This document shows positions 1 to 64,000 of a stretch of DNA of 64,000 bases, one piece after another. This DNA comes from Blautia luti (GTDB lineage Bacteria; Bacillota; Clostridia; Lachnospirales; Lachnospiraceae): NCBI RefSeq assembly GCF_033096465.1, contig NZ_AP028156.1, positions 3,428,501 to 3,492,500 of the forward strand, read 5' to 3'. Position 1 is the stretch's first letter. Every line of letters starts with the position of its first letter. The translations under genes and the position numbers were made by a program. The notes beneath the pieces were generated by a model. The model searched no databases, was not told where the DNA came from, and saw only the letters and a program-made list of their open reading frames with translations.

Positions 1-23
1 CTTAAAAGTAATAGGGGCTTATT

Positions 24-428
24 ATGAATACAGAATATTTGAAAGAATTTGTCGTCCTTGCAGAAACAAAAAATTTTGGGAAAGCTTCTGACCGCCTGTA
101 TATGAACCAGTCAACCTTATCCAAACATATTAAAAGTCTGGAAAATGAGCTTGGGATCAATCTGTTTTTACGCACTACCAGAAGAGTGGAGCTTACTAAT
201 TATGGTCAGACATTTTTACCTTACTTTGCTTCCGGACTAGGAAATGGTATGATTAATATGATCAGTGCAGCTATCCGTCAGTTAGTTTTGCTAATTCCGT
301 GCCTATGGTTTTTAATAAAAACTCTTGGTAGCACACACGGCTGGTATGCATTCTGGATTGCAGAGACAGTTGCCTGCATATACAGTTACTGCATATCACA
401 TAAATTACTAAAAAACATTTCACAATAA
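24..428 (+). pseudogene. LysR-MATE chimeric ORF (deletion fusion)
   Basis: The first ~68 residues are a typical LysR winged-helix DNA-binding domain (FVVLAETKNFGKASDRLYMNQ, then SLENELG and LFLRTTRR). From about residue 69 the frame continues into something unrelated: two hydrophobic helices with GNGMINMIS and RQLVLLIP, which match the C-terminal end of MATE-family multidrug exporters. The LysR effector domain and most of the transporter are missing. This is best explained by an in-frame deletion joining two formerly neighbouring genes near position 225-240. The product, if made, would be a membrane-tethered DNA-binding fragment; no function is inferred. Confidence 0.75.
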
Positions 429-446
429 CGATTGGAGGTTTATAAA

Positions 447-941
447 ATGAACGAAATATTTCACAGAACAAGTATTAGAAAATATCAGAACAAATCCGTT
501 GAGGACGACAAAATCGAAAAAATTCTACAAGCAGCTATGGCGGCACCATCTGCTGGAAATCAACAGCCTTGGGAATTTTATGTAATCAAAGATAAAACTA
601 CGCTAGATAAATTATCAAAGACCAGCCCTTACGCATCCTGCTGTGCATCTGCACCTCTTGCTTTTGTTACATGTTACCGCATTAACTGCACAATACCTGA
701 ATATGCACAGATTGATATGAGTGCTTCTGTAGAAAATCTCTTACTGGAAGCAGACGCCCTCGGACTAGGTGCTGTCTGGCTTGGAATTGCTCCTCTGAAA
801 GAACGAATGGAGGCTGTCCGTACAGTATTGAACGTGCCTGAAAATCTGGACGTTTTCGCTATTATTCCATGCGGCTATCCGGAAGCGGTTCATGCTCAGC
901 AGGATCGTTTTGACAAGAAGCGGATACACTATGTTTTGTAA
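447..941 (+). CDS. Nitroreductase family protein
   Basis: FMN-dependent NAD(P)H nitroreductase of about 164 residues, normal size for the small clostridial subfamily. The N-terminal HRTSIRKYQNKSV and AAPSAGNQQPW motifs form the FMN phosphate and isoalloxazine contacts; GLGAVWLGIAP in the C-terminal half is also typical. Such enzymes reduce nitroaromatics and quinones in the cytoplasm. The start at 447 is chosen because GGAGG lies eight bases upstream (434-438). It follows the chimeric LysR-MATE ORF by 18 bp, so it probably belonged to the same regulated redox/efflux locus. No ferredoxin domain is present. Confidence 0.9.
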   Translation: MNEIFHRTSIRKYQNKSVEDDKIEKILQAAMAAPSAGNQQPWEFYVIKDKTTLDKLSKTSPYASCCASAPLAFVTCYRINCTIPEYAQIDMSASVENLLLEADALGLGAVWLGIAPLKERMEAVRTVLNVPENLDVFAIIPCGYPEAVHAQQDRFDKKRIHYVL

Positions 942-984
942 TGACAAAGGCATGAACTCCTAATAGAATTCATGCCTCTTATTT

Positions 985-1236
985 TTACTGCTTTTCTTTC
1001 TTTTCATAATTTTTAAAGCCAACAATCTGAAGAATTAAACATACAGCCACAAGCATCAGCAAAAATATAAAACCATGTGTAGATCCTGCTGCCGTTTTTT
1101 GCTCATGGCTAAAAGAATTATTCTGCATCTGCGCTGCTACCACCAATGCCGCACAAACACTGGTTCCTACCGCCATAGGCATAATCATCAACCACCTTTC
1201 TGCTGCTATTATATCAGCAAACAGCGGTACATACAT
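985..1236 (-). pseudogene. Membrane protein fragment (possible transporter remnant)
   Basis: Eighty-three codons encode two hydrophobic segments separated by a short polar stretch and ending in a Lys-rich tail (NYEKKEKQ). This looks like the C-terminal end of a polytopic transporter, perhaps major facilitator type, but it is too short to assign. No good ribosome binding site precedes it. It lies convergent with the nitroreductase and downstream of a LysR gene, in a region with several other gene remnants. Confidence 0.4.
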
Positions 1237-1271
1237 AACACCTATTTTATATGATTATCCATAGCCTATGA

Positions 1272-2180
1272 CTATGGATTGGCTGGAGCATATTTCCGTA
1301 ATTCTTCCAGATAGCTTTTTCCAAGTTCACTTAATTCCTGATTTTCATTCAACACATATCCAATATGCATTGTTTCATTTTCTGCAAGCGAAACGGAGAT
1401 GATATTTTCTCCGTTCAAATATTTCGGGAAAATGCCACTTGAAATAGTATAGGCATTCAGTCCAAGCATGAAGTTGACAATAGCCCCTCTGTCATTGACC
1501 CGAATTTCCTTATCCACCGGGATGGAGCTGAATAGTTCCTCTGAAAAATAGACAGATTCATACTCTCCCTGTACAAAGTTTAGCCGCGGATAAGGTGCAA
1601 GGTCATGGACGGAAACTACTTTTTTCGATGCTAATGGGTGATCTTTTTGTAAAAAAACATGAGGCTTTGCTGAAAATAGCTCGGTAAACACCAGATGGTT
1701 TTCCTCTATCACTTTCCGCATGACGACTTCGTTTTCATGCGATACATAAAGGATGCCTAAATCACAGACACGATTTTTCACATCATCCAATATCTGATGT
1801 GTTCCGGTTTCATTATAATAAAAAGCGTATCGTTTCTGTCCAAAACGCTTAACTAACTCCACAAAAGCGTTTTCCGTAAAAGTATAGTGCTGAGAAGATA
1901 CTCCAAATGTCACTTTTCCCGGAAGATTTGTAACATACCGATCCTCCAGCAGTTCCATCTGCTGTATCACCTGACGAGCATAACCGAGAAATTCAGCACC
2001 ATCTTTTGTCAGAGTAATTCCGGTTCTGCTGCGAAGAAAAATGGTAATACCAGCCTCTTTTTCCGTTTCTTTGATGGAATTGGACAGACTTGGCTGTGAT
2101 ATAAAAAGCAGTTTTGCCGCTTCAGTAATAGAGCCAACTTCTGCTACCTTCAAAATATATTTTAATTGTTGAACCCTCAT
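1272..2180 (-). CDS. LysR family transcriptional regulator
   Basis: Full-length LysR regulator (302 residues). Winged helix at residues 1-65 (MRVQQLKYILKVAEVGSITE, FISQPSLSNSIKETEKEAG), linker helix, then an effector-binding domain starting near residue 90 (KVTFGVSSQHYTF) with two Rossmann-like lobes. It belongs to the CysB-like group of regulators that sense small metabolites; the ligand is unknown. The start is the ATG at 2180, close to the recognisable N-terminus. The truncated membrane ORF follows directly, suggesting the regulator once controlled a transporter here. Confidence 0.92.
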   Translation of the reverse strand: MRVQQLKYILKVAEVGSITEAAKLLFISQPSLSNSIKETEKEAGITIFLRSRTGITLTKDGAEFLGYARQVIQQMELLEDRYVTNLPGKVTFGVSSQHYTFTENAFVELVKRFGQKRYAFYYNETGTHQILDDVKNRVCDLGILYVSHENEVVMRKVIEENHLVFTELFSAKPHVFLQKDHPLASKKVVSVHDLAPYPRLNFVQGEYESVYFSEELFSSIPVDKEIRVNDRGAIVNFMLGLNAYTISSGIFPKYLNGENIISVSLAENETMHIGYVLNENQELSELGKSYLEELRKYAPANP

Positions 2181-2214
2181 TTCTTTATCCTTTTTATTCT
2201 TACAAATCTTGATT

Positions 2215-2653
2215 TCACGATATCATTTCTAATACAGATTTTACCGTATTTTTTAGGTTCAGTCCATCTTTTAATCACAACCGATAGAAAAACTCTTCTA
2301 TATCTGCTCCACTGCTGAAAATTGCATTACAGTATTCCGTAATCACTTCTTCCTGTTCTGGGGATAACGTTTCCAGTAATTCCTAGTATTTCTTTTCAAT
2401 CTCACTTACTGGCTCTTTATCCTGATTTAACTTCCATTCCGAATACGCTTTTCCCATATGCTCTGTAATTGTCAGATTCACAAATTCCTGCACTTCCTCT
2501 GGTATGGTACTCGTAGATTCCTGTTTATCTTTCTTTTTATCATTTGATTTTTCAAGTGTCGTATCATCCATATAACGAATGATTTCTCGAATATTTGACT
2601 TCATTGACTGCAAATATCCATTGATCAACTCCGTGTCATTCCGTCAAGGGCAT
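2215..2653 (-). pseudogene. Degenerate unknown gene (copy 1)
   Basis: A good ribosome binding site (GGAGGA, 2661-2666) precedes an ATG at 2653. The reading frame is then broken by an early frameshift, by a TAG at about 2383 and by a TGA at about 2281. Joining the pieces gives roughly 140 residues ending in EEFFYRL, LKDGLNLKNTVKSVLEMIS. The last ~30 codons reappear at 13824-13919. The family is not recognised; acidic helical proteins with this tail are seen on Lachnospiraceae accessory regions, but no function is claimed. Confidence 0.6.
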
Positions 2654-2690
2654 CTTTCTCTCCTCCTTACATTTCATATGTTTAACACGA

Positions 2691-2708
2691 ATTGATACAA
2701 GTGTCAAT
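2691..2708. promoter_or_regulatory. Inverted repeat upstream of the degenerate gene
   Basis: ATTGATAC-aa-GTGTCAAT is an 8-bp inverted repeat with one mismatch, of the size of a TetR-type operator. It lies 38 bp upstream of the broken gene. No matching regulator gene remains nearby. Confidence 0.3.
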
Positions 2709-2847
2709 CTCGTTTTGTTAATATCACCCATTTCCCTTTTTGGCTACTTCCCTGCCTCTTCAGATAATTCTTTTCCTTCAATTTGGTTATATATAATACT
2801 TCACACTAGCAAGATTCCAATCTAACGCATAATCGAAGTGGTAGAAA

Positions 2848-2878
2848 AGTTATCTCTTATATCGGTTGTAACTTTTTT
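2848..2878 (+). terminator. Hairpin with T run before small operon
   Basis: AAAAGTTA and TAACTTTT form a stem with a loop of about 16 bases, followed by a run of T. It could end transcription entering from the left and insulate the promoter at 2889. Confidence 0.35.
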
Positions 2879-2888
2879 ATGAACTCTA

Positions 2889-2945
2889 TTGACAAGAAAA
2901 CTTGGTATGTGCATAATATAAAATATGCAAAGAAAACTTGGTATG
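2889..2945 (+). promoter_or_regulatory. Promoter with 16-bp direct repeats
   Basis: TTGACA (2889-2894), a 17-bp spacer and CATAAT (2912-2917) form a near-consensus sigma-A promoter. The 16-mer AAGAAAACTTGGTATG occurs at 2894-2909 inside the spacer and again at 2930-2945 just after the -10, starts 36 bp apart. That placement suits operator pairs for the Xre-type repressor encoded at 3283-3489. Confidence 0.7.
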
Positions 2946-2956
2946 GAGGTGTTTTT

Positions 2957-3286
2957 ATGAAAAAAGACGAAATCTTAAATGCAAGCAGAAAAGAACATCG
3001 CAATAAGGACTTGGCTGAAATGGAAGTGGTATATCAAGCCGGAAGTCACGCAAGCAGAGTTGGTGCTTTAGTGTGTTGTTTGCTTTCGCTGTTATCTTCT
3101 GTGCTTGCTCATACTATGATTTACAGTCCGTGGGTTATATACTTCAGCATTATTGCAACACAATGGTTAGTTCGTTTTATCAAAATGAAGCGAAAGAGCG
3201 ATTTGGTCTTGACTGTTCTGTTTTTTGTGCTTTCCATTTTGGCATTTGTTGGATTTGTTAGCCATCTTTTAGAGGTGAGAATATGA
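2957..3286 (+). CDS. DUF6442 family small membrane protein
   Basis: About 109 residues: an N-terminal charged segment (MKKDEILNASRKEHRNKDLAEME) followed by three hydrophobic helices. This layout matches DUF6442 proteins, which almost always precede a small Cro-like regulator, as here. The start at 2957 is set by GGAGGT upstream; the longer frame from 2879 would begin upstream of the promoter -10. The end overlaps the next start by 4 bp (ATGA), so translation is coupled. Function is unknown. Confidence 0.8.
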   Translation: MKKDEILNASRKEHRNKDLAEMEVVYQAGSHASRVGALVCCLLSLLSSVLAHTMIYSPWVIYFSIIATQWLVRFIKMKRKSDLVLTVLFFVLSILAFVGFVSHLLEVRI

Positions 3287-3489
3287 AAGAACAATTACAA
3301 CTGAAAAATCACTTAAAGGAAGTTCGCACAGAAGCAAATCTTTCTCAAGCTCAGCTTGCAGAAATGGTAGGGGTATCAAGAAATACCATTAGTTCTATTG
3401 AAACAGGACAGTTTAATCCAACTGCAAAATTGGCTCTAATTCTTTGTATTGCATTGGACAAAAAATTTGAGGAACTATTCTATTTTTAG
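3283..3489 (+). CDS. Small Xre/Cro-type helix-turn-helix regulator
   Basis: Sixty-eight residues consisting almost only of a HTH_3 domain: LKEVRTEANLSQAQLAEMVG, SRNTISSIETGQFNPT, ALDKKFEELFYF. Regulators of this size normally repress their own operon. The paired 16-bp repeats around the promoter at 2889-2945 are the obvious candidate site (inference). It overlaps the DUF6442 gene by 4 bp. Confidence 0.9.
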   Translation: MKEQLQLKNHLKEVRTEANLSQAQLAEMVGVSRNTISSIETGQFNPTAKLALILCIALDKKFEELFYF

Positions 3490-3498
3490 GAGGTCATT

Positions 3499-3801
3499 AT
3501 GGAAAATATTATAATGTTGATTTTGGGAGTGTTCATATCTGTTGTGGGAATTGTAAATATCAAAGGCAATATCAGCACAATTCACTCTTATAACAGGCGA
3601 AAAGTAAAGGAAGAAGATATACCAAAGTATGGAAAAACAGTCGGCACAGGAACGCTGATCATAGGAATATCTCTTGTATTAGGTTTTATTGTTTCGTTTT
3701 GGAGTGAAATAATTATAGATTATATCATTCTTCCAGCAGTTATTGTCGGATTAGGCTTTATATTGTATGGACAGTTCAAATACAACAAAGGAATTTTTTG
3801 A
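3499..3801 (+). CDS. Small three-helix membrane protein
   Basis: One hundred residues with a hydrophobic helix at the N-terminus, a charged cytoplasmic stretch (SYNRRKVKEEDIPKYGKTVG) and two more hydrophobic helices. It resembles DUF3784-like membrane proteins in size and layout, but the assignment is tentative. AGGAGG precedes the start. It sits between the regulator and the YhfC gene in one tightly packed operon. Confidence 0.75.
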   Translation: MENIIMLILGVFISVVGIVNIKGNISTIHSYNRRKVKEEDIPKYGKTVGTGTLIIGISLVLGFIVSFWSEIIIDYIILPAVIVGLGFILYGQFKYNKGIF

Positions 3802-3820
3802 GAATCAGGGAGGTATAAAG

Positions 3821-4618
3821 ATGGAATTGAACACAATATCAGGTCTGGCGATAGCGGGAGTTATCTGCTCCGTTGTCTTCTCGATGGGGGTACCGATTGC
3901 TTTGTTCATTGCAGGAAGGGTGAAGCTTAAGGCAAGGATTTCCTCGTTCTTTATCGGAGCAGGAACCTATCTGCTGTTTGCCATGCTGTTGGAGCAGCTG
4001 CTGCATGTTCTTGTCATTCAGTTCTGCGGACTGAACGCACAGAGCAGGCCATGGCTTTACTATGTGTACGCGGCTTTGGCTGCAGCGGTTTTTGAAGAGA
4101 CCGGAAGACTGATTGCCATGAAGTTCTGGATGAAGAAATGGCTGGATTTTCCAAATGCACTGATGTATGGAATCGGGCATGGCGGTGTGGAGGCCATTCT
4201 GATCGGAGGACTCTCCGGAATCAGCAATCTTGTGTCCATGCTGATGATCAACAGCGGAGCCATGCAGAATACGCTGGCGGCACTTCCTGCTGAGTCTGCA
4301 AACCAGACCGTGTCACAGCTGTCGGCCCTATGGACAACACCGGCACCACTCTTTTTTGTAAGCGGAATCGAAAGAATCAGTGCCATCATTCTGCATATCG
4401 GGTTGTCACTGCTGATCTACCGGGCGGTAAAGGCAGGCAAATGCAGGACAGCGGCTTTTACAGCGGTTCTTGCATATGGGATTCATTTTATCGTGGACTT
4501 CTTTGCCGTGGCAGGTCCGGCGCTTCTTCCCATCTATGTGATTGAAATTGGTGTCTTTGTGATGGCAGCCGGAACTCTTGTTATGGCGCTGAAGATGGGA
4601 AGGATGGAAGAACTGTGA
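3821..4618 (+). CDS. YhfC family intramembrane metalloprotease-like protein
   Basis: About 265 residues with seven or so hydrophobic segments and the YhfC signature motifs: EETGR (about residue 92), GHGGVEA (about residue 121) and a late H in YGIHFIVDF. The E/H residues within membrane helices resemble the CPBP/Rce1 abortive-infection protease superfamily. Substrate is unknown. The start at 3821 has GGGAGG nine bases upstream. It is the last gene of the 2957-4618 operon; base composition is GC-richer than the three small genes before it, hinting at separate origins. Confidence 0.85.
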   Translation: MELNTISGLAIAGVICSVVFSMGVPIALFIAGRVKLKARISSFFIGAGTYLLFAMLLEQLLHVLVIQFCGLNAQSRPWLYYVYAALAAAVFEETGRLIAMKFWMKKWLDFPNALMYGIGHGGVEAILIGGLSGISNLVSMLMINSGAMQNTLAALPAESANQTVSQLSALWTTPAPLFFVSGIERISAIILHIGLSLLIYRAVKAGKCRTAAFTAVLAYGIHFIVDFFAVAGPALLPIYVIEIGVFVMAAGTLVMALKMGRMEEL

Positions 4619-4699
4619 ATTCCAGTTTTCTGCTATCATAAAACAGAATATATCTGACAGAACGCACCGTAGAAATACGGTTTTTCAAACAAGAAGTTA

Positions 4700-4912
4700 T
4701 CAGTGATTATCTTTTAGAAAACAGCCAACTACAGCGACGCCAAATCCAAGAACACCTAGGACATATCCCCAAAAATTATTTGTTGTCACAACAATTCCTA
4801 AATGTATTATTGCAATCCCCAATAACTCAATCTTAATTCCTTTCATCGCAAATACCTTCGTTACAAACTTGAATTTGGAGTGTGCTTTATAAATTTTTTC
4901 CGATTCCCTCAA
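4700..4912 (-). CDS. Small hydrophobic protein
   Basis: Seventy residues: a basic N-terminus and two hydrophobic helices (ELLGIAIIHLGIVVTT, VLGVLGFGVAVVGCFL). It overlaps the end of the upstream flavodoxin-like gene by 26 bp. An internal Met at codon 23 is an alternative start. Not recognised; the clean hydrophobic pattern favours a real gene, but moderately. Confidence 0.5.
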   Translation of the reverse strand: MRESEKIYKAHSKFKFVTKVFAMKGIKIELLGIAIIHLGIVVTTNNFWGYVLGVLGFGVAVVGCFLKDNH

Positions 4913-5411
4913 GTTCGTTCATGGAATTCTTATTTTTTTCAAGTTCATCTCTGGCTGTTGCATAATATGATTTATTGAAAAGCATGTCCCATGAAAGATA
5001 TTTTGCCATACAGTCAAACTGCTTATCAATCAGCTCATACTGGATACTGTCTACGGGAGAACCACCTACAACAATCGTGCCCACTTTTTTATTTTTTAAC
5101 TGCAATCCACGGCAGTAGCACTTATCAATGACTAATTTCAATTGTGCTGACATTCCCCACCAATAAACTGGCGTAGCAAAAAGAATCATATCTGCGGCAG
5201 TAATTTTATCAATTGTAGGATTTGTATCATCCTTATCGACGCATCCCTTAGAGCATTGACAGACACCACATCCCTTGCATGGTGCAATGTTGAGTTTGTC
5301 GGGTTCAATGATTTCAATTTCATTCTTTTCTGACGCTCCTTTTATAAATGCATTGATTGCTGTCAGCGTGTTTCCTTTTCTGGCACTTCCATTAATGATT
5401 ACAATTTTCAT
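4887..5411 (-). CDS. Flavodoxin family NAD(P)H-dependent FMN reductase
   Basis: About 174 residues beginning KIVIINGSARKGNT, the phosphate-binding loop of the NADPH-dependent FMN reductase/flavodoxin-like fold. It has the cysteine cluster CKGCGVCQCSKGC typical of iron-sulfur flavoproteins near residues 47-57, then FATPVYWWGMSAQLK for the isoalloxazine. Likely a cytoplasmic electron-transfer or quinone/nitro-compound reductase. The start at 5411 is chosen over the upstream in-frame Met because GGAGG lies eight bases before it. Confidence 0.88.
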   Translation of the reverse strand: MKIVIINGSARKGNTLTAINAFIKGASEKNEIEIIEPDKLNIAPCKGCGVCQCSKGCVDKDDTNPTIDKITAADMILFATPVYWWGMSAQLKLVIDKCYCRGLQLKNKKVGTIVVGGSPVDSIQYELIDKQFDCMAKYLSWDMLFNKSYYATARDELEKNKNSMNELEGIGKNL

Positions 5412-5458
5412 GCGTGTATCCTCCAACTTTTTCAATTCAAATAACTTTAGGTTGCCTG

Positions 5459-6298
5459 TCATAAAATATTCGAGAAGAACTCTTCTAGTAAACTATTGAT
5501 CATCTCCGGTTTATCTGTATTAGAATTATGACCGGCCCCTTCAATCCACTTTAAAGGAATTTTCGTTTTTCGATGCCATTCTCTGTTATACCTTATGCAT
5601 GAACCGGCATGATCCTTTGTACCACATATCAACAGGGAAGGACATTTGATTTCATAAGGCAGATCCTTTTCCATTGCCTCTGCCAGAATACGAAATCCAT
5701 GCCCGGCAATTTGTGCATAACGATGCTGATCACCATCATAGACCAGCATCATTTCCTTCATCAGGTTTCTGCCATAATTAGAAGTTGCAACTCCCTTTGT
5801 TCCGGATTTCAAAAGCAACTTCCATGGGTAATGTGCATATACTGGTTCCATTCTTTTCAGAAGCCAGATCTCCACTGCTGTCACATAGTTTCTCTGGAGC
5901 GGTGCTGAATCAATGGAAATAAAACCTGCCAGCCGGTCAGGATACAATTGTGCATAAGCCTGGCCTACATATCCTCCCATTGATTGACCGATTATAATTG
6001 GTTTTATGATTTCTTCTTTTTCAAGAATCCCATTCAGCCATTTTGCCTTATCAAACAAGTCAAAATCAAACCGGAACGGCCAGGAAGAGGCATGAGCCGG
6101 TGCATCCCATACAATAATATTATATTTTCCATCGAAGTACGCAACCTGTTTATCAAACAGTCTATGGTCAGCAGTCAGCCCCGGAAGAAATACAAGCGTC
6201 GTTGTATCCAAACTCAGAATACTTGACCAATAGTGAATTGTTCCGCAAGAAGTTTGATATGTACTTTCCTTCAACAAATCCACCTCCGCAATTTTCAT
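5459..6298 (-). CDS. Alpha/beta hydrolase
   Basis: A 279-residue alpha/beta-hydrolase fold protein. The nucleophile elbow is GQSMGG (Ser about residue 114), the acid is the Asp in CGTKDHAG and the base is the His in GAGHNS near the C-terminus; an oxyanion-type LPGL follows strand 3. Resembles esterase/epoxide-hydrolase-like members of the fold; the substrate cannot be inferred. It lies 47 bp upstream of the iron-sulfur flavoprotein in the same direction, so the two may be co-transcribed. Confidence 0.9.
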   Translation of the reverse strand: MKIAEVDLLKESTYQTSCGTIHYWSSILSLDTTTLVFLPGLTADHRLFDKQVAYFDGKYNIIVWDAPAHASSWPFRFDFDLFDKAKWLNGILEKEEIIKPIIIGQSMGGYVGQAYAQLYPDRLAGFISIDSAPLQRNYVTAVEIWLLKRMEPVYAHYPWKLLLKSGTKGVATSNYGRNLMKEMMLVYDGDQHRYAQIAGHGFRILAEAMEKDLPYEIKCPSLLICGTKDHAGSCIRYNREWHRKTKIPLKWIEGAGHNSNTDKPEMINSLLEEFFSNIL

Positions 6299-6368
6299 TT
6301 TTCTCAGTTACTCAACCTGAAAAACTTTAACTATTTTCATATTGTTTTTTTATATCAAATACATTCTG

Positions 6369-7135
6369 CTACATCTCATCCGGTTTTTGACCATCGTGGG
6401 CTTTCCATTGACACTCCGTCAATTTCATATCTGTAAATACCGCTTTAAACGATGAATCTTCCGGACTGCATGCATAAATTCCAAATTTGATTTTTCCTGC
6501 ACCAGCCCACATATGACAAATCCTCATTTGCTTAAACCGTATGCCATCCTCAGAACATTCAATGCAATAATCATCTTCACGTCTACTGAGACGATACCAC
6601 ATAGATTTAATCTCTGCATCAATTTCCGTAGTTGCCCAATCTGAATATCCATTGTTTGTCACGACACTTCCCAGGTGCTGAAAATTGTCATTCTCATATT
6701 CTATAGAACCTTTCAACCAATTCTCACTGTCAAGATACATAACCACACCGCACTGATCAAAGCGATTATGGCTTTCCTTAAAATCTGTTTTCACCATAAA
6801 TGAAAAAAACTTTTCCTCTGTTTCTATCTGCAAAACCGGAGCATTATCATTGCGGAAATGATAGTAAGTTCTTTGCCACAAATCAGTTCTAGTACATCGT
6901 TTCGTAAATAACTATACCAATCGCGTAGGATGCGGATTCGAGTGTGCTGGTATAAAAACGCAGGCGTAGCGGGCTACGCTGAGGCTTTTAGACCTGTGCA
7001 ATCGGATTCGCAGACAAGTGAGTGGTATAGTTATTTCGAAAGCGATATACTAGGCTGTGTAGTAATCTCAATTTTGTCATCTGTCAGCGTGTAATCATCA
7101 GGTTCTCTCGTCCACTTAAAATCTTTTATATTCAT
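6369..7135 (-). pseudogene. DUF1349 gene interrupted by a MITE
   Basis: The N-terminal piece (start ATG 7135, GGAGG at 7145-7149; MNIKDFKWTREPDDYTL) runs to about 7054. The rest (TDLWQRTYYHFRND, then the DUF1349 jelly-roll with FKESHNRFDQCGVVMYL and WYRLSRREDDYCIECS) resumes at about 6888. Removing the 165-bp insert restores the frame through ITTQP-R-TDLWQ. DUF1349 proteins are concanavalin-like sandwich proteins, usually sugar-binding or of unknown function. The right-hand piece may still be translated from a TTG, but the gene is disrupted. Confidence 0.85.
6889..7053. mobile_element. MITE, 165 bp, with 31-bp terminal inverted repeats
   Basis: The left end (6889-6919) and the reverse complement of the right end (7023-7053) match at nearly every position. 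Both begin CTAGTA and include AAATAACTATACCA. The interior is non-coding and GC-richer. It interrupts the DUF1349 gene in frame. CTAG or TA at the edge may be the duplicated target. No transposase is present, so it must move in trans. Confidence 0.85.
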
Positions 7136-7161
7136 TTCATTATCCCTCCAACTTCCGATTT

Positions 7162-7587
7162 CTATTTTCGTTTCCATAGCATAGTGTACTCTTTTTCACC
7201 AGTATCTTCATCCAAATCTTCACATTGAATAATGAACCCTTCTCTTTGGTAAAAAGAAATTGCTCTGGCATTCTTCTGGTATACATTTAATCGTAAGTTA
7301 ACTTTTTTATCCTTAACATAATCTAATAAAAGCTTACCTATGCCACATGACTGCATTTCATCGGAGACAAAAATACCTTCGATATATTCAGCATTTAGTC
7401 CTACAAATCCTTGAATCATTTTATCATCTTCATACACATAGACTTCGGATTGTCACATCATTTCTTTCACTAATTCATAATTACTTTTCCAGTATTGATT
7501 GGAAATAAAATAATGTGCTTTCAGATTTGTCTTTAACCATATGTCAGCAACTCTATCGATATCTCCGTTCAGCAACTTTCTAATCAT
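7162..7587 (-). pseudogene. GNAT acetyltransferase with an in-frame stop
   Basis: From ATG 7587 the frame encodes MIRKLLNGDIDRVADIWLKTN and continues to KEMM, where a TGA (7453-7455) interrupts. Beyond it the sequence resumes in the same frame as QSEVYVYEDDKMIQGFVGL, then the acetyl-CoA loop QSCGIGKLLLDYVK and the C-terminal NARAISFYQREGF. The whole is a 141-codon Gcn5-related N-acetyltransferase with one nonsense codon. It could be inactive or the stop a sequencing error; the surrounding decay favours inactivation. Confidence 0.85.
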
Positions 7588-7728
7588 AACAAATATTCTC
7601 CACAACTACATCCTTTATGCTTTTCTCTTTTATCCATTCTATCACAAGCTCACCATTAATCATCAATTTTTTGATATTTTTTCTTTTTCCCTACTGCAAA
7701 ACAGCATCTGAGTGTTTAGAAAATAACA

Positions 7729-7774
7729 AAAGCGTTCGTTGTCAGCTAATCCAGCTAACATTTTCGAACGCTTT
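7729..7774 (-). terminator. Long hairpin, possible terminator
   Basis: AAAGCGTTCG (7729-7738) pairs with CGAACGCTTT (7765-7774), and the interior continues to pair (GTCAGCT with AGCTAAC). On the minus strand it is followed by TTGTTATTTT. It lies far downstream of the aldo/keto reductase operon and directly beside the tRNA fragment, so it may instead mark an element end. Confidence 0.45.
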
Positions 7775-7780
7775 GAAGCC

Positions 7781-7823
7781 CGTCGCCAAGAGGATTTAAA
7801 CCTCCGACCCCTCGCTTAGGAGC
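7781..7823 (-). pseudogene. 3' half of a tRNA-Arg(CCU), attachment-site remnant
   Basis: Read on the minus strand: anticodon loop CTCCTAA, a variable loop, a T arm GGAGG-TTCAAAT-CCTCT and the acceptor 3' strand TGGCGAC plus discriminator G. No D arm or 5' acceptor strand precedes it. Duplicated 3' halves of tRNA genes are the standard scar of tyrosine-integrase elements. No integrase lies next to it now. Confidence 0.6.
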
Positions 7824-8130
7824 TCGAGATACCACTGTAAATACATACAATGATTAGTCAACCTAAGTCAAGGAAATCCTTGGTTTTCCTAACTATTCTG
7901 TTACTCCCTGTCAAAATAAGAAAACCTGTTTTCATCTCTGTAAAGCACCTTTCGGTGCTCGGAGCACCCGGAGGATATAACCATTCCGTTCCATCGAGTT
8001 CACTCAGTTGGCCACCATTACGATTCAGCTTCGTAACAATGATCACTTGGTTTTCTTATTAGATTAACTATATTATAACGTGCTGTAGGTCGGATGTCGA
8101 TGATTTTTTGACCATACTATTTTCTCCATA
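7824..8130. other. Non-coding stretch after the tRNA fragment
   Basis: No convincing gene. A 62-codon minus-strand frame (7858-8046) has no recognisable domain and no ribosome binding site. Short inverted bits (CACCTTTCGGTGCTCGG) are present. Probably debris of a lost integrative element. Confidence 0.4.
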
Positions 8131-8970
8131 TTATTTTTCAAACTCTGGTTTCCAGTTTGCAAACTGTACAAGCTGTTCATCCGTGCGGTGATAATATCTT
8201 TCATTTTTGTCCAGCTTTGCAATCTGTTCCATTTCTTCATCTGTTAATGCAAAATCAAAGATATCCATATTGTCCTTAATGTGTTCTGCATTTTTACTTC
8301 CAGGAATTACAACAAATCCCATCTGAGTATGCCAACGGAGAATAACCTGTGCAGGTGTTTTTCCATATTTTTTGCCAAGTCCTGCAAATACCAACTCATT
8401 CATTAATGCTGTATCTCCATGTCCCAGCGGATACCAGCTCATAAGCTTAATTCCATATTTGTCTAAAGTTACACGAAGTTCTTTCTGTGTGAAATATGGA
8501 TGTGCTTCCACCTGAATAAACTGAGGTACAATTTCCCACTTTGTTTCCAACTCTTCCATATATTTTCCTTCAAAATTCGAGATACCAATGGATTTTGCTT
8601 TGCCCTCTCTATACGCTTTTTCGAGCATTCTGTATCCGGCAAGCCAGTTGCCTGCAGGCTGGTGTATATAAAGTAAATCCACATAATCAACACCAAGTCT
8701 TTCTAGAGTTTCTTCTACAGTATTCTCATTTTCATATTCGCTAGCCCATATTTTTGTTGATAGAAATATATTTTTTCTGTCAATTCCACTATCCTTGATT
8801 GCTCTTCCAACTGCACGCTCATTTACATAAGCATTTGCTGTATCAATTAGGGAATATCCCATTTTTAATGCCTCTAATGTACTTGTGTAGGCATCCTCTG
8901 GTGATAACATAAAAGTTCCTAGTCCAAGCATTGGACATTCCAAATTGTTATTCAACTTCATATTTTCCAT
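8131..8970 (-). CDS. Aldo/keto reductase
   Basis: A 279-residue NADPH-dependent aldo/keto reductase (TIM barrel). The catalytic tetrad is visible: Asp in SLIDTANAY, Tyr in the same motif, Lys in FLSTKIW and His in LLYIHQP. The NADPH-binding tail has VVIPGSKNAEHIKDN. It reduces aldehydes or ketones, the real substrate being unknown. The start at 8970 is preceded by AGGAGG; the in-frame Met 11 codons earlier lacks one. It is the last gene of a minus-strand set with the acetyltransferase and the flavodoxin fragment. Confidence 0.93.
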   Translation of the reverse strand: MENMKLNNNLECPMLGLGTFMLSPEDAYTSTLEALKMGYSLIDTANAYVNERAVGRAIKDSGIDRKNIFLSTKIWASEYENENTVEETLERLGVDYVDLLYIHQPAGNWLAGYRMLEKAYREGKAKSIGISNFEGKYMEELETKWEIVPQFIQVEAHPYFTQKELRVTLDKYGIKLMSWYPLGHGDTALMNELVFAGLGKKYGKTPAQVILRWHTQMGFVVIPGSKNAEHIKDNMDIFDFALTDEEMEQIAKLDKNERYYHRTDEQLVQFANWKPEFEK

Positions 8971-8974
8971 CTTT

Positions 8975-9529
8975 TTAGTCCTCCTGAAATTTTTCTTTAT
9001 CAAGCATTTTTATTACTTTTGCCGGATTTCCAACTGCTACTGCATAATCCGGTACATCCTTTGTCACTACAGATCCAGCTCCCACAATTGCGTGTCTTCC
9101 GATACATACTCCCGGAAGTATCGTAGCTCCAGCTCCTACCCAGGCATATTCTCTTATCAGAACAGGCTTACAAGTCAGAGTACACAAATCATATGGATCA
9201 TGATTATTGGAAATAAGCTGTACATTTGCAGCAATCATAGCATTGTCTTCAATCGTTATTCCACCTCTTGCCATTGCAAGAAGATTAGAATTGATAAATA
9301 CATTCCTGCCAATCTTTACGCTTCCAACACATGCTCCATTAAGCGGTGGTGATATCATACTCCCATCTCCTAGGTTATTTCCAAACAATTCCTTTAATAA
9401 ATGATTATATTCATCAGTAAAAGGCATTGTATGATTAATCTGAAATAATATTTTTGTCTGACGTTGCCCTTCTGTACTTTCTTTTATTGACGCAGTTCTT
9501 ACATCAACACGTATTTCCTTGCATTCCAT
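8975..9529 (-). CDS. Left-handed beta-helix O-acetyltransferase
   Basis: About 184 residues of the maltose/galactoside O-acetyltransferase family. Hexapeptide repeats form the left-handed beta helix (VKIGRNVFINSNLLAM, GITIEDNAMIAANVQLIS, YAWVGAGATILPGVCIG, AIVGAGSVVTKDV). The catalytic His is in NNHDP. It transfers acetyl from acetyl-CoA to a sugar hydroxyl. The start at 9529 has AGAGG in position; an in-frame Met at 9556 overlaps the flavodoxin remnant and is the alternative. The stop is 4 bp upstream of the aldo/keto reductase start. Confidence 0.88.
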   Translation of the reverse strand: MECKEIRVDVRTASIKESTEGQRQTKILFQINHTMPFTDEYNHLLKELFGNNLGDGSMISPPLNGACVGSVKIGRNVFINSNLLAMARGGITIEDNAMIAANVQLISNNHDPYDLCTLTCKPVLIREYAWVGAGATILPGVCIGRHAIVGAGSVVTKDVPDYAVAVGNPAKVIKMLDKEKFQED

Positions 9530-9540
9530 TTTTCTAACCT

Positions 9541-9872
9541 CTATTTCTGTATCCATCTTTCAAGTACATCTTTCGCTTGATCTACGCTGCTTCCATGTAT
9601 CGCAATGCCTTTCTCAATCACTGCACCTTTTGCACTTTTTTTAATATCACTCTCCGTATTTGACAATCCGCTTCCTTCATGCGTACAGAATGGATGAATT
9701 TTCTTTCCTGTAAAATCATAACTTTCCAGAAAAGTATATACAGCCATTGGCATGGTTCCCCAGTAATTCGGGTATCCAAGATAAATCTCGTCATATTGAT
9801 CTATGTCCTGTGGCAGATTTAGTATCTCTGGTCGTTTTCCTGTCTGTTTATCCTCTTTTGCCTGTGCAATGC
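9541..9872 (-). pseudogene. Flavodoxin, 5'-truncated remnant
   Basis: Reading from the junction, the frame encodes the C-terminal two thirds of a flavodoxin: IDQYDEIYLGYPNYWGTMPMAVYTFLE, FTGKKIHPFCTHEGSGLSNTESDI and a terminal helix. The N-terminal FMN phosphate loop is absent. Its 5' end is fused out of frame to the MerR gene at about 9865-9875. It is paralogous to the intact flavodoxin at 10123-10620. Confidence 0.8.
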
Positions 9873-10106
9873 AGGTATTGTAGAATCTCCCGCCCTAAAT
9901 AGCCTTTGATATTCAATCAGACTTTCTATGGGAAGTCCTGCATTTCTCATACATACTGCAAGCTCAACCCATCTAAGATCTTCTTCCTGGTAATCCCGAA
10001 TTCCTCCGGATGTTCTTGTAACTTTAGGAATCACATTAACCCTCTCATAATAACGGAGGGTATCCTGTGAAATACCATATTTTTCTGACACTTCTTTTAT
10101 TGTCAT
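9819..10106 (-). pseudogene. MerR family regulator, 3'-truncated
   Basis: The N-terminal winged helix is intact: MTIKEVSEKYGISQDTLRYYERVNV, RDYQEEDLRWVELAVCMRNAGLPI, EYQRLFRAGDSTIPA. Around residue 75-80 the gene runs into flavodoxin sequence in another frame and the dimerization helix is lost. The start at 10106 has GGAGGAAG upstream. It follows the intact flavodoxin by 16 bp, both behind the MerR-type promoter at 10643-10673, so it was probably autoregulated. Without the dimer helix it should not be functional. Confidence 0.8.
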
Positions 10107-10122
10107 ATTCTTCCTCCACAAT

Positions 10123-10620
10123 TTAAAGAAGATTTTTCACACTCTGTATCCATTCATTAATTTGTTCCTGAGGTGTCTCCAGATTACTTCCACCTGTAGA
10201 ATCAAACTGTATCTGCATATCGCAAACCACATTTGCGCCTTTGCAGGCTACTTTCATATCCTTTATTACATGCCCTGGCCAGCCACCATTTGTCATAAAA
10301 GGTACTACTGTCTTTCCGGTAAAATCCTGTTGGTGCAGAAATGTTTTTACAGCCGGAGCCATTGTGTACCACCATGTAGGTGTCCCAACTGCGATGACAT
10401 CATAATCTGCAATATTGATATCCAGCGGTTTAATTTCAGGTTCGTATCCGCGCTGCACTTCATTCTGTCCCTGATTTACCACATCATCATAACTGCCAGA
10501 ATATGGAACTACGGTATCTATTTTTAGAATATCGCTATCAGTCTCACTCTGCAGCATTTTTGCAATTCTTTCCGTGTTTCCATTTGACCATGAATAATAT
10601 ATAATCAGTAATTTCTTCAT
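10123..10620 (-). CDS. Flavodoxin
   Basis: A 165-residue flavodoxin with the FMN phosphate loop YYSWSNGNTERIA, the isoalloxazine loop VGTPTWWYTMAPAVK and a terminal helix (TPQEQINEWIQSVKNLL). A low-potential electron carrier in the cytoplasm, possibly for quinone or oxidative-stress chemistry given its neighbours. The start at 10620 is preceded by AGGAGG; the longer frame reads through the promoter. Transcription is expected from the MerR-type promoter at 10643-10673. Confidence 0.93.
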   Translation of the reverse strand: MKKLLIIYYSWSNGNTERIAKMLQSETDSDILKIDTVVPYSGSYDDVVNQGQNEVQRGYEPEIKPLDINIADYDVIAVGTPTWWYTMAPAVKTFLHQQDFTGKTVVPFMTNGGWPGHVIKDMKVACKGANVVCDMQIQFDSTGGSNLETPQEQINEWIQSVKNLL

Positions 10621-10642
10621 CTTTTTACCTCCTGTTTCGATT

Positions 10643-10673
10643 AGCATACTACTTGAAGTTAACTCCAAGTCAA
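10643..10673 (-). promoter_or_regulatory. MerR-type promoter with 19-bp spacer
   Basis: On the minus strand TTGACT (10668-10673) and TATGCT (10643-10648) are separated by 19 bp, the over-long spacing that MerR activators correct. The spacer holds the dyad TTGGAGTTAACTTCAA. It drives flavodoxin and the truncated merR gene. Confidence 0.85.
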
Positions 10674-10689
10674 GAGCTTTTGATTTTTT

Positions 10690-10809
10690 CTTCATAAACG
10701 CTGGTATGACGCAGACTGTGGAAGACCCAAGACTCGCTACTGGCGGTTGGTTAGACCTTACCAGACAGGCATTCCACCTGCTAGACTACTCGCCCTTATC
10801 TGGGCGCAC
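10690..10809 (-). mobile_element. Group II intron 5' end (stump)
   Basis: From 10809 the minus strand reads GTGCGCCCAGATAAGGG, the canonical bacterial group II intron 5' terminus, followed by about 100 bases of structured GC-rich sequence. It interrupts a lipoprotein gene and ends before any reverse-transcriptase ORF, so only the 5' end of domain I is present. The left boundary is approximate. Confidence 0.6.
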
Positions 10810-10907
10810 AATCCCGATTTGACGGTAATTTCTGTTTCTCTACATCCTACAAGCCCAGATAAAACTAATATACACAGACTAAATAACAGTACTCTTTTCA
10901 AACTCAT
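10810..10907 (-). pseudogene. Lipoprotein gene, 5' fragment
   Basis: ATG 10907 starts a lipoprotein signal peptide (MSLKRVLLFSLCILVLSG, then LVGC as lipobox) followed by only about nine residues of mature protein before the intron sequence begins. The rest of the gene is missing. Its start overlaps the stop of the small ORF upstream (ATGA). Confidence 0.65.
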
Positions 10908-11035
10908 AATTTCTTTCCAAGTTCATATGCTTTTTTCATCACATCAGCATGGCTTGCAGCTATATTTGCAGCATCAATTCCACCATCTACGATATATCCG
11001 GGCTTCATATTACTCAAATATTCTTCACACGTCAT
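10904..11035 (-). CDS. Short ORF downstream of the hydrolase
   Basis: Forty-three codons (MTCEEYLSNMKPGYIVDGG and a helical tail ending ELGKKL) that start 2 bp after the hydrolase stop and overlap the lipoprotein start. It reads like a small soluble domain or the tail of a larger protein; not recognised. Confidence 0.45.
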   Translation of the reverse strand: MTCEEYLSNMKPGYIVDGGIDAANIAASHADVMKKAYELGKKL

Positions 11036-11037
11036 AA

Positions 11038-12036
11038 TTAACCAACTCCGTTTTCTTTAAAAAATTTCTGAATTTTGTCAAATGGGATCACATCCGGATT
11101 ATCGTATAGATCTGTATGAACAGCTCCCGGAATTGTCAGCAATTCTTTATTGGATGTGTACTTGCTGTCCTTAATCATATTTTCATAAGCATCTTTTCCA
11201 AAATAATAGCTGTGTGCTTTTTCTCCATGAACGATAAGGACTGCACTTCTGATTTCATTACTGTACTTTAATATTGGCTGATTCATAAATGACATACATC
11301 CAATACTGTTCCAGCCATCATTTGAATTCAGGCTCCTTTTATGATAACATCTGCCTTTATAATACTCACTGTAATCTTTTACGAAGAAAGGTGCATCTTC
11401 CGGAACCGGAAGGGGAACGCAACCACCGCCTCTTGAATATTCGCCTTTACGGTATTCTTCTGTCCTGAGGGTATTCAGTGACTGTTTCTTTGCATAACGT
11501 GCTTCTTCACTGTCCTCAGAATCAAAGTATCCATTCGCATTTACTCTTGTCATATCATACATGGTAGAAGCAACGGTTGCTTTTATTCTTGTATCCAACG
11601 CAGCTGCGTTAAGAGCCATTCCACCCCAGCCGCAGATTCCAATGATTCCTATTTTATCCAGATCCACATCTTCCCGAACAGAAAGGAAATCAACAGCAGC
11701 CATAAAATCTTCTGTATTAATATCTGGAGAAGCCATAAATCTTGGATAGCCTCCACTTTCCCCCGTAAAAGAAGGGTCAAATGCAATTGTTAAATATCCT
11801 CTTTCAGCCATTGTCTGTGCATATAATCCGGAACACTGTTCTTTGACTGCCCCAAATGGTCCGCTTACGGCAATCGCAGGATATTTCCCAGATGCATTTT
11901 TCGGTTTATACAAATCTGCGGCAAGTGTGATTCCATAACGATTTACAAATGTCACTTTCTTATGGTCTACTTTTTCACTCTGTGGAAAAGTTTTATCCCA
12001 TTCAGATACCAGCTTTAATTTTTCTGTTTTTAACAT
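11038..12036 (-). CDS. Alpha/beta hydrolase with a cysteine nucleophile elbow
   Basis: About 332 residues related to dienelactone-hydrolase/YcjY-like proteins. The nucleophile elbow reads GICGWGG, so the expected Ser is replaced by Cys, as in dienelactone hydrolases. The acid and base lie in the C-terminal third (VHGEKAHS, PGAVHTDLYD). The start at 12036 is chosen because GGAGG is nine bases upstream; the ATG at 12045 abuts that site. It is divergent from a MerR gene and is served by a MerR-type promoter, so it is probably an inducible detoxification gene. Confidence 0.88.
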   Translation of the reverse strand: MLKTEKLKLVSEWDKTFPQSEKVDHKKVTFVNRYGITLAADLYKPKNASGKYPAIAVSGPFGAVKEQCSGLYAQTMAERGYLTIAFDPSFTGESGGYPRFMASPDINTEDFMAAVDFLSVREDVDLDKIGIIGICGWGGMALNAAALDTRIKATVASTMYDMTRVNANGYFDSEDSEEARYAKKQSLNTLRTEEYRKGEYSRGGGCVPLPVPEDAPFFVKDYSEYYKGRCYHKRSLNSNDGWNSIGCMSFMNQPILKYSNEIRSAVLIVHGEKAHSYYFGKDAYENMIKDSKYTSNKELLTIPGAVHTDLYDNPDVIPFDKIQKFFKENGVG

Positions 12037-12099
12037 ATTTAACATCCTCCATATGCAAAATTTCTTGTAATTACACTAACAATAGTATATGATATAAAT

Positions 12100-12130
12100 A
12101 TCTTACAACCTAAAGTTAACTTTAGGTCAA
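12100..12130 (-). promoter_or_regulatory. MerR-type promoter and operator, divergent region
   Basis: The minus strand carries TTGACC (12125-12130), a 19-bp spacer and TAAGAT (12100-12105). The perfect palindrome CCTAAAGTTAACTTTAGG lies at 12109-12126. It should drive the hydrolase and be bound by the MerR protein encoded at 12156-12593. Confidence 0.85.
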
Positions 12131-12155
12131 GCATAAATTTGAAAGAAGGTTTTTT

Positions 12156-12593
12156 ATGTATACAATCGGTCAGGTCTCTGCAATGTTTAATCTTCCTGTT
12201 TCTACATTAAGGTATTATGACAAGGAAGGCTTTTTCCCTAATCTGGAACGTAAGGGAAATATCCGTTATTTCAGCGATAATGAATTAGAAGCACTTCGTA
12301 TCATTGAATGTCTGAAGAAATCCGGTCTTGAGATAAAAGATATAAAGCAATTTTTTATCTGGGTATCTGAAGGCAGCTCCAGCTATGAAAAAAGGAAAGA
12401 ATTATTTGAAACCAGAAAATCAGCTGTTGAAACTGAAATTCAGGAACTTCAAAAAACTCTCTCCCTCTTAAAATTCAAGTGCTGGTATTACGAAACAGCA
12501 ATGAAAGATGGTAACGAAGATGCTATAAATGCCATGTTGCCTGACAAACTTCCAAAAAATATACAGAAACTATATGACAAAGGGCATGAATGA
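12156..12593 (+). CDS. MerR family transcriptional regulator
   Basis: A 145-residue MerR regulator: winged helix MYTIGQVSAMFNLPVSTLRY, DKEGFFPNLERKGNIRYF, IECLKKSGLEIKDIKQF, then a long antiparallel dimerization helix (ELFETRKSAVETEIQELQKT) and a short tail with no Cys-rich metal site. It is of the small-molecule/aldehyde-responsive type. Divergent from the Cys-nucleophile hydrolase, with a palindromic operator in the shared 120-bp gap. Confidence 0.93.
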   Translation: MYTIGQVSAMFNLPVSTLRYYDKEGFFPNLERKGNIRYFSDNELEALRIIECLKKSGLEIKDIKQFFIWVSEGSSSYEKRKELFETRKSAVETEIQELQKTLSLLKFKCWYYETAMKDGNEDAINAMLPDKLPKNIQKLYDKGHE

Positions 12594-12620
12594 TTTTTGC
12601 TTTCTCCATCAAACTGGAAG

Positions 12621-13139
12621 TTATAGTGCAATCTTTTTCCATTTTCTAATCTTGGTTCTAAAGGTTCCGAACGGAGCAACTGTATTAACATGTATGAATT
12701 TGTATACTTCCCATACAGCTGTTTTAGTTGCTTCGTCAGCCCATTTTCTCATATGTGGTTTAAATAATTCTTCATCACTCAGAGAATCAATCATTGCATA
12801 AATAGAGTTGATATTCTCATTCAATCTGTCTTTCAATTCTTGCAGTGACAGCTGAGCATATGTATCTGTGAACCATTGATATAATTCGCCAAGCTGATTC
12901 CACTTAAAATTATCCGAAGGAGTTTTGACAGGAATACCCTTTCTTTCGTCTGATTCCCATTTAATAACAAGAGTTGTCCAGCCAACCTGATAAGCAAGAT
13001 TTTCTGCCGGAGTTCGATCGATCTCATCAATTCTCTTATCTTTTAAATGCTCCGGAATATCATTAAATTCTGAAATATACTTTGCAAAGCTTTTATTTAT
13101 CTCGTTTTTAAGTTCGTCTTTATTCTCATATGTTCTCAA
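12621..13139 (-). CDS. ClbS/DfsB family four-helix bundle protein
   Basis: A 172-residue protein of the ClbS/DfsB (DUF1706) family: NKDELKNEINKSFAKYISE, AENLAYQVGWTTLVIKWE, KWNQLGELYQWF, and the terminal HVNTVAPFGTFRTKIRKWKK. ClbS in E. coli is a cyclopropane hydrolase that protects against colibactin. Distant family members have unknown substrates, so a genotoxin-resistance role is only suggested. The gene is convergent with the MerR gene. Confidence 0.88.
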   Translation of the reverse strand: MRTYENKDELKNEINKSFAKYISEFNDIPEHLKDKRIDEIDRTPAENLAYQVGWTTLVIKWESDERKGIPVKTPSDNFKWNQLGELYQWFTDTYAQLSLQELKDRLNENINSIYAMIDSLSDEELFKPHMRKWADEATKTAVWEVYKFIHVNTVAPFGTFRTKIRKWKKIAL

Positions 13140-13193
13140 TAGTCTATCTCCTCAGCTTCCGATTTTCCAGTTTCAAAAACTGGAACTTTCAAA

Positions 13194-13796
13194 TTAGTCT
13201 TTGCAAACAACCTTTGAACCTTCACCATCAATTACAATTCCCTGACGGTTGTTAATTGGGGATAGATTCAAATCCGAAAATTCAGTCATTATTTTCTCGG
13301 TAACTTTCTTAAATGGTGCTGTAAGATAATGCGGAAGAACATAGAAATCAATCAAATCAAGCCCTGCATCATCTTCTTGTGAGTAGTCCTCCGGCTTTTC
13401 ATCCATTTGTTCAATATATTGGATAGTTGGAGCGCATATAATCGCACCTGCCGATTCACCGATCATCAGTTTTCCCTTTTCCAATTCCTTCTTCAATAGC
13501 TCATCCGTTCCCGTTTTACGAAGCTGGTCCATAAGGAAGAAAGAATTTCCACCAGTAAAATATATCACATCCGCATCTTCAAAAACAGACTGTATCGTTA
13601 AATAAGCCTCCGTTGAAATATCAATTTCAGTTACGGCTGCTCCCAGTTTATTGAATAGCTTTCGAGCCGAGCCGACATAACCGGTATAGCCTTCACGCAG
13701 CGAAGCTGTGGGAATAAATGCGACTTTCTTGTTATCAATTTCTTCTTTTATCAAACTTCCTACACTTGAAAAGTGCGAACATAAAAACAGTTTCAT
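13194..13796 (-). CDS. Peptidase E-like (S51) protein
   Basis: A 200-residue S51 family peptidase. The nucleophile Ser sits in GESAGAI (about residue 114) after the IYFTGGNSFFL motif, and the His is in DFYVLPHYL. Peptidase E hydrolyses Asp-X dipeptides in the cytoplasm; related proteins process cyanophycin. The product starts at ATG 13796 with AAGGAGGAT upstream. It lies 54 bp upstream of the ClbS-like gene and is probably co-transcribed with it. Confidence 0.9.
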   Translation of the reverse strand: MKLFLCSHFSSVGSLIKEEIDNKKVAFIPTASLREGYTGYVGSARKLFNKLGAAVTEIDISTEAYLTIQSVFEDADVIYFTGGNSFFLMDQLRKTGTDELLKKELEKGKLMIGESAGAIICAPTIQYIEQMDEKPEDYSQEDDAGLDLIDFYVLPHYLTAPFKKVTEKIMTEFSDLNLSPINNRQGIVIDGEGSKVVCKD

Positions 13797-13823
13797 CCAT
13801 ATCCTCCTTAATAAATTCCGATT

Positions 13824-13919
13824 TCACGATATCATTTCTAATACTAATTTTACCGTATTTTTCAGATTCAGTCCATCTTTTAATCCCAGTCGGTAGAAAA
13901 ACTCTTCTGTTTCTGGCAT
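13824..13919 (-). pseudogene. 3' fragment of unknown gene (copy 2)
   Basis: Encodes EEFFYRLGLKDGLNLKNT and ends VLEMIS, matching the tail of the degenerate gene at 2215-2653. The DNA repeat covers 13820-13908 against 2211-2299. Copy 2 keeps GLK where copy 1 has a stop. The upstream part of the gene is absent, so a recombination breakpoint lies near 13909-13920. Confidence 0.7.
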
Positions 13920-14134
13920 GGGAATGGCGGAGATCATGAAGTCGTATCCGCTTTACACCAGACCGCTCAATTCCGGTAGGGCTTTTTAAGGCCCTAAATG
14001 CGTAGGTTGGTGCTTTGTTGCGATATGCTCCACGGTTACGGTGTATTGTTCATATTCTGTTTTCGGGAATCTTTATGAAATCTTCAAAATTGCCCGGTAT
14101 GCTATCCGTAAAATCAAAGAAAGGACTTGATTAT

Positions 14135-14839
14135 ATGGATATGATTTTGAAAACGACTGACCTCTGCAAAAATTTCAAGGGGCAAATGGCGGTAAACAAT
14201 GTGTCACTGAACATCCGGCGCAACTCGGTTTATGGTCTGCTGGGGCCGAATGGGGCTGGCAAATCCACGATCTTAAAAATGCTCACCGGCATTTTGCGCC
14301 CCACATCGGGAAGCATCGAGTTTGACGGCCACCCGTGGAAGCGGAATGATCTGGAGCATATCGGTGCTTTGATTGAGATGCCCCCGCTTTACGAAAATCT
14401 GACTGCATACGAAAATCTCAAAGTCAGAACTACATTGCTCGGCCTGGACGATGCACGAATTAACGAGGTATTGCAAATTGTCCAGCTCACGAATACCGGC
14501 AAGAAACGGGCCGGGCAGTTTTCTCTTGGTATGAAGCAGCGGCTTGGTATTGCTATTGCATTGCTGAACAGTCCCCAGCTTTTGATTCTGGATGAACCGA
14601 CTAACGGCCTTGACCCTTTAGGGATTGAGGAACTTCGAGAGTTAATTCGCTCTTTTCCCTGCAAAGGGATTACAGTTATTTTGTCCAGCCATATTCTGTC
14701 AGAAGTCCAGCAGATTGCAGATCATGTGGGTATCATTGCTGGCGGCGTCCTTGGATATGAGGGAGAGCTTCGCGCCGGTGAAGATTTGGAACAACTCTTT
14801 ATGGATGTTATTCGCAGAAATGGTAAGGAGGGATATTAA
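14135..14839 (+). CDS. Lantibiotic-protection ABC transporter, ATPase subunit (LanF type)
   Basis: A 234-residue ABC ATPase of the bacitracin/lantibiotic type. Walker A GPNGAGKST at residues 37-45, Q-loop region IEMPPLYENLT, signature FSLGMKQRL at 129-137, Walker B LLILDEPTNG at 149-158, H-loop SSHILSE. It powers the two permeases encoded next and expels lantibiotics from the membrane. The start at 14135 has AAGGA nine bases upstream; the longer frame from 14015 has no site. First gene of a tightly packed six-gene operon (14135-18758). Confidence 0.93.
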   Translation: MDMILKTTDLCKNFKGQMAVNNVSLNIRRNSVYGLLGPNGAGKSTILKMLTGILRPTSGSIEFDGHPWKRNDLEHIGALIEMPPLYENLTAYENLKVRTTLLGLDDARINEVLQIVQLTNTGKKRAGQFSLGMKQRLGIAIALLNSPQLLILDEPTNGLDPLGIEELRELIRSFPCKGITVILSSHILSEVQQIADHVGIIAGGVLGYEGELRAGEDLEQLFMDVIRRNGKEGY

Positions 14840-15586
14840 ATGGAGATGGCATATATTCAGGCAGAGAACCTAAAGCATAAGAGAACTTTCACAAAAACGC
14901 TGATCGTTCTGGCCCCGTTTGTAACTGCGCTTATGAACTTTTTTGCCCCTCTTTGGTTCCAGCTCAATTCTTATAATTGGTGGTATATCCTGCTTTATCC
15001 TGGATTCCTTACGCTCACCTGTGCCTTGATTGAACAGCGGGATAATGGCAAACTAAAATATCGTGCCGTTGCTTCATTGCCTGTTTCGCAGAACAAAGTC
15101 TGGAAAGCAAAAATTGGAGTGGCCGGTATTTACTCCTGTGTGGGGAATTTCATTTTCTTGGCGCTAAATCTGTTGGGCGGTTTTGCAATATTAGTTATCA
15201 ACGAAATTCCCCTGACAATCGGAATTTGGCAGGCTGCGGCCGGAACAGCTTGTATTGTCATTGCAAGCCTATGGGAAGTTCCGCTGTGCTTATGGTTATC
15301 AAAAAAAGTTGGTATCTTTGTCACGGTTATTCTTAATGCCGGACTTGGAAGCGTTTTAGGGATTTTCACGGCTACAACCTCTTTGTGGATGATCTGCCCG
15401 TATAGCTGGGTGCCGCATCTTATGATTTCCGTGTTAGGTATTTTGCCTAATGGTGAGCCGGTTGCAGATCAGAGTACGGCAATGGCATTTTGGATGATTA
15501 TACTTGTATTGGTCATTTCGCTGGCCTGGTTTGCGGCGCTGTCATTTTTAACTGCAAGATGGTTTGAGAAAAAGGAGGTGGGGTAA
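14840..15586 (+). CDS. Lantibiotic immunity ABC permease (LanE/MutE type)
   Basis: A 248-residue permease with six hydrophobic segments, starting MEMAYIQAENLKHKRTFTK, the conserved amphipathic start of LanE/EpiE/MutE permeases. The internal QRDNGKLKYRAVASLPVSQNKVWKAK is the family hallmark cytoplasmic loop. It begins directly after the ATPase stop and 2 bp before the next gene. Acts as one half of the membrane channel that keeps lantibiotics away from lipid II. Confidence 0.9.
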   Translation: MEMAYIQAENLKHKRTFTKTLIVLAPFVTALMNFFAPLWFQLNSYNWWYILLYPGFLTLTCALIEQRDNGKLKYRAVASLPVSQNKVWKAKIGVAGIYSCVGNFIFLALNLLGGFAILVINEIPLTIGIWQAAAGTACIVIASLWEVPLCLWLSKKVGIFVTVILNAGLGSVLGIFTATTSLWMICPYSWVPHLMISVLGILPNGEPVADQSTAMAFWMIILVLVISLAWFAALSFLTARWFEKKEVG

Positions 15587-15588
15587 CT

Positions 15589-16332
15589 ATGGTATCTGTG
15601 GTTCGCTGCTGGAAAGCAGAATATCAGAAGTGTAAACATAGCATTTTGCTCTATATGCACAGCATGATTCCGATTATATGTGCGGCGATTTTTGCGGGTT
15701 ACTATCATATATCCAGATGGGAACTGGCAACCAAAATCAGTGCCTATCTGGAAGTGCTGGCCGTTGCGTTCCCGTTTCTGATCGGCATTATTGTGGGCCT
15801 GGTTGTTCAGATTGAAAATCAGGCCGGGCATTATCAGCTTTTGTTGGGAACAATCCCATCTCGCATGGCAACGTATATTGGTAAACTTGGTTTTCTGATG
15901 ATCTGTGCTTTTGGCGCAACATTTTTAGCGTTAGGAACATTCGCTGCACTATATAGGGATGCTCCGGCAAGCCTTTACCTGAAAGCAGGGATTCTATTGT
16001 TGATTACCATGCTTCCCATTTACCTGATTCATTTGTTTGTGGGAATGAGCTTCGGAAAAGGTGCATCTATGGGATTGGGAATTGCAGGGAGTTTAATAGC
16101 TGCCCTTATGATAACAGGGCTTGGTGACGCTACATGGAAATATATTCCCTGGGCCTGGGGCGTTCGTGCTATGGATTACACTGTGCTTGCATGGGATAGC
16201 CCCCAACTGTATGCACAGGTAAAAACCGATTTTTTCAGCGGTATGATTATTTCTGTATGCTACACTGTTTGTCTGCTGATTGCCAGTTTGGTTTGGTTTC
16301 ATGGTTGGGAGGGAGGTAAAAACAGTGAATAA
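15589..16332 (+). CDS. Lantibiotic immunity ABC permease (LanG/MutG type)
   Basis: A 247-residue permease with six hydrophobic segments and the N-terminal VRCWKAEYQKCKHSILLYMH motif of LanG/MutG proteins, plus ENQAGHYQLLLGTIPSR as the cytoplasmic loop. Paired with the LanE-type subunit. Its last codons overlap the start of the lipoprotein gene by 8 bp, implying coupled translation. Confidence 0.9.
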   Translation: MVSVVRCWKAEYQKCKHSILLYMHSMIPIICAAIFAGYYHISRWELATKISAYLEVLAVAFPFLIGIIVGLVVQIENQAGHYQLLLGTIPSRMATYIGKLGFLMICAFGATFLALGTFAALYRDAPASLYLKAGILLLITMLPIYLIHLFVGMSFGKGASMGLGIAGSLIAALMITGLGDATWKYIPWAWGVRAMDYTVLAWDSPQLYAQVKTDFFSGMIISVCYTVCLLIASLVWFHGWEGGKNSE

Positions 16333-16702
16333 AAAGTGCCTGTTTGCCGTGGTAATTGTGCTTGTAAGTCTTATATGCTTATCGGCCTGCGGTGCGCTCC
16401 GCGATACCGCCGATAAAAATAAGGCGTTAAATGAATCTCTGCCGTATTATGAGCTGAACGCCGCAAACTATGATGAAATTTCATATAACGGCCTGACATA
16501 TACCATAACGGATGAATGTCTTGAAATGTCAGAACTGCAAGAAGAAATCGGGCAGGTATCGAAACGCTTCAAAAATGTGGCGGGGGAAGATTTCAGTTTC
16601 GGCTACGTTTACAGTATTGTGGATGTGGATATAAGCAATGCCGTAGCTGTAAATATCAACAATGAATATCGGAAAGCTGACATTAAAAATAATGATGAGT
16701 AA
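16325..16702 (+). CDS. NisI/SpaI-like immunity lipoprotein
   Basis: A 125-residue lipoprotein: signal peptide residues 1-21 with lipobox LSAC (Cys22), then a small mature domain (ISYNGLTYTITDECL, VAVNINNEYRKAD) resembling NisI/SpaI lantibiotic immunity domains. The start is a GTG at 16325, chosen because GGGAGG precedes it and because only this start gives a signal peptide. Anchored outside the membrane it would intercept the lantibiotic and cooperate with the transporter. Confidence 0.8.
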   Translation: MNKKCLFAVVIVLVSLICLSACGALRDTADKNKALNESLPYYELNAANYDEISYNGLTYTITDECLEMSELQEEIGQVSKRFKNVAGEDFSFGYVYSIVDVDISNAVAVNINNEYRKADIKNNDE

Positions 16703-16740
16703 CCTCGACAATGTGGTATAATGGGGCGGGAGGTGATTTT

Positions 16741-17403
16741 TTGACCCACTTACTTGTAGTTGACGATGAAGTTTCTATCTTGGAATTGATTAAGAACAGT
16801 TTGGGGAAAGATGGATATTTGATAACAGTCTGTCAAAATGCGGATGATGTAGACATCAAAAAGCTGCATTTCTATGACCTCATTCTTTTGGATGTGATGA
16901 TGCCTGGCACAGACGGGTTTGAGTTTTGCAAACAGATCAGGAATATGGTAGACTGCCCGATTCTCTTTCTGACCGCAAAGACATTAGAGGAAGATATATT
17001 GTTTGGATTGGGCATCGGTGCGGATGATTATATTACGAAACCTTTTCGTATTCAGGAGCTTCGCGCCCGTGTCGCGGCACATTTACGCAGAGAAAAAAGG
17101 GAGCATCACAGCACACTTTCATTTGAGCCTGATATAAGATTTGACCTTTCCGCAAAGGTACTGTATGTTTCAGAACAGCCGGTTCCCCTTACCAAAAGCG
17201 AGTATTCAATCTGTGAATACCTTGCGAAAAACCGGGGACAGGTTTTTACAAAAGAACAAATCTATGAAGCCGTTTTCGGGTTTGATGGAATAGGCGATAA
17301 CTCTACGATCTCAACGCATATAAAAAATATTCGTGCGAAATTGGAGCATTTCAAAATAAGTCCGATCAGCACCGTATGGGGGATAGGATATAAATGGGAG
17401 TGA
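16741..17403 (+). CDS. OmpR-family response regulator (LanR type)
   Basis: A 220-residue regulator: receiver domain with acidic pair DDE (residues 8-10), phospho-acceptor Asp51 in LLDVMMPG, Thr in FLTAK and Lys in YITKPF. A winged-helix output domain follows (VPLTKSEYSICEYLAKNRGQ, TISTHIKNIRAKL). The start is taken as the TTG at 16741 with GGGAGGTG upstream; a TATAAT at 16717-16722 lies just before but lacks a clear -35. It probably activates the transporter operon on sensing lantibiotic. Confidence 0.9.
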   Translation: MTHLLVVDDEVSILELIKNSLGKDGYLITVCQNADDVDIKKLHFYDLILLDVMMPGTDGFEFCKQIRNMVDCPILFLTAKTLEEDILFGLGIGADDYITKPFRIQELRARVAAHLRREKREHHSTLSFEPDIRFDLSAKVLYVSEQPVPLTKSEYSICEYLAKNRGQVFTKEQIYEAVFGFDGIGDNSTISTHIKNIRAKLEHFKISPISTVWGIGYKWE

Positions 17404-18758
17404 AAAAGAAACCTACATTGAAAATATTGTTTCGCCAGTTTGCTATCTCCCTCATTGTCATGTTGGTAGCGGCAATTATTGTCCCTGTTGGTTTGGAGGG
17501 ACTTGCTGTAAATGCTGGATTAGCTACAAGAGCAAATCTAAGTGAATTGCAGGTAAAAGAGATCATTCCAACGCTGACGATTGCCCCGGATATTACAAAG
17601 GTTGTGATTCCACAGGGATGCGGCTACTTAATTCTGGACAAGAACTTTAATGAGCTTTACAGCAATATGGACGATGATGAAAAAGAAATTGCCCTGCTGT
17701 ACGCAAAGGGAGAATATATTGAATATGCTACGGGGAGGCAGTTTGCACTTGTTGTCCGGGAAAACGAATTTTGCGTTTTAAGGTATTATATTGGTTCTCA
17801 ATTTACAGTGTCATGGCTACCGGAATATTTTCCATCTCCTGACACGCTTGCGTTTATCCTGATGGCTGTAAATTCGCTGCTGGTCATTATCATACTGACC
17901 GCCAGATTTGCTAAGAACCTGCGTACACAACTGACCCCGCTTTTTGAAGCAACTGCGGAGGTTTCAAAGCAAAACCTTGATTTTGAAGTAGGACACGCCA
18001 AAATCAAAGAGTTTGAAGATGTCCTTGCATCTTTTTCAGATATGAAAGATAATCTGAAAATTTCGTTAGAACGGCAATGGAAAACCGAACAGACACAGAA
18101 AGAGCAAATCGCCGCGCTTGCCCATGATTTGAAAACGCCTCTGACGGTTATTCAAGGAAATGCTGATTTACTCACAGAAACAAATCTTGATGATGAGCAA
18201 CGATTATACGCTGGTTACGTCGTGGAAAGCTCCGGCCAGATGCAGTCATATATTCAAACCCTGATTGATATATCACGGGCGGCGGTTGGTTATCAGCTCC
18301 ATATTGAAAGTATAGACTTGCCAGCGTTCATGCAGCACTTGTTCGGTTATATGGAATCACTATGCCGGACAAAAGAAATCCGGCTGCAAATGAATACTGT
18401 TTCACTCCCTCAAATGCTGAAATTTGATAGGGTGCTGATAGAACGTGCTATTATGAATGTTATCAGTAATGGGCTGGACTACTCCCCGCAAGGCGGAACG
18501 CTTTATGTGGATGTTCAGAGTAACAACGGTTTCGTGGAAATTTCAATCACAGACGAGGGAACGGGGTTTTCTAAAGAGGCATTATGCCACGCACAGGAAC
18601 GGTTCTATATGGGCGATCAAAGCCGCAATTCAAAGTTACACTTTGGTATGGGTCTATATATTACAAATTCGATTATGGAACAACATAATGGTCAGCTTAT
18701 TTTAGAAAATTCAAAAGAAACCGGCGGCGCAAAGGTTACTATGAAACTTCCTTGCTGA
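17394..18758 (+). CDS. Sensor histidine kinase (LanK type)
   Basis: A 454-residue membrane kinase. One hydrophobic helix near residues 14-35, an extracellular domain of about 110 residues, a second helix near 155-175, a HAMP-like linker, the H-box ALAHDLKTPL, an N-box in IMNVISNGLDYS, then DEGTGFS and GMGLYI. It overlaps the regulator gene by 10 bp. The short extracellular domain is typical of peptide-antibiotic sensors such as NisK/SpaK-like or CprK-like kinases. Confidence 0.92.
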   Translation: MGVKKKPTLKILFRQFAISLIVMLVAAIIVPVGLEGLAVNAGLATRANLSELQVKEIIPTLTIAPDITKVVIPQGCGYLILDKNFNELYSNMDDDEKEIALLYAKGEYIEYATGRQFALVVRENEFCVLRYYIGSQFTVSWLPEYFPSPDTLAFILMAVNSLLVIIILTARFAKNLRTQLTPLFEATAEVSKQNLDFEVGHAKIKEFEDVLASFSDMKDNLKISLERQWKTEQTQKEQIAALAHDLKTPLTVIQGNADLLTETNLDDEQRLYAGYVVESSGQMQSYIQTLIDISRAAVGYQLHIESIDLPAFMQHLFGYMESLCRTKEIRLQMNTVSLPQMLKFDRVLIERAIMNVISNGLDYSPQGGTLYVDVQSNNGFVEISITDEGTGFSKEALCHAQERFYMGDQSRNSKLHFGMGLYITNSIMEQHNGQLILENSKETGGAKVTMKLPC

Positions 18759-18772
18759 TTTTCCGATAGTGT

Positions 18773-18802
18773 AATGGACGTCTTTTATGTCCGTCCATTT
18801 TT
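18773..18802 (+). terminator. Rho-independent terminator of the lantibiotic operon
   Basis: AATGGACG (18773-18780) pairs with CGTCCATT (18792-18799) and is followed by T residues; it lies 14 bp after the kinase stop. Confidence 0.75.
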
Positions 18803-18858
18803 CAAATCTTTATGGAATCTTCAAAAATTCCTCTTATCATGTATCTAAAGAAAAAACA

Positions 18859-18900
18859 TCTGCCCAGCGGCAGAAAAGAAAAAAAACGCTGCTGGGCAGA
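18859..18900 (-). terminator. Hairpin, minus-strand terminator-like
   Basis: TCTGCCCAGC (18859-18868) pairs with GCTGGGCAGA (18891-18900). On the minus strand it is followed by TGTTTTTTC. It could stop transcription coming from the TnpB element. Confidence 0.5.
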
Positions 18901-18989
18901 CCCATTTTCACGCTTAATTTATATTCACTGGTGGCGGTTTTGAGAAATCAAGGCCGCTGCTTTCTTTCTGTCATTCCCAGCAGTTAAAG

Positions 18990-19026
18990 GCATGGCGGCC
19001 CACGGGAGGACGCCGCCATGCTGTTT
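18990..19026 (+). terminator. Strong GC hairpin
   Basis: GCATGGCGGC (18990-18999) pairs perfectly with GCCGCCATGC (19012-19021), followed by TGTTTT on the plus strand. No gene lies directly upstream; it looks like a stranded terminator from an older gene order. Confidence 0.5.
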
Positions 19027-19059
19027 TACTATCATTATAATCTAATCCACTTCTACCGC

Positions 19060-19300
19060 GTGACATGCTCCCGCCACTTAAATCTTACAGATTTTGAAGT
19101 GGGAGCTTCCTGCTCGATTGCCCTTCAGGGCAAAGCTAAAACAGGCTATCCCCGCGTGTCCCGCGGTTCTTTTTTTATCCGGTTACGGATCTTTTCTGTG
19201 CTATCATGCACATTTTTTATATATTCTTTTTCCTTCTTCCAGAATATTGACCGCCGCATTCACATCCCGGTCCATCTGGTTTCCGCATTCGCACAGGTAT
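19060..19300 (-). ncRNA. Probable omega RNA overlapping tnpB 3' end
   Basis: By family knowledge the guide RNA of TnpB starts inside the 3' part of the gene and runs through the right end, with the guide just outside. Here the stretch between the tnpB stop and the end hairpin holds paired segments (GCCCTGAAGGGC, GCGGGACACGCGG). The 5' limit is a guess. The guide would begin GCGGTAGAAGTGG on the minus strand. Confidence 0.5.
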
Positions 19301-20310
19301 GTCCGTTCTGATAATGCCAGTTCTTTCTTCTTATGTCCGCATACACTGCATATCTTGCTGGATGCAAAATATCTGTCTACTTTTATCAGATATTTTCCAC
19401 GTTCTTCCAACTTATATCCAAGCATGGAAAGGAACTGACCGTATCCGTTATCCTGTATCCCTTTTCCGAAATGCAGGCCTCCGGCTATTCCCTTCAGGTT
19501 CAGATCCTCCACACATACTGCATCATAGTCTTCTGCAAGGCTGTGGCTGAGCTTATGCTGGAAATCCTTCCTCTGATTCTTTATCTTTTCATGATATAAA
19601 GCAACCTTTTTCTTCTGTTTCTGATAGTTACGGCTGCCCTTTTCACATCTGGAGAGTTTTCTCTGTTCCCGGGCAAGTTTTTTCTCTGCATTCCGGTAAA
19701 ACATGGGATATCCGGCCCTTTCACCGGTGGAAAATACACACATTCCATGCATGGCAAAATCAATCCCCAGAAATTTTTCCGCCTGTCTTTTCTCCGCTGT
19801 TTGGTTTTCACAGTCGAACAGCAGGCTGGCAAAATATTTTCCGGATGGTTCCTTGCTCACAGTCACTGATTTCAGCTTCCATTCCTCCGGGATCATACGG
19901 TGGAGTTTTATTTTTACCGGCTGCATCTTTGGCAGTTTCAGGAACCTGTCCTGCAGACAGATATTCCCATTTACCATATTTGTTGTATAAGATTTCCGCG
20001 AGTGCTTTTTTGATTTATAATGCGGAAAGCCCACTCCCGGTTCCTGGAAAAATTTCCGGAAAGCCCCTTCCAGATTTAACTGTACATTCGCCAGCGCAAG
20101 AGAATCCACCTCTTTCAGCCATGGATATTCTTTTTTATATCCGGCCGGCGTATTTTTCAGCATCTTTTTTTCTTCCTGATAATAACGGATCTTATCCGCA
20201 AGCATCCGGTTATAAAGAAAACGACTGCAGCCGATTGTCTTCTCTATCTGGGTTATCTGTTCTTTATTTGGATAGATTCTTATTTTTACTGCCCGGTTTA
20301 TCTTTCTCAC
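19204..20310 (-). CDS. tnpB: TnpB RNA-guided nuclease (IS605 OrfB)
   Basis: A 368-residue TnpB. The RuvC catalytic set looks intact: Asp184 in GIDFAMHG, Glu268 in VEDLNL and the DRDVNAA motif near residue 347. The zinc ribbon has CSVCGHKK (Cys321, Cys324) and LCECGN (Cys340, Cys342). The N-terminal RIYPNKEQ and NRMLADKIRYYQEE motifs are typical. TnpB is an omega-RNA-guided DNA endonuclease, ancestor of Cas12, that helps the element persist after excision. No partner tnpA is present. Confidence 0.95.
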   Translation of the reverse strand: MRKINRAVKIRIYPNKEQITQIEKTIGCSRFLYNRMLADKIRYYQEEKKMLKNTPAGYKKEYPWLKEVDSLALANVQLNLEGAFRKFFQEPGVGFPHYKSKKHSRKSYTTNMVNGNICLQDRFLKLPKMQPVKIKLHRMIPEEWKLKSVTVSKEPSGKYFASLLFDCENQTAEKRQAEKFLGIDFAMHGMCVFSTGERAGYPMFYRNAEKKLAREQRKLSRCEKGSRNYQKQKKKVALYHEKIKNQRKDFQHKLSHSLAEDYDAVCVEDLNLKGIAGGLHFGKGIQDNGYGQFLSMLGYKLEERGKYLIKVDRYFASSKICSVCGHKKKELALSERTYLCECGNQMDRDVNAAVNILEEGKRIYKKCA

Positions 20311-20330
20311 CCTGACTCTCTATATACTGA

Positions 20331-20744
20331 TGGATTGTTTCAACAGGTGCTATATTTCAAAGATTTCTTTTGTTCTCTCTGACATCTTATCGTCCAGCAT
20401 CTTTCTGCTATATTTCATAACCATGATCAAACAAAAACACTGAATGAGAATTATTATCTAAACTCATTATGTACACTCACTTATTGCTTATTTCGACCGT
20501 CCAAATTCCAAGAGCATATTGTTCTTTTTTCTATTATAATATATTTATTGTATCAGAACAAGTGTTTTTGCGATTTTTTATGAATTTGAGCAGACATGCC
20601 CGAATGTGCAATTCATCCCATCACCTATAGAGGTGAGGGAATTCTTGCTACGGTTGTTAAAAAAAGCCTTGCCCCGCCACGGGAATATTCCGGCTATGAG
20701 TATGAACTATACCATGTAAGAAAACAACAAAACGCTTCAAATCG
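20331..20744. other. Non-coding stretch, element debris
   Basis: AT-rich up to about 20580, then an abrupt rise in GC that fits the edge of an inserted conjugative-element fragment. A 107-codon frame at 20596-20919 crosses a terminator and is not considered a gene. Confidence 0.4.
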
Positions 20745-20780
20745 TCGCCCGGTAGGTTTACGACCTGCCGGGCGATTTTT
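20745..20780 (+). terminator. Strong Rho-independent terminator
   Basis: TCGCCCGGTAGG (20745-20756) pairs with CCTGCCGGGCGA (20764-20775), loop TTTACGA, then TTTTT. It lies 136 bp ahead of the sigma-factor gene and may act as a leader attenuator for it. Confidence 0.8.
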
Positions 20781-20915
20781 GTCGATTTTCACGGATTGTC
20801 ATTTCCGGCAAAAAATCAGATGGAAAAGGAGGCGGTCAGCAGACCAGGGCCAGCATAGGCCCCTGACAACGGACAGGATCATCCTGCTCACTCCCCACGG
20901 AAAGGGGGTGAGAAG

Positions 20916-21341
20916 ATGAAAGTTACCCCTGATGATTACGGGAGGCGCTGCCAGTTTGACCATTTTTGCAAGCTGGTACTGTACCATGAAGCCGTTGACT
21001 ACTTCCGGGAAAGGAAGCGTCAGCGTGGCTGGGAAACATCCTTTGAAACGCTGCCGCTTTCGGAACTGGACACGCTATGCACGATAGATCAGTACCCCAG
21101 CGACAGTTTTATATTTCCGGCCTATGGCTGTGAGCTTCAGATCAGCGACGGGCTGGTGGCCGCTGCCTTTGCCAGCTTGCCCCAGCCGGGACAAAGCATC
21201 TTGATACTGCATTGTGTCCTGGAACTGACGGACGGCGAGATCGGCGCGGTGGTGGGAATGTCCCGCAGCGCCGTCCAGCGGCACAGGACTAAGACGCTGG
21301 AAACCATGAGAACAAGACTGACGGGAGGTATTGCAGAATGA
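20916..21341 (+). CDS. Sigma-70-like regulator of Tn916/Tn1549-type elements
   Basis: A 141-residue sigma-70-like protein: VTPDDYGRRCQFDHFCKLVLY, HEAVDYFRERKRQRGWE, and a region-4 helix-turn-helix LTDGEIGAVVGMSRSAVQRHR. These sigma-like proteins sit near the integrase end of Tn916/Tn1549-like conjugative transposons and regulate transfer or excision. The GGGGGTGAG site precedes the start. The gene is complete but the element around it is not: the next gene is cut after 13 codons. Confidence 0.85.
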   Translation: MKVTPDDYGRRCQFDHFCKLVLYHEAVDYFRERKRQRGWETSFETLPLSELDTLCTIDQYPSDSFIFPAYGCELQISDGLVAAAFASLPQPGQSILILHCVLELTDGEIGAVVGMSRSAVQRHRTKTLETMRTRLTGGIAE

Positions 21342-21379
21342 AGCAGGCCAGATATAAGGAGCCTTTGTCCTCTACATAG
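21338..21379 (+). pseudogene. Truncated helix-turn-helix gene of the conjugative element
   Basis: ATG 21338 overlaps the sigma stop and encodes MKQARYKEPLSST before a TAG. The N-terminus matches the small regulator that normally follows the sigma-like gene in these elements. Sequence beyond about 21372 belongs to the oppositely oriented gene, so this is an insertion or deletion breakpoint. Confidence 0.6.
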
Positions 21380-21532
21380 CGAGCGGGTTGGCACCCGACC
21401 GAGAATCACATAATAGTTCTTGCTTGCCAGATCGGCATTCATTCTTTCCACCACCCGGTAAGCAAACGAAACTGATAATCCAAAGAGTTCTGCAATGTCT
21501 TCCACTGATAAATACATTTTTCTCTTACGCAT
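21380..21532 (-). pseudogene. Small winged-helix protein, 3'-truncated
   Basis: MRKRKMYLSVEDIAELFGL, AYRVVERMNADLASK, VILGRVPTR: the first ~50 residues of a small DNA-binding protein, paralogous to those at 21525-21752 and 31452-31640. The final Y-x-x-x-x-x-Y-G motif is missing because the gene joins the broken conjugative element at about 21380. It overlaps the upstream gene by 8 bp. Confidence 0.65.
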
Positions 21533-21752
21533 GAAACCATTCCTTTCCCTCTTCCTGTGGAATCTCACAAGTATCTTCCACACCGTAAAAACGCTTCACA
21601 AAATACTTTGTCGGAACTTTTCCTCTAAGCGTCAGGTAGCCCTGTTCTTCCAGTTCCTTGTTCAGATTTCCGATGATCTCATAAGCCGATGTCTGTTTTA
21701 CTTCCAGAAGTTCACATATATCGGCTGCCTTTAAAAATAATTTGTTCTGCAT
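21525..21752 (-). CDS. Small excisionase-like winged-helix protein
   Basis: Seventy-five residues: LFLKAADICELLEVKQTSAY, EIIGNLNKELEEQGYL, RGKVPTKYFVKRFYG. The pattern (helix-turn-helix, then G-K-V-P-T-K-Y) is shared with the protein beside the integrase at 31452. These are probably excisionase or accessory regulators of integrative elements (inference). It lies left of the first attachment core, so it may belong to a third, degraded element. Confidence 0.7.
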   Translation of the reverse strand: MQNKLFLKAADICELLEVKQTSAYEIIGNLNKELEEQGYLTLRGKVPTKYFVKRFYGVEDTCEIPQEEGKEWFHA

Positions 21753-22137
21753 AATCAGTACCTCCTGTGTTTTGAATATTTATCTCTTCATATACTCTAT
21801 ACTGGCAGATACAAAATCGGACATCATTTTCCGAAATTTATCAAATTTTCTTGTTTTTTAATTCTCCATCAGTGTGATTACTGTGTCATGGAGTTTAAGC
21901 TCATCGAAAATAAAGAACCTTTCTGTGGTATCTGTTTTCTAAATGCAGGCAACAAAAAAACAGTCTGCCTTAACGAAAATCACTTCAATCAAAACAAACT
22001 GTTCTTCATATTTACTCTAATTTTATTTTATGAGAATAACTGATTTCACGAAATTTGCAGGTGAATCTGGAATATAAACAAGAGAAAAAAATAATTTTTA
22101 AACTCCATTTGCACTCCATTTGGTCTTTTCGACATCC
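21753..22137. other. Non-coding stretch left of the guaA-type attachment site
   Basis: AT-rich, no open frame with a ribosome binding site. It contains a weak plus-strand hairpin (AACAAAAAAACAGTCTGCC region) and two copies of ACTCCATTTG (around 22102 and 22113). No other structure seen. Confidence 0.4.
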
Positions 22138-22191
22138 CGCAAAACCTTTATTTATGGGCTTTTTCGCAATTTAGTCCGCTACTCAAACTCA
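22138..22191. repeat. Attachment site 1 (leftmost core plus hairpin)
   Basis: The core ACTCAAACTCA (22181-22191) is identical to the 3' end of guaA (45783-45793). It is preceded by an imperfect hairpin (22138-22167), as at the other two sites. It marks the left edge of the 6.6-kb unit. Confidence 0.7.
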
Positions 22192-22292
22192 CAAATAAAA
22201 TCTTGTCACTATACTTTTTAGTATTGGCATTATGGTTCTATTTGGTTTTATATGTGTTCAACTGTCCTAAATCCATAGGCTGTACTGAACGG

Positions 22293-22325
22293 TGTTATCA
22301 ATTTGTTATCATAAAAGTGTTATCA
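22293..22325 (+). repeat. Arm-type direct repeats, left end of unit 1
   Basis: TGTTATCA occurs three times (22293-22300, 22304-22311, 22318-22325), same orientation. The same octamer occurs twice at the right end (28749-28756, 28760-28767). Short direct repeats at both ends are typical integrase arm sites. Confidence 0.65.
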
Positions 22326-22326
22326 C

Positions 22327-22887
22327 TTATTCTTCAGGTAATGTTTCATCTTTAATAACTACTTTTTCCACTCTTTCCTGCCTCAATGATTCATTTATAA
22401 GTTTTTGAATAAAATCAATCATACTTTCCGAATTAATTACTACATCCAACATGTTTTCAAGTTCTTTCATAGAATCAATATAATATATGTCATTCCGCTT
22501 TCCACTGTATTCAATTGCTAACATCTCATTTAATACAATTGTTACAGGATAAGATATCGCCCCGTAATCAACAAACATTAATCTATATCTATAATGTTCC
22601 AACCCTTTTACAGTAAGAAAAACTTCATATCTATGATCCTCCTTACTCTGTTCTCCTAAATCTTCTTGTATATCGACTTTAATAGTCTCTGATTTTGTTT
22701 GAATAGAGCTCAAGGTTGCTGCCAATCCCGTCTGTTTAGTATAAGAACGTATTGGGCCACCATATTCTTCAATATTTCCTTTGACGTACCCTTGCGTAGC
22801 ATCATTAATCTGAACTAATGATTTTTTTATAACGTCCTCTGGCGTATATTTATCAACCAAATCAAATGAGAATTTTGTCTTATCCAT
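22327..22887 (-). CDS. Unknown protein paired with an EEP nuclease
   Basis: A 186-residue soluble protein without a recognisable domain: N-terminal FSFDLVDKYTPEDVIKKSLV, a central beta-rich part (HRYEVFLTVKGLEHYRYRLMF, AISYPVTIVLNEMLAIEYS) and a helical acidic/basic tail. It starts 2 bp after the EEP gene stop, so the two are translationally coupled. On a mobile element, next to a toxin-antitoxin pair, a defence or regulatory partner role is plausible but unproven. Confidence 0.75.
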   Translation of the reverse strand: MDKTKFSFDLVDKYTPEDVIKKSLVQINDATQGYVKGNIEEYGGPIRSYTKQTGLAATLSSIQTKSETIKVDIQEDLGEQSKEDHRYEVFLTVKGLEHYRYRLMFVDYGAISYPVTIVLNEMLAIEYSGKRNDIYYIDSMKELENMLDVVINSESMIDFIQKLINESLRQERVEKVVIKDETLPEE

Positions 22888-22889
22888 TT

Positions 22890-23702
22890 TTATCCCCTTT
22901 CACATTTTTGTTCATCCTCAATTTCACACATTATTGGAAAATGATCACTTATTTTTCGATTAGGATGCTTACTATCATCTACTAAGTCAGCATAGCTACA
23001 TGCCGTAATTATCTTTAAACTATCTTTATTAAATATTGGCAATACATCTTGACTTATAATTACCTGATCTAACATATACCACATCGGTGAATGAAGTTTT
23101 GATTGATTCACATAAAATGTTCCCGGCGGATAATCAAAGTCTCCCATAAGATTCCACATTGGGTTGTAAAATTTTCGATATTCAATCTCATTTACTGTTC
23201 TTGTTGGTTTATCAGATATATTTAATGCCGGCAATCCATGAAATCCATTTGCATTTAAGCAGCCTCTTCCATAAGGCATTTCATTAATGTCTCCTATTAC
23301 AATCGTTCGTTGTGTTTGAATGTTATCTTCAATTTTATGTATATCATACATTATTTTCTGAATAATAGCTAAACGTTCATCACTATGATCCCCATATAAA
23401 TCCGTACATAAATGTATACAGCATAATATAAAACTATCGTTTATTATTTGAATCGAATAATATTTTTCCTGTATTCCTGATTTTATATTAACATAGCTAC
23501 TCCAAACATCAATTCTATCGCAGCCTAATGTATTACATTTGATCAAACGCTGATTATTATCCTTGAACATTGCATTAAGTTCATCTATGTTTGCATCATA
23601 CTCTGAAAGTGCAAGAATATCTATTTCATTATCCAAAACAAGACTCGCAATATATGGGTTAATATCTTTATTCTTATGTGTATTCCAAAATAAAATTCTC
23701 AT
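22890..23702 (-). CDS. Endonuclease/exonuclease/phosphatase (EEP) family protein
   Basis: About 270 residues with the DNase I-like fold motifs: LFWNTHKN (Asn), LSEYD (catalytic Glu), CIHL, IGDINEMPYG (Asp/Asn pair) and the terminal SDHFPIMCE (Asp-His). The active site therefore looks complete. Members are Mg-dependent nucleases or phosphodiesterases acting on DNA, RNA or lipids. The start at 23702 is set by GGAAAG. It is the upstream gene of a two-gene unit with the unknown protein. Confidence 0.85.
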   Translation of the reverse strand: MRILFWNTHKNKDINPYIASLVLDNEIDILALSEYDANIDELNAMFKDNNQRLIKCNTLGCDRIDVWSSYVNIKSGIQEKYYSIQIINDSFILCCIHLCTDLYGDHSDERLAIIQKIMYDIHKIEDNIQTQRTIVIGDINEMPYGRGCLNANGFHGLPALNISDKPTRTVNEIEYRKFYNPMWNLMGDFDYPPGTFYVNQSKLHSPMWYMLDQVIISQDVLPIFNKDSLKIITACSYADLVDDSKHPNRKISDHFPIMCEIEDEQKCERG

Positions 23703-23730
23703 TTTTCTTTCCAAATTTTAGCTATTCATT

Positions 23731-24030
23731 TTATTCAAAAATTCTTGTGATATCTTGATAACGATTAACTACACGATAAACCTCTACATATTCTTTACTG
23801 ATCTTGTAGATAATCACATAATCTTCCCATATCACATATTTATAATCTGTCCGAAAGCTGACCCGTTTGGATAAATCTGACCCCATTCCCGGAAACATCT
23901 GAAGATTTTCAAATTTACCATAAATCTCTTTTATCGTCTTTGCAGCATATTCTTCATTATCCTCAGCAATGTAATCCCGAATATTCTTCAAATCCTTTGC
24001 AACAATCGGATTGATCCGCAGTTTTAACAT
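23731..24030 (-). CDS. RelE/ParE superfamily toxin
   Basis: About 99 residues: LKLRINPIVAKDLKNIRDYI, KFENLQMFPGMGSDLSKRV, YKYVIWEDYVIIYKISKEYVEVYRVVNRYQD, the standard ParE/RelE layout. It inhibits either gyrase or translation depending on subgroup. Its start at 24030 overlaps the region after the antitoxin stop; both are in one operon. Confidence 0.92.
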   Translation of the reverse strand: MLKLRINPIVAKDLKNIRDYIAEDNEEYAAKTIKEIYGKFENLQMFPGMGSDLSKRVSFRTDYKYVIWEDYVIIYKISKEYVEVYRVVNRYQDITRIFE

Positions 24031-24031
24031 C

Positions 24032-24280
24032 TTATTCCCCCACAAGAGCTTTCAATTCATCCAGATCCAGCCAGCCTTTTCCGTCTTTCACTGCTTCTTC
24101 GGCTTCCTGCAGCTTCATCAGAAGCTTTTTCTCTGCCCGGTCACGCTCATAATCTTCAATATCCATGACAACGAAACGTCCTCTGCCATTTTTGGTCAGA
24201 TATACTGGTTCTCCTTTATGGCAGTTTTTCAGGACTTCATTATAATTTCTCAAATCAGATACTGGTAAAATATTTGCCAT
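24032..24280 (-). CDS. Phd/YefM family antitoxin
   Basis: Eighty-two residues: ILPVSDLRNYNEVLKNC, GEPVYLTKNGRGRFVVMDIEDYE, then a disordered acidic toxin-binding tail. It neutralises the ParE/RelE-type toxin encoded directly downstream and normally autorepresses the promoter upstream of 24280. Confidence 0.93.
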   Translation of the reverse strand: MANILPVSDLRNYNEVLKNCHKGEPVYLTKNGRGRFVVMDIEDYERDRAEKKLLMKLQEAEEAVKDGKGWLDLDELKALVGE

Positions 24281-24337
24281 ATTCTTTCAGCTCCTTCCTT
24301 TGATTTTAAATTGTTTCTGCTACTTCTATTATACACA

Positions 24338-24375
24338 AAAAGCTGTAAAATTCAACGTGGATTTTTACAGCTTTT
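24338..24375. terminator. Terminator downstream of regulator gene
   Basis: AAAAGCTGTAAAA (24338-24350) pairs with TTTTACAGCTTTT (24363-24375). It ends transcription from the minus-strand gene at 24404 and separates it from the antitoxin promoter. Confidence 0.75.
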
Positions 24376-24403
24376 ATCTATTTCTATATATTTTCATCAC
24401 AAG

Positions 24404-25459
24404 CTATTTCAAATATTGAGCAAAAATCGCCTCCAGTTCTTTATTTCCTTTCAAGAATTCATACTCTTCTTTGTTTTCAATTTCTGCAGCTAATGCACGA
24501 ACAAAATTATTTCCGACGCCTGAAAAAGATTTTCCCTGTACTGTATCCGCATATCTGTAATATAAAGGTGATTCCACCATCTTCCATGGCTTCTGTGACT
24601 CCATCAACACTTCTTTTATCAACTGAATACATTTTTCTACATCCTTTCGATACCCGGCAATCAATAGATGTGGTACTACTTTACCATAATCCCACAGACC
24701 AAATAACGATATCATATGTTCTGTGATTTCGGCAATCTCCTCTGCTTTACAATGATTTCCGGTTTCTTCTTCCATTTCTATCAACTTATACAGATAGTTT
24801 TGTATATTCGTAACTGTCTGCATCAGTTTTCCCTCTAAAAAGAACGCTGCAATATCTGTCCCTTCCTGGTGTGCTAGTACATTCGTTTTCATAATTGTGG
24901 CATCTATCACAGTATCTGGAATTTTATCCAAAAAGATATTTGCTTCTTTATATTTTTCCATTTGTATATATTTCGCTGCAAGCATAAAAATACTGGAAAT
25001 CCTTACCTTTTCATTCGGACTTTCAGCAGTTCGTTCCAGCCATTCAACAATCACATTATTGCATTCCAACTTTTTCTCATCATCGACATCGGATAAAGTT
25101 AACGCCGCATTTAAAACAGTAGCAATTGAATAAATCAACGAATCACAATGAGGATATTCCTTTATTTTATTTTTTCCCATCTCAAAAGCTTTTATAAAGC
25201 TATCCAATGAAACTTCCGAAAGCTCATTCACAAATTGTCCAATCTCTTTTTCTGTCAATTCTTCACGAAATGAAAATAATTCATTCATATCAATTTTTAA
25301 TAATCGAGCAATTGCCGGAAGTAATGATATATCTGGATATGTGTTTCCTTTTTCCCATTTATTTACCGCAGGAGTAGAAACGTCCAAATAATCCGCCACC
25401 TGTTCTTGTGTTAATCCCGCAGTTTTCCGATAGTTTTTTATCTTCTCACCAATTTGCAT
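24404..25459 (-). CDS. Xre-type regulator with helical-repeat C-terminus
   Basis: A 351-residue protein. N-terminal HTH_3 (residues 1-60: IKNYRKTAGLTQEQVADYLD, PAVNKWEKGNTYPD) then about 280 residues of paired helices resembling TPR-type repeats, as in peptide-responsive regulators (Rgg/PlcR-like architecture). The C-terminal part may sense a peptide or protein (inference). Confidence 0.85.
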   Translation of the reverse strand: MQIGEKIKNYRKTAGLTQEQVADYLDVSTPAVNKWEKGNTYPDISLLPAIARLLKIDMNELFSFREELTEKEIGQFVNELSEVSLDSFIKAFEMGKNKIKEYPHCDSLIYSIATVLNAALTLSDVDDEKKLECNNVIVEWLERTAESPNEKVRISSIFMLAAKYIQMEKYKEANIFLDKIPDTVIDATIMKTNVLAHQEGTDIAAFFLEGKLMQTVTNIQNYLYKLIEMEEETGNHCKAEEIAEITEHMISLFGLWDYGKVVPHLLIAGYRKDVEKCIQLIKEVLMESQKPWKMVESPLYYRYADTVQGKSFSGVGNNFVRALAAEIENKEEYEFLKGNKELEAIFAQYLK

Positions 25460-25621
25460 TGTTCCTACCTCCTGTTTATATTCTCATTATAGTATTTCTA
25501 ATATGTGTTTACAATTGAGCCTTCGTTTAATTATGGCTTCGATTTCTTAACTACCGGTTAAAATCTGCGAGAAAAATGCTCTATTTTATAATTCTACAAA
25601 TCAAAATATCCTTAAATTTAA

Positions 25622-26209
25622 TTAATTCAAGAATACGTGCATCAGTACTCCAATTAAGAAGCAAATCATCGCTGTAACACCCGCACTGATAATAACCTTT
25701 AATATATTTTGATAAGGACGTTTTCCCACTTCAACTGCCTTATGAAGTTCATCCAATTTTTTTCCCTCCGTAAATGCAACAATTTCCTTATAGGTTTGTA
25801 TATCATTTTTCTTTTTTAGTTTTTCAACCTTTAACGCCCAGTACATTGTAATAATAAATAAAATCCCAAACGGAATATACGCATACCTTCCGATCCACAT
25901 AAACAAAGGTACTGCCGATATAATCAACACGGCCAAATGAACTGTATAGATGGAACCATAATAATTAAACTTTTTAATTTCTTGCTCGCTAATAATTTCT
26001 TTCATTTTCTCTATATCTCCTTTAATTAATTGATCGAGAGATACATTAAACAATGAACTAAGAAGTAACAAGCTATGAATATCAGGATAACTCTTTTCGT
26101 TTTCCCAATTAGAAATTGTCTGTCTTGTTACATATACCTTTTCTGCCAATTCCTCCTGTGATAGATGAAGCTCTGTTCGGTATTTTTTTATCTGTATACT
26201 CAGCTCCAT
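25622..26209 (-). CDS. Xre-type regulator with membrane anchor
   Basis: About 195 residues: helix-turn-helix at residues 1-60 (IKKYRTELHLSQEELAEKVY, QTISNWENEKSYPD), a linker and three hydrophobic helices (VHLAVLIISAVPLFMWIG, IPFGILFIITMYWAL, VIISAGVTAMICFLIGVL). This HTH-plus-membrane layout is common in Firmicutes and suggests membrane-linked regulation. GGGAGG lies upstream of 26209. Confidence 0.85.
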   Translation of the reverse strand: MELSIQIKKYRTELHLSQEELAEKVYVTRQTISNWENEKSYPDIHSLLLLSSLFNVSLDQLIKGDIEKMKEIISEQEIKKFNYYGSIYTVHLAVLIISAVPLFMWIGRYAYIPFGILFIITMYWALKVEKLKKKNDIQTYKEIVAFTEGKKLDELHKAVEVGKRPYQNILKVIISAGVTAMICFLIGVLMHVFLN

Positions 26210-26408
26210 ATAATTTCCTCCCTTCGCAAGTAATTTGTTCTCTTGATCTGAGCCAAGAATAATCATTTTTTCATTATCTGTCTATCAAAGATATTTTACT
26301 TAACGGAAAACACAATGTCAAAAGAGTTTTACACTACAACACTCATGCCTTTTCAGCAATTTTTATTATCATCTTTGTAAAGAGCAGCCTTTCGATCACC
26401 CTTTCTAC

Positions 26409-26783
26409 TCACATATATACCCTCTCTTTCAACACAATTTCTTCTGCACAGGCTTTGATGCTATTCATTAAACCAACCCATTTCATCTGATCCTGCATTT
26501 TCATTTGTTCCGTCACACCCTGTTTTTCCGCCATCTGCTTCAGCATAATTTTCACCTGTTCTCTGGCTTCCTGATCAACTCGATTCAAGTGTGCCGTCAG
26601 CTCCCCCGTCATCAATAAATACTGATATCGTGCCGGTCTATGCACTTTCAGAAACTGTTTTCGCAACATTCCGTATTTACCATATGTCAGTTCTTCCTCA
26701 TTCACTGCCAGATCCGGCAGGTAATAATCTCCATGCAATGTGTAGCTCAATCCATTACTTTCATCATAAATGTGCTTTTTCAT
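26409..26783 (-). CDS. tnpV: TnpV-like transposon protein
   Basis: About 124 residues matching TnpV of Tn4451-type mobilizable transposons: ESNGLSYTLHGDYYLPDLAV, YGKYGMLRKQFLKVHRPARY, LTAHLNRVDQEA. Its function is unknown. It follows the relaxase gene by 4 bp, as in Tn4451 relatives where tnpV and the MobV relaxase tnpZ are associated. The start at 26783 has GGAGAG upstream. Confidence 0.75.
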   Translation of the reverse strand: MKKHIYDESNGLSYTLHGDYYLPDLAVNEEELTYGKYGMLRKQFLKVHRPARYQYLLMTGELTAHLNRVDQEAREQVKIMLKQMAEKQGVTEQMKMQDQMKWVGLMNSIKACAEEIVLKERVYM

Positions 26784-26787
26784 CGTC

Positions 26788-28206
26788 TTATCTCTCCATT
26801 CCTCTATTTTTTGTTTTATTTTTCTTACGCTGTTGATTCTCCATTTCACTTTTACGGGCACCCCAAGCCAGTCTTTCGTGAATACTTCCTTTTGGCATTT
26901 GCTCCATTTGCCGTTTTTCTTCTAATGCTTTCTGCTCCTGTATATCCTGTTGTACTGCATTTTCTACAATATTTTCTCCAAGAACACGCACTACCCGATC
27001 ATATCTGTCGGAAACACCCTGCAATTGTTGCTTTTCCTCAGATAACTGCTGTTTTTCTTCACATACTGTATCTAGCTGTCTCTGCACTCGGTTATATGCC
27101 TGCTTTGTTTCCTGATATTTGTGTTTCCATTTTTCTACTTCTTTGGTAAGTTCTTTGACCTGAGCTGCCATTGCAGCAATTTTATTTTTCATCTGGGTGA
27201 ACAGTGGTTTTATCTTTTTATCCCGGTAAGTTGTTGCACGTTCTAATGTCCCAGCTTCCGGTAGAATTGCTTTCACTGTCCCATATTCCTTTATTTCCTT
27301 ACTGACATTATCCATAACAGGCTGCAACCGTTCTCTGCGTTCTTCCAGGCTGTGCAGATCTTTCTCAGCTTTTTCCGCACGCTTTTCAGCCTCCTCTTTA
27401 TCTTTAACTGCCTGCTCCTCATCATCTTTTAAAAGCTGGATATCAGCTCTTACTTCCGCAATCTGTGCAATCAGTCCTTCATTCTCAGCAGTGAGATATT
27501 CTTTTTCCTGTTCCAGTGTCTGTACTTCCTTTTTACGCTCTTTCTTCTTAAAATTATAAACATCAAGATGCTCCTCATGTGTCCCTTTCTGCTCCCATTC
27601 AATTCCATGCTGTCGTGCAACCTCTGCAAGCACTTCTTTTTCATGGTTGATCCACTGATTCAACTCTGTATCGTGTTTGTTCCCGCCTTGAAATCCCAGG
27701 CTTTTTAATGCCTGCTTCAGTGAAACCCTGGTATCCATTCCTTTCCCTTTCCAGCCAGTTACATAAGGAACAAAATCAATATGCAGATGCGGTGTAGCTT
27801 CATCCTGGTGCAGATAACAGCTAAATACATGAAGTGTTGGATTTCGTTGCTGAAAATTCTTTACATACTCATCCAGTACTTTTACCGCCAGGTCTCCTTC
27901 TGTCGTTCCCACAGACATATCTTCTCGATTTCCAATCTGGAAAATCACTTCGTGGAACAGCTTTTCCTGCTTTCCCTGACGAATTTTTTCATAGTAATTT
28001 GTAATCTGCCGATCCTTTCTTTTTCCCACATTGTACCGTTCCACAGAATCATCAAACAACTCTTTATATACTTCTTTCAGGTTTTCATTCTGGTAACAGA
28101 TATTCAGATGTACTCTGTCCGGGTCTACATTTTCAGCTATAAAATCCCGTCTGTTATGGGCCAGCGATCCAGTTCCTATCATGCCGCTAATCGTTCTTCT
28201 CATCAT
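26788..28206 (-). CDS. MobV-family relaxase (Pre/Mob)
   Basis: A 472-residue relaxase. The N-terminal MobV domain runs to about residue 190 with GSLAHNRRDF, the HUH-type metal motif in HLHIDFVPYV and AEVARQHGIEWE. It is followed by a long coiled coil (residues ~200-400) and a short basic tail. The enzyme nicks oriT in trans for plasmid or transposon mobilization. The start at 28206 follows GGTGAGGAG. The hairpin cluster directly upstream (28236-28334) is the likely oriT. Confidence 0.92.
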   Translation of the reverse strand: MMRRTISGMIGTGSLAHNRRDFIAENVDPDRVHLNICYQNENLKEVYKELFDDSVERYNVGKRKDRQITNYYEKIRQGKQEKLFHEVIFQIGNREDMSVGTTEGDLAVKVLDEYVKNFQQRNPTLHVFSCYLHQDEATPHLHIDFVPYVTGWKGKGMDTRVSLKQALKSLGFQGGNKHDTELNQWINHEKEVLAEVARQHGIEWEQKGTHEEHLDVYNFKKKERKKEVQTLEQEKEYLTAENEGLIAQIAEVRADIQLLKDDEEQAVKDKEEAEKRAEKAEKDLHSLEERRERLQPVMDNVSKEIKEYGTVKAILPEAGTLERATTYRDKKIKPLFTQMKNKIAAMAAQVKELTKEVEKWKHKYQETKQAYNRVQRQLDTVCEEKQQLSEEKQQLQGVSDRYDRVVRVLGENIVENAVQQDIQEQKALEEKRQMEQMPKGSIHERLAWGARKSEMENQQRKKNKTKNRGMER

Positions 28207-28235
28207 TATGCTCCTCACCTCTCCTTCTAAAAAGA

Positions 28236-28334
28236 GTGCCAGATATGGCACATAATTTGTATTTCCGCCAATTATGGCGATTATAAGAAATCTTCGCCGG
28301 ATACGGCGGTTTTGTTACTTTTGTCAAAAGTAAC
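28236..28334. other. Candidate oriT: four consecutive inverted repeats
   Basis: GTGCCA-gata-TGGCAC (28236-28251), CGCCA-atta-TGGCG (28266-28279), CGCCG-gata-CGGCG (28295-28308) and GTTACTTTTG-t-CAAAAGTAAC (28314-28334), all just upstream of the relaxase. Closely spaced dyads beside a mob gene are typical of MobV origins of transfer. Confidence 0.55.
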
Positions 28335-28635
28335 GCAAAAGCACTTTCGACAGCCGTACCGTCCATCAAAAGTACCCTTGCGCCCTACCGGAGGACGTCT
28401 GTTCTGCACCGACTGAAGCGGAGCGGAGACCATTATTCCTTCCGTTGGTCGGATTACTTCTGCGTTACTCACTTAACTAATCTATTACTGTATTCTTGCC
28501 CGGATATATTCTAGGTCATCACAATACGGTGTTCCTACAAGATACCATTGTCTTGCCTTCGGCTATATCCTTCCCACTACCGGGTGGATTCGGGACTTTA
28601 ACCCGTTAGAAACGTGCGCCGCTAGGCGCACATGA
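28335..28635. other. Non-coding stretch upstream of oriT
   Basis: No gene. Contains short GC-rich dyads (GACCGACTG and CGTTGGTCGG near 28412-28452) that may be part of the transfer origin. Minus-strand frames across it have no ribosome binding site. Confidence 0.4.
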
Positions 28636-28684
28636 AAAAAAGGCCTTACCAAATTGATTTCACTCAATTCAGTAAGACCTTTTT
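28636..28684. terminator. Bidirectional terminator
   Basis: AAAAAGGCCTTAC pairs with GTAAGACCTTTTT, interior TTGA/TCAA also paired, A tract on one side and T tract on the other. Confidence 0.7.
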
Positions 28685-28748
28685 GTTGGTTTCACACATA
28701 TTACCTGATAACCACAAGATTCCGGATAAATAATGCCAAAATCTCTTG

Positions 28749-28767
28749 TGTTATCATTTTGTTATCA
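28749..28767 (+). repeat. Arm-type direct repeats, right end of unit 1
   Basis: TGTTATCA twice (28749-28756 and 28760-28767), the same octamer and orientation as at 22293-22325. Confidence 0.65.
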
Positions 28768-28785
28768 AATAGAACTTTATCTACT

Positions 28786-28838
28786 CGGAAACGCCCTGTT
28801 TATAAGGCTTTCCAGAAATTTTTAATTATTCAAACTCT
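28786..28838. repeat. Attachment site 2 between the two units
   Basis: A 30-bp block (28786-28815) matches 45730-45759 at 27 positions and forms a hairpin. The core variant ATTCAAACTCT (28828-28838) follows after 12 bp. On the minus strand the site reads like a guaA tail (codons V-E-F-E-stop). Confidence 0.7.
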
Positions 28839-28941
28839 ACTCCGTTCTCTGTAACATGGTGTAAAATTGGTTCGGTACAGACGTCAGATTTACTACTATT
28901 TTTAATTTTTTTCTATTCTGCATCTCGTTTCAGAACTTTTT

Positions 28942-28978
28942 AGAACCAATCCAGAACCACGGTACTGTTATAGAACCA
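28942..28978 (+). repeat. Arm-type direct repeats, left end of unit 2
   Basis: AGAACCA at 28942-28948, 28953-28959 and 28972-28978, same orientation. The same heptamer occurs three times at the right end of the unit (45668-45711). Confidence 0.7.
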
Positions 28979-28986
28979 AAGTATTT

Positions 28987-29481
28987 TTAGTCTTTCAATC
29001 TGCTTAACAGCATCTGATAATGCCGCTGTCCGATATGCCGTCCGGCACGTTGCAGACCATCTACACATTCTCTGACCTCATCCGAAGTCAGTTCGTGTTC
29101 CTCATAAGCAGCCATAAGAATCCCTATCGTCCCCATGATTCTAAGCCCCATCTGTGCTGATACGTTTCTTCCCTTTGCTTCATCCATCAATAGCAGATCT
29201 GCTTTTAATTCATCTGTCAGAACAATCGCTTCACTCTCGCCCTGATCAAGACCTGTTGCTCTTTTTAATATACTGGCGGATTCTGGATTGTTTACAGGCT
29301 TCACTACGATAAATTTCGTCTGTTTAATCTGATTCGCTTCAAGCTGAAAACGTTCATCGGCTGTCAGCTCATCAAATACTGCCTGCGGAATCAGAACATC
29401 TCCAAACAGCTTTTCCAGCAAATCTATACGATTGATTTTAAGAAGTGATATCAGCGGTGTTGTATCAGAGACAACAATCAT
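28987..29481 (-). CDS. DUF3368 PIN-domain toxin
   Basis: A 164-residue PIN-domain protein of the DUF3368 family: VVSDTTPLISLLKINRID, then LDQGESEAIVLTDEL, LLMDEAKGR. The acidic active-site residues (Asp in SDTTP, Glu in ESEA, Asp in MDEAKGR) are present, fitting an RNase. It overlaps the UPF0175 gene by 4 bp, a standard toxin-antitoxin pairing. Confidence 0.9.
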   Translation of the reverse strand: MIVVSDTTPLISLLKINRIDLLEKLFGDVLIPQAVFDELTADERFQLEANQIKQTKFIVVKPVNNPESASILKRATGLDQGESEAIVLTDELKADLLLMDEAKGRNVSAQMGLRIMGTIGILMAAYEEHELTSDEVRECVDGLQRAGRHIGQRHYQMLLSRLKD

Positions 29482-29768
29482 ACCGCAGCCTCCTTCTTTT
29501 TGAGTTCTCTGAAAGTATTCAGTTCATCATCCAGATCATCCATCGTCATATCAAAATAGGAATATCCCAGCTTATCATACAAATCAATCAACTCTGATTT
29601 TCTGATTCCCAGAATTTCAGCCGCACGACCATGAGATATCGTCTGATTCAGTATATATGGATACAGCAACAGTGCATTTCGGGTAAGCTCTGTTTCTGGA
29701 TTCATAGTTACCAGATATTTTGACATTCCTACCGGAACTTTAATAGTTACAGATTCTGTTGTTACCAT
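29478..29768 (-). CDS. UPF0175 family antitoxin
   Basis: Ninety-six residues: VTIKVPVGMSKYLVTMNPE, RNALLLYPYILNQTISHGRAAEILGIRKSELIDLY, the UPF0175 ribbon-helix-helix/HTH type. It should neutralise and co-regulate the PIN toxin encoded directly downstream. The pair probably stabilises the element near its left end. Confidence 0.9.
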   Translation of the reverse strand: MVTTESVTIKVPVGMSKYLVTMNPETELTRNALLLYPYILNQTISHGRAAEILGIRKSELIDLYDKLGYSYFDMTMDDLDDELNTFRELKKKEAAV

Positions 29769-29839
29769 AATATCACATCCTTTCTGTTAGAAATCCATGT
29801 TCGTCTTCTTTCCTATATTATATCCATTATTTGAATTTT

Positions 29840-30307
29840 CTACAACTGATTTTTTATCTGCTCCACTGTGCCATTTTTACTAGCAATATCTTCCCTGAGA
29901 ATCTCACAATACTCCTGAATCTCCTGCTGTTCTTTCCAGTGTCTATTATCGGAATCCGGCTTCTTATCAAATAAATAAGCAGCTCCGTTCAGAATATCCA
30001 CCATTGTGATCATAAACGCCAGATAATCTTCTTTCAACTCCTTGTAACTTTCCCCAGACATGGAGAAATCACCGGACAGAATCTGCTCGGTGATCTCTTT
30101 CATAACAATCTGTGTTTCTCGTAATTCTTCTACAAGGTACTGTATCCGTTGCTTTGTTCCCACCACAACAATATTGGAATAGATACAGCTTCTTGCAATA
30201 AAATCTTTCTTATACAACCCACTGGCTTTTACTCGTTCTTCAATCATCGCTCTTTCCCATTGCGTAGGACGAAACGCTATTGTTGGATTGCTGTGTTGCC
30301 CTGGCAT
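29840..30307 (-). CDS. MobC-like mobilization accessory protein
   Basis: A 155-residue protein with the N-terminal pattern PTIAFRPTQWERAMIEERVKASGL and KKDFIARSCIYS, as in MobC relaxosome accessory proteins that bind oriT through a ribbon-helix-helix domain. The helical C-terminus is typical. It is separated by 18 bp from the integrase upstream. No full relaxase is found in this unit except the tiny HUH-like protein at 45149, so it may serve an external relaxase. Confidence 0.75.
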   Translation of the reverse strand: MPGQHSNPTIAFRPTQWERAMIEERVKASGLYKKDFIARSCIYSNIVVVGTKQRIQYLVEELRETQIVMKEITEQILSGDFSMSGESYKELKEDYLAFMITMVDILNGAAYLFDKKPDSDNRHWKEQQEIQEYCEILREDIASKNGTVEQIKNQL

Positions 30308-30325
30308 ATTTTTCGGCTCCTTCCA

Positions 30326-31396
30326 TTAATTTTCATCCGCTTCCGCTAACTTCTCCAACTGATCTGCCAGCTTTCGTGACTGATCTGGATACAAATGAGA
30401 GTATGTAGACAACGTTGTCTGAATCTTTTCATGTCCCAGTCTGTCCGCTACCAGATTAGGCTGTGCCCCAAGTTTGGAAATCAGTAAGCTGGCATGAGAG
30501 TGTCTCAGATCATGTAATCGGATTCTTTTTACCCCTGATAACTCAACACCTCTCTGTATTTCATGTTCCCAGTATGCTTTTGTCGTGTTCTGGAACAGTC
30601 TGTCCTTTGCCATGAGTCCGTACAGCCTACCTGTGTACTCCTTTAGCTCTGTTACCATAAAATCCGGTAATGTGATGGTTCTCTTTCCTTTTTTTGTCTT
30701 CGGATCAGTAATCACATCTCTGTTCCCGATTCTCTGATAGGACTTAGTTATCCTGAGCGTTTTTTCTTCTTCGTTAAAATCTTCTAATGTAAGAGCCAGC
30801 AGTTCACCAATTCGGCATCCTGTCCAGTATAAAATCATAAAACCACAATGAGAAGTTGGCTTATCTTCCATACAGGAAATAAACTGCTCAAATTCATCCT
30901 GTGTCCAGAAATTCATCTCATCTGCTTTACTTTTTCCAATGGTTCCTGCCTGACGGCATGGATTTCTCGGAAGATCATAATACTTTACAGCATAGTTAAA
31001 AATGCAGGAGAGCTGATTGTTCACAGTACGCAAATATGTCTGAGAATACCCTTTCTTCAGTAACGTGTTCTGCCACTCTCGGATATCTGCTGCTGATATC
31101 TCTGAGATGTTCCGATTTCCAAAGTAGGGTAAAATTTTTAACTCTACAATGTAATCTTTGCTTCTCATGGTGTTCTCACGCAGACGTTCCTTCATGTCAT
31201 TTCTGTATATCTCCCAGAAAGCCTTGAAATCCATGTTCAGATTATGAGCCTGTTGCATTGTAAACTGATTCACCCATGCTACTGCTTCTCTCTTTGTCTT
31301 AAAGTTACGTTTGTGTTTCTTCACGCTTTTCCCTGTCCAATCCTTGTAGTAGAACTGAACATCCCATAAGCCTTTCTCGTTCTGTTTTACTGTCAA
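30326..31396 (-). CDS. int: Tyrosine recombinase, element integrase
   Basis: A 356-residue tyrosine integrase. Arm-binding N-terminal AP2-like domain (KGLWDVQFYYKDWTGKSVKKH), SAM-like core-binding domain (about 60-160) and catalytic domain with Arg in TGCRIGELLAL, His-x-x-Arg in LHDLRHSHAS, His in LGHEKIQTT and the nucleophile Tyr in STYSHLYP. It is 1.5 kb from the left attachment core. Integration at the guaA 3' end is inferred from the repeats. Confidence 0.95.
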   Translation of the reverse strand: MTVKQNEKGLWDVQFYYKDWTGKSVKKHKRNFKTKREAVAWVNQFTMQQAHNLNMDFKAFWEIYRNDMKERLRENTMRSKDYIVELKILPYFGNRNISEISAADIREWQNTLLKKGYSQTYLRTVNNQLSCIFNYAVKYYDLPRNPCRQAGTIGKSKADEMNFWTQDEFEQFISCMEDKPTSHCGFMILYWTGCRIGELLALTLEDFNEEEKTLRITKSYQRIGNRDVITDPKTKKGKRTITLPDFMVTELKEYTGRLYGLMAKDRLFQNTTKAYWEHEIQRGVELSGVKRIRLHDLRHSHASLLISKLGAQPNLVADRLGHEKIQTTLSTYSHLYPDQSRKLADQLEKLAEADEN

Positions 31397-31451
31397 TTAT
31401 ATTGCTCCTTTCTTTCCCAGAGACCTTTACAGTCTCTGGGATGCTTGCTGA

Positions 31452-31640
31452 CTACGCTTCTTTCTCTGATAGTCCATAGCAACGTTCCTCCAGATATTTC
31501 TTTGGAATCTTTCCTGCAATTGTAATGAAACCTTTCTGCTTGAGTTCTTCGTTCAGCTTTCTTATAAGCGTGTAACTCTTGCTTTTGCTGATTTGTAAAA
31601 CCTGTTCTACTTCATCTACACCGTAATACATGCTCTGCAT
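31452..31640 (-). CDS. Small excisionase-like winged-helix protein
   Basis: Sixty-two residues: YYGVDEVEQVLQISKSKSYTLIRKLNEELKQ, GKIPKKYLEERCYG. Similar to the proteins at 21380 and 21525. Its place between integrase and replication-type gene fits a recombination-directionality factor (inference). Confidence 0.75.
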   Translation of the reverse strand: MQSMYYGVDEVEQVLQISKSKSYTLIRKLNEELKQKGFITIAGKIPKKYLEERCYGLSEKEA

Positions 31641-31676
31641 ATCAATCTCTCCTTCTCTGATTCTGTTTGATCTTAC

Positions 31677-33731
31677 TTATAAATTGGCTACTTGATTTAA
31701 TTTCATCTTGTCGATAACAACATATCTATATTTTCCGATTTTCTTGGCATATCGGTGGGTTTTTCCTTCATCACAAGGCATCGCGATTTCTTTGTCACAT
31801 AAGTCTTTTGCGAGCCTTGCTGCTGTAACTTCAACCCTTTTTATGCCATTTTCTGCTTCATATTCGTTCTTCATTGTCAGAATGTCTCCTTGTCTTATAT
31901 ACCATTTTTCAGCATCTTCTAAAATATAATGTCTTGCATCGTCAATCTGTGCATTTCTAGGTACAACTGGAAATTTGTTTTCTGTTATTTTTGTGATAAT
32001 TGCCTGACAAAGTGTTACGATTGGAGATTTCTCAATAAGGACTCTGTCATTGTAGTGTATTGCTTCCTGTATATAGGTATTAAACCTTATCATCAGCTGT
32101 TCTGCCTGATCAAAATCCAGCTGATTTGTTTCGATTGCATACTTTTTAAACACTAACTCTGCTACTACCATTAATTGTGCATAGTATTCACCATACCTCG
32201 GATTGGAAAATAACCCCTTACACTGACTTCGTAGTTCTTTCCCTCGCGTTTTTAGAAACGGAATTATATCTCGATATCGTTGTGATAAGTAGTTAATATA
32301 GCCAACCAGGAATGTTGTCAGAGCAGTTTTCTGCTCTTGTAATTCTGTCAGACGGTCTACATCTACCTCATCTCTTTTCAATGGAACAAACAAGCATCTG
32401 GCTAACGAGGATTCACATCCTGTTGTGTACTCACCAGTGATGACAGCTCCACCTTCAGCTTCATATTGTTCTCCATCAAATTTTTCATTCTGGAAATCAT
32501 AATTCCGCTTTACACCAGTGCCATCGCCAAATGCTCTTACTACAAGTTCAAGATTACTCTGCATAATATTGCGCTCACGGAGTTCCTCTGTTGGGGCAAG
32601 ATCATCAACCAACATTACTGCATCCTTATATTCTTTATATCCGGTTTCAAGTCCTGCTGCTCTTGCTTTTAAATTGTATTTTGGACTTTCAGTTCTCTCA
32701 AGCTGAGTCAGTATGAGAGACATACTGGTTTTATAGCTTCCTCGTGGTCCGTTTACAAAAAGTACAAATTTTGGAAGTATATCTGCCATTTTTAAAAGAC
32801 TGTAAGAAAAACTCATTACCGTATAGAGGCAGATTACCGGAGCAGTCCAGTTACCCGGTGTCAGTTCAGTCATTTTAAGGAACAAATGTATGTTTCCTTC
32901 CTGACCGCTCTCAATGTTTCTGAAGCATTGTCCGTATTCCGATACAATTTGATTCTCACTTACCGGAATGGTTCCACATGGAGTAAGATAGATCAACTTG
33001 TCATTAACCTTTATCCACCCTGGTTTCTTTTCTTTTTCGAGAATATTCTTGTGACCATATCGAGCAACAATGTTGTTCAAATATTTATAAATTGCATGTG
33101 AAGCTACGTTTTTTTCTCCTTTAGTCGCAAAACCGGGAATTGTTTCCTGAAGCCAATTAATACTGGTAAATTTTCCACTTGAAACAATTCTCTCAAGCAT
33201 TAGTCCACCTGTATAAACTTCACACTTGTACTCAATACGTGTCTTAACACTAATTGTCTGGATGATACGAACAACGCAATTCATAAGTTCCTTTCCTTTA
33301 TAGAACAACTTACCATCCTGCGTAGTCTGAAATTCCTCATCATTGTACTGAAACTCGGCGGGCAAGCTACCTACATGCACAATATTAACGTATGGATTCA
33401 TGCCATAAACAGATTTTATTGTTCTATCAACAAATCTCGATTGTAAATTTGTAAGTCCTGCTTGTTGTACCGGATTTGTTGTTTCTGTTGTTTTACTGCT
33501 TCGGATTTGTTCTGCAAGATACTGATATACTTTGGCATCTGGCATTGCATTACCAACCGTTGTTACCATCTCTCTTGCATTTGTACAGTCAGTGGTTTGT
33601 TCCATTAAGCCATTTCCCACTTCTGCATCCGAAATAGCTTTGTCAGTTACTATGGAACATATTTCTTTGGACTTGTTATCCGCTATGGTGCACATGTCTG
33701 TGATATTACACATTATTTTTTTCGGGTTCAT
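31677..33731 (-). CDS. Replication-type P-loop ATPase (DUF927-like)
   Basis: About 684 residues. Walker A variant FVNGPRGSYKTSMS near residue 320, Walker B AVMLVDDLAP, and an arginine-rich motif in ESSLARCLFVPL. This is the layout of DUF927-type helicases/primase-associated ATPases of phages and integrative elements. The long N-terminal part (residues 1-300) has no recognisable primase motif. The start at 33731 follows GGGAGGAG. It probably supports element replication after excision. Confidence 0.75.
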   Translation of the reverse strand: MNPKKIMCNITDMCTIADNKSKEICSIVTDKAISDAEVGNGLMEQTTDCTNAREMVTTVGNAMPDAKVYQYLAEQIRSSKTTETTNPVQQAGLTNLQSRFVDRTIKSVYGMNPYVNIVHVGSLPAEFQYNDEEFQTTQDGKLFYKGKELMNCVVRIIQTISVKTRIEYKCEVYTGGLMLERIVSSGKFTSINWLQETIPGFATKGEKNVASHAIYKYLNNIVARYGHKNILEKEKKPGWIKVNDKLIYLTPCGTIPVSENQIVSEYGQCFRNIESGQEGNIHLFLKMTELTPGNWTAPVICLYTVMSFSYSLLKMADILPKFVLFVNGPRGSYKTSMSLILTQLERTESPKYNLKARAAGLETGYKEYKDAVMLVDDLAPTEELRERNIMQSNLELVVRAFGDGTGVKRNYDFQNEKFDGEQYEAEGGAVITGEYTTGCESSLARCLFVPLKRDEVDVDRLTELQEQKTALTTFLVGYINYLSQRYRDIIPFLKTRGKELRSQCKGLFSNPRYGEYYAQLMVVAELVFKKYAIETNQLDFDQAEQLMIRFNTYIQEAIHYNDRVLIEKSPIVTLCQAIITKITENKFPVVPRNAQIDDARHYILEDAEKWYIRQGDILTMKNEYEAENGIKRVEVTAARLAKDLCDKEIAMPCDEGKTHRYAKKIGKYRYVVIDKMKLNQVANL

Positions 33732-33888
33732 CTTAATCTCCTCCCATTTTCCCATATTCCCCCAATTTTATTGGGGCTATGAATATTGTTTCCTTGTGGT
33801 TGATTGATTCTTGATGTCATCCTATCATACATATCCAATAATTATCAAAATACAAACTCCTCAAAATTCCGCACTCGTTCAAATAATA

Positions 33889-33917
33889 ATGCCAGCTTCA
33901 ATATCCGAAGCTGGCAT
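33889..33917 (-). terminator. Terminator of the 33922 gene
   Basis: ATGCCAGCTTC (33889-33899) pairs with GAAGCTGGCAT (33907-33917), T-rich on the minus-strand side; it lies 5 bp after the gene. Confidence 0.75.
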
Positions 33918-33921
33918 AGCG

Positions 33922-35367
33922 TCATTTCTCTATCATATATGCTTTTCCTATAATTTTTAATATTTCACTTAGAACAGCATGAATCATCTCATACATAAGT
34001 TCATCATTGGGGAGATCTAATATTTTATTCAATATTCTACGGCATTCTTGATTTATACGATTATAATATTTATACTCTAAAAGAATATTATATTCACGAA
34101 ATCTACCTCTTAAAATTTTTTTATCTAGAAAAATACCTTGCCTTTTTTCTACTTGTTCTCCTAGCATACATTTTTTTACAATCGTATAAGATGTCAGATT
34201 ATTTCTGCTTTTATCTAGCAATTTTGCTTTATTCATAAAAATCTCTCGATATACGATGCGAAGTAGAACTACATCTTCTTTATCTCCTATAGCTTCCCCT
34301 TTTAAATTTGCCCAGTCTATATATCTCTTTGCTTTTTCTAAACGCTTATAATCACCCCCTGAGACCATATCATTTTCTTTTAAGTCCATTATTAATTGTT
34401 TTTTATTTGAATACAGTTTTGCTAATCCATAATGGAATGGCTTTGGATTTTCAAAGAAAGTTTTATGTGAATCAATGTCCTTTTCAAGCATTTGCTCAAT
34501 CTGAGTAGCTTCTTCTGCATACGCTTTATATTGCTGCTTCAAAACATATGCTTGATCCGCTAATGATTCCCTTTTTCCCTCTTGATTTATCTTTACACTT
34601 TGATAATTTTTTTTCCCCCAGCGTTCAATCTCCATATCCATTTCATTATTAAGTATGCCTTCAGCCATTATTATAGCTTTCAATCGTTCCTCTTGTTCAT
34701 TGTTATAAAATGTAATGATTATAGAATATAGTACTTCCTCTATTATAAGTTCCGCTATCTTCATATACTCTGTAATTCTCTCATAATTTAACTGTTCCAA
34801 CCCAAAATACATTGGCAGCTGTTTCTCTACCAATAAATTTTGCAGAATTAAGTCCGAACACTCCTGTAATTTTCTTAATGTACAAGAATAATCCAGTCCC
34901 TTATTGCTCTTAATTATTCTTTGAATTGTTCCAATCATTTCTTGAGGAGCAAAAAATGATTCTATTTTTTCATATTGTTCTTGATATATTTTTATTTTTG
35001 AATTCAACTCGTCTGAATCTTTACAATAATCCTCCGCAGATTCATGCTCTGCAATAAGACTCGTAAAATCATAATGCATTCCTTCAAAGTTTTGCTGCGA
35101 TAATAAATTTCTATGTGTGAATTTTTTAATTATCCAATCTGCAATATAATTTGACAGTATATCATCCGATACTTTTCCTTGAAACCAAGATAATTCAGAA
35201 TTTGAACTTTGTATATACTTAAATATTCGTTCTATTTCTGTTCGTATCTGTCCATTTTTTTCTTGTGACTCTCTGCATTTCCATTCTTTACCCGCATATG
35301 TATCTCGATAATCACAAACTAATTTTAGAATTTTCTCTCGTATTTTATCCCAATCGTTCTCTATCAT
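33922..35367 (-). CDS. Unknown helical protein, about 481 residues
   Basis: A large soluble protein, almost entirely predicted helical, rich in Lys/Glu and Ile/Leu, with no recognisable motif. Coiled-coil-like stretches occur in the middle (QYKAYAEEATQIEQMLEKDI). The start at 35367 is chosen for GGGAG nine bases upstream. Base composition is very AT-rich compared with flanking genes, suggesting separate cargo with its own terminator. No function is proposed. Confidence 0.75.
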   Translation of the reverse strand: MIENDWDKIREKILKLVCDYRDTYAGKEWKCRESQEKNGQIRTEIERIFKYIQSSNSELSWFQGKVSDDILSNYIADWIIKKFTHRNLLSQQNFEGMHYDFTSLIAEHESAEDYCKDSDELNSKIKIYQEQYEKIESFFAPQEMIGTIQRIIKSNKGLDYSCTLRKLQECSDLILQNLLVEKQLPMYFGLEQLNYERITEYMKIAELIIEEVLYSIIITFYNNEQEERLKAIIMAEGILNNEMDMEIERWGKKNYQSVKINQEGKRESLADQAYVLKQQYKAYAEEATQIEQMLEKDIDSHKTFFENPKPFHYGLAKLYSNKKQLIMDLKENDMVSGGDYKRLEKAKRYIDWANLKGEAIGDKEDVVLLRIVYREIFMNKAKLLDKSRNNLTSYTIVKKCMLGEQVEKRQGIFLDKKILRGRFREYNILLEYKYYNRINQECRRILNKILDLPNDELMYEMIHAVLSEILKIIGKAYMIEK

Positions 35368-35499
35368 GTGCTTCATCTCCCACATTTTTCTAATTTTCTT
35401 AAGTATAACACGCATTTTTGTTATGGGAATATGGGAAAATGGTATTTTTCGCTAGCTTTTCTCTCTTTACAAGTACTACACTATCTACACAGAAGAAAA

Positions 35500-35521
35500 G
35501 AGTTGCCGTTCTCGGCAACTC
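35500..35521 (-). terminator. Terminator of the anchored-protein gene
   Basis: GAGTTGCCG-ttct-CGGCAACTC with TTTTCTT following on the minus strand. Confidence 0.75.
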
Positions 35522-35545
35522 CCACAATTTTGTTATGCACTCTCA

Positions 35546-37183
35546 TTATTCATTCGGATAATAATCTCCAAAATAATTGTCCTCAGCATCCACATGTATA
35601 TGATGATCTGATGGGTAATAACTCATCTTGATTCCTTTTCCATAATAATAAATATATTCTCCATCATCTCCCATTTCTGCTGGTTTCAGGTTCATTTCCC
35701 ATTCTGCAACATTTCCGTCTGAGCCAGTACACTGCACAAACATTACTGCATCATTCATAACATTGATTTCAATGCCACCTATGTCTCTGGTTCTATAGAA
35801 ACTGTTATAGGTAATAAACCATACATCTGAATCTGATTCAATGGAAGTATCCTCATCCTCTACTAAATCCATATTCTCCTGCCCTGATTCCTCGCCACTT
35901 TCCGTATATGAATCTTCTGACTCCTCATTTGTTTTCTTTCCCTCATTATTCTGGCATACAAATTTTCCACCACAGTCTTGACCGGATTCATCATAAATAT
36001 TTTCATAAAATTGGATTTCCGGCAAATAAGAAACTTCCCCATATGTCAGTTGATCCTCTTCATACTGCGGATAATAATGAAACCTATTTCCGTTCTCGCA
36101 AGTATAAATAACACTGAATATGTCAGTTCCCGGTTCATATTCTGTTGCTTTAAATGAAGTATATTTTTTGCCATTCAAAGAAATCTGAACCGTTCCACCA
36201 TTCTGATACTCCAAATCCAAATATGCAGATTCAAAATAGCTGAACTGTTTATTAGTCTTGCTCCAATATGGATTGAAGGCATAAATATCTGTCCCATCAT
36301 TTACTATGTCAATTTTTTTCGAAATTGAAGTATAATCATAATCTATATCTTGATGATTTTTTAATACCTGTTCTTTCTTTTTTGAGATATCATAATCATC
36401 TTCCGTTAAATCGGCAACTTTCAGACCTGCTTTATAACTTTCAAATGCCATTCTTCTTCTGGTTATAAAATAAGCGCACCTTGCATCATATGCATCCTCC
36501 CCGACAAGTGCTATTGCGCCTTTTTCAATTATGGTTTCAAGAGGAACTTTTGTTGCCATAGCCGTAATTTCATATTCCGAATCTTTAAACTCAAGCCAAT
36601 ATACGTCAAGAGATTCTTTATTGTTTTTGTCTATCTCTATTGCTAAATCGCCATCTTTATATACCCCGGCTATATCTTCTGGTTTTAACAGGGATGAATC
36701 AATTACTTTATCTGCATTATATTCATCTGATATTTTCCGGCACTCAAATTTCTTATTTTCAGGATTTGTCAACGTAAGATTTTTCTTATTCATTTCATAT
36801 GTATATTTTGTTTCTTTATCATCCAGCAAGCATATACTATTTTCTGCCAGATCTATATATGCATATTCCTCTAACCAGCCCTGATCTGGAAACACTACTG
36901 AGCAAGTTCCATCTGTAGTTCCTCTAATACCTTTTGGCAGTAGCAAATTAACATCCAAAATGTCTGTATCATTTATATCAATAGCAAAAATCTTACCATC
37001 ATCTGTAACATATGTTCCTTGAATAGAATCTTCCGTGACTGTTTCATCTAATTCTTTTGCTAACTCTTTTGCTCTCGCATTTTGTGAATGTGTACCATTA
37101 TTTGGATTTGCTATTCCAAAAGCCGCAACAGCTAAAATAACAACTCCTGTCCCGATTAAAAATTTCTTTCTATCAACTTTCAT
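35546..37183 (-). CDS. Membrane-anchored extracytoplasmic protein, unknown
   Basis: A 545-residue protein with an N-terminal hydrophobic anchor (residues 8-26, FLIGTGVVILAVAAFGIA) and a long acidic extracytoplasmic part. It contains repeated small beta modules (GTYVTDDGKIFAIDIND, AGVYKDGDLAIEIDKN) and a Glu/Ser-rich linker (NEESEDSYTESGEESG) before the C-terminal module. No enzyme motif is seen. It is encoded 21 bp downstream of a J-domain membrane protein gene and is likely co-transcribed. Confidence 0.8.
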   Translation of the reverse strand: MKVDRKKFLIGTGVVILAVAAFGIANPNNGTHSQNARAKELAKELDETVTEDSIQGTYVTDDGKIFAIDINDTDILDVNLLLPKGIRGTTDGTCSVVFPDQGWLEEYAYIDLAENSICLLDDKETKYTYEMNKKNLTLTNPENKKFECRKISDEYNADKVIDSSLLKPEDIAGVYKDGDLAIEIDKNNKESLDVYWLEFKDSEYEITAMATKVPLETIIEKGAIALVGEDAYDARCAYFITRRRMAFESYKAGLKVADLTEDDYDISKKKEQVLKNHQDIDYDYTSISKKIDIVNDGTDIYAFNPYWSKTNKQFSYFESAYLDLEYQNGGTVQISLNGKKYTSFKATEYEPGTDIFSVIYTCENGNRFHYYPQYEEDQLTYGEVSYLPEIQFYENIYDESGQDCGGKFVCQNNEGKKTNEESEDSYTESGEESGQENMDLVEDEDTSIESDSDVWFITYNSFYRTRDIGGIEINVMNDAVMFVQCTGSDGNVAEWEMNLKPAEMGDDGEYIYYYGKGIKMSYYPSDHHIHVDAEDNYFGDYYPNE

Positions 37184-37204
37184 TTGCCATCCTCCGACTT
37201 GATA

Positions 37205-37852
37205 TTATGGTTCATCAACCTTGACAATAATCTCAACAACCTTAACAACCACCCAAATCAATGCACAAACCATTAAAAATGTACATATACCGCTTAACCA
37301 GTTATGTATCCCATATACTGCAAAAGTGATCCTTAATCCCATTAAAGCTACCAAACTCTCAAGAGATTCACTATCTTCACTATTCCAATGCCCCTTTGCT
37401 GCTGGTAATTGGTTGATAATTTCTATAATATAAGGTGATACCAACCCCGCCAGGCAGAATATCATGTAACATATCGCAATTATTCCAAACCATCTCGGTA
37501 AGCCTAATATTCTAAATATAATACTCAACACCGCTGCTGCTATAACCCCTGCTATTTTTTCTTTTCGTTCATCTCTGCTGTGTGGCACTTCTTCCTTTGT
37601 TTGTGTTCCAGAATTTTGTTGCTCCGTTGCATTGTTCTTATGCTTTTCCCATTCACAATCATAAGCTGCCCTTTTATTTTTGTCGGAAAGCACCTCGTAT
37701 GCTTCATTGATATCTTCGATATTTTTTTCTCCCGGAACAACTGTTCCTCCATTATCTGGATGCATTCTTTTAACTAATGCTTTGTATGCCGCTTTAATTA
37801 CTTCTTCTGAAGCATCCGATGTCACTTCCAGTATTTCGTAATAATCCTTCAT
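37205..37852 (-). CDS. J-domain protein with membrane segments
   Basis: A 215-residue protein. Residues 1-70 are a J domain ([48 protein letters not shown]) with the essential HPD motif. After a charged linker come four hydrophobic helices. A membrane-tethered DnaJ-like co-chaperone on a mobile element should recruit host DnaK. Together with the anchored protein and a small membrane protein it forms a three-gene module of unknown role. Confidence 0.9.
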
Positions 37853-37903
37853 TATTGTTTTTCTCCTGTCAACAAATCTTTTTTAGAACTCTGTTCAAAT
37901 TTA

Positions 37904-38086
37904 CTACTTTCCCAAAAGCATTTTTATAACAGCGATCGGAATCAATATCCATCCCAGAATAGTCCCCATTACCAGACGTCTCATAAAAATGGTCATTCCT
38001 GTACCAATCAAAATTTTATTGGCATAAATCGTTCTTCCGGTTGCCCAATATCCAAACGCCATATAAACAAAGAATAATATTGTCAT
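37904..38086 (-). CDS. Small membrane protein
   Basis: Sixty residues with two hydrophobic helices (TILFFVYMAFGYWATG, LVMGTILGWILIPIAVIKML) and a basic centre. First gene of the J-domain module, transcribed from a promoter that overlaps a palindrome in the divergent region. Not recognised. Confidence 0.7.
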   Translation of the reverse strand: MTILFFVYMAFGYWATGRTIYANKILIGTGMTIFMRRLVMGTILGWILIPIAVIKMLLGK

Positions 38087-38128
38087 TTTACTCTCTCTTT
38101 CCCCTTATTCCTTTCGATTTATAGTATG

Positions 38129-38175
38129 AACCTATTTTATCACTTTTCATTTCATTTTCAAACCTATTAGGTTTG
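38129..38175. promoter_or_regulatory. Divergent promoter with palindromic operator
   Basis: CAAACCTATTAGGTTTG (38159-38175) is a perfect dyad overlapping a minus-strand -35 (TTGAAA, 38156-38161); -10 TAAAAT at 38134-38139, spacer 16 bp. A half site AACCTA lies at 38129-38134. The likely ligand is the Xre regulator at 38257. Confidence 0.65.
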
Positions 38176-38256
38176 TATTTCTTTATTTTCTATACCTTTT
38201 AATGCGTTAATAATCTTATTAAGTCGGGATAAGCTATACGCAGGAGGTCTAGTCAT

Positions 38257-38601
38257 ATGAATAATGATTTTTTAATCCCCATAGGAAAACGTATTGCAGA
38301 AATTCGACGTTCCAACCACGTTACTCAGGAAGCTCTGGCAAATGAACTCGGTGTCAGTCCAAAGCACATTTCCCATGTAGAATGCGGAACATCCTCTTTG
38401 TCTTTGAAGAATTTTTCCATGTTCTGTGATCTGTTTCATTGCAGTTTGGATTACCTTATTTTCGGTAACAACAAAAATGATGTTCTTTCCAAACTTCCAC
38501 CAGAGATCACACAAATTCTTTCTACTGGAACTGATGCTGATATTGACCGTTTAAACCGATATTTGCAGGTATATATCGAACTTTTGAATGCAAACGATTA
38601 A
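38257..38601 (+). CDS. Xre-type regulator
   Basis: A 114-residue protein with HTH_3 at residues 8-65 (GKRIAEIRRSNHVTQEALANEL, PKHISHVECGTSSLSLKN). One of only two plus-strand genes in the 16.9-kb unit. Divergent from the J-domain module, with a dyad operator in the gap, so it probably represses that module and itself. Confidence 0.9.
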   Translation: MNNDFLIPIGKRIAEIRRSNHVTQEALANELGVSPKHISHVECGTSSLSLKNFSMFCDLFHCSLDYLIFGNNKNDVLSKLPPEITQILSTGTDADIDRLNRYLQVYIELLNAND

Positions 38602-38624
38602 AATTTTATTCTAATTCAGCTTCC

Positions 38625-38675
38625 AGCAGCTCCAGATTTAAAGACATTCTTTTATCCAGAGCTGCTGTTTACTTT
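38625..38675 (+). terminator. Terminator after the Xre gene
   Basis: AGCAGCTC and GAGCTGCT form a stem with a long loop, followed by GTTTACTTT; convergent with the next gene. Confidence 0.5.
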
Positions 38676-38692
38676 GACTTTCTATATCCCTA

Positions 38693-39487
38693 TTACAGCA
38701 AATCCACCTCTTTCCTATATTCTTCTATATACATCCACGGAAACAGTTCCTTTACCGCTCTTCGTGCTGTCTCCTTATCTGTTCCAATAACTGCTTCGAT
38801 GTCGTCATGATGAATCCCATCAAAGTCATCACATGATATGATTGTATTTTCTCCGCAGAACACGTCATACAAACGGGAAATGTAGATATCTGCTCCACTC
38901 TCCGGTTCCGCCACACTGGTAATAATCCCTTCGGAATACCCATAGATTGGATACTTGAATTTAACAATATCTCCAAATTTATATCGTTCATGCATGTAAT
39001 CATAATCCGAAAGCTCGCACCGACATTCCAAACTTTTTTCCCATGTCATATCTCCATAAATTTCAAATCTTCTAATACCACTCGGATATTCCATGCAATA
39101 GGAAACCGCCGATGCACAGCTTTCAAAATATTCTTTATGCGACAGAAATACCTTTTGAACTGAAGTACGTGAGTACCATGGAATGCACTTGTTGCTGTCT
39201 ATATACTGAGCTTCTGCATATAACTTTAATTTTCCATTCTTGATATCGTCTTCCAATGCTTTTTTGCTGGAATAAACCTTTGCATTTATCAGATTTTCAA
39301 TCACATCATCAAAACCGTTTTGAAAATCTTCCTTAATGCTGTCGAGATCAGTATCCATACTACTAACAGACTCCCTTTGTCTTGGTGTATCGCATATGGA
39401 AATTGTAAGTTCCAGTTCCTTATCTCTATTTTCAACTACAATAAAATTTTTGTACCATATCATCATATTCTTTAATTCCTCCATCAT
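38693..39487 (-). CDS. Unknown protein, about 264 residues
   Basis: A soluble acidic protein without known motif. The N-terminal half carries many Asp/Glu and Lys; the C-terminal half has a small beta part (YKFGDIVKFKYPIYGYSEGIITSV) and ends in helices. It lies downstream of the resolvase gene. Similar proteins of unknown function are frequent on Lachnospiraceae elements, but no family is claimed. Confidence 0.7.
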   Translation of the reverse strand: MMEELKNMMIWYKNFIVVENRDKELELTISICDTPRQRESVSSMDTDLDSIKEDFQNGFDDVIENLINAKVYSSKKALEDDIKNGKLKLYAEAQYIDSNKCIPWYSRTSVQKVFLSHKEYFESCASAVSYCMEYPSGIRRFEIYGDMTWEKSLECRCELSDYDYMHERYKFGDIVKFKYPIYGYSEGIITSVAEPESGADIYISRLYDVFCGENTIISCDDFDGIHHDDIEAVIGTDKETARRAVKELFPWMYIEEYRKEVDLL

Positions 39488-39518
39488 TTTTTCAAATCTC
39501 GCATATCTCTATAAACCT

Positions 39519-40205
39519 TTACCTCTGCTCTATCTGCAATTCATTTTTGTATTTGTAAAAAGTCTTTTTAGATATTCCAGCCTGTTTCATTGTTTCTATG
39601 TCATTGAGCGAACCACCGAAGTCCTGATTATGCTTCATGATGATTCGTTTGGCTGCTTTTGATTTTTTAGTTTCATAAGTACGTCCCGGAAGCTGTCCAA
39701 TCTGCTTTCCATTTAATCTGGCAGTTTCTATCCCCTCTTTAGTACGCTGGCGAAGATCTGATACTTCTTTCTCAGCCTGTTCAAAAGCAAGTCTGATCTG
39801 TGATTTCGCCAGTTCCAGAAGATATCGGTTGATTCCTTCCAGAATCAGATCAACTGTATCTCCAGTCATGTTCAACTGATTTCCCATTGCCTTTTTGTAG
39901 GTATCCGTATTGATATGTGGCTCTTTTAAGAAAATGAGATTGATTCCCTTACGGAACAATTCTTCATATAATTGGAATCCTTCTTCTGCGTTACGGGACA
40001 TTCTGCTGACAGAATCGAAAACAATCGTATCTCCAGTTCGGACTATTTTCAGAAGCTTTTCCAGTTCCTTTCTGCCCTGAAATTTTGTTCCCGTATAGAT
40101 TTCTTTGATGATAATTGCATCCGGGAACACTGCTAGTATATTTCTTACCTGCCGTTCTATATTCTGCTTTCGGGTAGAGATACGGCAATATCCATATAGT
40201 TTCAA
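39519..40205 (-). CDS. Serine recombinase of the resolvase/invertase family
   Basis: A 228-residue small serine recombinase. Catalytic Ser in GYCRISTRKQ, Arg residues in FDSVSRMSRNAEEG, the E helix (AFEQAEKEVSDLRQRTKEGIETA) and a C-terminal helix-turn-helix (IETMKQAGISKKTFYKYKNEL). It may resolve multimers or act as regulator. The upstream region contains repeats of CGTCAGATTTAC that could be its res site. Confidence 0.92.
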   Translation of the reverse strand: MKLYGYCRISTRKQNIERQVRNILAVFPDAIIIKEIYTGTKFQGRKELEKLLKIVRTGDTIVFDSVSRMSRNAEEGFQLYEELFRKGINLIFLKEPHINTDTYKKAMGNQLNMTGDTVDLILEGINRYLLELAKSQIRLAFEQAEKEVSDLRQRTKEGIETARLNGKQIGQLPGRTYETKKSKAAKRIIMKHNQDFGGSLNDIETMKQAGISKKTFYKYKNELQIEQR

Positions 40206-40226
40206 ATTTCAACTCACCTCCAACGG

Positions 40227-40326
40227 TAGTAAATCTGACGGTCGTTAGATTTACACTTGCTTTTTATGCCATGGCAGATATAAAATGCCATAATTTTACT
40301 ACTAATCATCTACACGTCAGATTTAC
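40227..40326. repeat. Repeated CGTYAGATTTAC motif upstream of the resolvase
   Basis: Copies: GTAGTAAATCTGACG (40227-40241, inverted), CGTTAGATTTAC (40244-40255) and CGTCAGATTTAC (40315-40326). A fourth copy with the same flank (CGTCAGATTTACTAC) is at 28882-28896 near the left end of the unit. Possible recombinase or repressor binding sites. Confidence 0.6.
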
Positions 40327-40390
40327 CCCACAAAAAATAAAATCTGTTGAACAGCCAGGCATCTGCCTGACTGTTCCACATTAATAATTG

Positions 40391-41278
40391 TTATGCTGCA
40401 ATTTTTAATTCCTGTGTATCCCTGTTGTAAGTGTACACATGATCCGATAAGTAATCTTCCGGAAGAACTACAGATGTATTGACATTCTTTACCATTTCTG
40501 CGCACGCTTCACAATCTCCGGTATACTGGTTTTCTGGTAATACGATCAGCTCATGCAGAGAGCTTGGAAGGATAATCAAGTTTCCAAGGCTCTGGCTGAT
40601 CTTCGACAGTTCCTTTTTTAACAAAAGAACAGAAGCCCCGTAATAACGGCTAGCATTTGTCAGTACATACATCGGAAATGACGGCTCATCCTCTTTCTGC
40701 AGCCATATTGGGAGAATCTCTTTCATATTCTTAAAGAAGACCTGATCGGATATTTCCATATTTTCTATTCCGGTTCTGTACAGTTCTTCTTCTGAAATCC
40801 CCCACATATCCAGATATTTATTCTTAACGTCCATGGTCTCTAATTCGTCTCCGCTTTCATTGAACTTTATGTAATACACAACTGCAAAGTCCAGATAGAA
40901 GCGGTGTGGCATATCTTCCAGCAATTCCATATTCTGTTCCGCATTGATAAGCTTTACACATATATTAGATTTCATCTGATTCCAGTTCATCAGGTCCGTA
41001 ATCTTGATATTAGGGACATAGTTCATATGCTCCATAATTACATCGTAAACAGTATCAGAAACTTCTTTCAGTGAAATCTTGGAATGGAGAAACATATTGT
41101 AATATCCGTCAAGATACACGATTGGCTGTGCCTGATTCTCTGTACCGGAAATTGTAATCCCCACAAAAGATGTACCATTATTCTTATGAACCGTAGTAGT
41201 CCATACACTAAAATTTCCATCTGCTTTTTCTCTTACTGCAGATAATACCTGTTCTGCAAATTCATTTAACTGCATCAT
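40391..41278 (-). CDS. DUF5688 family protein
   Basis: A 295-residue protein matching DUF5688: N-terminal coil, VYLDGYYNMFLHSKISLKEV, HRFYLDFAVVYYIKF, and ILPSSLHELIVLPE near the C-terminus. These proteins are frequent on gut Firmicutes integrative elements; function unknown. It follows the recombination genes in the same direction. Confidence 0.8.
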   Translation of the reverse strand: MMQLNEFAEQVLSAVREKADGNFSVWTTTVHKNNGTSFVGITISGTENQAQPIVYLDGYYNMFLHSKISLKEVSDTVYDVIMEHMNYVPNIKITDLMNWNQMKSNICVKLINAEQNMELLEDMPHRFYLDFAVVYYIKFNESGDELETMDVKNKYLDMWGISEEELYRTGIENMEISDQVFFKNMKEILPIWLQKEDEPSFPMYVLTNASRYYGASVLLLKKELSKISQSLGNLIILPSSLHELIVLPENQYTGDCEACAEMVKNVNTSVVLPEDYLSDHVYTYNRDTQELKIAA

Positions 41279-41297
41279 AATTTATCCCAACCTTTCT

Positions 41298-42017
41298 TTA
41301 AGCTGCTTTGCTCTTGGTTTTCTTCAAACTGTTAATTGCCTTCTGACATGTCTCTTCGGACATCTCCTGAATACTCTGCACTTTATATCTCTTTAATACC
41401 GTATCCAGTGCCACGCCTGTCCGTTCCAATTCCCTGTTGATAGACTGCTCATAATCCACAGCCTTTTTTGCACCTGAAAACGCTGTTATTGATTGCATTT
41501 TACCTGCTTCTGTTGGAAACAGACTGTACACAACCTGACCGTTCTGATTTGAGATCACAAGACCTGAGATTTCTCTATTCTGGTTATAATGAATCTCTTT
41601 TACCTTGAATTTATCATAGGTAATACATCTGTCATTTTTCTTCTGAATATTTACTTTAGTTGCCGGAATCCAGATGAACGGTGCAGAATATAGCTCCCTG
41701 CCTATTCCTACGCTGACACAGGCTCTTTTAAAGGAATCGCTTGCCTGTCCCTTTTCCTTTTCAGTATAGCTTTCTGTGCCTACATCCATTTTGGATATCC
41801 ACTGATGCTTGTTTTCATCCCAGATACGAACGGTACAGTAAAGATTGTCCCCGATCAGCTCATGCTGACGTTCCCAGTTCATTGCTCCAAATGTCTCATC
41901 CAGAATCTTCATATCTGCCCTGGCATCCTTATAGAGCAAGAGAGACAAGCCCTTTTCACTGATAGTACCAACCCGGCACTCGATTTCATCACTGTTTAAT
42001 AAACGAATCTGATTCAT
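41298..42017 (-). CDS. Rad52/22-like single-strand annealing protein
   Basis: A 239-residue protein: LYKDARADMKILDETFGAMNWERQHEL, CTVRIWDENKHQWISKMDVGTES, EKGQASDSFKRACVSVGIGRELYSAPFIWIP. This is the Rad52/Sak-type annealing fold of phages and elements. It would pair with the YqaJ exonuclease encoded at 42355 to make a two-component recombination system. The start overlaps the preceding gene by 4 bp. Confidence 0.8.
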   Translation of the reverse strand: MNQIRLLNSDEIECRVGTISEKGLSLLLYKDARADMKILDETFGAMNWERQHELIGDNLYCTVRIWDENKHQWISKMDVGTESYTEKEKGQASDSFKRACVSVGIGRELYSAPFIWIPATKVNIQKKNDRCITYDKFKVKEIHYNQNREISGLVISNQNGQVVYSLFPTEAGKMQSITAFSGAKKAVDYEQSINRELERTGVALDTVLKRYKVQSIQEMSEETCQKAINSLKKTKSKAA

Positions 42018-42349
42018 GCTACATTCCTTTCTTTGAGTTCTTCCGTATTAGAAATCAGCTTTTTCATTTCATCCGCTACATGATGTTCCATTTCAGCGTA
42101 ATGACTGTCTGATCTCTTCATCCACAGTTCATACAGATACTTCAGAATATCACGATGGTTCATTAATCTTTCCAGCTCGTTTACTGACAATTTCATTGCA
42201 AATTCTTTTAAAATTTCGTAAATGTTTATCATACAGTCAATCTCATAACAACGAGCATATATAGAACCACTGTTTTCTTCCAGTACAGAAGCCTTATAAG
42301 ACTGATACTCACCGTATATCCGATTCAGAAAATACTCCCTCATCTGCAT
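42014..42349 (-). CDS. Unknown helical protein between SSAP and exonuclease genes
   Basis: A 111-residue helical protein (YFLNRIYGEYQSYKASVLEE, IYEILKEFAMKLSVNELERLMNH). Overlaps the annealing-protein gene by 4 bp and follows the exonuclease by 5 bp, so it is part of the recombination operon. Not recognised. Confidence 0.75.
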   Translation of the reverse strand: MQMREYFLNRIYGEYQSYKASVLEENSGSIYARCYEIDCMINIYEILKEFAMKLSVNELERLMNHRDILKYLYELWMKRSDSHYAEMEHHVADEMKKLISNTEELKERNVA

Positions 42350-42354
42350 CCCTC

Positions 42355-43284
42355 CTAAGCTACTGATAATCGTCGATACTGGCTCTGGGTAAGATAATCA
42401 TTGTAAATATCCGGCTTTTCTGTCTTTAAGCGTTTTGTATCAACAGAACTCTTGCTAATCTGTTTCCAAGAAATCTTACGATTCCCGACAATCCCTGTTT
42501 CTGCTTCTTTCAGATAATTTTTCAACTGATTCCCGGCTGCATTCTTAGCGGTCTCTACATCTTTTAACTGTTTAGACAATCTTTCATATTCCTCGCAGAT
42601 AGGAATGACTTCTTCAGGAAGAGTAATAGTCTCTCCATTGGAATGACCGAATTTGCTGTTAAAATAATTGGTTGTAGCTTCAGAGCCATCTGGAACAGGT
42701 TCGATACCGCCCAGTACATTTTCTTCCCAGAAGTGCTTTTCCATAAGGATAATTTTCTCGATCATTTCTTCATCCCGTTCCATCATATGACAGTAAAAGT
42801 GATTGCCACCCACAATTGCTGCAATATAAGTTCTTTTTGCTCCTGTGACTGCCATATAATGCTGAATTTGCAAGATATAAGGAGCTGGTATGCCTTCTTC
42901 CCAGATATCCTGCTTAAATGCGGAAGCTGTCTTTGCTTCAAAGATAGCCATTTCTCCATTATCGTTGATTGTTCCATCAAGGTTTGCTGTCATAAACGGA
43001 TATTCCTCACTCTGCAGAATCATATGTTTCTGGCGTACCTTGATTCCGGTTCTGGCAGTAAACTCTTTTCTTACGATTGGTTCCAGAAGAGTTCCAAAAT
43101 GAGTGTATTCCGTATCACCTTCTTCCAACTCCACCTGACCAGTCTTCTCAAGCCATAACTGATGGACCGATTTAAACGGATTGATTCCTGCAAGAATAGA
43201 AACGTCTGAACCACCAATTCCCTGTGTCCTATACTTCAACCATTCTTCATGGCTAAGATCTTTTGTTTTCGCTAAAATCTTCAT
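42355..43284 (-). CDS. YqaJ-type viral recombinase/exonuclease
   Basis: A 309-residue lambda-exonuclease-like nuclease. Motifs: KYRTQGIGGSDVSILAGINPF, NLDGTIN (Asp), IFEAKTA (Glu-x-Lys) and QIQHYMAVTG (Gln). It resects double-strand ends for the annealing protein. GGAGAA precedes the ATG at 43284. Confidence 0.92.
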   Translation of the reverse strand: MKILAKTKDLSHEEWLKYRTQGIGGSDVSILAGINPFKSVHQLWLEKTGQVELEEGDTEYTHFGTLLEPIVRKEFTARTGIKVRQKHMILQSEEYPFMTANLDGTINDNGEMAIFEAKTASAFKQDIWEEGIPAPYILQIQHYMAVTGAKRTYIAAIVGGNHFYCHMMERDEEMIEKIILMEKHFWEENVLGGIEPVPDGSEATTNYFNSKFGHSNGETITLPEEVIPICEEYERLSKQLKDVETAKNAAGNQLKNYLKEAETGIVGNRKISWKQISKSSVDTKRLKTEKPDIYNDYLTQSQYRRLSVA

Positions 43285-43366
43285 ATTCTTTTCTCCATTT
43301 CTGACTGAAATACTCCTGCACGTTCATGTGCAGGAGCATTCTTTAATTTTATTTACCATATTGAAT

Positions 43367-44305
43367 TTAAGCGGCTGACAATACCATCTGGTATGCTTTG
43401 TCAATCATTGGATGTCCTTCAATAGTGCGGGAAAACAGACTTTCTTTGTAATTGGCACGTTCTCTTAAAGGTTTTGCATGTGTAGAAAAGTCTGAAATAG
43501 CATTGATAAAACGATATCCGTTCTTTCCAACACCTTGCAGATCAGGTGCATCAAAGTATCTGCTTTTTGCATCCTCACGAAGTTTGATGATGTTTCTGTG
43601 CTGTTGCGGGCTGGCATTATCCGGTTCAGGAATTAGTTCATTGATAAACTCCATCACCTTGCTGTCCAGAAGCTTGATCTGACCGAGCACATCAAAACTC
43701 TTTCCCAGTTCTGCCATATATTTTCCTGCAAAGAGAAGGGTATTCCTTGCTTCATCCATTTTTCCGTTAATATCTCCTGTGTGGTAACAGCTCCAGCTTC
43801 TTTTAGCGGTAGAAAGTGCAAGATTCAGTGTGTTACTGCAAACAACACGAACTGGTGTCATTGCTACCTTGATCGCAGAACTACCATCATGGGCGTTCAT
43901 AAATACAAGGAATGGTGAGATTTCTTCGCCATTGATAATATATTGATGCGGAAGTCTTGCTAAAAGCCATGTACGTCTGCCTCCCTGCAGACTTCCAGCT
44001 GTTTCGTAACGTACACCTTCGCCAAGAAGTTCATCTGTAAAAGCAAAGGCTTCGCTGTTCTGAACTACTTTATAACGATCTGTTACAATACCAAGTACAC
44101 TGTTATCTCTGTCTCTCACATTTGCTTTGAATCCAGGAATCACACTGCTTCCGTCAGATGTGATAATATCTTTTTGAATCACATTCCAGTCTAATCCTGC
44201 AAGCTCCAGAGCCTTCTGTGAATCTGGTGCCTCACTTACGATTGTTCCTAATCCATGCCACGGTTTTTCTCTTACTGAAAACATTATTTCTACTAATGCT
44301 GCCAT
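43367..44305 (-). CDS. DUF932 family protein
   Basis: A 312-residue phage/plasmid-like DUF932 protein: EKPWHGLGTIV, LDWNVIQKDI, VTDRYKVVQNSEAFAFTD, HDGSSAIKVAMTPVRVVCSNTL. Found beside exonuclease/annealing genes on many elements; biochemical role unknown. The start at 44305 follows GGAGG by seven bases. Confidence 0.9.
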   Translation of the reverse strand: MAALVEIMFSVREKPWHGLGTIVSEAPDSQKALELAGLDWNVIQKDIITSDGSSVIPGFKANVRDRDNSVLGIVTDRYKVVQNSEAFAFTDELLGEGVRYETAGSLQGGRRTWLLARLPHQYIINGEEISPFLVFMNAHDGSSAIKVAMTPVRVVCSNTLNLALSTAKRSWSCYHTGDINGKMDEARNTLLFAGKYMAELGKSFDVLGQIKLLDSKVMEFINELIPEPDNASPQQHRNIIKLREDAKSRYFDAPDLQGVGKNGYRFINAISDFSTHAKPLRERANYKESLFSRTIEGHPMIDKAYQMVLSAA

Positions 44306-44510
44306 AATAAATCCTCCAATTCTTAAAATTAATTTTTGTATAGCTGTAAATGATATCATTTTGCCAGTAGCCAGGAATCCTATAAGCCTCCTTTCTTTGT
44401 TCCTGTAATGATTCCGGCAGATACCTAAGTGCTAACTTATTCAAAGAAGCTTTGTATTCTATTGCTTCTTCACAACTATAATATCTGCCTGTATTTCGGA
44501 AGTTTTTCAA
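44232..44510 (-). CDS. Possible small ORF upstream of DUF932
   Basis: Ninety-two codons starting MKNFRNTGRYYSCEEAIEY; the first ~60 residues look protein-like (KLALRYLPESLQEQRKEA). It overlaps the DUF932 start by 74 bp, which is unusual. May be real with a later frameshift or only a chance frame. Confidence 0.35.
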   Translation of the reverse strand: MKNFRNTGRYYSCEEAIEYKASLNKLALRYLPESLQEQRKEAYRIPGYWQNDIIYSYTKINFKNWRIYYGSISRNNVFSKRKTVAWIRNNRK

Positions 44511-44663
44511 AAAGGGAAAAAAATACCACAGGCGATAAAGCCTGTGGCAGTCTACTATGTTCCACTACGTTCCTTTATGTTCCTGTAAGGCGGATCATGT
44601 CCGGCTAATTGCATAAATATAATATACGATTTCAGTACAAGATTTTCACTTACACGTTTTCCT

Positions 44664-44849
44664 TTAATCAGCACATTTTCTTTCAATATAGTCATTCACA
44701 CTTTTAACAGGTATCTTCCATGTTCCAACTTTAAATGCTTTTATCTCTCCTGACTGTAATAACTTATAAGCTGTTGTTGCTGATATAAATAAACGGTCAC
44801 AAAGCTGTTCGATTGACAGCAATTCATTTTCATCAACAGGTGTATTCAT
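44664..44849 (-). CDS. Excisionase-family helix-turn-helix protein
   Basis: Sixty-one residues: ELLSIEQLCDRLFISATTAYKLLQSGEIKAFKVGTWKIPVKSVNDYIERK, a complete MerR-like HTH_17 of the excisionase type. First gene of the leftward recombination operon, so it may control or join excision. Confidence 0.85.
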   Translation of the reverse strand: MNTPVDENELLSIEQLCDRLFISATTAYKLLQSGEIKAFKVGTWKIPVKSVNDYIERKCAD

Positions 44850-45054
44850 ATGCTCGTCTCCTTTATTTGTATTTTTCTATACCTTTATGTTTCATCAGAA
44901 ATATTTTTATCAGCAAAAAATAAAAGAAGCAGACAAAAGACAACAAAAAATAATCTTTTCCAGCCACAAATAACATTTGTAAAAAATAACCAATGAACAC
45001 TATGGTAAAGGTCTGGAGAGATTCCTACCTTGCAGGGTTTTTCATTATATATAC
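44850..45054. other. Non-coding stretch between divergent genes
   Basis: AT-rich; presumably contains the leftward promoter of the 44849-40391 operon. No clear -35/-10 pair or structure apart from the repeats listed next. Confidence 0.4.
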
Positions 45055-45114
45055 TATATACCCTATTATCTTATTTCTTATATACCATATATAGATATTA
45101 TTACTATATATACC
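45055..45114 (+). repeat. Iteron-like TATATACC repeats
   Basis: TATATACC occurs at 45055-45062, 45079-45086 and 45107-45114 in a very AT-rich tract just upstream of the HUH-like gene. Such repeats could be an origin or a repressor site. Confidence 0.5.
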
Positions 45115-45148
45115 TAATATTATGATAAACATAAGGAGAACTACCATT

Positions 45149-45649
45149 ATGAAAAAAGGAACTTTACTTGTAGTCCGTAAACCATATCAAGGAGATACTG
45201 TTATTCAGAACACTTTAAATTATGCCATCGGATCACTGTTTGCAGATGAAGAAGATATATTGACATCATATATTGATAATGGAGATGACTCCGATCAGAT
45301 TATTGAAGAATATTACCGCTTACAAGCACCTTATAATATGACAGACCATAGAAGAATGTTTCATTTCATTCTCACAACCCGAACCTCAAAATCCATGTGT
45401 ACTATATTGGAAGAAGGTGCTTATGCTTTGCAGGACTATTTTTCATCCATTGGGTATCAGGCTGTCATGGTTCTGCATTCCGGCAGTTACAACGATGCGT
45501 TAAACTATCACTATCATGTATTGCTCAATCCCATTTCTGTCACAGGCTGTCGCATTCAAGACAAATATCAGATTTATCAGGATATTGTGAATTATCTGAA
45601 TCAATACACGCACACCCTATGGGACTGGAAATATCGTTCAGATCACTAA
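45149..45649 (+). CDS. Small HUH-like (relaxase/Rep-type) protein
   Basis: A 166-residue protein with MFHFILTTRTSK, SSIGYQAVMVLHSGSYNDALNYHYHVLLNPISV. The His-Tyr-His following a strand of hydrophobics resembles the HUH metal-binding motif of relaxases and rolling-circle Rep proteins. Much shorter than standard relaxases, with no helicase or coiled-coil extension. The start at 45149 has AAGGAG upstream. It lies at the right end of the unit beside AT-rich repeats. Confidence 0.55.
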   Translation: MKKGTLLVVRKPYQGDTVIQNTLNYAIGSLFADEEDILTSYIDNGDDSDQIIEEYYRLQAPYNMTDHRRMFHFILTTRTSKSMCTILEEGAYALQDYFSSIGYQAVMVLHSGSYNDALNYHYHVLLNPISVTGCRIQDKYQIYQDIVNYLNQYTHTLWDWKYRSDH

Positions 45650-45667
45650 TTCTACATAAAAAAACAT

Positions 45668-45711
45668 AGAACCACATTATTCCACCGGCTAACAGAACCA
45701 GAATAGAACCA
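45668..45711 (+). repeat. Arm-type direct repeats, right end of unit 2
   Basis: AGAACCA at 45668-45674, 45694-45700 and 45705-45711, matching the three copies at the left end (28942-28978) in sequence and orientation. Confidence 0.7.
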
Positions 45712-45729
45712 GAACAAAAGCAAAGAGAC

Positions 45730-45793
45730 CGGAAATGCCCTGTTTTCAAGGCTTTCCAGTCTCTAAATGTGCCAAATTTTTTACTCAAACTCA
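45730..45793. repeat. Attachment site 3 at the 3' end of guaA
   Basis: A 30-bp hairpin block (45730-45759) followed by the core ACTCAAACTCA (45783-45793), which overlaps the guaA stop codon and its last codons. On the minus strand the hairpin, extended by AGAGAC/GTCTCT, serves as the guaA terminator. Confidence 0.75.
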
Positions 45794-47358
45794 ATCGTAC
45801 CCGGCGGCTTGCTGGTCAGGTCATAGAATACGCGGTTAACGCCTTTAACTTCGTTAATAATGCGGTTCATAACCTTATTCAGTACTGCATACGGAATCTC
45901 AGCAGATTCGGCTGTCATGAAGTCGATAGTCTTCACTGCGCGGAGCGCTACAGCGTAATCATAAGTTCTGAAATCACCCATAACGCCTACACTTCGCATA
46001 TTTGTCAGTGCTGCAAAGTACTGGTTCGGCATCCATGAAGGATCTTCACCATGTTCTTTCTTATACTCAGCTGCAGCATTGTCTACCTCTTCACGATAAA
46101 TGAAATCTGCATCCTGTACAATACGAACCTTCTCTGCAGTAACTTCACCGATAATACGGATTCCAAGTCCCGGTCCCGGAAATGGCTGACGGAATACCAG
46201 TCTCTCCGGAATTCCAAGCTCCAGACCTGCTTTACGAACCTCATCCTTGAAAAGGTCGCGGAGCGGTTCAATGATTTCCTTGAAATCAACGAAATCCGGA
46301 AGTCCGCCTACATTGTGGTGAGATTTGATCACTGCGGACTCTCCGCCCAGACCACTCTCTACAACGTCCGGATAAATAGTTCCCTGTGCCAGGAAATCTA
46401 CCGCACCAATCTTCTTGGCCTCTTCTTCAAAAATACGGATAAATTCTTCACCGATGATCTTACGTTTTGCTTCAGGCTCTGTAACACCTGCCAGCTTGTC
46501 ATAATATCTCTGCTGTGCATTGACGCGAATAAAGTTCAGGTCAAACTGACCGTTTGGTCCGAATACACCCTCAACCTCATCTCCCTCATCTTTACGAAGA
46601 AGACCATGATCTACAAATACACAGGTAAGCTGCTTGCCGATTGCTCTGGAAAGAAGTCCTGCTGCAACGGAAGAGTCAACACCACCTGACAGGGCAAGGA
46701 GAACTTTTCCATCTCCGACCTTCTCGCGGATTTCTCTGATAGTATGCTCAACAAAAGCATCCATTTTCCAGTCTCCGGCACATCCGCAGACACCAAGTAC
46801 GAAGTTGGAAAGCATCTTCTTTCCTTCTACTGTATGAAGCACTTCCGGATGGAACTGGATCGCATACAGCTTCTTCTCCTCATTCTGTGCAGTTGCTACT
46901 GGACAGTCTGCTGTGTGAGCAGCAATCTCAAATCCTGGTGCAACCTGGGAAATGTAATCTGTGTGGCTCATCCAGCAGATTGTTTTGTCAGATACGTCTT
47001 TGAAGATTTTGGAATCTGTCTTATCTACCAGAACCTCTGTCTTTCCATATTCGCTCACATCTGCTTTCTCAACTTTTCCGCCCAGAACATGCATCATAAG
47101 CTGTGCGCCATAGCAGAGTCCCAGAACAGGAATACCAAGCTCAAATAATTCTTTATTGCATGTAGGTGAATCTGCCTCATAGCAGCTGTTCGGACCACCG
47201 GTAAGGATGATTCCCTTAGGATTCATTGCCTTGATTTTCTCAAGATCGGTCTTGTATGAATAGATTTCGCAGTATACGTTACATTCTCTCACACGTCTGG
47301 CAACCAGCTGATTGTACTGACCGCCGAAATCCAGTACGACGACTGTTTCTCTTTTCAT
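45781..47358 (-). CDS. guaA: GMP synthase (glutamine-hydrolysing)
   Basis: A 525-residue two-domain enzyme converting XMP to GMP with glutamine and ATP. N-terminal class I amidotransferase with the catalytic Cys in [11 protein letters not shown] and His-x-Glu in FHPEV. ATP pyrophosphatase with the P-loop [14 protein letters not shown]-terminal dimerization domain ending [18 protein letters not shown]. Start at 47358 after AAGGAGG. The last codons overlap an integrase core site; element insertion has kept the reading frame intact. Confidence 0.98.
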
Positions 47359-47486
47359 GTTTTCCTCCTTGTTTCTCATTATTTGTAACTGTAAAGATAT
47401 TGAACCGTTACCATTGAATTTTATTATAAATTACAGTTCGGATTTTTACAATGCTTATTTTCAGTTTTCCACCTTGTGTTTTCTTC

Positions 47487-47612
47487 CTACGTTATTGTTC
47501 ACTCCGTTCACAGTAACGTAGCCAAAATTCATTCCAAATTGCCTGCGGCAATGGAATTTTGGCTTGTATGTCTCGGGATTTTGGCATATTCATGCCAAAA
47601 CACCTCGCGGGA
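47487..47612. other. Cluster of three intergenic palindromes
   Basis: CTACGTTA/TAACGTAG (47487-47521), GCCAAAATTC/GAATTTTGGC (47521-47563) and TTTTGGCAT/ATGCCAAAA (47579-47600), the last embedded in CGGGA...CGCGGGA. Three successive hairpins without a gene, upstream of the guaA promoter region. Could be a structured RNA or a short repeat family. Confidence 0.45.
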
Positions 47613-47644
47613 TAGTGGTGTGTGAACAGTAATCTTACTTCCAA

Positions 47645-47839
47645 TTTATAAGTTTTTTAGAATTTAATCACGTTTTTTTCAACAGTCCATCACATTTTAC
47701 TCACAAATTCCCTGTATATTAATAAGCAAATAAAGCAAATGCTTTACAAACAGGTTGCAAATGCTTTTTCACATAGATTTTTAACTTTTTTCTTTTTCAT
47801 ACTTATGCCGGGCCGCAAGGTCCGGCCCTCCTTCTTTTT
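47645..47839. repeat. Intergenic tandem repeat, copy A
   Basis: Shares with copy B a block starting ATAAGTTTTTTAGAATTTAA, CAACAGTCCATCACATTTT and CCCTGTATATTAATAAGC, then a GCAA-tetraloop hairpin (GCCGGGCC-gcaa-GGTCCGGC, 47807-47826) and CTCCTTCTTTTT. A second T-tailed hairpin follows at 47843-47866. Confidence 0.75.
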
Positions 47840-47866
47840 ACAGACCTTTTCAGGTCTTTTTCTTTT

Positions 47867-48032
47867 TTTATAAGTTTTTTAGAATTTAATCACAATTTCT
47901 TCAACAGTCCATCACATTTTGCACACATTTTCCCTGTATATTAATAAGCAAATAAAGCAAACGCTTTATTTATAATAAAACTTTTTCTTTTTCATACTTG
48001 CCGGATCGCAAGATCCGGCACTCCTTCTTTTA
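47867..48032. repeat. Intergenic tandem repeat, copy B
   Basis: Same order of blocks as copy A, ending in GCCGGATC-gcaa-GATCCGGC (48000-48019) and CTCCTTCTTTT. TTGCAC and TAATAA 17 bp apart may form a plus-strand promoter. The hairpin arms differ but stay complementary between copies. Confidence 0.75.
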
Positions 48033-48040
48033 AAATGTGA

Positions 48041-48081
48041 AATCCCGCTCACAGTAAGACACAACTGTGAGCGGGATTTTT
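48041..48081. terminator. Terminator after the GH31 gene
   Basis: AATCCCGCTCACAG (48041-48054) pairs with CTGTGAGCGGGATT (48065-48078), T tract on the plus side and TCACATTTT on the minus side; probably bidirectional. Confidence 0.75.
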
Positions 48082-48111
48082 GTATTACCGCAGGGAACTT
48101 ACTTGATTCGG

Positions 48112-50505
48112 TTAAATTCCCATTGTAAGAATTTCCATCAGTACCCCAAGCAATGACGGATTCAAATTCATGGATACCAGAACTGGCACTGCCTCTGTGC
48201 CCAGCTCTTTCACTACTTTATAAACGTCTGTCTTCTGTGCATAGGTAATCTGAGCTTTTTCCAGAATCTCATAGACTTCTTCTGCATAGTCTCTCTGATA
48301 AACAGCTGCATCTGCCGCAAAAGTAATCTTCACCTGCGCATCTGCCGGCACATCCTTCAGGATCACTATTGTTCCATGAAGCTTCTCATCCTCTGCGAAC
48401 TCTGCATCCTTATATACCTGTCCGTTTACAGTAACCTCCTGCGGTTTGTCCTGAATGTTGCAGAAGCGGATCTTCCAGGAACGTTTCTGCGGGATCACTG
48501 CTGTATTTCCCTGCGCAGCTTCTACAATAAATATTGTTCCATTCTCATCTGCAGTCTTCGTCATTCTGGTGGATACCCAGTTCTCATCCAGGTCTTCCGG
48601 TGTGTCCCCACCGTCTTCCCAGAGTACAAATTCTCCTGATTCTCCAGGATATACAAGTACTTCCAGTTTCTCAGGATTCTCAATGGAATTATCATATCCT
48701 TCCATGTCCTTCAGCGGAATGATGCTGCCTTCACGCACAAGTACCGGCATCTCATAAATATCTCTCCAGAGATCCACTTTTCTGCCGCCCTTATATGCTC
48801 TTCCGTTAAAGAAATCATACCAGATTCCCTGCGGGATCCATGTTTTTGCACTGGCCAGTCCTGTTACCGGATCCAGCTTATCTGTAATTGGAGATACCAT
48901 CATCTCTGTACCGAAATAATAGTTGTTCGGTACTTCATAGGTTTCCTCGCGCTCCGGCTCCAGATAATACATCGGCTGTACCAGTGGCAGTCCCGCTCTG
49001 CTTGCACGACGATTCATAGTGTAAAGATACGGAACCAGCTTATGACGCAGTTTCAGGAAATTCTTCATTACTGTTTCTACAATCTGGTTGTATTTCCACG
49101 GTTCTTTTCCACTAAACGGGTTATCTGTGCTGTGCAGACGATTCATTGGTGAAAAGACTCCAAGCTGTACCCATCTTGCAGTGAGCTCGTCGTCTCTGTA
49201 TCCCAACATATGTCCACCGATATCATGACTCCACCATCCAAAACCGATGTTGCTGGCATTTGCCGTAAAATATGGCTGGAATTTCAGACTCTCCCAGGTA
49301 ATGATCGTATCACCGGAAAAACCAACCGGGTATCTGTGGCTTCCTGGACCTGCATATCTTGAGAAAGTCAGCGCACGTTTTCCTTTCCACTTGCTATCCA
49401 GATAGTGATAGTGGTTCAGCATCCAGAGCGGATCCAGTCCCGGAACCTTGGTTACAGTTCCCTGCTGCCAGTCAAGCCACCAGAAATCTACTCCCTCTTC
49501 TTCCATCGGATGATGCAGTTCCTCAAAATATGTCTCAATGAATTTCGGATCTGTCATATCAAAAAGTACCGGTTCTTTACTTGCAGGATCAATTCCCATC
49601 TTCTCTGCAACTCTCGGATAGGCTTCTTCATAAGCACGCACTCCATCTGCCGGATGTACGTTCAGTGTGATCTTATATCCATGTTTGTGCAGCCAGTCCA
49701 TAAATTCAGGCGGATTGGGGAAAAACTTCTTATTCCAGGTATATCCTGTCCATCCGCTTCCATATACAGGAGGTACATCCTCTACCAGATGCCAGTCCAT
49801 ATCTACAACTGCAATAGAAAATGGCACTTCTTCTTTCTCAAAACGCTCTACCAGTTCTTTGTATTCTGTCTCTGTATATTTGTGATATCTGCTCCACCAG
49901 TTTCCGAACGTATATCTTGGAAGCAGAGGTGTTTTTCCACATAATCTGTAAAAATCCTGCAGACATTCCACATATCTGTGACCATATCCAAAGAAATAAA
50001 AGTCTGCTCTGTTTCCCTGACGTGGCTCTACCATTCCATCTTCGCCCATAGCCATTGTGTGGGAATCATCCAGCACTGAAAAACCGTTTCTGGACATAAT
50101 TCCATGACTCAGCAAAATCTCACCGTCTGCTTCATCCAGGGTTCTGGCTGTTCCCAGCAGATCTTTTGGTTCATCACCATAATGCCACACACGCTCGCTG
50201 GCTTTTCCACCCGCAACACGTATCATCAGACCGCTTGGAGAAAATTTCTGCCTGTCATAGTGGATTTCCAGATCTTTGGTGTAAATATGTAATTCCTCAC
50301 CGCCATCGCTCACCCTGAATTCCGGCACCGGGAAATCACGATTACATACCATTTGTGTTGCTCTGTCCTCAAATCCTCCGTCTTCGCTGTACTCAAAACG
50401 GATCAGGGCAGTTGTCAGCATTGTAATCCTGAAATGATCGCCCACGATCACAGCTTCCTTTCTGCATACAGGATTACCTTCCAGCACAAATTTCTTTAAG
50501 TCCAT
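48112..50505 (-). CDS. GH31 family alpha-glucosidase
   Basis: A 797-residue cytoplasmic glycoside hydrolase, no signal peptide. N-terminal beta domain (about 1-190), (beta/alpha)8 barrel with nucleophile Asp345 in WWLDWQQG and acid/base Asp399 in GFSGDT, then two C-terminal beta domains. Sequence pattern resembles the Blautia (Ruminococcus) obeum GH31 alpha-glucosidases, so alpha-1,6/1,4-glucosides are likely substrates (inference). A short helical tail (about 745-797) is an addition to the usual GH31 architecture. AGGAGG precedes the start. Confidence 0.93.
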   Translation of the reverse strand: MDLKKFVLEGNPVCRKEAVIVGDHFRITMLTTALIRFEYSEDGGFEDRATQMVCNRDFPVPEFRVSDGGEELHIYTKDLEIHYDRQKFSPSGLMIRVAGGKASERVWHYGDEPKDLLGTARTLDEADGEILLSHGIMSRNGFSVLDDSHTMAMGEDGMVEPRQGNRADFYFFGYGHRYVECLQDFYRLCGKTPLLPRYTFGNWWSRYHKYTETEYKELVERFEKEEVPFSIAVVDMDWHLVEDVPPVYGSGWTGYTWNKKFFPNPPEFMDWLHKHGYKITLNVHPADGVRAYEEAYPRVAEKMGIDPASKEPVLFDMTDPKFIETYFEELHHPMEEEGVDFWWLDWQQGTVTKVPGLDPLWMLNHYHYLDSKWKGKRALTFSRYAGPGSHRYPVGFSGDTIITWESLKFQPYFTANASNIGFGWWSHDIGGHMLGYRDDELTARWVQLGVFSPMNRLHSTDNPFSGKEPWKYNQIVETVMKNFLKLRHKLVPYLYTMNRRASRAGLPLVQPMYYLEPEREETYEVPNNYYFGTEMMVSPITDKLDPVTGLASAKTWIPQGIWYDFFNGRAYKGGRKVDLWRDIYEMPVLVREGSIIPLKDMEGYDNSIENPEKLEVLVYPGESGEFVLWEDGGDTPEDLDENWVSTRMTKTADENGTIFIVEAAQGNTAVIPQKRSWKIRFCNIQDKPQEVTVNGQVYKDAEFAEDEKLHGTIVILKDVPADAQVKITFAADAAVYQRDYAEEVYEILEKAQITYAQKTDVYKVVKELGTEAVPVLVSMNLNPSLLGVLMEILTMGI

Positions 50506-50594
50506 AAAAGCTTTTCCTCCTTTACATTCCCGGCAGTCTGATACTGCCTGCTTTTGAAACTATTTTATACTTTTGTACATCAATTGGCAATAGC

Positions 50595-50624
50595 TTGTAT
50601 TTCTTCCCTCCTCAGTGTTATAAT
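50595..50624 (+). promoter_or_regulatory. Promoter of the PqqD-HprK/ABC operon
   Basis: TTGTAT (50595-50600), 18-bp spacer, TATAAT (50619-50624). Lies upstream of ATG 50704 and inside the longer frame, supporting the later start. Confidence 0.65.
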
Positions 50625-50703
50625 TTGCTATAGTCACAGACATCACAACACATATATAAGTTTACAAGAATTGGCTTTGAAAAAGAAAGGAATCTTTTTT
50701 ATC

Positions 50704-51870
50704 ATGTTCAAATGTCAGCCCGGATATACACTTCGAAAAATCAAAGGTATCAGTTATCTCTTACCTTATGGTCAGCAGATTGCCGATCTGAAAAAAGGCT
50801 TTGTGCTGAATGAGACCAGTACTTTCCTGTGGAATGTACTTCAGCATCATGAAGGTGCCGAACCGCATCAACTGGCAGAAATACTTGCCAGGACTTATCA
50901 TCTGGATGAGGCTTATCTTCCTGAACTTCTGAAAGATGTGACAGATTTTCTTACACAGCTTACAGCCATGGGAATGATCACAGAAGATCTCCACCTGATT
51001 TCATCAATCCCTTCTGTCTCTATGATAATCGCAGGAATCTTCATAAAACTATACGGTTCTGCAGAACTGATTTCCCCAAATTTCAAACCTTTTTATCATG
51101 AATTTTCGGATGATGATACCTCACAGGAAATCGAACTGGTCACTACGCCTCCACCCAGTCGTTGTTACGGACAGGTTCTTCTGCAGAATTCTGAAATGAC
51201 TGTTTTTGAAAATCCCGACCGTTATGTTGTCCTTTTCCCACAGATGCAGAATCTTTACGAAGCTCATATGCTGAAAGATGGTACTTATGTACGGATTTAC
51301 TGCCACCCACAGGTTTCTGAAACAAATATAGAAAATTTATTTCACGCCATACGGCTGTTTTTCCTTTTCACAGCACAAAGAAACAGACTGTTTGCAATCC
51401 ACTCAGCTTCTGTTCTCTATCAGGGAAAAGCATGGCTGTTTTCCGGTCATTCCGGAATGGGAAAATCCACACACACCTCTCTGTGGCATGAGCTTTTTGA
51501 CACACCGTATTTAAACGGAGACCTGAATCTTCTTGGATTAAAGGAGGATCATATCATCGTCTATGGCATCCCCTGGTGCGGAACTTCCGGGATTTTTACT
51601 GCCGAAGCATATGAACTCGGAGGAATTGTCCTCCTTGGGCGCGACCTGCAGACAGATTATCTGGAAGAGTTAAATCCTTCGGAAAAAGTCCTCCGTGTCA
51701 TGCAGCGCATGATCTCCCCTGCATGGACTGAACGCCAGCTTTCAGAAAATCTTTTCTTTGCCGGGGAAATCGCTGACCGCGTGCCGGTACTACATCTTCT
51801 CTGTACAAAGAATGCTTCTGCCGCCTGCGTGATGAAAAATGCCATTGATCAACTGGAGGAGCTGCAATGA
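50704..51870 (+). CDS. PqqD-domain/HPr-kinase-like fusion protein
   Basis: A 388-residue protein. Residues 1-100 are a PqqD-like (RiPP recognition element) domain: GYTLRKIKGISYLLPYGQQIAD, FVLNETSTFLWNVLQ, LPELLKDVTDFLTQLTAMGMI. The C-terminal half is an HPr-kinase-like P-loop domain with LFSGHSGMGKSTHTSLW (P-loop 248-256) preceded by AIHSASVLY and followed by LNGDLNLLG. In lasso-peptide clusters such HprK homologues phosphorylate the precursor. Here it probably recognises the leader of the three small proteins and may modify them (inference). Overlaps the ABC gene by 4 bp. Confidence 0.88.
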   Translation: MFKCQPGYTLRKIKGISYLLPYGQQIADLKKGFVLNETSTFLWNVLQHHEGAEPHQLAEILARTYHLDEAYLPELLKDVTDFLTQLTAMGMITEDLHLISSIPSVSMIIAGIFIKLYGSAELISPNFKPFYHEFSDDDTSQEIELVTTPPPSRCYGQVLLQNSEMTVFENPDRYVVLFPQMQNLYEAHMLKDGTYVRIYCHPQVSETNIENLFHAIRLFFLFTAQRNRLFAIHSASVLYQGKAWLFSGHSGMGKSTHTSLWHELFDTPYLNGDLNLLGLKEDHIIVYGIPWCGTSGIFTAEAYELGGIVLLGRDLQTDYLEELNPSEKVLRVMQRMISPAWTERQLSENLFFAGEIADRVPVLHLLCTKNASAACVMKNAIDQLEELQ

Positions 51871-53636
51871 AAGAAAAAATACTCCTGATCTGGAAACACC
51901 TGAAACAGGGAACCCTGAAAAAAATGTGGAAACAGACATTATGGATCTATCAGTACGGCAGACGTTACTGGAAAGCCATGATCCTGTATACACTGCTTGG
52001 TCTGGTCGGAACAGGTGTCTCTCTGGTTTCCAGTCTGATTTCCAGAGATCTGGTGGATATTATTACCGGACACCAGACCGGGAAACTTGTAAGTACCTTT
52101 GCCGCAATGATCGGCTTCTCTGTCGCAAACATTCTGGTTTCGCAGGCATCCGGATATGCCTCTACTTTCATTAACCTGAAGGTTGACTCCGAAATCAAGA
52201 ACGACATCTTTGCCAAAATGCTGATCACTGACTGGGAATCCCTGACCGATTACCACACCGGAGATCTGGTGACACGCTGGAGTTCCGATGCCTCCAACAT
52301 TTCAAGCGGAATCCTGAACTGGATCCCCAACCTGATCATTTATACTTTTCGTTTTATCAGTGCACTGGCAATCGTGCTTTATTATGACCCTACTTTTGCA
52401 CTTTTTGCACTGCTTGGAATCCCCTTCAGTGCTCTGCTTTCGAAGCCGCTTCTGAAACGAATGCGTGATAACAATCAAAGAAGTGCGGCTATGAATGCAA
52501 AACTTTATGGATTTAATCAGGAGGCTTTCTCCAATATCCAGACGATCAAGGCTTTTGACCTGATTCATTTTTATATTGATAAACTGAAATCTCTTCAGAC
52601 AGATTATATTAACATGAGACTGGATTTCCAGAAAATGTCCATTCTGACCTCTGTTCTCATGTCCATTATCGGATTTGTCGTATCCTACAGCTGCTACGGA
52701 TGGGGAATTTACCGTGTATGGAGCAATGCCATCAGCTACGGAACCATGACCATGTTTCTGTCTCTGTCCGGTACACTTACAAGTTCAGTTAATTCACTGG
52801 TCAGTCTGGTTCCATCTGCGATTTCACTGACTATCTCAGCCGGAAGACTGATGGATATCGTGGAAATGCCTCAGGAAGACTACAGTCAGGATTCTGTTGT
52901 GCGCCGCTTCGAAAAGCAGTATAAAACAGAAGGTATCGGTGTGAACATGCAGGATCTCACCTATACCTATCATAACGGTACTTCTGTTTTCGCCCATGCA
53001 TCTATGGAAGCCTATCCCCATGAAATCGTGGCTCTGGTAGGGCCTTCCGGCGAGGGCAAAACAACCATGCTGCGCCTGATCCTTTCCCTTCTGGCGCCGC
53101 AGACCGGTTCTTCCCATGTATGCGCTGGGGAAAATCATGAACACACCATCGAGATGTCACCTTCTACCAGAAAATTATTCTCCTATGTGCCACAGGGAAA
53201 TACCATGTTCTCAGGAACCATTGCGGAAAATATGCGAAATGTAAAACCAGACGCTACAGATGAAGAGATCATCGAAGCACTCAGACTTGCCTGTGCATGG
53301 GATTTCGTGGAAAAACTGCCAGATGGAATCCAGAGCACGATCAAAGAACGGGGCGGCGGATTCTCAGAAGGTCAGGCACAGCGTCTCTCCATTGCCAGAG
53401 CACTGCTGCGCAAATCTCCAATTCTGCTGCTGGATGAAGCTACTTCTGCGCTGGATGTGGCTACGGAAAGAAAAGTACTGCGAAATATTATGCAGGATAC
53501 CTATCCCAGAACCTGTATTGTGACTACACACAGGCCTACGGTTTTAAATATCTGTACCAGGGTTTATGCGATACGGGATAAGAAATGTGAGGTACTGAAT
53601 GAAGCTGAGATAACAGCAATGGCTAAAGAATTTTAA
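51867..53636 (+). CDS. ABC exporter, fused permease-ATPase, no peptidase domain
   Basis: A 589-residue half-transporter of the peptide/lipid exporter type. Residues ~1-330 form the six-helix domain; the ATPase has Walker A GPSGEGKTT (about 392-400), signature FSEGQAQRL (about 498) and Walker B ILLLDEATSAL (about 517). It lacks the N-terminal C39 peptidase of bacteriocin exporters, so leader removal needs a separate protease; the Ser/His peptidase at 55246 is a candidate. The presumed cargo is the neighbouring leader-bearing proteins. Confidence 0.92.
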   Translation: MKEKILLIWKHLKQGTLKKMWKQTLWIYQYGRRYWKAMILYTLLGLVGTGVSLVSSLISRDLVDIITGHQTGKLVSTFAAMIGFSVANILVSQASGYASTFINLKVDSEIKNDIFAKMLITDWESLTDYHTGDLVTRWSSDASNISSGILNWIPNLIIYTFRFISALAIVLYYDPTFALFALLGIPFSALLSKPLLKRMRDNNQRSAAMNAKLYGFNQEAFSNIQTIKAFDLIHFYIDKLKSLQTDYINMRLDFQKMSILTSVLMSIIGFVVSYSCYGWGIYRVWSNAISYGTMTMFLSLSGTLTSSVNSLVSLVPSAISLTISAGRLMDIVEMPQEDYSQDSVVRRFEKQYKTEGIGVNMQDLTYTYHNGTSVFAHASMEAYPHEIVALVGPSGEGKTTMLRLILSLLAPQTGSSHVCAGENHEHTIEMSPSTRKLFSYVPQGNTMFSGTIAENMRNVKPDATDEEIIEALRLACAWDFVEKLPDGIQSTIKERGGGFSEGQAQRLSIARALLRKSPILLLDEATSALDVATERKVLRNIMQDTYPRTCIVTTHRPTVLNICTRVYAIRDKKCEVLNEAEITAMAKEF

Positions 53637-53674
53637 TTTAAAGATCCGGATGATCTGTTATCTATATGTATAAA

Positions 53675-53711
53675 AATCCCCTCAGAATGTGAATTGAATT
53701 CTGAGGGGATT
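53675..53711. terminator. Bidirectional terminator between convergent operons
   Basis: AATCCCCTCAGAAT (53675-53688) pairs with ATTCTGAGGGGATT (53698-53711), flanked by A and T tracts. It separates the exporter gene from the three small-protein genes. Confidence 0.85.
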
Positions 53712-53717
53712 CTCTCA

Positions 53718-54098
53718 TTAGTCTGAAATACTTACACCGGTAATTGACAGACCTGCGTCAGATGTTACGACCAGATCGCCGAAACCGATATTATCAGTTG
53801 GATTCTGATGATAACTCAGTCTGATTGTCAGTGTCGGAGTTCCATCTCCTGAACTCAGTCCTGCTCCACCGGATACGTATGTAACGTTCTGGTTGAAGGA
53901 AATTGTTAATACCTGTGATTCTTTGGTATGGTCTGCATTATGATGACCATTTACCTGAATTCTGTAATCTCCTCTGCCTGTCTGTGGTGTCTGCTGGATG
54001 GATGCACTTGCTTCATAACATCCAGCTCCACTTGCAGCGTATACGCCTTCTGCTAATCCATTGTCTATGGAAACTACTGGTTTAGAATACTGTTTCAT
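53718..54098 (-). CDS. Leader-bearing small protein C
   Basis: A 126-residue protein. Residues 1-25 are the shared leader (YSKPVVSIDNGLAEGVYAAS then GA), which has no hydrophobic core and is not a Sec signal. The rest is Gly/Ser/Thr-rich and beta-strand-like (VLTISFNQNVTYVSG, TPTLTIRLSYHQNP) ending SITGVSISD. One Cys follows the leader directly. Third gene of a three-gene set under the promoter at 54989. GGGGGCAG is the ribosome binding site. Role unknown; exported structural, adhesive or carbohydrate-binding protein is possible. Confidence 0.85.
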   Translation of the reverse strand: MKQYSKPVVSIDNGLAEGVYAASGAGCYEASASIQQTPQTGRGDYRIQVNGHHNADHTKESQVLTISFNQNVTYVSGGAGLSSGDGTPTLTIRLSYHQNPTDNIGFGDLVVTSDAGLSITGVSISD

Positions 54099-54149
54099 AA
54101 TAACTGCCCCCTATATATTTTTAATCCTATTCGAAAGTGCTTTCATTAA

Positions 54150-54518
54150 TTATTGGAAATTATTGGAATATGAGCTACCTGTAATTTGCAGATTTTTAAT
54201 ATCGCCATTTGCCTGTACAGTAATCTCAGCTGATGTCGGTGCACTGTGCCATGTCAACGTTGCTGTTTTACCAGAGCAAATTACTCCTGCGCCACTACCC
54301 CAGCAACTACTAATATCCATATTAAATGTCAATACAACTGTTAACTGTGATAGATTAACATTGCTTAAATCCAGATCAAATTTTGCCTGACCACTTCCAC
54401 CCCAATCAGCAGCAATTGTTTTATTGCCAGTCTTAATTCCACCAGCTCCACTCGCCGCATACACACCTTCCGTCATCCCTGCATCAACAGAAACAACCGG
54501 TTTCTCATACACTTTCAT
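54150..54518 (-). CDS. Leader-bearing small protein B
   Basis: A 122-residue paralogue of the proteins encoded on both sides. Leader YEKPVVSVDAGMTEGVYAAS plus GAGG; the mature part has alternating beta-type stretches (LTVVLTFNMDISSCWG, KTATLTWHSAP) and ends LQITGSSYSNNFQ. Two Cys in the middle (SSCWGSGAGVICSG) could form a disulfide. The core layout (hydrophobic strands, Trp, SGKTATLT) resembles small beta-sandwich carbohydrate-binding modules, as an inference only. 51 bp upstream of gene C. Confidence 0.85.
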   Translation of the reverse strand: MKVYEKPVVSVDAGMTEGVYAASGAGGIKTGNKTIAADWGGSGQAKFDLDLSNVNLSQLTVVLTFNMDISSCWGSGAGVICSGKTATLTWHSAPTSAEITVQANGDIKNLQITGSSYSNNFQ

Positions 54519-54545
54519 GTTTATCCCCTTTCCTTATCTCACTGC

Positions 54546-54929
54546 TTAACTCACAGAATAACTGAATCCAGTCATCTGCAGACTATCAATACTTGTTCCA
54601 TGATTCAGATGAATTCCAATTGTCAGCGGATTACTTGCTGTACTTGCGAATGTCAGTGTAGCAGTCCGACCTGACCAGGACTTCTGTACAGAAGCATCAT
54701 CTGTCTCGATCTCATCTACTGTGTCATTAAAGTTAATAGTCAGCGTGATAGTTCCATCAATATCCGACCAGTCCGCCTGTGCCAGACCCTTGCCTCCATT
54801 GGATTCCCATCTGTCCCATACACCCAAATATGTTACATTCAGAGTTCCCTTAGAAGCACCACTTGCTGCGTAAACACCCTCTGCCATTCCTGCGTCAACA
54901 GTTACTACTGGTTTTTTATATATTCTCAT
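54546..54929 (-). CDS. Leader-bearing small protein A
   Basis: A 127-residue protein, first gene of the three. Leader YKKPVVTVDAGMAEGVYAAS plus GAS; the body has TITLTINFNDTVDEIE, SWSGRTATLTFAS and ends LQMTGFSYSVS. Start chosen at the ATG 54929 after AGAGG rather than the TTG two codons earlier. Aligning the three proteins gives about 15 invariant positions in the first 25, and a weaker shared pattern L-T-x-x-F-N, S-G-x-T-x-T-L-T and TG-x-S-x-S in the body. Confidence 0.85.
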   Translation of the reverse strand: MRIYKKPVVTVDAGMAEGVYAASGASKGTLNVTYLGVWDRWESNGGKGLAQADWSDIDGTITLTINFNDTVDEIETDDASVQKSWSGRTATLTFASTASNPLTIGIHLNHGTSIDSLQMTGFSYSVS

Positions 54930-54988
54930 GTTCAATTATCCTCTTATATCTTCAAAATCTAGCATTTTATTTGTTTCATCTTTTCTTT

Positions 54989-55017
54989 ATCATATCCATC
55001 TGACCCCTGAAAGTCAA
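54989..55017 (-). promoter_or_regulatory. Promoter of the small-protein operon
   Basis: On the minus strand TTGACT (55012-55017), 17-bp spacer, TATGAT (54989-54994): a strong sigma-A promoter about 60 bp upstream of gene A. Confidence 0.8.
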
Positions 55018-55245
55018 GCATTCTTACGGAAAACTTCCCCGTTTTTTCTTTCATTACTGTCATTATCCCATCCTGCCAGCAAACCTCTGTATCCACAGAA
55101 TTCATATTGTTCTTTTACAACAGGAATGCTATAATACGCCTGTCCAGGTATTTACCTGAACTAAAAAACATCTACTTCTATTGTATCTGCAAATCTGCAA
55201 TAATCGCTTTTTTATACATACTATTTATCAGGAAAGAGGATTTCT

Positions 55246-55701
55246 ATGAACCCAACAACTCCGAACTCAGACAAAATCGACCTGGAGCAATTGCTTCGTG
55301 ATGGAAATATTATCCGCATCAGACCACAGGGCTACAGCATGTATCCCCTTTTTATCCCAGGACGGGATGAGGCACTGATCCAGCAGGCTGACAGCACAGA
55401 CTGTCGCAGAAATGATGTTGTCCTCTACAGACGGGATCAGGGAATCCTTGTGCTTCACCGCATCTGCCGGGTAACATCTGACGGCTTCTATATGGTAGGT
55501 GACAATCAATTCGAAGTCGAAGGACCTCTCCGCCCGGATCAGCTCAGAGGAAGACTCATCGCTTTTATCCATAATGGCAAAGAAATCTCTGTAAAAAATC
55601 CTGTTTACCGTTTTCTTTCTTCATTATGGCTGGGAATGCTCCCGCTCCGTCCTTTCTGTTTCAGATTAACAGCTTTTTTCCGCAGGATCCACCAGAAATA
55701 A
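55246..55701 (+). CDS. S24/S26-type peptidase with Ser/His dyad (SipW-like)
   Basis: A 151-residue peptidase domain. Catalytic Ser31 lies in GYSMYPLFIPG; the base is His71 in ILVLHRICRV where bacterial signal peptidases carry Lys, as in SipW and ER-type signal peptidases. MVGDNQFEVEGPL is the later conserved box. There is no N-terminal membrane anchor; a hydrophobic-aromatic C-terminus (FLSSLWLGMLPLRPFCF) may attach it to the membrane. A natural candidate to cut leaders at the VYAASGA motif of the neighbouring proteins (inference). Confidence 0.85.
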   Translation: MNPTTPNSDKIDLEQLLRDGNIIRIRPQGYSMYPLFIPGRDEALIQQADSTDCRRNDVVLYRRDQGILVLHRICRVTSDGFYMVGDNQFEVEGPLRPDQLRGRLIAFIHNGKEISVKNPVYRFLSSLWLGMLPLRPFCFRLTAFFRRIHQK

Positions 55702-55710
55702 ACGTCTTTT

Positions 55711-55974
55711 TTACAAAAGAATTCTTTTATCCTGCAGAGTTTTCACCACACTTTTTACATCCTCATAAACCTCAGATGAGTCTATGCCATATTCCTTTCC
55801 TACTATCTGTGCCAGCTCATCAATATTCTCTGCCTCTTCCGCATGCAGATAGATAAACCCCGCTGTTTCACTCAGCGAGATCACTTCATTCACTTCTTCT
55901 GTCCTTTTCCCTGTAGGGAGCACAAGATATTCATCTTCCAGTCTCTTCACAATATATCCTTCTGTTTTTTTCAT
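55711..55974 (-). CDS. Stand-alone PqqD family protein
   Basis: Eighty-seven residues: KRLEDEYLVLPTGKRTEEVNE, ISLSETAGFIYLHAEEAENI, then the helical SEVYEDVKSVVKTLQDKRIL, the winged RRE fold. It may recognise the leader of the three small proteins in addition to the fused PqqD domain at 50704. Convergent with the peptidase gene and divergent from the nucleotidyltransferase-like gene. Confidence 0.88.
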   Translation of the reverse strand: MKKTEGYIVKRLEDEYLVLPTGKRTEEVNEVISLSETAGFIYLHAEEAENIDELAQIVGKEYGIDSSEVYEDVKSVVKTLQDKRILL

Positions 55975-56081
55975 TTCCCTTTTCCTTTATTTCTAAACAT
56001 ATTCATGGTATACTTACTATTATTTCATGGCACTGTCCACACAGTACCAGTAACAAACTTATACACTTTCAGGAGATCATT

Positions 56082-57275
56082 ATGGAACGAATATACGAAA
56101 CCTATCTGAAGATAGTAAAAAATGCATGCACGGATTCCCACAGAACCGAATCTGTAAATCCAGCTGATCTTCCGACTCTGGCAGAGCTGGCCCAGAATCA
56201 TTGTACAGTTCCATATATACTGCCATATCTCAAATCTGTATCCAATTATCCTTTCCTGAAATCCCAGGTAAAGAACATGATGCTGAACTACTATCAGATC
56301 GAACATTTCACCCGGCTTACCGTATCTCTCTTGCGGGATCACAATATTGACTGCTATCTTCTGAAAGGTCTGAGTCTGGCTGCCTGTTACCCAGTCCCGG
56401 AATATCGTAAGCTTGGAGATCTCGATCTATATCTGGCTGATCCTGCTGATCTTTCAAACGCACAGGCAGTTCTGGAAAGCAGCGGGTATGTACCTGAAGA
56501 AGAGCTTAATGATCACCATCTGGTTTATCGTTATACTTTTCCAAAGACAGGCCGCCATTTTTTGCTGGAACTTCATTACCGCGTTGTCGGACAATATCAG
56601 TACAACCGTGCCAATCAACTTGTAGATTCCATCTACTCACCGACTAACCTGAAGAAATCCACTCAGACTATCCACGGATACGCTTATACCGTGTTTCCTC
56701 CTACAGAATATGTCTTTTATATGATCCATCATATGCTGAAACATTATCTGTACAGCGGATTCGGCATCCGGCTTCTCTGTGATTTCACTTTTTATCTGAA
56801 ATGCCACGAAAACGAAATTGATTTCCACCGAATCCACGAATGGTGCAGAGAATCACGGATCAGCCACCTTTACGAAATCATTCTGGAATGCTGTCGAAAA
56901 TATCTGGGACTTCCTGACTCCATAGATGCCAATACACATTATTCCCCAGATGACTGCCAGGATTTCATAACACAGATTCTGAAAGATGGAGATATGGGAA
57001 CAGACATTTCCCAATCACTCATCGGAAGCAGTTCATACCAGAAAATCAACTTCTTCACTTATTTCAAAGAAGGACACGTCCAGATGAAGGTACGCTTCCC
57101 CAGAGCCAGACGCTTCCCGCTCCTGTGGCCCGCCCTCTGGATCATTACTTTCCTCTGTTTTATCCGCAACACCTACACGGTCCGGAATACCACTCTCCGT
57201 CAGACCCTTCATGACTTTAAAAAAAGCAACCAGAAGACAAAACTGGTCAAAATTTTCGAAAACAGTGACTCCTGA
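56082..57275 (+). CDS. Nucleotidyltransferase-like protein (PF14907 type)
   Basis: A 397-residue protein with the minimal nucleotidyltransferase motifs around residues 90-117: CYLLKGLSLAACYP, EYRKLGDLDLYL, then HFLLELHYRV. PF14907 proteins commonly accompany PqqD/HprK genes in lasso-peptide-like clusters and are proposed to transfer nucleotides or sugars to the product. A C-terminal hydrophobic stretch (LLWPALWIITFLCFI) may bind the membrane. The ATG follows AGGAG. Confidence 0.85.
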   Translation: MERIYETYLKIVKNACTDSHRTESVNPADLPTLAELAQNHCTVPYILPYLKSVSNYPFLKSQVKNMMLNYYQIEHFTRLTVSLLRDHNIDCYLLKGLSLAACYPVPEYRKLGDLDLYLADPADLSNAQAVLESSGYVPEEELNDHHLVYRYTFPKTGRHFLLELHYRVVGQYQYNRANQLVDSIYSPTNLKKSTQTIHGYAYTVFPPTEYVFYMIHHMLKHYLYSGFGIRLLCDFTFYLKCHENEIDFHRIHEWCRESRISHLYEIILECCRKYLGLPDSIDANTHYSPDDCQDFITQILKDGDMGTDISQSLIGSSSYQKINFFTYFKEGHVQMKVRFPRARRFPLLWPALWIITFLCFIRNTYTVRNTTLRQTLHDFKKSNQKTKLVKIFENSDS

Positions 57276-57310
57276 GATGGGGAGGCACTGTTTTTCACAT
57301 TACATAAAGA

Positions 57311-58678
57311 TCACCACAGGAAGTTTCTGCCATTTTTATAGCTGCACTTCATTGCCATATGAAGGTTTGTTTTTCCAGTCATAGGATCTTCAATTCCTAT
57401 ACTCAGATTATATTTTTTCCCTGCAAGTTCTTCCAGTTTTTTGGTATCCAGCCAGGTTTCTGTTGCTATAGTTTCTCCGGGAAGGACTGATGACAGCTGA
57501 ATATCAATCTGCTTCTTTTCAACTGTATTTCCTTCTTTGTCTGTTACATAAACCCATACTGACCAATCCTTATAAAAAGGTGCTGAACCATCATTTACCC
57601 AACCCAGGCTTAATTTTGTTCCTGTAAATCCATGAGAAAGAGCAGCCTGAGAAATTCTCAGACGATAACCCATATTTTTCAATACACTTTCGTAACCCTG
57701 CTGATATTTTTTATCTGCAATATTAGGTCCCAGAAATGTAGTATGAGATTCTCTGATCAGTTCCACTGTCCGTGATATATCCGTATCCAGCATTTCCTCC
57801 ATAGAAAGTGAACTGGTAAATTCGCCCCCGACAGGTGCTGTCTTCCAGAAATCTGACATTGACACAACAGCATTTTTTTCATCTGTCTGACTAAGATCTC
57901 CACCATTTTGAATTTCTTTAAGCCAGGATTCTGTTTCACCCGGATCACCAGTCATATCATTATAAAGCCCTGTTCCATATTTGGAAGCATGAGAAAAAGA
58001 TCTTCTCATCAGCAGCATTGCATCCGGAAAAGCCTCTACCCATGGTGCTACATACTGTTCCCTTACATCCTCTTTTGGCAACCGCTGAATTCCTGCACTG
58101 TAATTTACATGCCACTCTCCCCAGTGTCCAAGGCTGCCCAGCTCAATATAGCTGATCAATCCATCTCCTCCCAGATGTTCACCCAGAGTTTTTACAGCCT
58201 GAGCATGATAATAAATCATCTGTTCATTGTTATAATCCGGAGCAAAACCCTTACCAAATTCCACATCATACCAGGTTCCTGTATGACCGGTCTTTTCATA
58301 CAGCCACTCCGGAATATCCATATGTTTTTCTTTTCCCGGCACATCACATACAAATCTCAGGATTATATGTTTTCCTTCTTTTTTCCATCGACTGAGCTGA
58401 TTCTCTTTTTCAATACTTTCCCAGTTGTATTCACCTTCTTTCGGTTCCAGTTCTGCCCAAGTAATATCCATATACAGCAAAGACACATCCTCGCTTACTG
58501 TCTCATTCCATGCACATGGTGCATAACCCATAAGCGGATTGCCAAATACTTCTTCTGTTTCTTCATATTCTTTTATATTTTTCTCCGGAAACACACTTAT
58601 ACCAACTATTACTACAAGGACAACAGCCAGCACGATTCCGGCTGCCGTCAGACCTTTCCAATATTTTGCCTTGCCCAT
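57311..58678 (-). CDS. DUF4832 family membrane-anchored protein
   Basis: About 455 residues: an N-terminal anchor (10-30, GLTAAGIVLAVVLVVIVGISV), a glycoside-hydrolase-like TIM barrel (NPLMGYAPCAWNETV, DITWAELEPKEGEYNW, SYIELGSLGHWGEWH with a putative catalytic Glu) and a C-terminal DUF4832 beta domain (LGWVNDGSAPFYKDW). Likely acts on or recognises an extracellular polysaccharide. The start at 58678 is set by AGGAG. First of four co-directed surface genes. Confidence 0.85.
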   Translation of the reverse strand: MGKAKYWKGLTAAGIVLAVVLVVIVGISVFPEKNIKEYEETEEVFGNPLMGYAPCAWNETVSEDVSLLYMDITWAELEPKEGEYNWESIEKENQLSRWKKEGKHIILRFVCDVPGKEKHMDIPEWLYEKTGHTGTWYDVEFGKGFAPDYNNEQMIYYHAQAVKTLGEHLGGDGLISYIELGSLGHWGEWHVNYSAGIQRLPKEDVREQYVAPWVEAFPDAMLLMRRSFSHASKYGTGLYNDMTGDPGETESWLKEIQNGGDLSQTDEKNAVVSMSDFWKTAPVGGEFTSSLSMEEMLDTDISRTVELIRESHTTFLGPNIADKKYQQGYESVLKNMGYRLRISQAALSHGFTGTKLSLGWVNDGSAPFYKDWSVWVYVTDKEGNTVEKKQIDIQLSSVLPGETIATETWLDTKKLEELAGKKYNLSIGIEDPMTGKTNLHMAMKCSYKNGRNFLW

Positions 58679-58697
58679 AATATCTCCTGTCACACCT

Positions 58698-61052
58698 TTA
58701 ATTACTTAAATCATACAGACGATCCGGATTCTGCTTTATTACATAACACACAAAGTTCTCATCTTCATAATAAGTTTTCATTTCATTTGGAAAACATGAT
58801 TTAAAATTCATACACCAATCATTTATTTCTGATTCAATAATCTGTCGGTTTTTGATATTGGAATATGCATCGGAAGCTTTCCCTATTACTGCAAGTGGTT
58901 CGCCAACCAGTTTCTCTGAAATTTTTTCATTTTTAATATCATCTCCCTGGCTTAAAACAGCATTTGAATACTCATAATATTTTGTATACTTTGACTGTGC
59001 CAGCCAGCTTGGTCCTGAGAAAAAATGATACTGCGCATAATAAATCGGCTCCTTTTCCACATAGAAAAAGAGATATTCTGTAGGAATGTAATACTGTTCC
59101 TGTTTTGATTTGTAATAAAAATCCAGCAGTTCTTCATGTCTTCCGGATTCTATGGCCTGATACATTTCCTCTGTCGTGGATATAATTGTATACATATACT
59201 GTGGATATTCATCAATAATACTATTGGTAAGTTCTACCGCTGAATTATAACGCGTCAGTTCATAATACAGATAACCATGAAAGACGCCAAAATAATTTGT
59301 TCCTGCATAAATGGCAGCTACCCCTAAAACACTTACATATGGAGCCAGACTTCCTGCTTTTGTTTTTCCCAGCAAAAAAAGCAGCTGATCAACAGGTATC
59401 GCCATCATTGCCAGCAACAACACCTGCTCTGTCAGACACAAACGGGCGCCTGCAATGATCTCCGGCAATCCCAGAAAAGGTGCCGCATATAAAACCATAA
59501 AAACAACAGAAGCAAACGTTATTCCCCAATACATTTCAAACGGTACTTTTCGAAATCGGATAAAAGAAACTATTGTATTTAAAACGCCAAGAACCAGCGC
59601 AATTAACGTAAATCTTAAAAGCCAGACAGCCCGTGAGCTGCCATAAAGCTGCGCATATCCATACTTATATACAAGTTTTACGTCATCAATAATTTTCTTT
59701 AACCGTTCCTGCAGAGACACTTTTTTCTGTACCTGTACAGCATTTCCATTCTGCCCTGCTGCGTCTCCGTCAGAAGACATCTGCAACTGATTCTGCTGCG
59801 TTTCGCCATTGTTGTCTATAAGATTCTGAGCTGCCTCTTCCATATTGCTTTCATCAGTAATACTCTGCGCTACCTGTGTTCTTCCTTCTTTTGTGTCTGT
59901 ACCATTTATGATATTCATTCCCCAGTTCAGAGAACCCTGAAGAGGTGTTCCCGACACAAAGGCCAGAACCATCGGCATTGTGGAAATAATAACTCCTGCA
60001 ATAACAGCAGCCAGCAGTCTGCCAAAATTCTTTTTCTGGAAAATCTTTGTAATTCCAAAAACAGCAAAGGAACCACACAGGAAAAACGCCATGATCGTAA
60101 CATAAAAATGAATTGCAAGAGACGCCGCCAGTGACATCATAAACAGAAACAAATCATCTCTTTTCTCTTTTGAGTCCTGTTTTTTCCTCATAAATCTTAT
60201 CAGATACATGACACACAGAAACTGTGTATACAATCCAAATTCCTGTGGTATCGTATACTGCAGTCTGGATATGCCATAAATTTCATCGACACACACAACA
60301 TCTACAGTCAAAAATGCAGCCAGAATGAAATAAACCGTATATTTAGATTTCATTACTTCCCTGAACAGACAGTAAACTGCAACCAGAAAAGCACTTGCAT
60401 GAATTTCTCCCAGAAATAACAGACAACTGTATACCGGTATTCCAAACATAACATTCATACAATAAACAAAACAGTGCATTGCCTCCGGGTAAACCCCTTC
60501 TGAGAAGATATTTCCCTCTTTCAGTCCATAGATCCACGCATGATGAACATACATGTCTCCCCATCCATAGGAATGGCACTGAAATGCCCCATAGGAAAAA
60601 TAAATAACTCCAAATATTATCAGAACTGCCAGAACACTATACTCTATTTTTTTGCCTTTTGTCTTTCTGTTCAGCCATTTCAGAGAAACTGTCCCAATAT
60701 TTTTTACCGTATCAATCAGGCGTAGCAACAATGTCTTCCATCCTAATGTACCTGAAAAAAAAGTCCGGATCTGTGCAAGAAAACCGGTTCGTAATTCTTT
60801 CTTTTTTAAAACAGAAATAGCAAATATTCCATAAAATATAACAAAAACAACCCCTGCCTTTAATATATGAAGCAGCCCAAGTGCCAGCACCATTGTATTG
60901 ACCAGCAAAATTGAAACCGTAGTACAAAATGCAAAACGAAAGGTCAAACTCTTCCCATATAGCTTTTTTCTGAAAACAACAGACGGCCATAAATACATTA
61001 AAAAAATGTAACCAATAAGAACCTGTACAAACTGACTAATCCAATATCCCAT
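58698..61052 (-). CDS. Large polytopic membrane protein, glycosyltransferase-like
   Basis: A 784-residue protein with about 13-15 hydrophobic helices and a large hydrophilic loop (MNIINGTDTKEGRTQVAQSI, then Gln/Asn-rich to about residue 450). The topology and WGDMYVHHAWIYGLKEGN (Asp in the first loop) resemble GT-C family glycosyltransferases. It lies within an exopolysaccharide gene set. No catalytic assignment is certain. Confidence 0.75.
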   Translation of the reverse strand: MGYWISQFVQVLIGYIFLMYLWPSVVFRKKLYGKSLTFRFAFCTTVSILLVNTMVLALGLLHILKAGVVFVIFYGIFAISVLKKKELRTGFLAQIRTFFSGTLGWKTLLLRLIDTVKNIGTVSLKWLNRKTKGKKIEYSVLAVLIIFGVIYFSYGAFQCHSYGWGDMYVHHAWIYGLKEGNIFSEGVYPEAMHCFVYCMNVMFGIPVYSCLLFLGEIHASAFLVAVYCLFREVMKSKYTVYFILAAFLTVDVVCVDEIYGISRLQYTIPQEFGLYTQFLCVMYLIRFMRKKQDSKEKRDDLFLFMMSLAASLAIHFYVTIMAFFLCGSFAVFGITKIFQKKNFGRLLAAVIAGVIISTMPMVLAFVSGTPLQGSLNWGMNIINGTDTKEGRTQVAQSITDESNMEEAAQNLIDNNGETQQNQLQMSSDGDAAGQNGNAVQVQKKVSLQERLKKIIDDVKLVYKYGYAQLYGSSRAVWLLRFTLIALVLGVLNTIVSFIRFRKVPFEMYWGITFASVVFMVLYAAPFLGLPEIIAGARLCLTEQVLLLAMMAIPVDQLLFLLGKTKAGSLAPYVSVLGVAAIYAGTNYFGVFHGYLYYELTRYNSAVELTNSIIDEYPQYMYTIISTTEEMYQAIESGRHEELLDFYYKSKQEQYYIPTEYLFFYVEKEPIYYAQYHFFSGPSWLAQSKYTKYYEYSNAVLSQGDDIKNEKISEKLVGEPLAVIGKASDAYSNIKNRQIIESEINDWCMNFKSCFPNEMKTYYEDENFVCYVIKQNPDRLYDLSN

Positions 61053-61099
61053 ATTCTAAGTGGCAGCCTCCTTTACCTTTCTTAATATATCTGCCTGCC

Positions 61100-62206
61100 C
61101 TATTCACGAAGTCCTGTGTCTGACAGCCTTTCATCTACTCTCAGATCAATCAGCAGCTTGATCCCCACTGATAAAAGAATATACCATTGATGTTTCATGC
61201 CTGATGCAAATCCTCTGATAATAAATTTCCACAAAGGCTGTTTCAGCTCAGACATTCTTCTGGCCTGCGAAAGTTCCAGAAAACTTTCTTTTCCAAGAGG
61301 ATCCTGTCCATAAATTTTTAACACTTTTCTTACAGCACGCAAAGAATTTTTATGTTGTATATATTCCATCTTTCCATCAAAAAAAGGAGCAAAAAAAAGT
61401 GTATACTGCACCAGGCCTTTATATATATCCATATCTTTATTCTTTTCTTTGATCCATCCTTTTATTGTATAAGCAATTTTCAGCCAGCTGTCAGCTGAAT
61501 TCGGATGATATTTCCAGGAAACCGACTCCTCATTTCTTCGGTAAACATACCCCAGTTCCTGAAGGAATACATATCTGGCATCACATACATAGCATTGCAT
61601 ATTGAACAGTTTATCTTCTGCATAAGCAATGTCTGTAAAAGTAATCTGATTCTCTTCCAGAAAAGCTCTTCGATATAATTTCCCCCATACATAAGATAAT
61701 GTACCCACAGAAAAGAATCCCTGAAAGCGAAATTCCTCGGACAATGGACTTGATAATGCAAAGGCCTGTGTTTCCTCAGCCGAAAGTAATTTTCCATTCC
61801 ACAATCTTGCATAATTACTGACAACAATATCTGCATTTATGTTCTCTGCAATACTAATATATTTATAAAAAACATCCTTATCCGGAATATAATCATCCGC
61901 ATCCACAAATATAACATATTCTCCCTGTGCAGCTTCCAATGCTACATTTCTAGCAGGTCCGGGACCTTTCCCCGGACCTTTGACCATATGAATCCCGGGA
62001 TATTTTTCTTCATATTCACAGATAATATCAGGACTTTTATCATTTGACCCGTTTTCTGCTAGGATGATCTCCCAGTTTTCATAACTTTGTTTTATGATGC
62101 TGTCCAGCGTTTTCCTGAGATATTTTTCGGCATTATAAACTGGTATGATTACAGAAATTTTTTTTCTGCAAAAACTCTTTTTGTTATTCTTCTCAGCAAG
62201 TTCCAT
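61100..62206 (-). CDS. Family 2 glycosyltransferase
   Basis: About 368 residues. GT-A fold: ISVIIPVYNAEKYLRKTLDSI, the nucleotide-binding EIILAENGSNDKSPD, the DxD in YVIFVDADDYIP, and the SYVWGKLYRRAFLEE segment. It transfers a sugar from a nucleotide donor to a growing polysaccharide. The start at 62206 is chosen for GGAGAG; the first ~19 codons overlap the flippase end. A short hydrophobic C-terminus suggests membrane association. Confidence 0.9.
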   Translation of the reverse strand: MELAEKNNKKSFCRKKISVIIPVYNAEKYLRKTLDSIIKQSYENWEIILAENGSNDKSPDIICEYEEKYPGIHMVKGPGKGPGPARNVALEAAQGEYVIFVDADDYIPDKDVFYKYISIAENINADIVVSNYARLWNGKLLSAEETQAFALSSPLSEEFRFQGFFSVGTLSYVWGKLYRRAFLEENQITFTDIAYAEDKLFNMQCYVCDARYVFLQELGYVYRRNEESVSWKYHPNSADSWLKIAYTIKGWIKEKNKDMDIYKGLVQYTLFFAPFFDGKMEYIQHKNSLRAVRKVLKIYGQDPLGKESFLELSQARRMSELKQPLWKFIIRGFASGMKHQWYILLSVGIKLLIDLRVDERLSDTGLRE

Positions 62207-63696
62207 AGTTCTCTCCATTCCACAGTTTTTCTGTAAACAACCCACAGCAGAACATTAGGCAGAATCAGACAGATCATCAGTCTTAATACCAGTACAAAAA
62301 AAGCCTGTCCTGAAATAAATCTGCAGCAATATTCCGTAATTCCCCACACTGCGGCCATCACTCCCAGATATCCTGCATACTTCACAAAAAATCCGGTCAC
62401 AGGTTTCTCAATCCTGTATTTATAGATCACATAAGGTTCCACCCACACGGAAGTAAGCACTGTACTGCAGAATGTTCCTATAAAAACACCAGCTACCCCG
62501 AAATGTGTTACCAGCAAAATAGAAATTACAAGATTCAGCACTGCTTCAGCAACTGCTTTATACCGGTCATACCAGAACAGCCCCATAGATTCTTTAAATA
62601 TCAGCACTGCCCTTCTCATTCCATTAATAAAAAAATTGATACAGAGAATCAACACAATTTCTTTTTTAAACAAGTATTTTTTTCCAAAGGCAAGTTCCAC
62701 AAAAGGATTCAAAAGTTCCAGCAGGCAGATTCCAGCAAACCCGAACATCCAGTAGTCGATAAAAAACAACCTGTCAAAAATCTGCCCAACTTTATTCTTA
62801 TCCTCTGTCACTCCAAGATTTCCCACACTCGCCGCAACACCAAGCATAGCCTGGTCAAATACCTGACGAACAGACCCTATAATCAGAAAATAATTGGAAT
62901 AAATACCTGCTGTCACAACTCCTACAAAACTGGATATCAGAAGATTATCCGTATTATTCACAACTACATTTCCTATCTTGTGCATCAGCATTGCTTTTAC
63001 ATTTTGGAATATAGCGTGGCGTTCATTCTGTGGAAGTCTGTCTTTACACGGCTCCCTCAGATAGGGAAAAAGTCTGTCCGCTTTCCTGGACATACAGATG
63101 TTTCCGCTTATAGTACATACAACAGCAATAACCAGAAACAAAACAAAATTTCCTGTCAGAAGCAGTACAAAAATCTGGCAGATATCCTGCAGCACAAGAA
63201 ATGCATTATGGTACATCACCGTAATATAATTCATCTGATGAGCATCCACCAGGATTTTCTTATAAATAAGCAAATAGGACACAACTGAATTTGTCAGATA
63301 CAGAATATAAATCACAATAAGATGATCCACATCCGGCCGGTCTTTCATCAGAATATTGAGAAACGGAATCAGACACAATCCAACAGTAAGAACAACTCCT
63401 GCCGTTATTCTGTAAAAAGTTCGGAACATGCGCATCAGTATCTGCTGTTTTTTTATATCATTTCTGGCAATAGGACCGTATAGGGCATAGGTGATTGCAG
63501 TTCCCACACCGAGTTCTGACAAAGATAAAATATTTAATATATCTGTAAACAGACCATTGATTCCCACATAGCCTTCACTAAGTGTTCTGGTAAAGACAAC
63601 TCTTGTACAAAATCCCATAAAGATTGCTGTTACCTGGGCAATGAAGGCCACCGTCGTATTCATAACTGAGTATTCTGTCCTGGATTTCTGTTTCAC
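62149..63696 (-). CDS. Polysaccharide flippase (Wzx-like, MOP superfamily)
   Basis: A 515-residue protein with 12-14 hydrophobic helices of the polysaccharide biosynthesis/oligosaccharide flippase family: VAFIAQVTAIFMGFCTRVVFTRTLSEGYVGINGLF at the start and TDNLLISSFVGVVTAGIYSNY in the middle are typical. It flips lipid-linked repeat units across the membrane. Its C-terminal codons overlap the glycosyltransferase start by 58 bp, indicating a single operon. Confidence 0.9.
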   Translation of the reverse strand: MKQKSRTEYSVMNTTVAFIAQVTAIFMGFCTRVVFTRTLSEGYVGINGLFTDILNILSLSELGVGTAITYALYGPIARNDIKKQQILMRMFRTFYRITAGVVLTVGLCLIPFLNILMKDRPDVDHLIVIYILYLTNSVVSYLLIYKKILVDAHQMNYITVMYHNAFLVLQDICQIFVLLLTGNFVLFLVIAVVCTISGNICMSRKADRLFPYLREPCKDRLPQNERHAIFQNVKAMLMHKIGNVVVNNTDNLLISSFVGVVTAGIYSNYFLIIGSVRQVFDQAMLGVAASVGNLGVTEDKNKVGQIFDRLFFIDYWMFGFAGICLLELLNPFVELAFGKKYLFKKEIVLILCINFFINGMRRAVLIFKESMGLFWYDRYKAVAEAVLNLVISILLVTHFGVAGVFIGTFCSTVLTSVWVEPYVIYKYRIEKPVTGFFVKYAGYLGVMAAVWGITEYCCRFISGQAFFVLVLRLMICLILPNVLLWVVYRKTVEWRELWNLLRRITKRVFAEKKFL

Positions 63697-63766
63697 TCTT
63701 CACTTACCCTTTCTTTTTTGATTATAATACATTATAGTCAATTCACAATTGTATGTATAGACATTT

Positions 63767-64000
63767 TTAAAGAGCTCCAATGCAGAAGTTTTCTGCACTG
63801 TTTTTATTGGCAAAGCGGATATTCTGCCCGTCTTTTTTTCTTTGCGCTCTCAGAAACACTTTGCCCGAAACAGGTTCCGTCACTGCCTTTCCCTGGACAG
63901 TCGTTCCCGGAAATATTTCCCGCAAATCTATGGAAACCGGGATCTCTTTCCGGATCTTTTCATTCTCAATCGTCAAAAACAGTTCTGCTTCCTGAAAAAG
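63767..64000 (-). CDS. Unknown protein, C-terminal part (runs off window)
   Basis: The minus-strand frame is open to the window edge and ends at 63767. Visible: LFQEAELFLTIENEKIRKEI, PVSIDLREIFPGTTVQGKAV, SGKVFLRAQRKK. No Met start is required because the gene continues beyond 64000. Not recognised; probably another surface-polysaccharide or cell-envelope gene. Confidence 0.6.
   Translation of the reverse strand, partial: LFQEAELFLTIENEKIRKEIPVSIDLREIFPGTTVQGKAVTEPVSGKVFLRAQRKKDGQNIRFANKNSAENFCIGAL

What the first reader, a model, noticed from the sequence alone, without database searches (positions are those of the whole stretch)
50704..57275. Candidate undescribed system: leader-bearing beta proteins with PqqD-HprK, ABC exporter, Ser/His peptidase and nucleotidyltransferase
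Three adjacent paralogues (53718-54929) share a 25-residue non-Sec leader ending EGVYAASGA but have divergent 100-residue bodies. Around them are a PqqD domain fused to an HprK-like kinase, a peptidase-less ABC exporter, a second PqqD, a SipW-like peptidase and a PF14907 protein. The accessory set is that of lasso-peptide or other RiPP loci, yet no cyclase or maturase is present and the precursors are folded-protein size. This fits a leader-guided modification and export route for small beta-sandwich proteins.
Basis: partly seen in the sequence, partly recalled or inferred. Interest (0 to 1): 0.9.

Follow-up and report, generated by a model that had tools for sequence, protein, structure and literature searches.

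The report
Peptide-type leader on folded proteins
In this gut bacterium a short tag of the kind used to make small modified peptides sits on small folded proteins, beside genes that would recognise, phosphorylate, cut and export them; the machinery is close to a peptide pathway published in 2026, but the folded cargo and the recognition domain fused to the kinase look like a new branch.

Summary
Three genes at 53718-54929 (-) share a leader, MxxYxKPVVxVDxGxxEGVYAASG, on different ~100-residue bodies, beside a PqqD-HprK kinase, a C39-less ABC exporter, a SipW-like peptidase, a second PqqD and PF14907. Of 33 loci found through leader proteins, 24 have the exporter, 23 the kinase, 24 the peptidase and 20 PF14907 nearby; all 23 of 397 family genomes with a strong kinase match have a leader gene.

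"Undescribed" does not hold. The same gene set and leader logic were published in 2026 as LPP RiPPs (PMC13381572): RRE, HprK-like kinase phosphorylating core Ser3, SpI-like leader peptidase, NTP transferase, MsbA-like exporter, in capsule loci. This locus works like LPP but lacks its leader motif (0 of 41 leaders). It differs in EGVYAASG, an RRE fused to the kinase, and folded cargo: two window bodies are predicted beta-sandwiches nearest CBM2-type modules, other genomes carry an unrelated Cys-rich body, and some leader genes lie away from the machinery.

Best reading: an LPP-like sister pathway in Lachnospiraceae that phosphorylates an N-terminal Ser of small folded proteins, trims the leader and exports them. 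The chemistry is inferred.

The parts
50704..51870 (+). K: N-terminal PqqD/RRE domain fused to an HprK-like kinase (388 aa)
   Evidence: PF05402 7.2e-8; PqqD in 11 of 14 members of the K alignment; best solved relatives of the RRE part are lasso RRE TbiB1 5v1u (4.8e-4), 9x90 and the LPP RRE 9x8z; leader-contact residues N33/D70/F74 of LppB kept in the window protein; Walker A conserved
51867..53636 (+). ABC exporter (MsbA-like, ABC_membrane + ABC_tran, no C39 hit), overlaps K by 4 bases
   Evidence: 82 bp from the nearest leader gene
53675..53711 (-). 14-bp perfect stem (AATCCCCTCAGAAT) with 9-nt loop and T-rich tail on the minus strand, just after the last leader gene: likely terminator
   Evidence: read directly; not reported by the scan, whose loop limit is 8
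53718..54098 (-). leader protein type B (126 aa), body a predicted beta-sandwich nearest CBM2-type modules
54027..54098 (-). leader region of type B (24 codons, ending ...EGVYAASG)
54150..54518 (-). leader protein type A (122 aa); leader 54447-54518; not modelled
   Evidence: about 40% identical to type C, leader included
54546..54929 (-). leader protein type C (127 aa, ATG start); leader 54858-54929; body a predicted beta-sandwich
55246..55701 (+). SipW/archaeal-type S26 Ser-His peptidase, proposed leader peptidase (LppS-like)
   Evidence: TIGR02228 3.5e-7, below cut-off; S31 and H71 invariant in 24 of 24 distinct homologues; tree
55711..55974 (-). second, discrete PqqD/RRE protein (87 aa)
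   Evidence: PF05402 1.1e-11; a discrete PqqD-like frame in 10 of 34 leader loci; keeps D70 but not N33/F74 of LppB
56082..57275 (+). PF14907 nucleotidyltransferase (LppN-like)
   Evidence: 1.4e-34; K95 G96 ... G112 D113 D115 conserved in 20 of 20

Best explanation
A leader-guided modification and export pathway, built like the LPP RiPP pathway and probably sister to it, in which the 'core' is a small folded protein. The leader's Y-x-x-P-x-V binds the RRE (PqqD) domain fused to the HprK-like kinase. The kinase then phosphorylates the invariant Ser of EGVYAASG (Ser23 of the precursor). If the leader is numbered like a lasso leader (Y-17, P-14, V-12, V/I-2), this is core Ser3, the residue phosphorylated in LPP and in the lasso precursor BsfA. 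The S26-type Ser-His peptidase removes the leader, most likely at Y20|A21 (by homology) or A21|A22 (by the usual signal-peptidase preference, recalled). The ABC exporter releases the protein. PF14907 may add a sugar to the phosphate, as a nucleotidyltransferase does in pseudomycoidin. The products would be surface or secreted CBM2-like and Cys-rich small proteins with a modified N terminus. Shown here: gene set, leader, co-occurrence, conserved catalytic and leader-contact residues, predicted folds. Inferred: every chemical step, order, export and function.
For: Leader-only profile: 3 strong hits in the genome, all here. Co-occurrence: 24 exporter, 23 kinase, 24 peptidase, 20 PF14907 of 33 loci found through leader proteins; 23 of 23 genomes with a kinase match at or below 5.8e-92 have a leader gene. 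The RRE part of K is nearest to lasso and LPP RREs that were solved with their leaders, and leader-contact residues of LppB are mostly kept in 25 K rows: D70 in 23, N33 in 21, F74 in 21. Leader positions in 41 leaders: Ser, Gly and Glu 41, Pro 40, Tyr 39, V/I at -2 41. Peptidase S31/H71 24 of 24. LPP-type loci found with the same peptidase profile in other Bacillota have small precursor-like ORFs with YxxP leaders, e.g. MKQYVKPMIITEEEIQFETLVS. One leader on bodies of unrelated sequence. LPP biochemistry: PMC13381572; BsfA: PMC10368454 (passages).
Against: The LPP leader motif Px9Fx[T/A] is absent (0 of 41 leaders, 0 of 240 listed homologues). The distance Tyr to Ser is 19 here and 18 in LPP, so the Ser3 equivalence rests on lasso spacing. 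In BsfA, Ala at Tyr(-17) or Leu(-12) did not affect phosphorylation, so the leader motif need not steer a kinase. A Tyr/Phe just before the proposed cut is unusual for an S26 peptidase (recalled). The leaders were collected with leader-bearing profiles, so part of their conservation is by construction. Seven of 34 leader loci have no partner in the stretch seen, two of them in a 68%-complete genome (G209) with no kinase hit. Fused kinase proteins also occur without a leader or partners (L105, L106). Pfam sees PqqD in 11 of 14 kinases only. The known kinases of this group named in what I read act on peptides; I saw none shown to act on a folded protein.
Confidence: 0.7

Rival explanations
1. 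Export only: the RRE delivers the leader protein to the exporter and peptidase, and the kinase regulates the process (or acts on another substrate) without modifying the exported protein.
For: Folded cargo does not need a modification to work; the exporter is the closest and most constant neighbour (25 of 34 leader loci, 23 of them within 160 bp).
Against: The kinase Walker A is kept, the RRE is fused to the kinase and not to the exporter or peptidase, and the Ser at the proposed phosphosite is invariant. In LPP unphosphorylated precursor is cut poorly (PMC13381572).
Confidence: 0.15
2. True LPP or lasso-type RiPP: the 100-residue body is further processed to a short peptide and only a fragment is the product.
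For: Same accessory set as LPP and paeninodin-like clusters; LPP precursors of 35-200 aa are reported.
Against: Bodies are conserved nearly to the last residue across genera (type C in A. hallii, B. luti and C. catus) and are predicted to fold (pLDDT 85-97 over the body of type C); no cyclase or further protease among the family hits of the eight proteins.
Confidence: 0.08
3. Antibacterial effectors: the bodies are bacteriocin-like proteins and the neighbours give modification and export; one of the small genes is immunity.
For: Several paralogues with different bodies; patchy distribution (24 of 397 family genomes with G159 counted and G096 dropped).
Against: I recognised no immunity gene among the recurrent neighbour families listed (these were not annotated in full); folds are nearest to carbohydrate-binding modules.
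Confidence: 0.07

Closest known systems
LPP (linear polyphosphorylated peptide) RiPPs, Popov et al. 2026, PMC13381572
   Same: SpI/SipW-like leader peptidase with RRE, HprK-like kinase, NTP transferase, MsbA-like exporter; YxxP leader; Ser near the start of the core; polysaccharide-gene neighbourhood; one to three precursors with variable C termini
   Different: Leader motif EGVYAASG instead of FETxxS; RRE fused to the kinase (PqqD by Pfam in 11 of 14 kinases), with an extra discrete RRE in 10 of 34 loci; cores are folded ~100-residue domains instead of the 45-residue core studied; Lachnospiraceae. The words Lachnospir- and Clostridia do not occur in that paper's main text (its supplements could not be read)
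Phosphorylated lasso peptides (paeninodin, BsfA, pseudomycoidin)
   Same: PqqD-type RRE, HprK-like kinase, nucleotidyltransferase, ABC exporter; leader Tyr(-17), Pro(-14), Leu(-12) and Ile/Val(-2) with Ser3 phosphorylation in BsfA (PMC10368454, abstract and passages; PMC8498205, passages)
   Different: No macrolactam cyclase, no B2 peptidase, no short core
CBM2-type cellulose/chitin-binding modules
C39/double-glycine leader proteins exported by PCAT transporters
   Same: Short non-Sec leader and ABC exporter
   Different: No C39 hit; leader without double glycine; separate S26 peptidase

Membership tests
LPP RiPP (PMC13381572) | SpI/SipW-like Ser peptidase encoded beside an RRE | tested here: met
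   catalytic Ser and His invariant 24 of 24; NCBIfam matches are below cut-off
LPP RiPP (PMC13381572) | HprK-like kinase, NTP transferase and MsbA-like exporter in the cluster, no lasso cyclase or B2 | tested here: met
   no family hit for cyclase or B2 among the eight proteins of the locus
LPP RiPP (PMC13381572) | precursor leader with [Y/W]xxPx[L/V/I/F/A] | tested here: met
   Tyr 39, Pro 40, V/I/L/A 41 of 41 leaders; all three window leaders
LPP RiPP (PMC13381572) | leader motif Px9Fx[T/A] (FETxxS) | tested here: not met
   0 of 41 leaders, 0 of 240 listed homologues; so it is not filed as an LPP member
LPP RiPP (PMC13381572) | discrete RRE, kinase without RRE fusion | tested here: not met
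   the window's kinase carries the RRE; a discrete one exists in addition in the window and in 10 of 34 loci
LPP RiPP (PMC13381572) | phosphates on core Ser3 and RRE-dependent leader cleavage | not testable with these tools
   invariant Ser at the lasso-spaced +3 position only
Lasso peptide | macrolactam cyclase and B2 leader peptidase | tested here: not met
   no such family hit in the eight proteins; the rest of the genome was not searched for them
CBM2 carbohydrate-binding module | CBM2 fold | tested here: inconclusive
   best matches are CBM2/chitin-binding modules, but the models rest on 19-23 rows and type C is tied with other domains
CBM2 carbohydrate-binding module | sequence match to a CBM profile | tested here: not met
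   no Pfam family at E up to 1 for the three proteins
CBM2 carbohydrate-binding module | surface aromatic residues that bind the polysaccharide | not tested
   -
C39/double-glycine export | C39 peptidase domain on the exporter | tested here: not met
Sec signal peptide substrate of SipW | hydrophobic N-terminal stretch | tested here: not met
   highest mean Kyte-Doolittle over 10 residues 0.87-1.19 in the three leaders; no signal-peptide predictor was available

The most novel reading that the evidence does not exclude
A general protein-tagging system: the leader marks any of several unrelated folded domains for a phosphate, then a glycosyl-phosphate, on an N-terminal Ser, so that the exported domain can be attached to the cell's own surface polysaccharide made by the neighbouring genes. 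That would be RiPP chemistry used as a protein secretion and surface-anchoring route.
Probability: 0.2. Interest if true: 0.88.

Novelty: new variant of a known kind. Interest (0 to 1): 0.62.

Why it matters
In the papers read here, RRE, kinase and leader peptidase of this kind act on peptides. Here the same logic appears to serve folded 100-residue domains of unrelated sequence types, in gut Lachnospiraceae; 3204 database proteins (90% clusters) match the profile of the window's three proteins at E up to 0.01. If true, RiPP leaders are also a secretion tag for proteins, and the unknown role of LPP-type clusters in capsule loci becomes testable with cargo that has a recognisable fold.

Tried and rejected
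Double-glycine (C39) export: no C39 hit and no GG motif. Sec export: no hydrophobic stretch. Literal lasso cluster: no cyclase or B2 hit. Lipoprotein (ASG|C in L045): the Cys is not at a fixed place in other members. MS2 coat-protein match of the type B profile (E 4e-4 for a tandem coat protein, 0.033 or worse for the others): taken as chance; MS2 is not among the 50 structural matches listed in each. 'GVYAASG' gave seven papers, by title on human disease, kinases or biomaterials; not opened. Viral-contig scan with the PF14907 protein: nothing. The G096 hit was dropped: it starts at profile position 18 in a 556-aa frame, and no leader was found there. L104 was left out of the 33-locus counts because its kinase brought it in. 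L010 and L012 were left out as copies of L073 and L046. LPP-motif matches other than the two precursor-like ORFs of L130 and L133 (in L110, L131, L133, L136, L137) look like chance frames and were not used. Promoter and terminator scans of the locus were near chance (17 promoters against 14.9, 5 terminators against 4.2). The kinase threshold was chosen after seeing the gap (5.8e-92, next 1.3e-62). Peptidase tree: one clade for the leader-associated rows is not rejected (p-AU 0.438) but not shown; in the free tree they need three changes. Sections 9 and 10 of PMC13381572 were not read.
Full report
WHAT IS THERE. The locus lies in a complete 3,741,599-base Lachnospiraceae chromosome. G044, of the window's genus, has a 43,342-base contig, the length of the Blautia luti contig NZ_JAAITI010000028.1, so the window is probably from a Blautia relative (inference). 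On the plus strand are K (50704-51870, PqqD + HprK-like kinase) and, overlapping by four bases, an ABC exporter (51867-53636). On the minus strand are three leader proteins (54929 to 53718), ending in a 14-bp stem with a T-rich tail at 53675-53711. Then come an S26/SipW-like peptidase (55246-55701 +), a discrete PqqD (55711-55974 -) and PF14907 (56082-57275 +). Beyond lie a GH31 protein on the left and, on the right, a DUF4832 protein, a GT2 and a membrane-type protein whose family recurs in 18 of the 36 loci compared (two of the 18 are copies of one B. luti locus) (no Pfam hit, flippase is my reading).

THE LEADER. A leader-only profile finds these three places in the genome at E about 1e-11 to 1e-12, the next at 1.1. 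A profile of the three proteins matches 3204 of 3539 candidate proteins at E up to 0.01; only the best 120 were listed and seen; none of those has a precomputed Pfam domain. The leader regular expression fits 116 of these 120.

CO-OCCURRENCE. Thirty-three loci were found through leader-bearing profiles or a leader DNA pattern, not by neighbours; L104 came in by its kinase and is left out of the counts here. Of the 33, 24 have the exporter (within 1.2 kb), 23 K (within 3 kb), 24 the peptidase (within 4.3 kb) and 20 PF14907 (within 3.5 kb); 26 have at least one of these and 18 have all four. Two of the incomplete ones, L011 and L047, lie on short contigs (5,589 and 5,167 bases). Seven have none in the stretch seen; five of these (L050, L052, L059, L061, L063) are in genomes whose main locus or kinase lies elsewhere, and two are in G209, 68% complete, with no kinase hit. 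Some loci are close kin (L053 and L055), so the counts are not independent events. In 397 family genomes, 24 had a profile match; one, G096, is not a leader protein. The K profile hits 89 of 397 at 1e-20, of which 23 lie at or below 5.8e-92 and the next at 1.3e-62 (cut chosen after seeing the gap). Of these 23, 22 are among the leader genomes and the 23rd (G159) has a leader gene next to K. Against this: L105 and L106 carry a fused kinase with no leader and no partner found. In a class-wide sample, 2 of 391 genomes have K at 1e-50, both in the window's family. In the window's genus, 2 of 64 genomes have the exact DNA pattern of the leader, so the system looks patchy.

THE MACHINERY. The RRE part of K matches TbiB1 (5v1u), 9x90 and LppB (9x8z) best. 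On LppB numbering, residues that hold the leader Tyr and Pro are mostly kept in 25 K rows: D70 23, N33 21, F74 21, Y60 18; V35 and V63 are not; the window's K keeps N33, D70, F74 and Y60, its discrete PqqD of these only D70 and Y60. So the fused RRE is the better candidate for leader binding. The peptidase keeps Ser31 and His71 in 24 of 24 distinct sequences.

RELATION TO LPP. With the peptidase profile, 8 of 398 phylum genomes match at 1e-18, seven outside the window's family. Of the eight stretches fetched from those seven, seven (six genomes) have a discrete RRE and a shorter HprK-like kinase nearby and one (L137) has neither; two (L130, L133) carry 42- and 60-residue ORFs with the published LPP leader motif, and three others (L131, L134, L135) small ORFs with a weak leader match, E 0.03-0.05. 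The leader-associated peptidases and the others form largely separate groups; a single origin of the former is not rejected (p-AU 0.438) and not shown; L135 and L056 are long branches that meet. PMC13381572 (abstract, introduction, four of six results sections, bioinformatics methods and discussion read; passages; supplements not readable) describes the LPP family: RRE LppB, kinase LppK putting phosphates on core Ser3, peptidase LppS needing the RRE, exporter LppD, NTP transferase LppN without effect in the test system, clusters in capsule loci, function unknown. That is the same toolkit. The leader here has the RRE motif but not FETxxS (0 of 41), so I do not file it as an LPP member; I call it a sister variant that works the same way.

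MECHANISM. Numbered like a lasso leader (Y-17, P-14, V-12; PMC10368454 abstract and passages), the invariant V/I falls on -2, where BsfA has Ile, and the invariant Ser on +3, the Ser that BsfK and LppK phosphorylate. LPP spacing is one residue shorter, and in BsfA Ala at Tyr(-17) or Leu(-12) did not affect phosphorylation, so this is a good guess and not a proof. A nucleotidyltransferase adds one or two hexoses to the phosphate of pseudomycoidin in vivo (PMC8498205 passages; that it is of the PF14907 family is my assumption). Capsule-type genes next door give a possible acceptor; this is the speculative part.

LITERATURE. Searches for the leader string, the gene set, LPP and RRE-HprK fusions listed no paper that by title or abstract start is on folded-protein cargo or on this leader; two searches listed 20 of 70 and 15 of 280 papers. 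The library holds open-licence papers only. RRE-Finder's main text has no mention of kinase or HPr (term counts only).

Noticed in passing
L010:10587-10763 (same as L073:9888-10064): Blautia luti carries a 58-residue remnant of a type B gene: leader end joined in frame to the last part of the body, with the middle missing.
   Followed up: no
L071:7492-7875 and L072:9961-10356: Leader-bearing proteins of G209 whose bodies resemble ubiquitin weakly (Pfam ubiquitin E 0.0015 and 1.3e-4, both below cut-off).
   Followed up: partly
L109:6611-7528 and L110:6883-7689: Proteins that look like histidine kinases beside LPP-like gene sets have a YQKP peptide near their N terminus (MKKKYQKPDV, MKYQKPQL), like the RRE-binding motif; a response-regulator-like gene precedes each (read by eye).
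   Followed up: no
L105:9246-10442 and L106:9245-10351: Fused PqqD-HprK proteins standing alone, without leader, exporter or peptidase found in the stretch.
   Followed up: no
L066:7991-8236, L068:7947-8201, L059:9940-10188: Tiny leader proteins (77-82 aa) with a CRYGRKxxxxGxDTCQACSAT-type Cys-rich body; only 7 relatives found for the L066 one in the protein database.
   Followed up: partly
L065:16731-18601: A second, divergent fused kinase (430 aa) on the other side of the leader gene of G425; role unknown.
   Followed up: no
G000:C1:2746216-2746380 (L138:9190-9558): Third PqqD-domain protein of the window's genome, beside a large membrane-type protein, away from any kinase of this type.
   Followed up: partly
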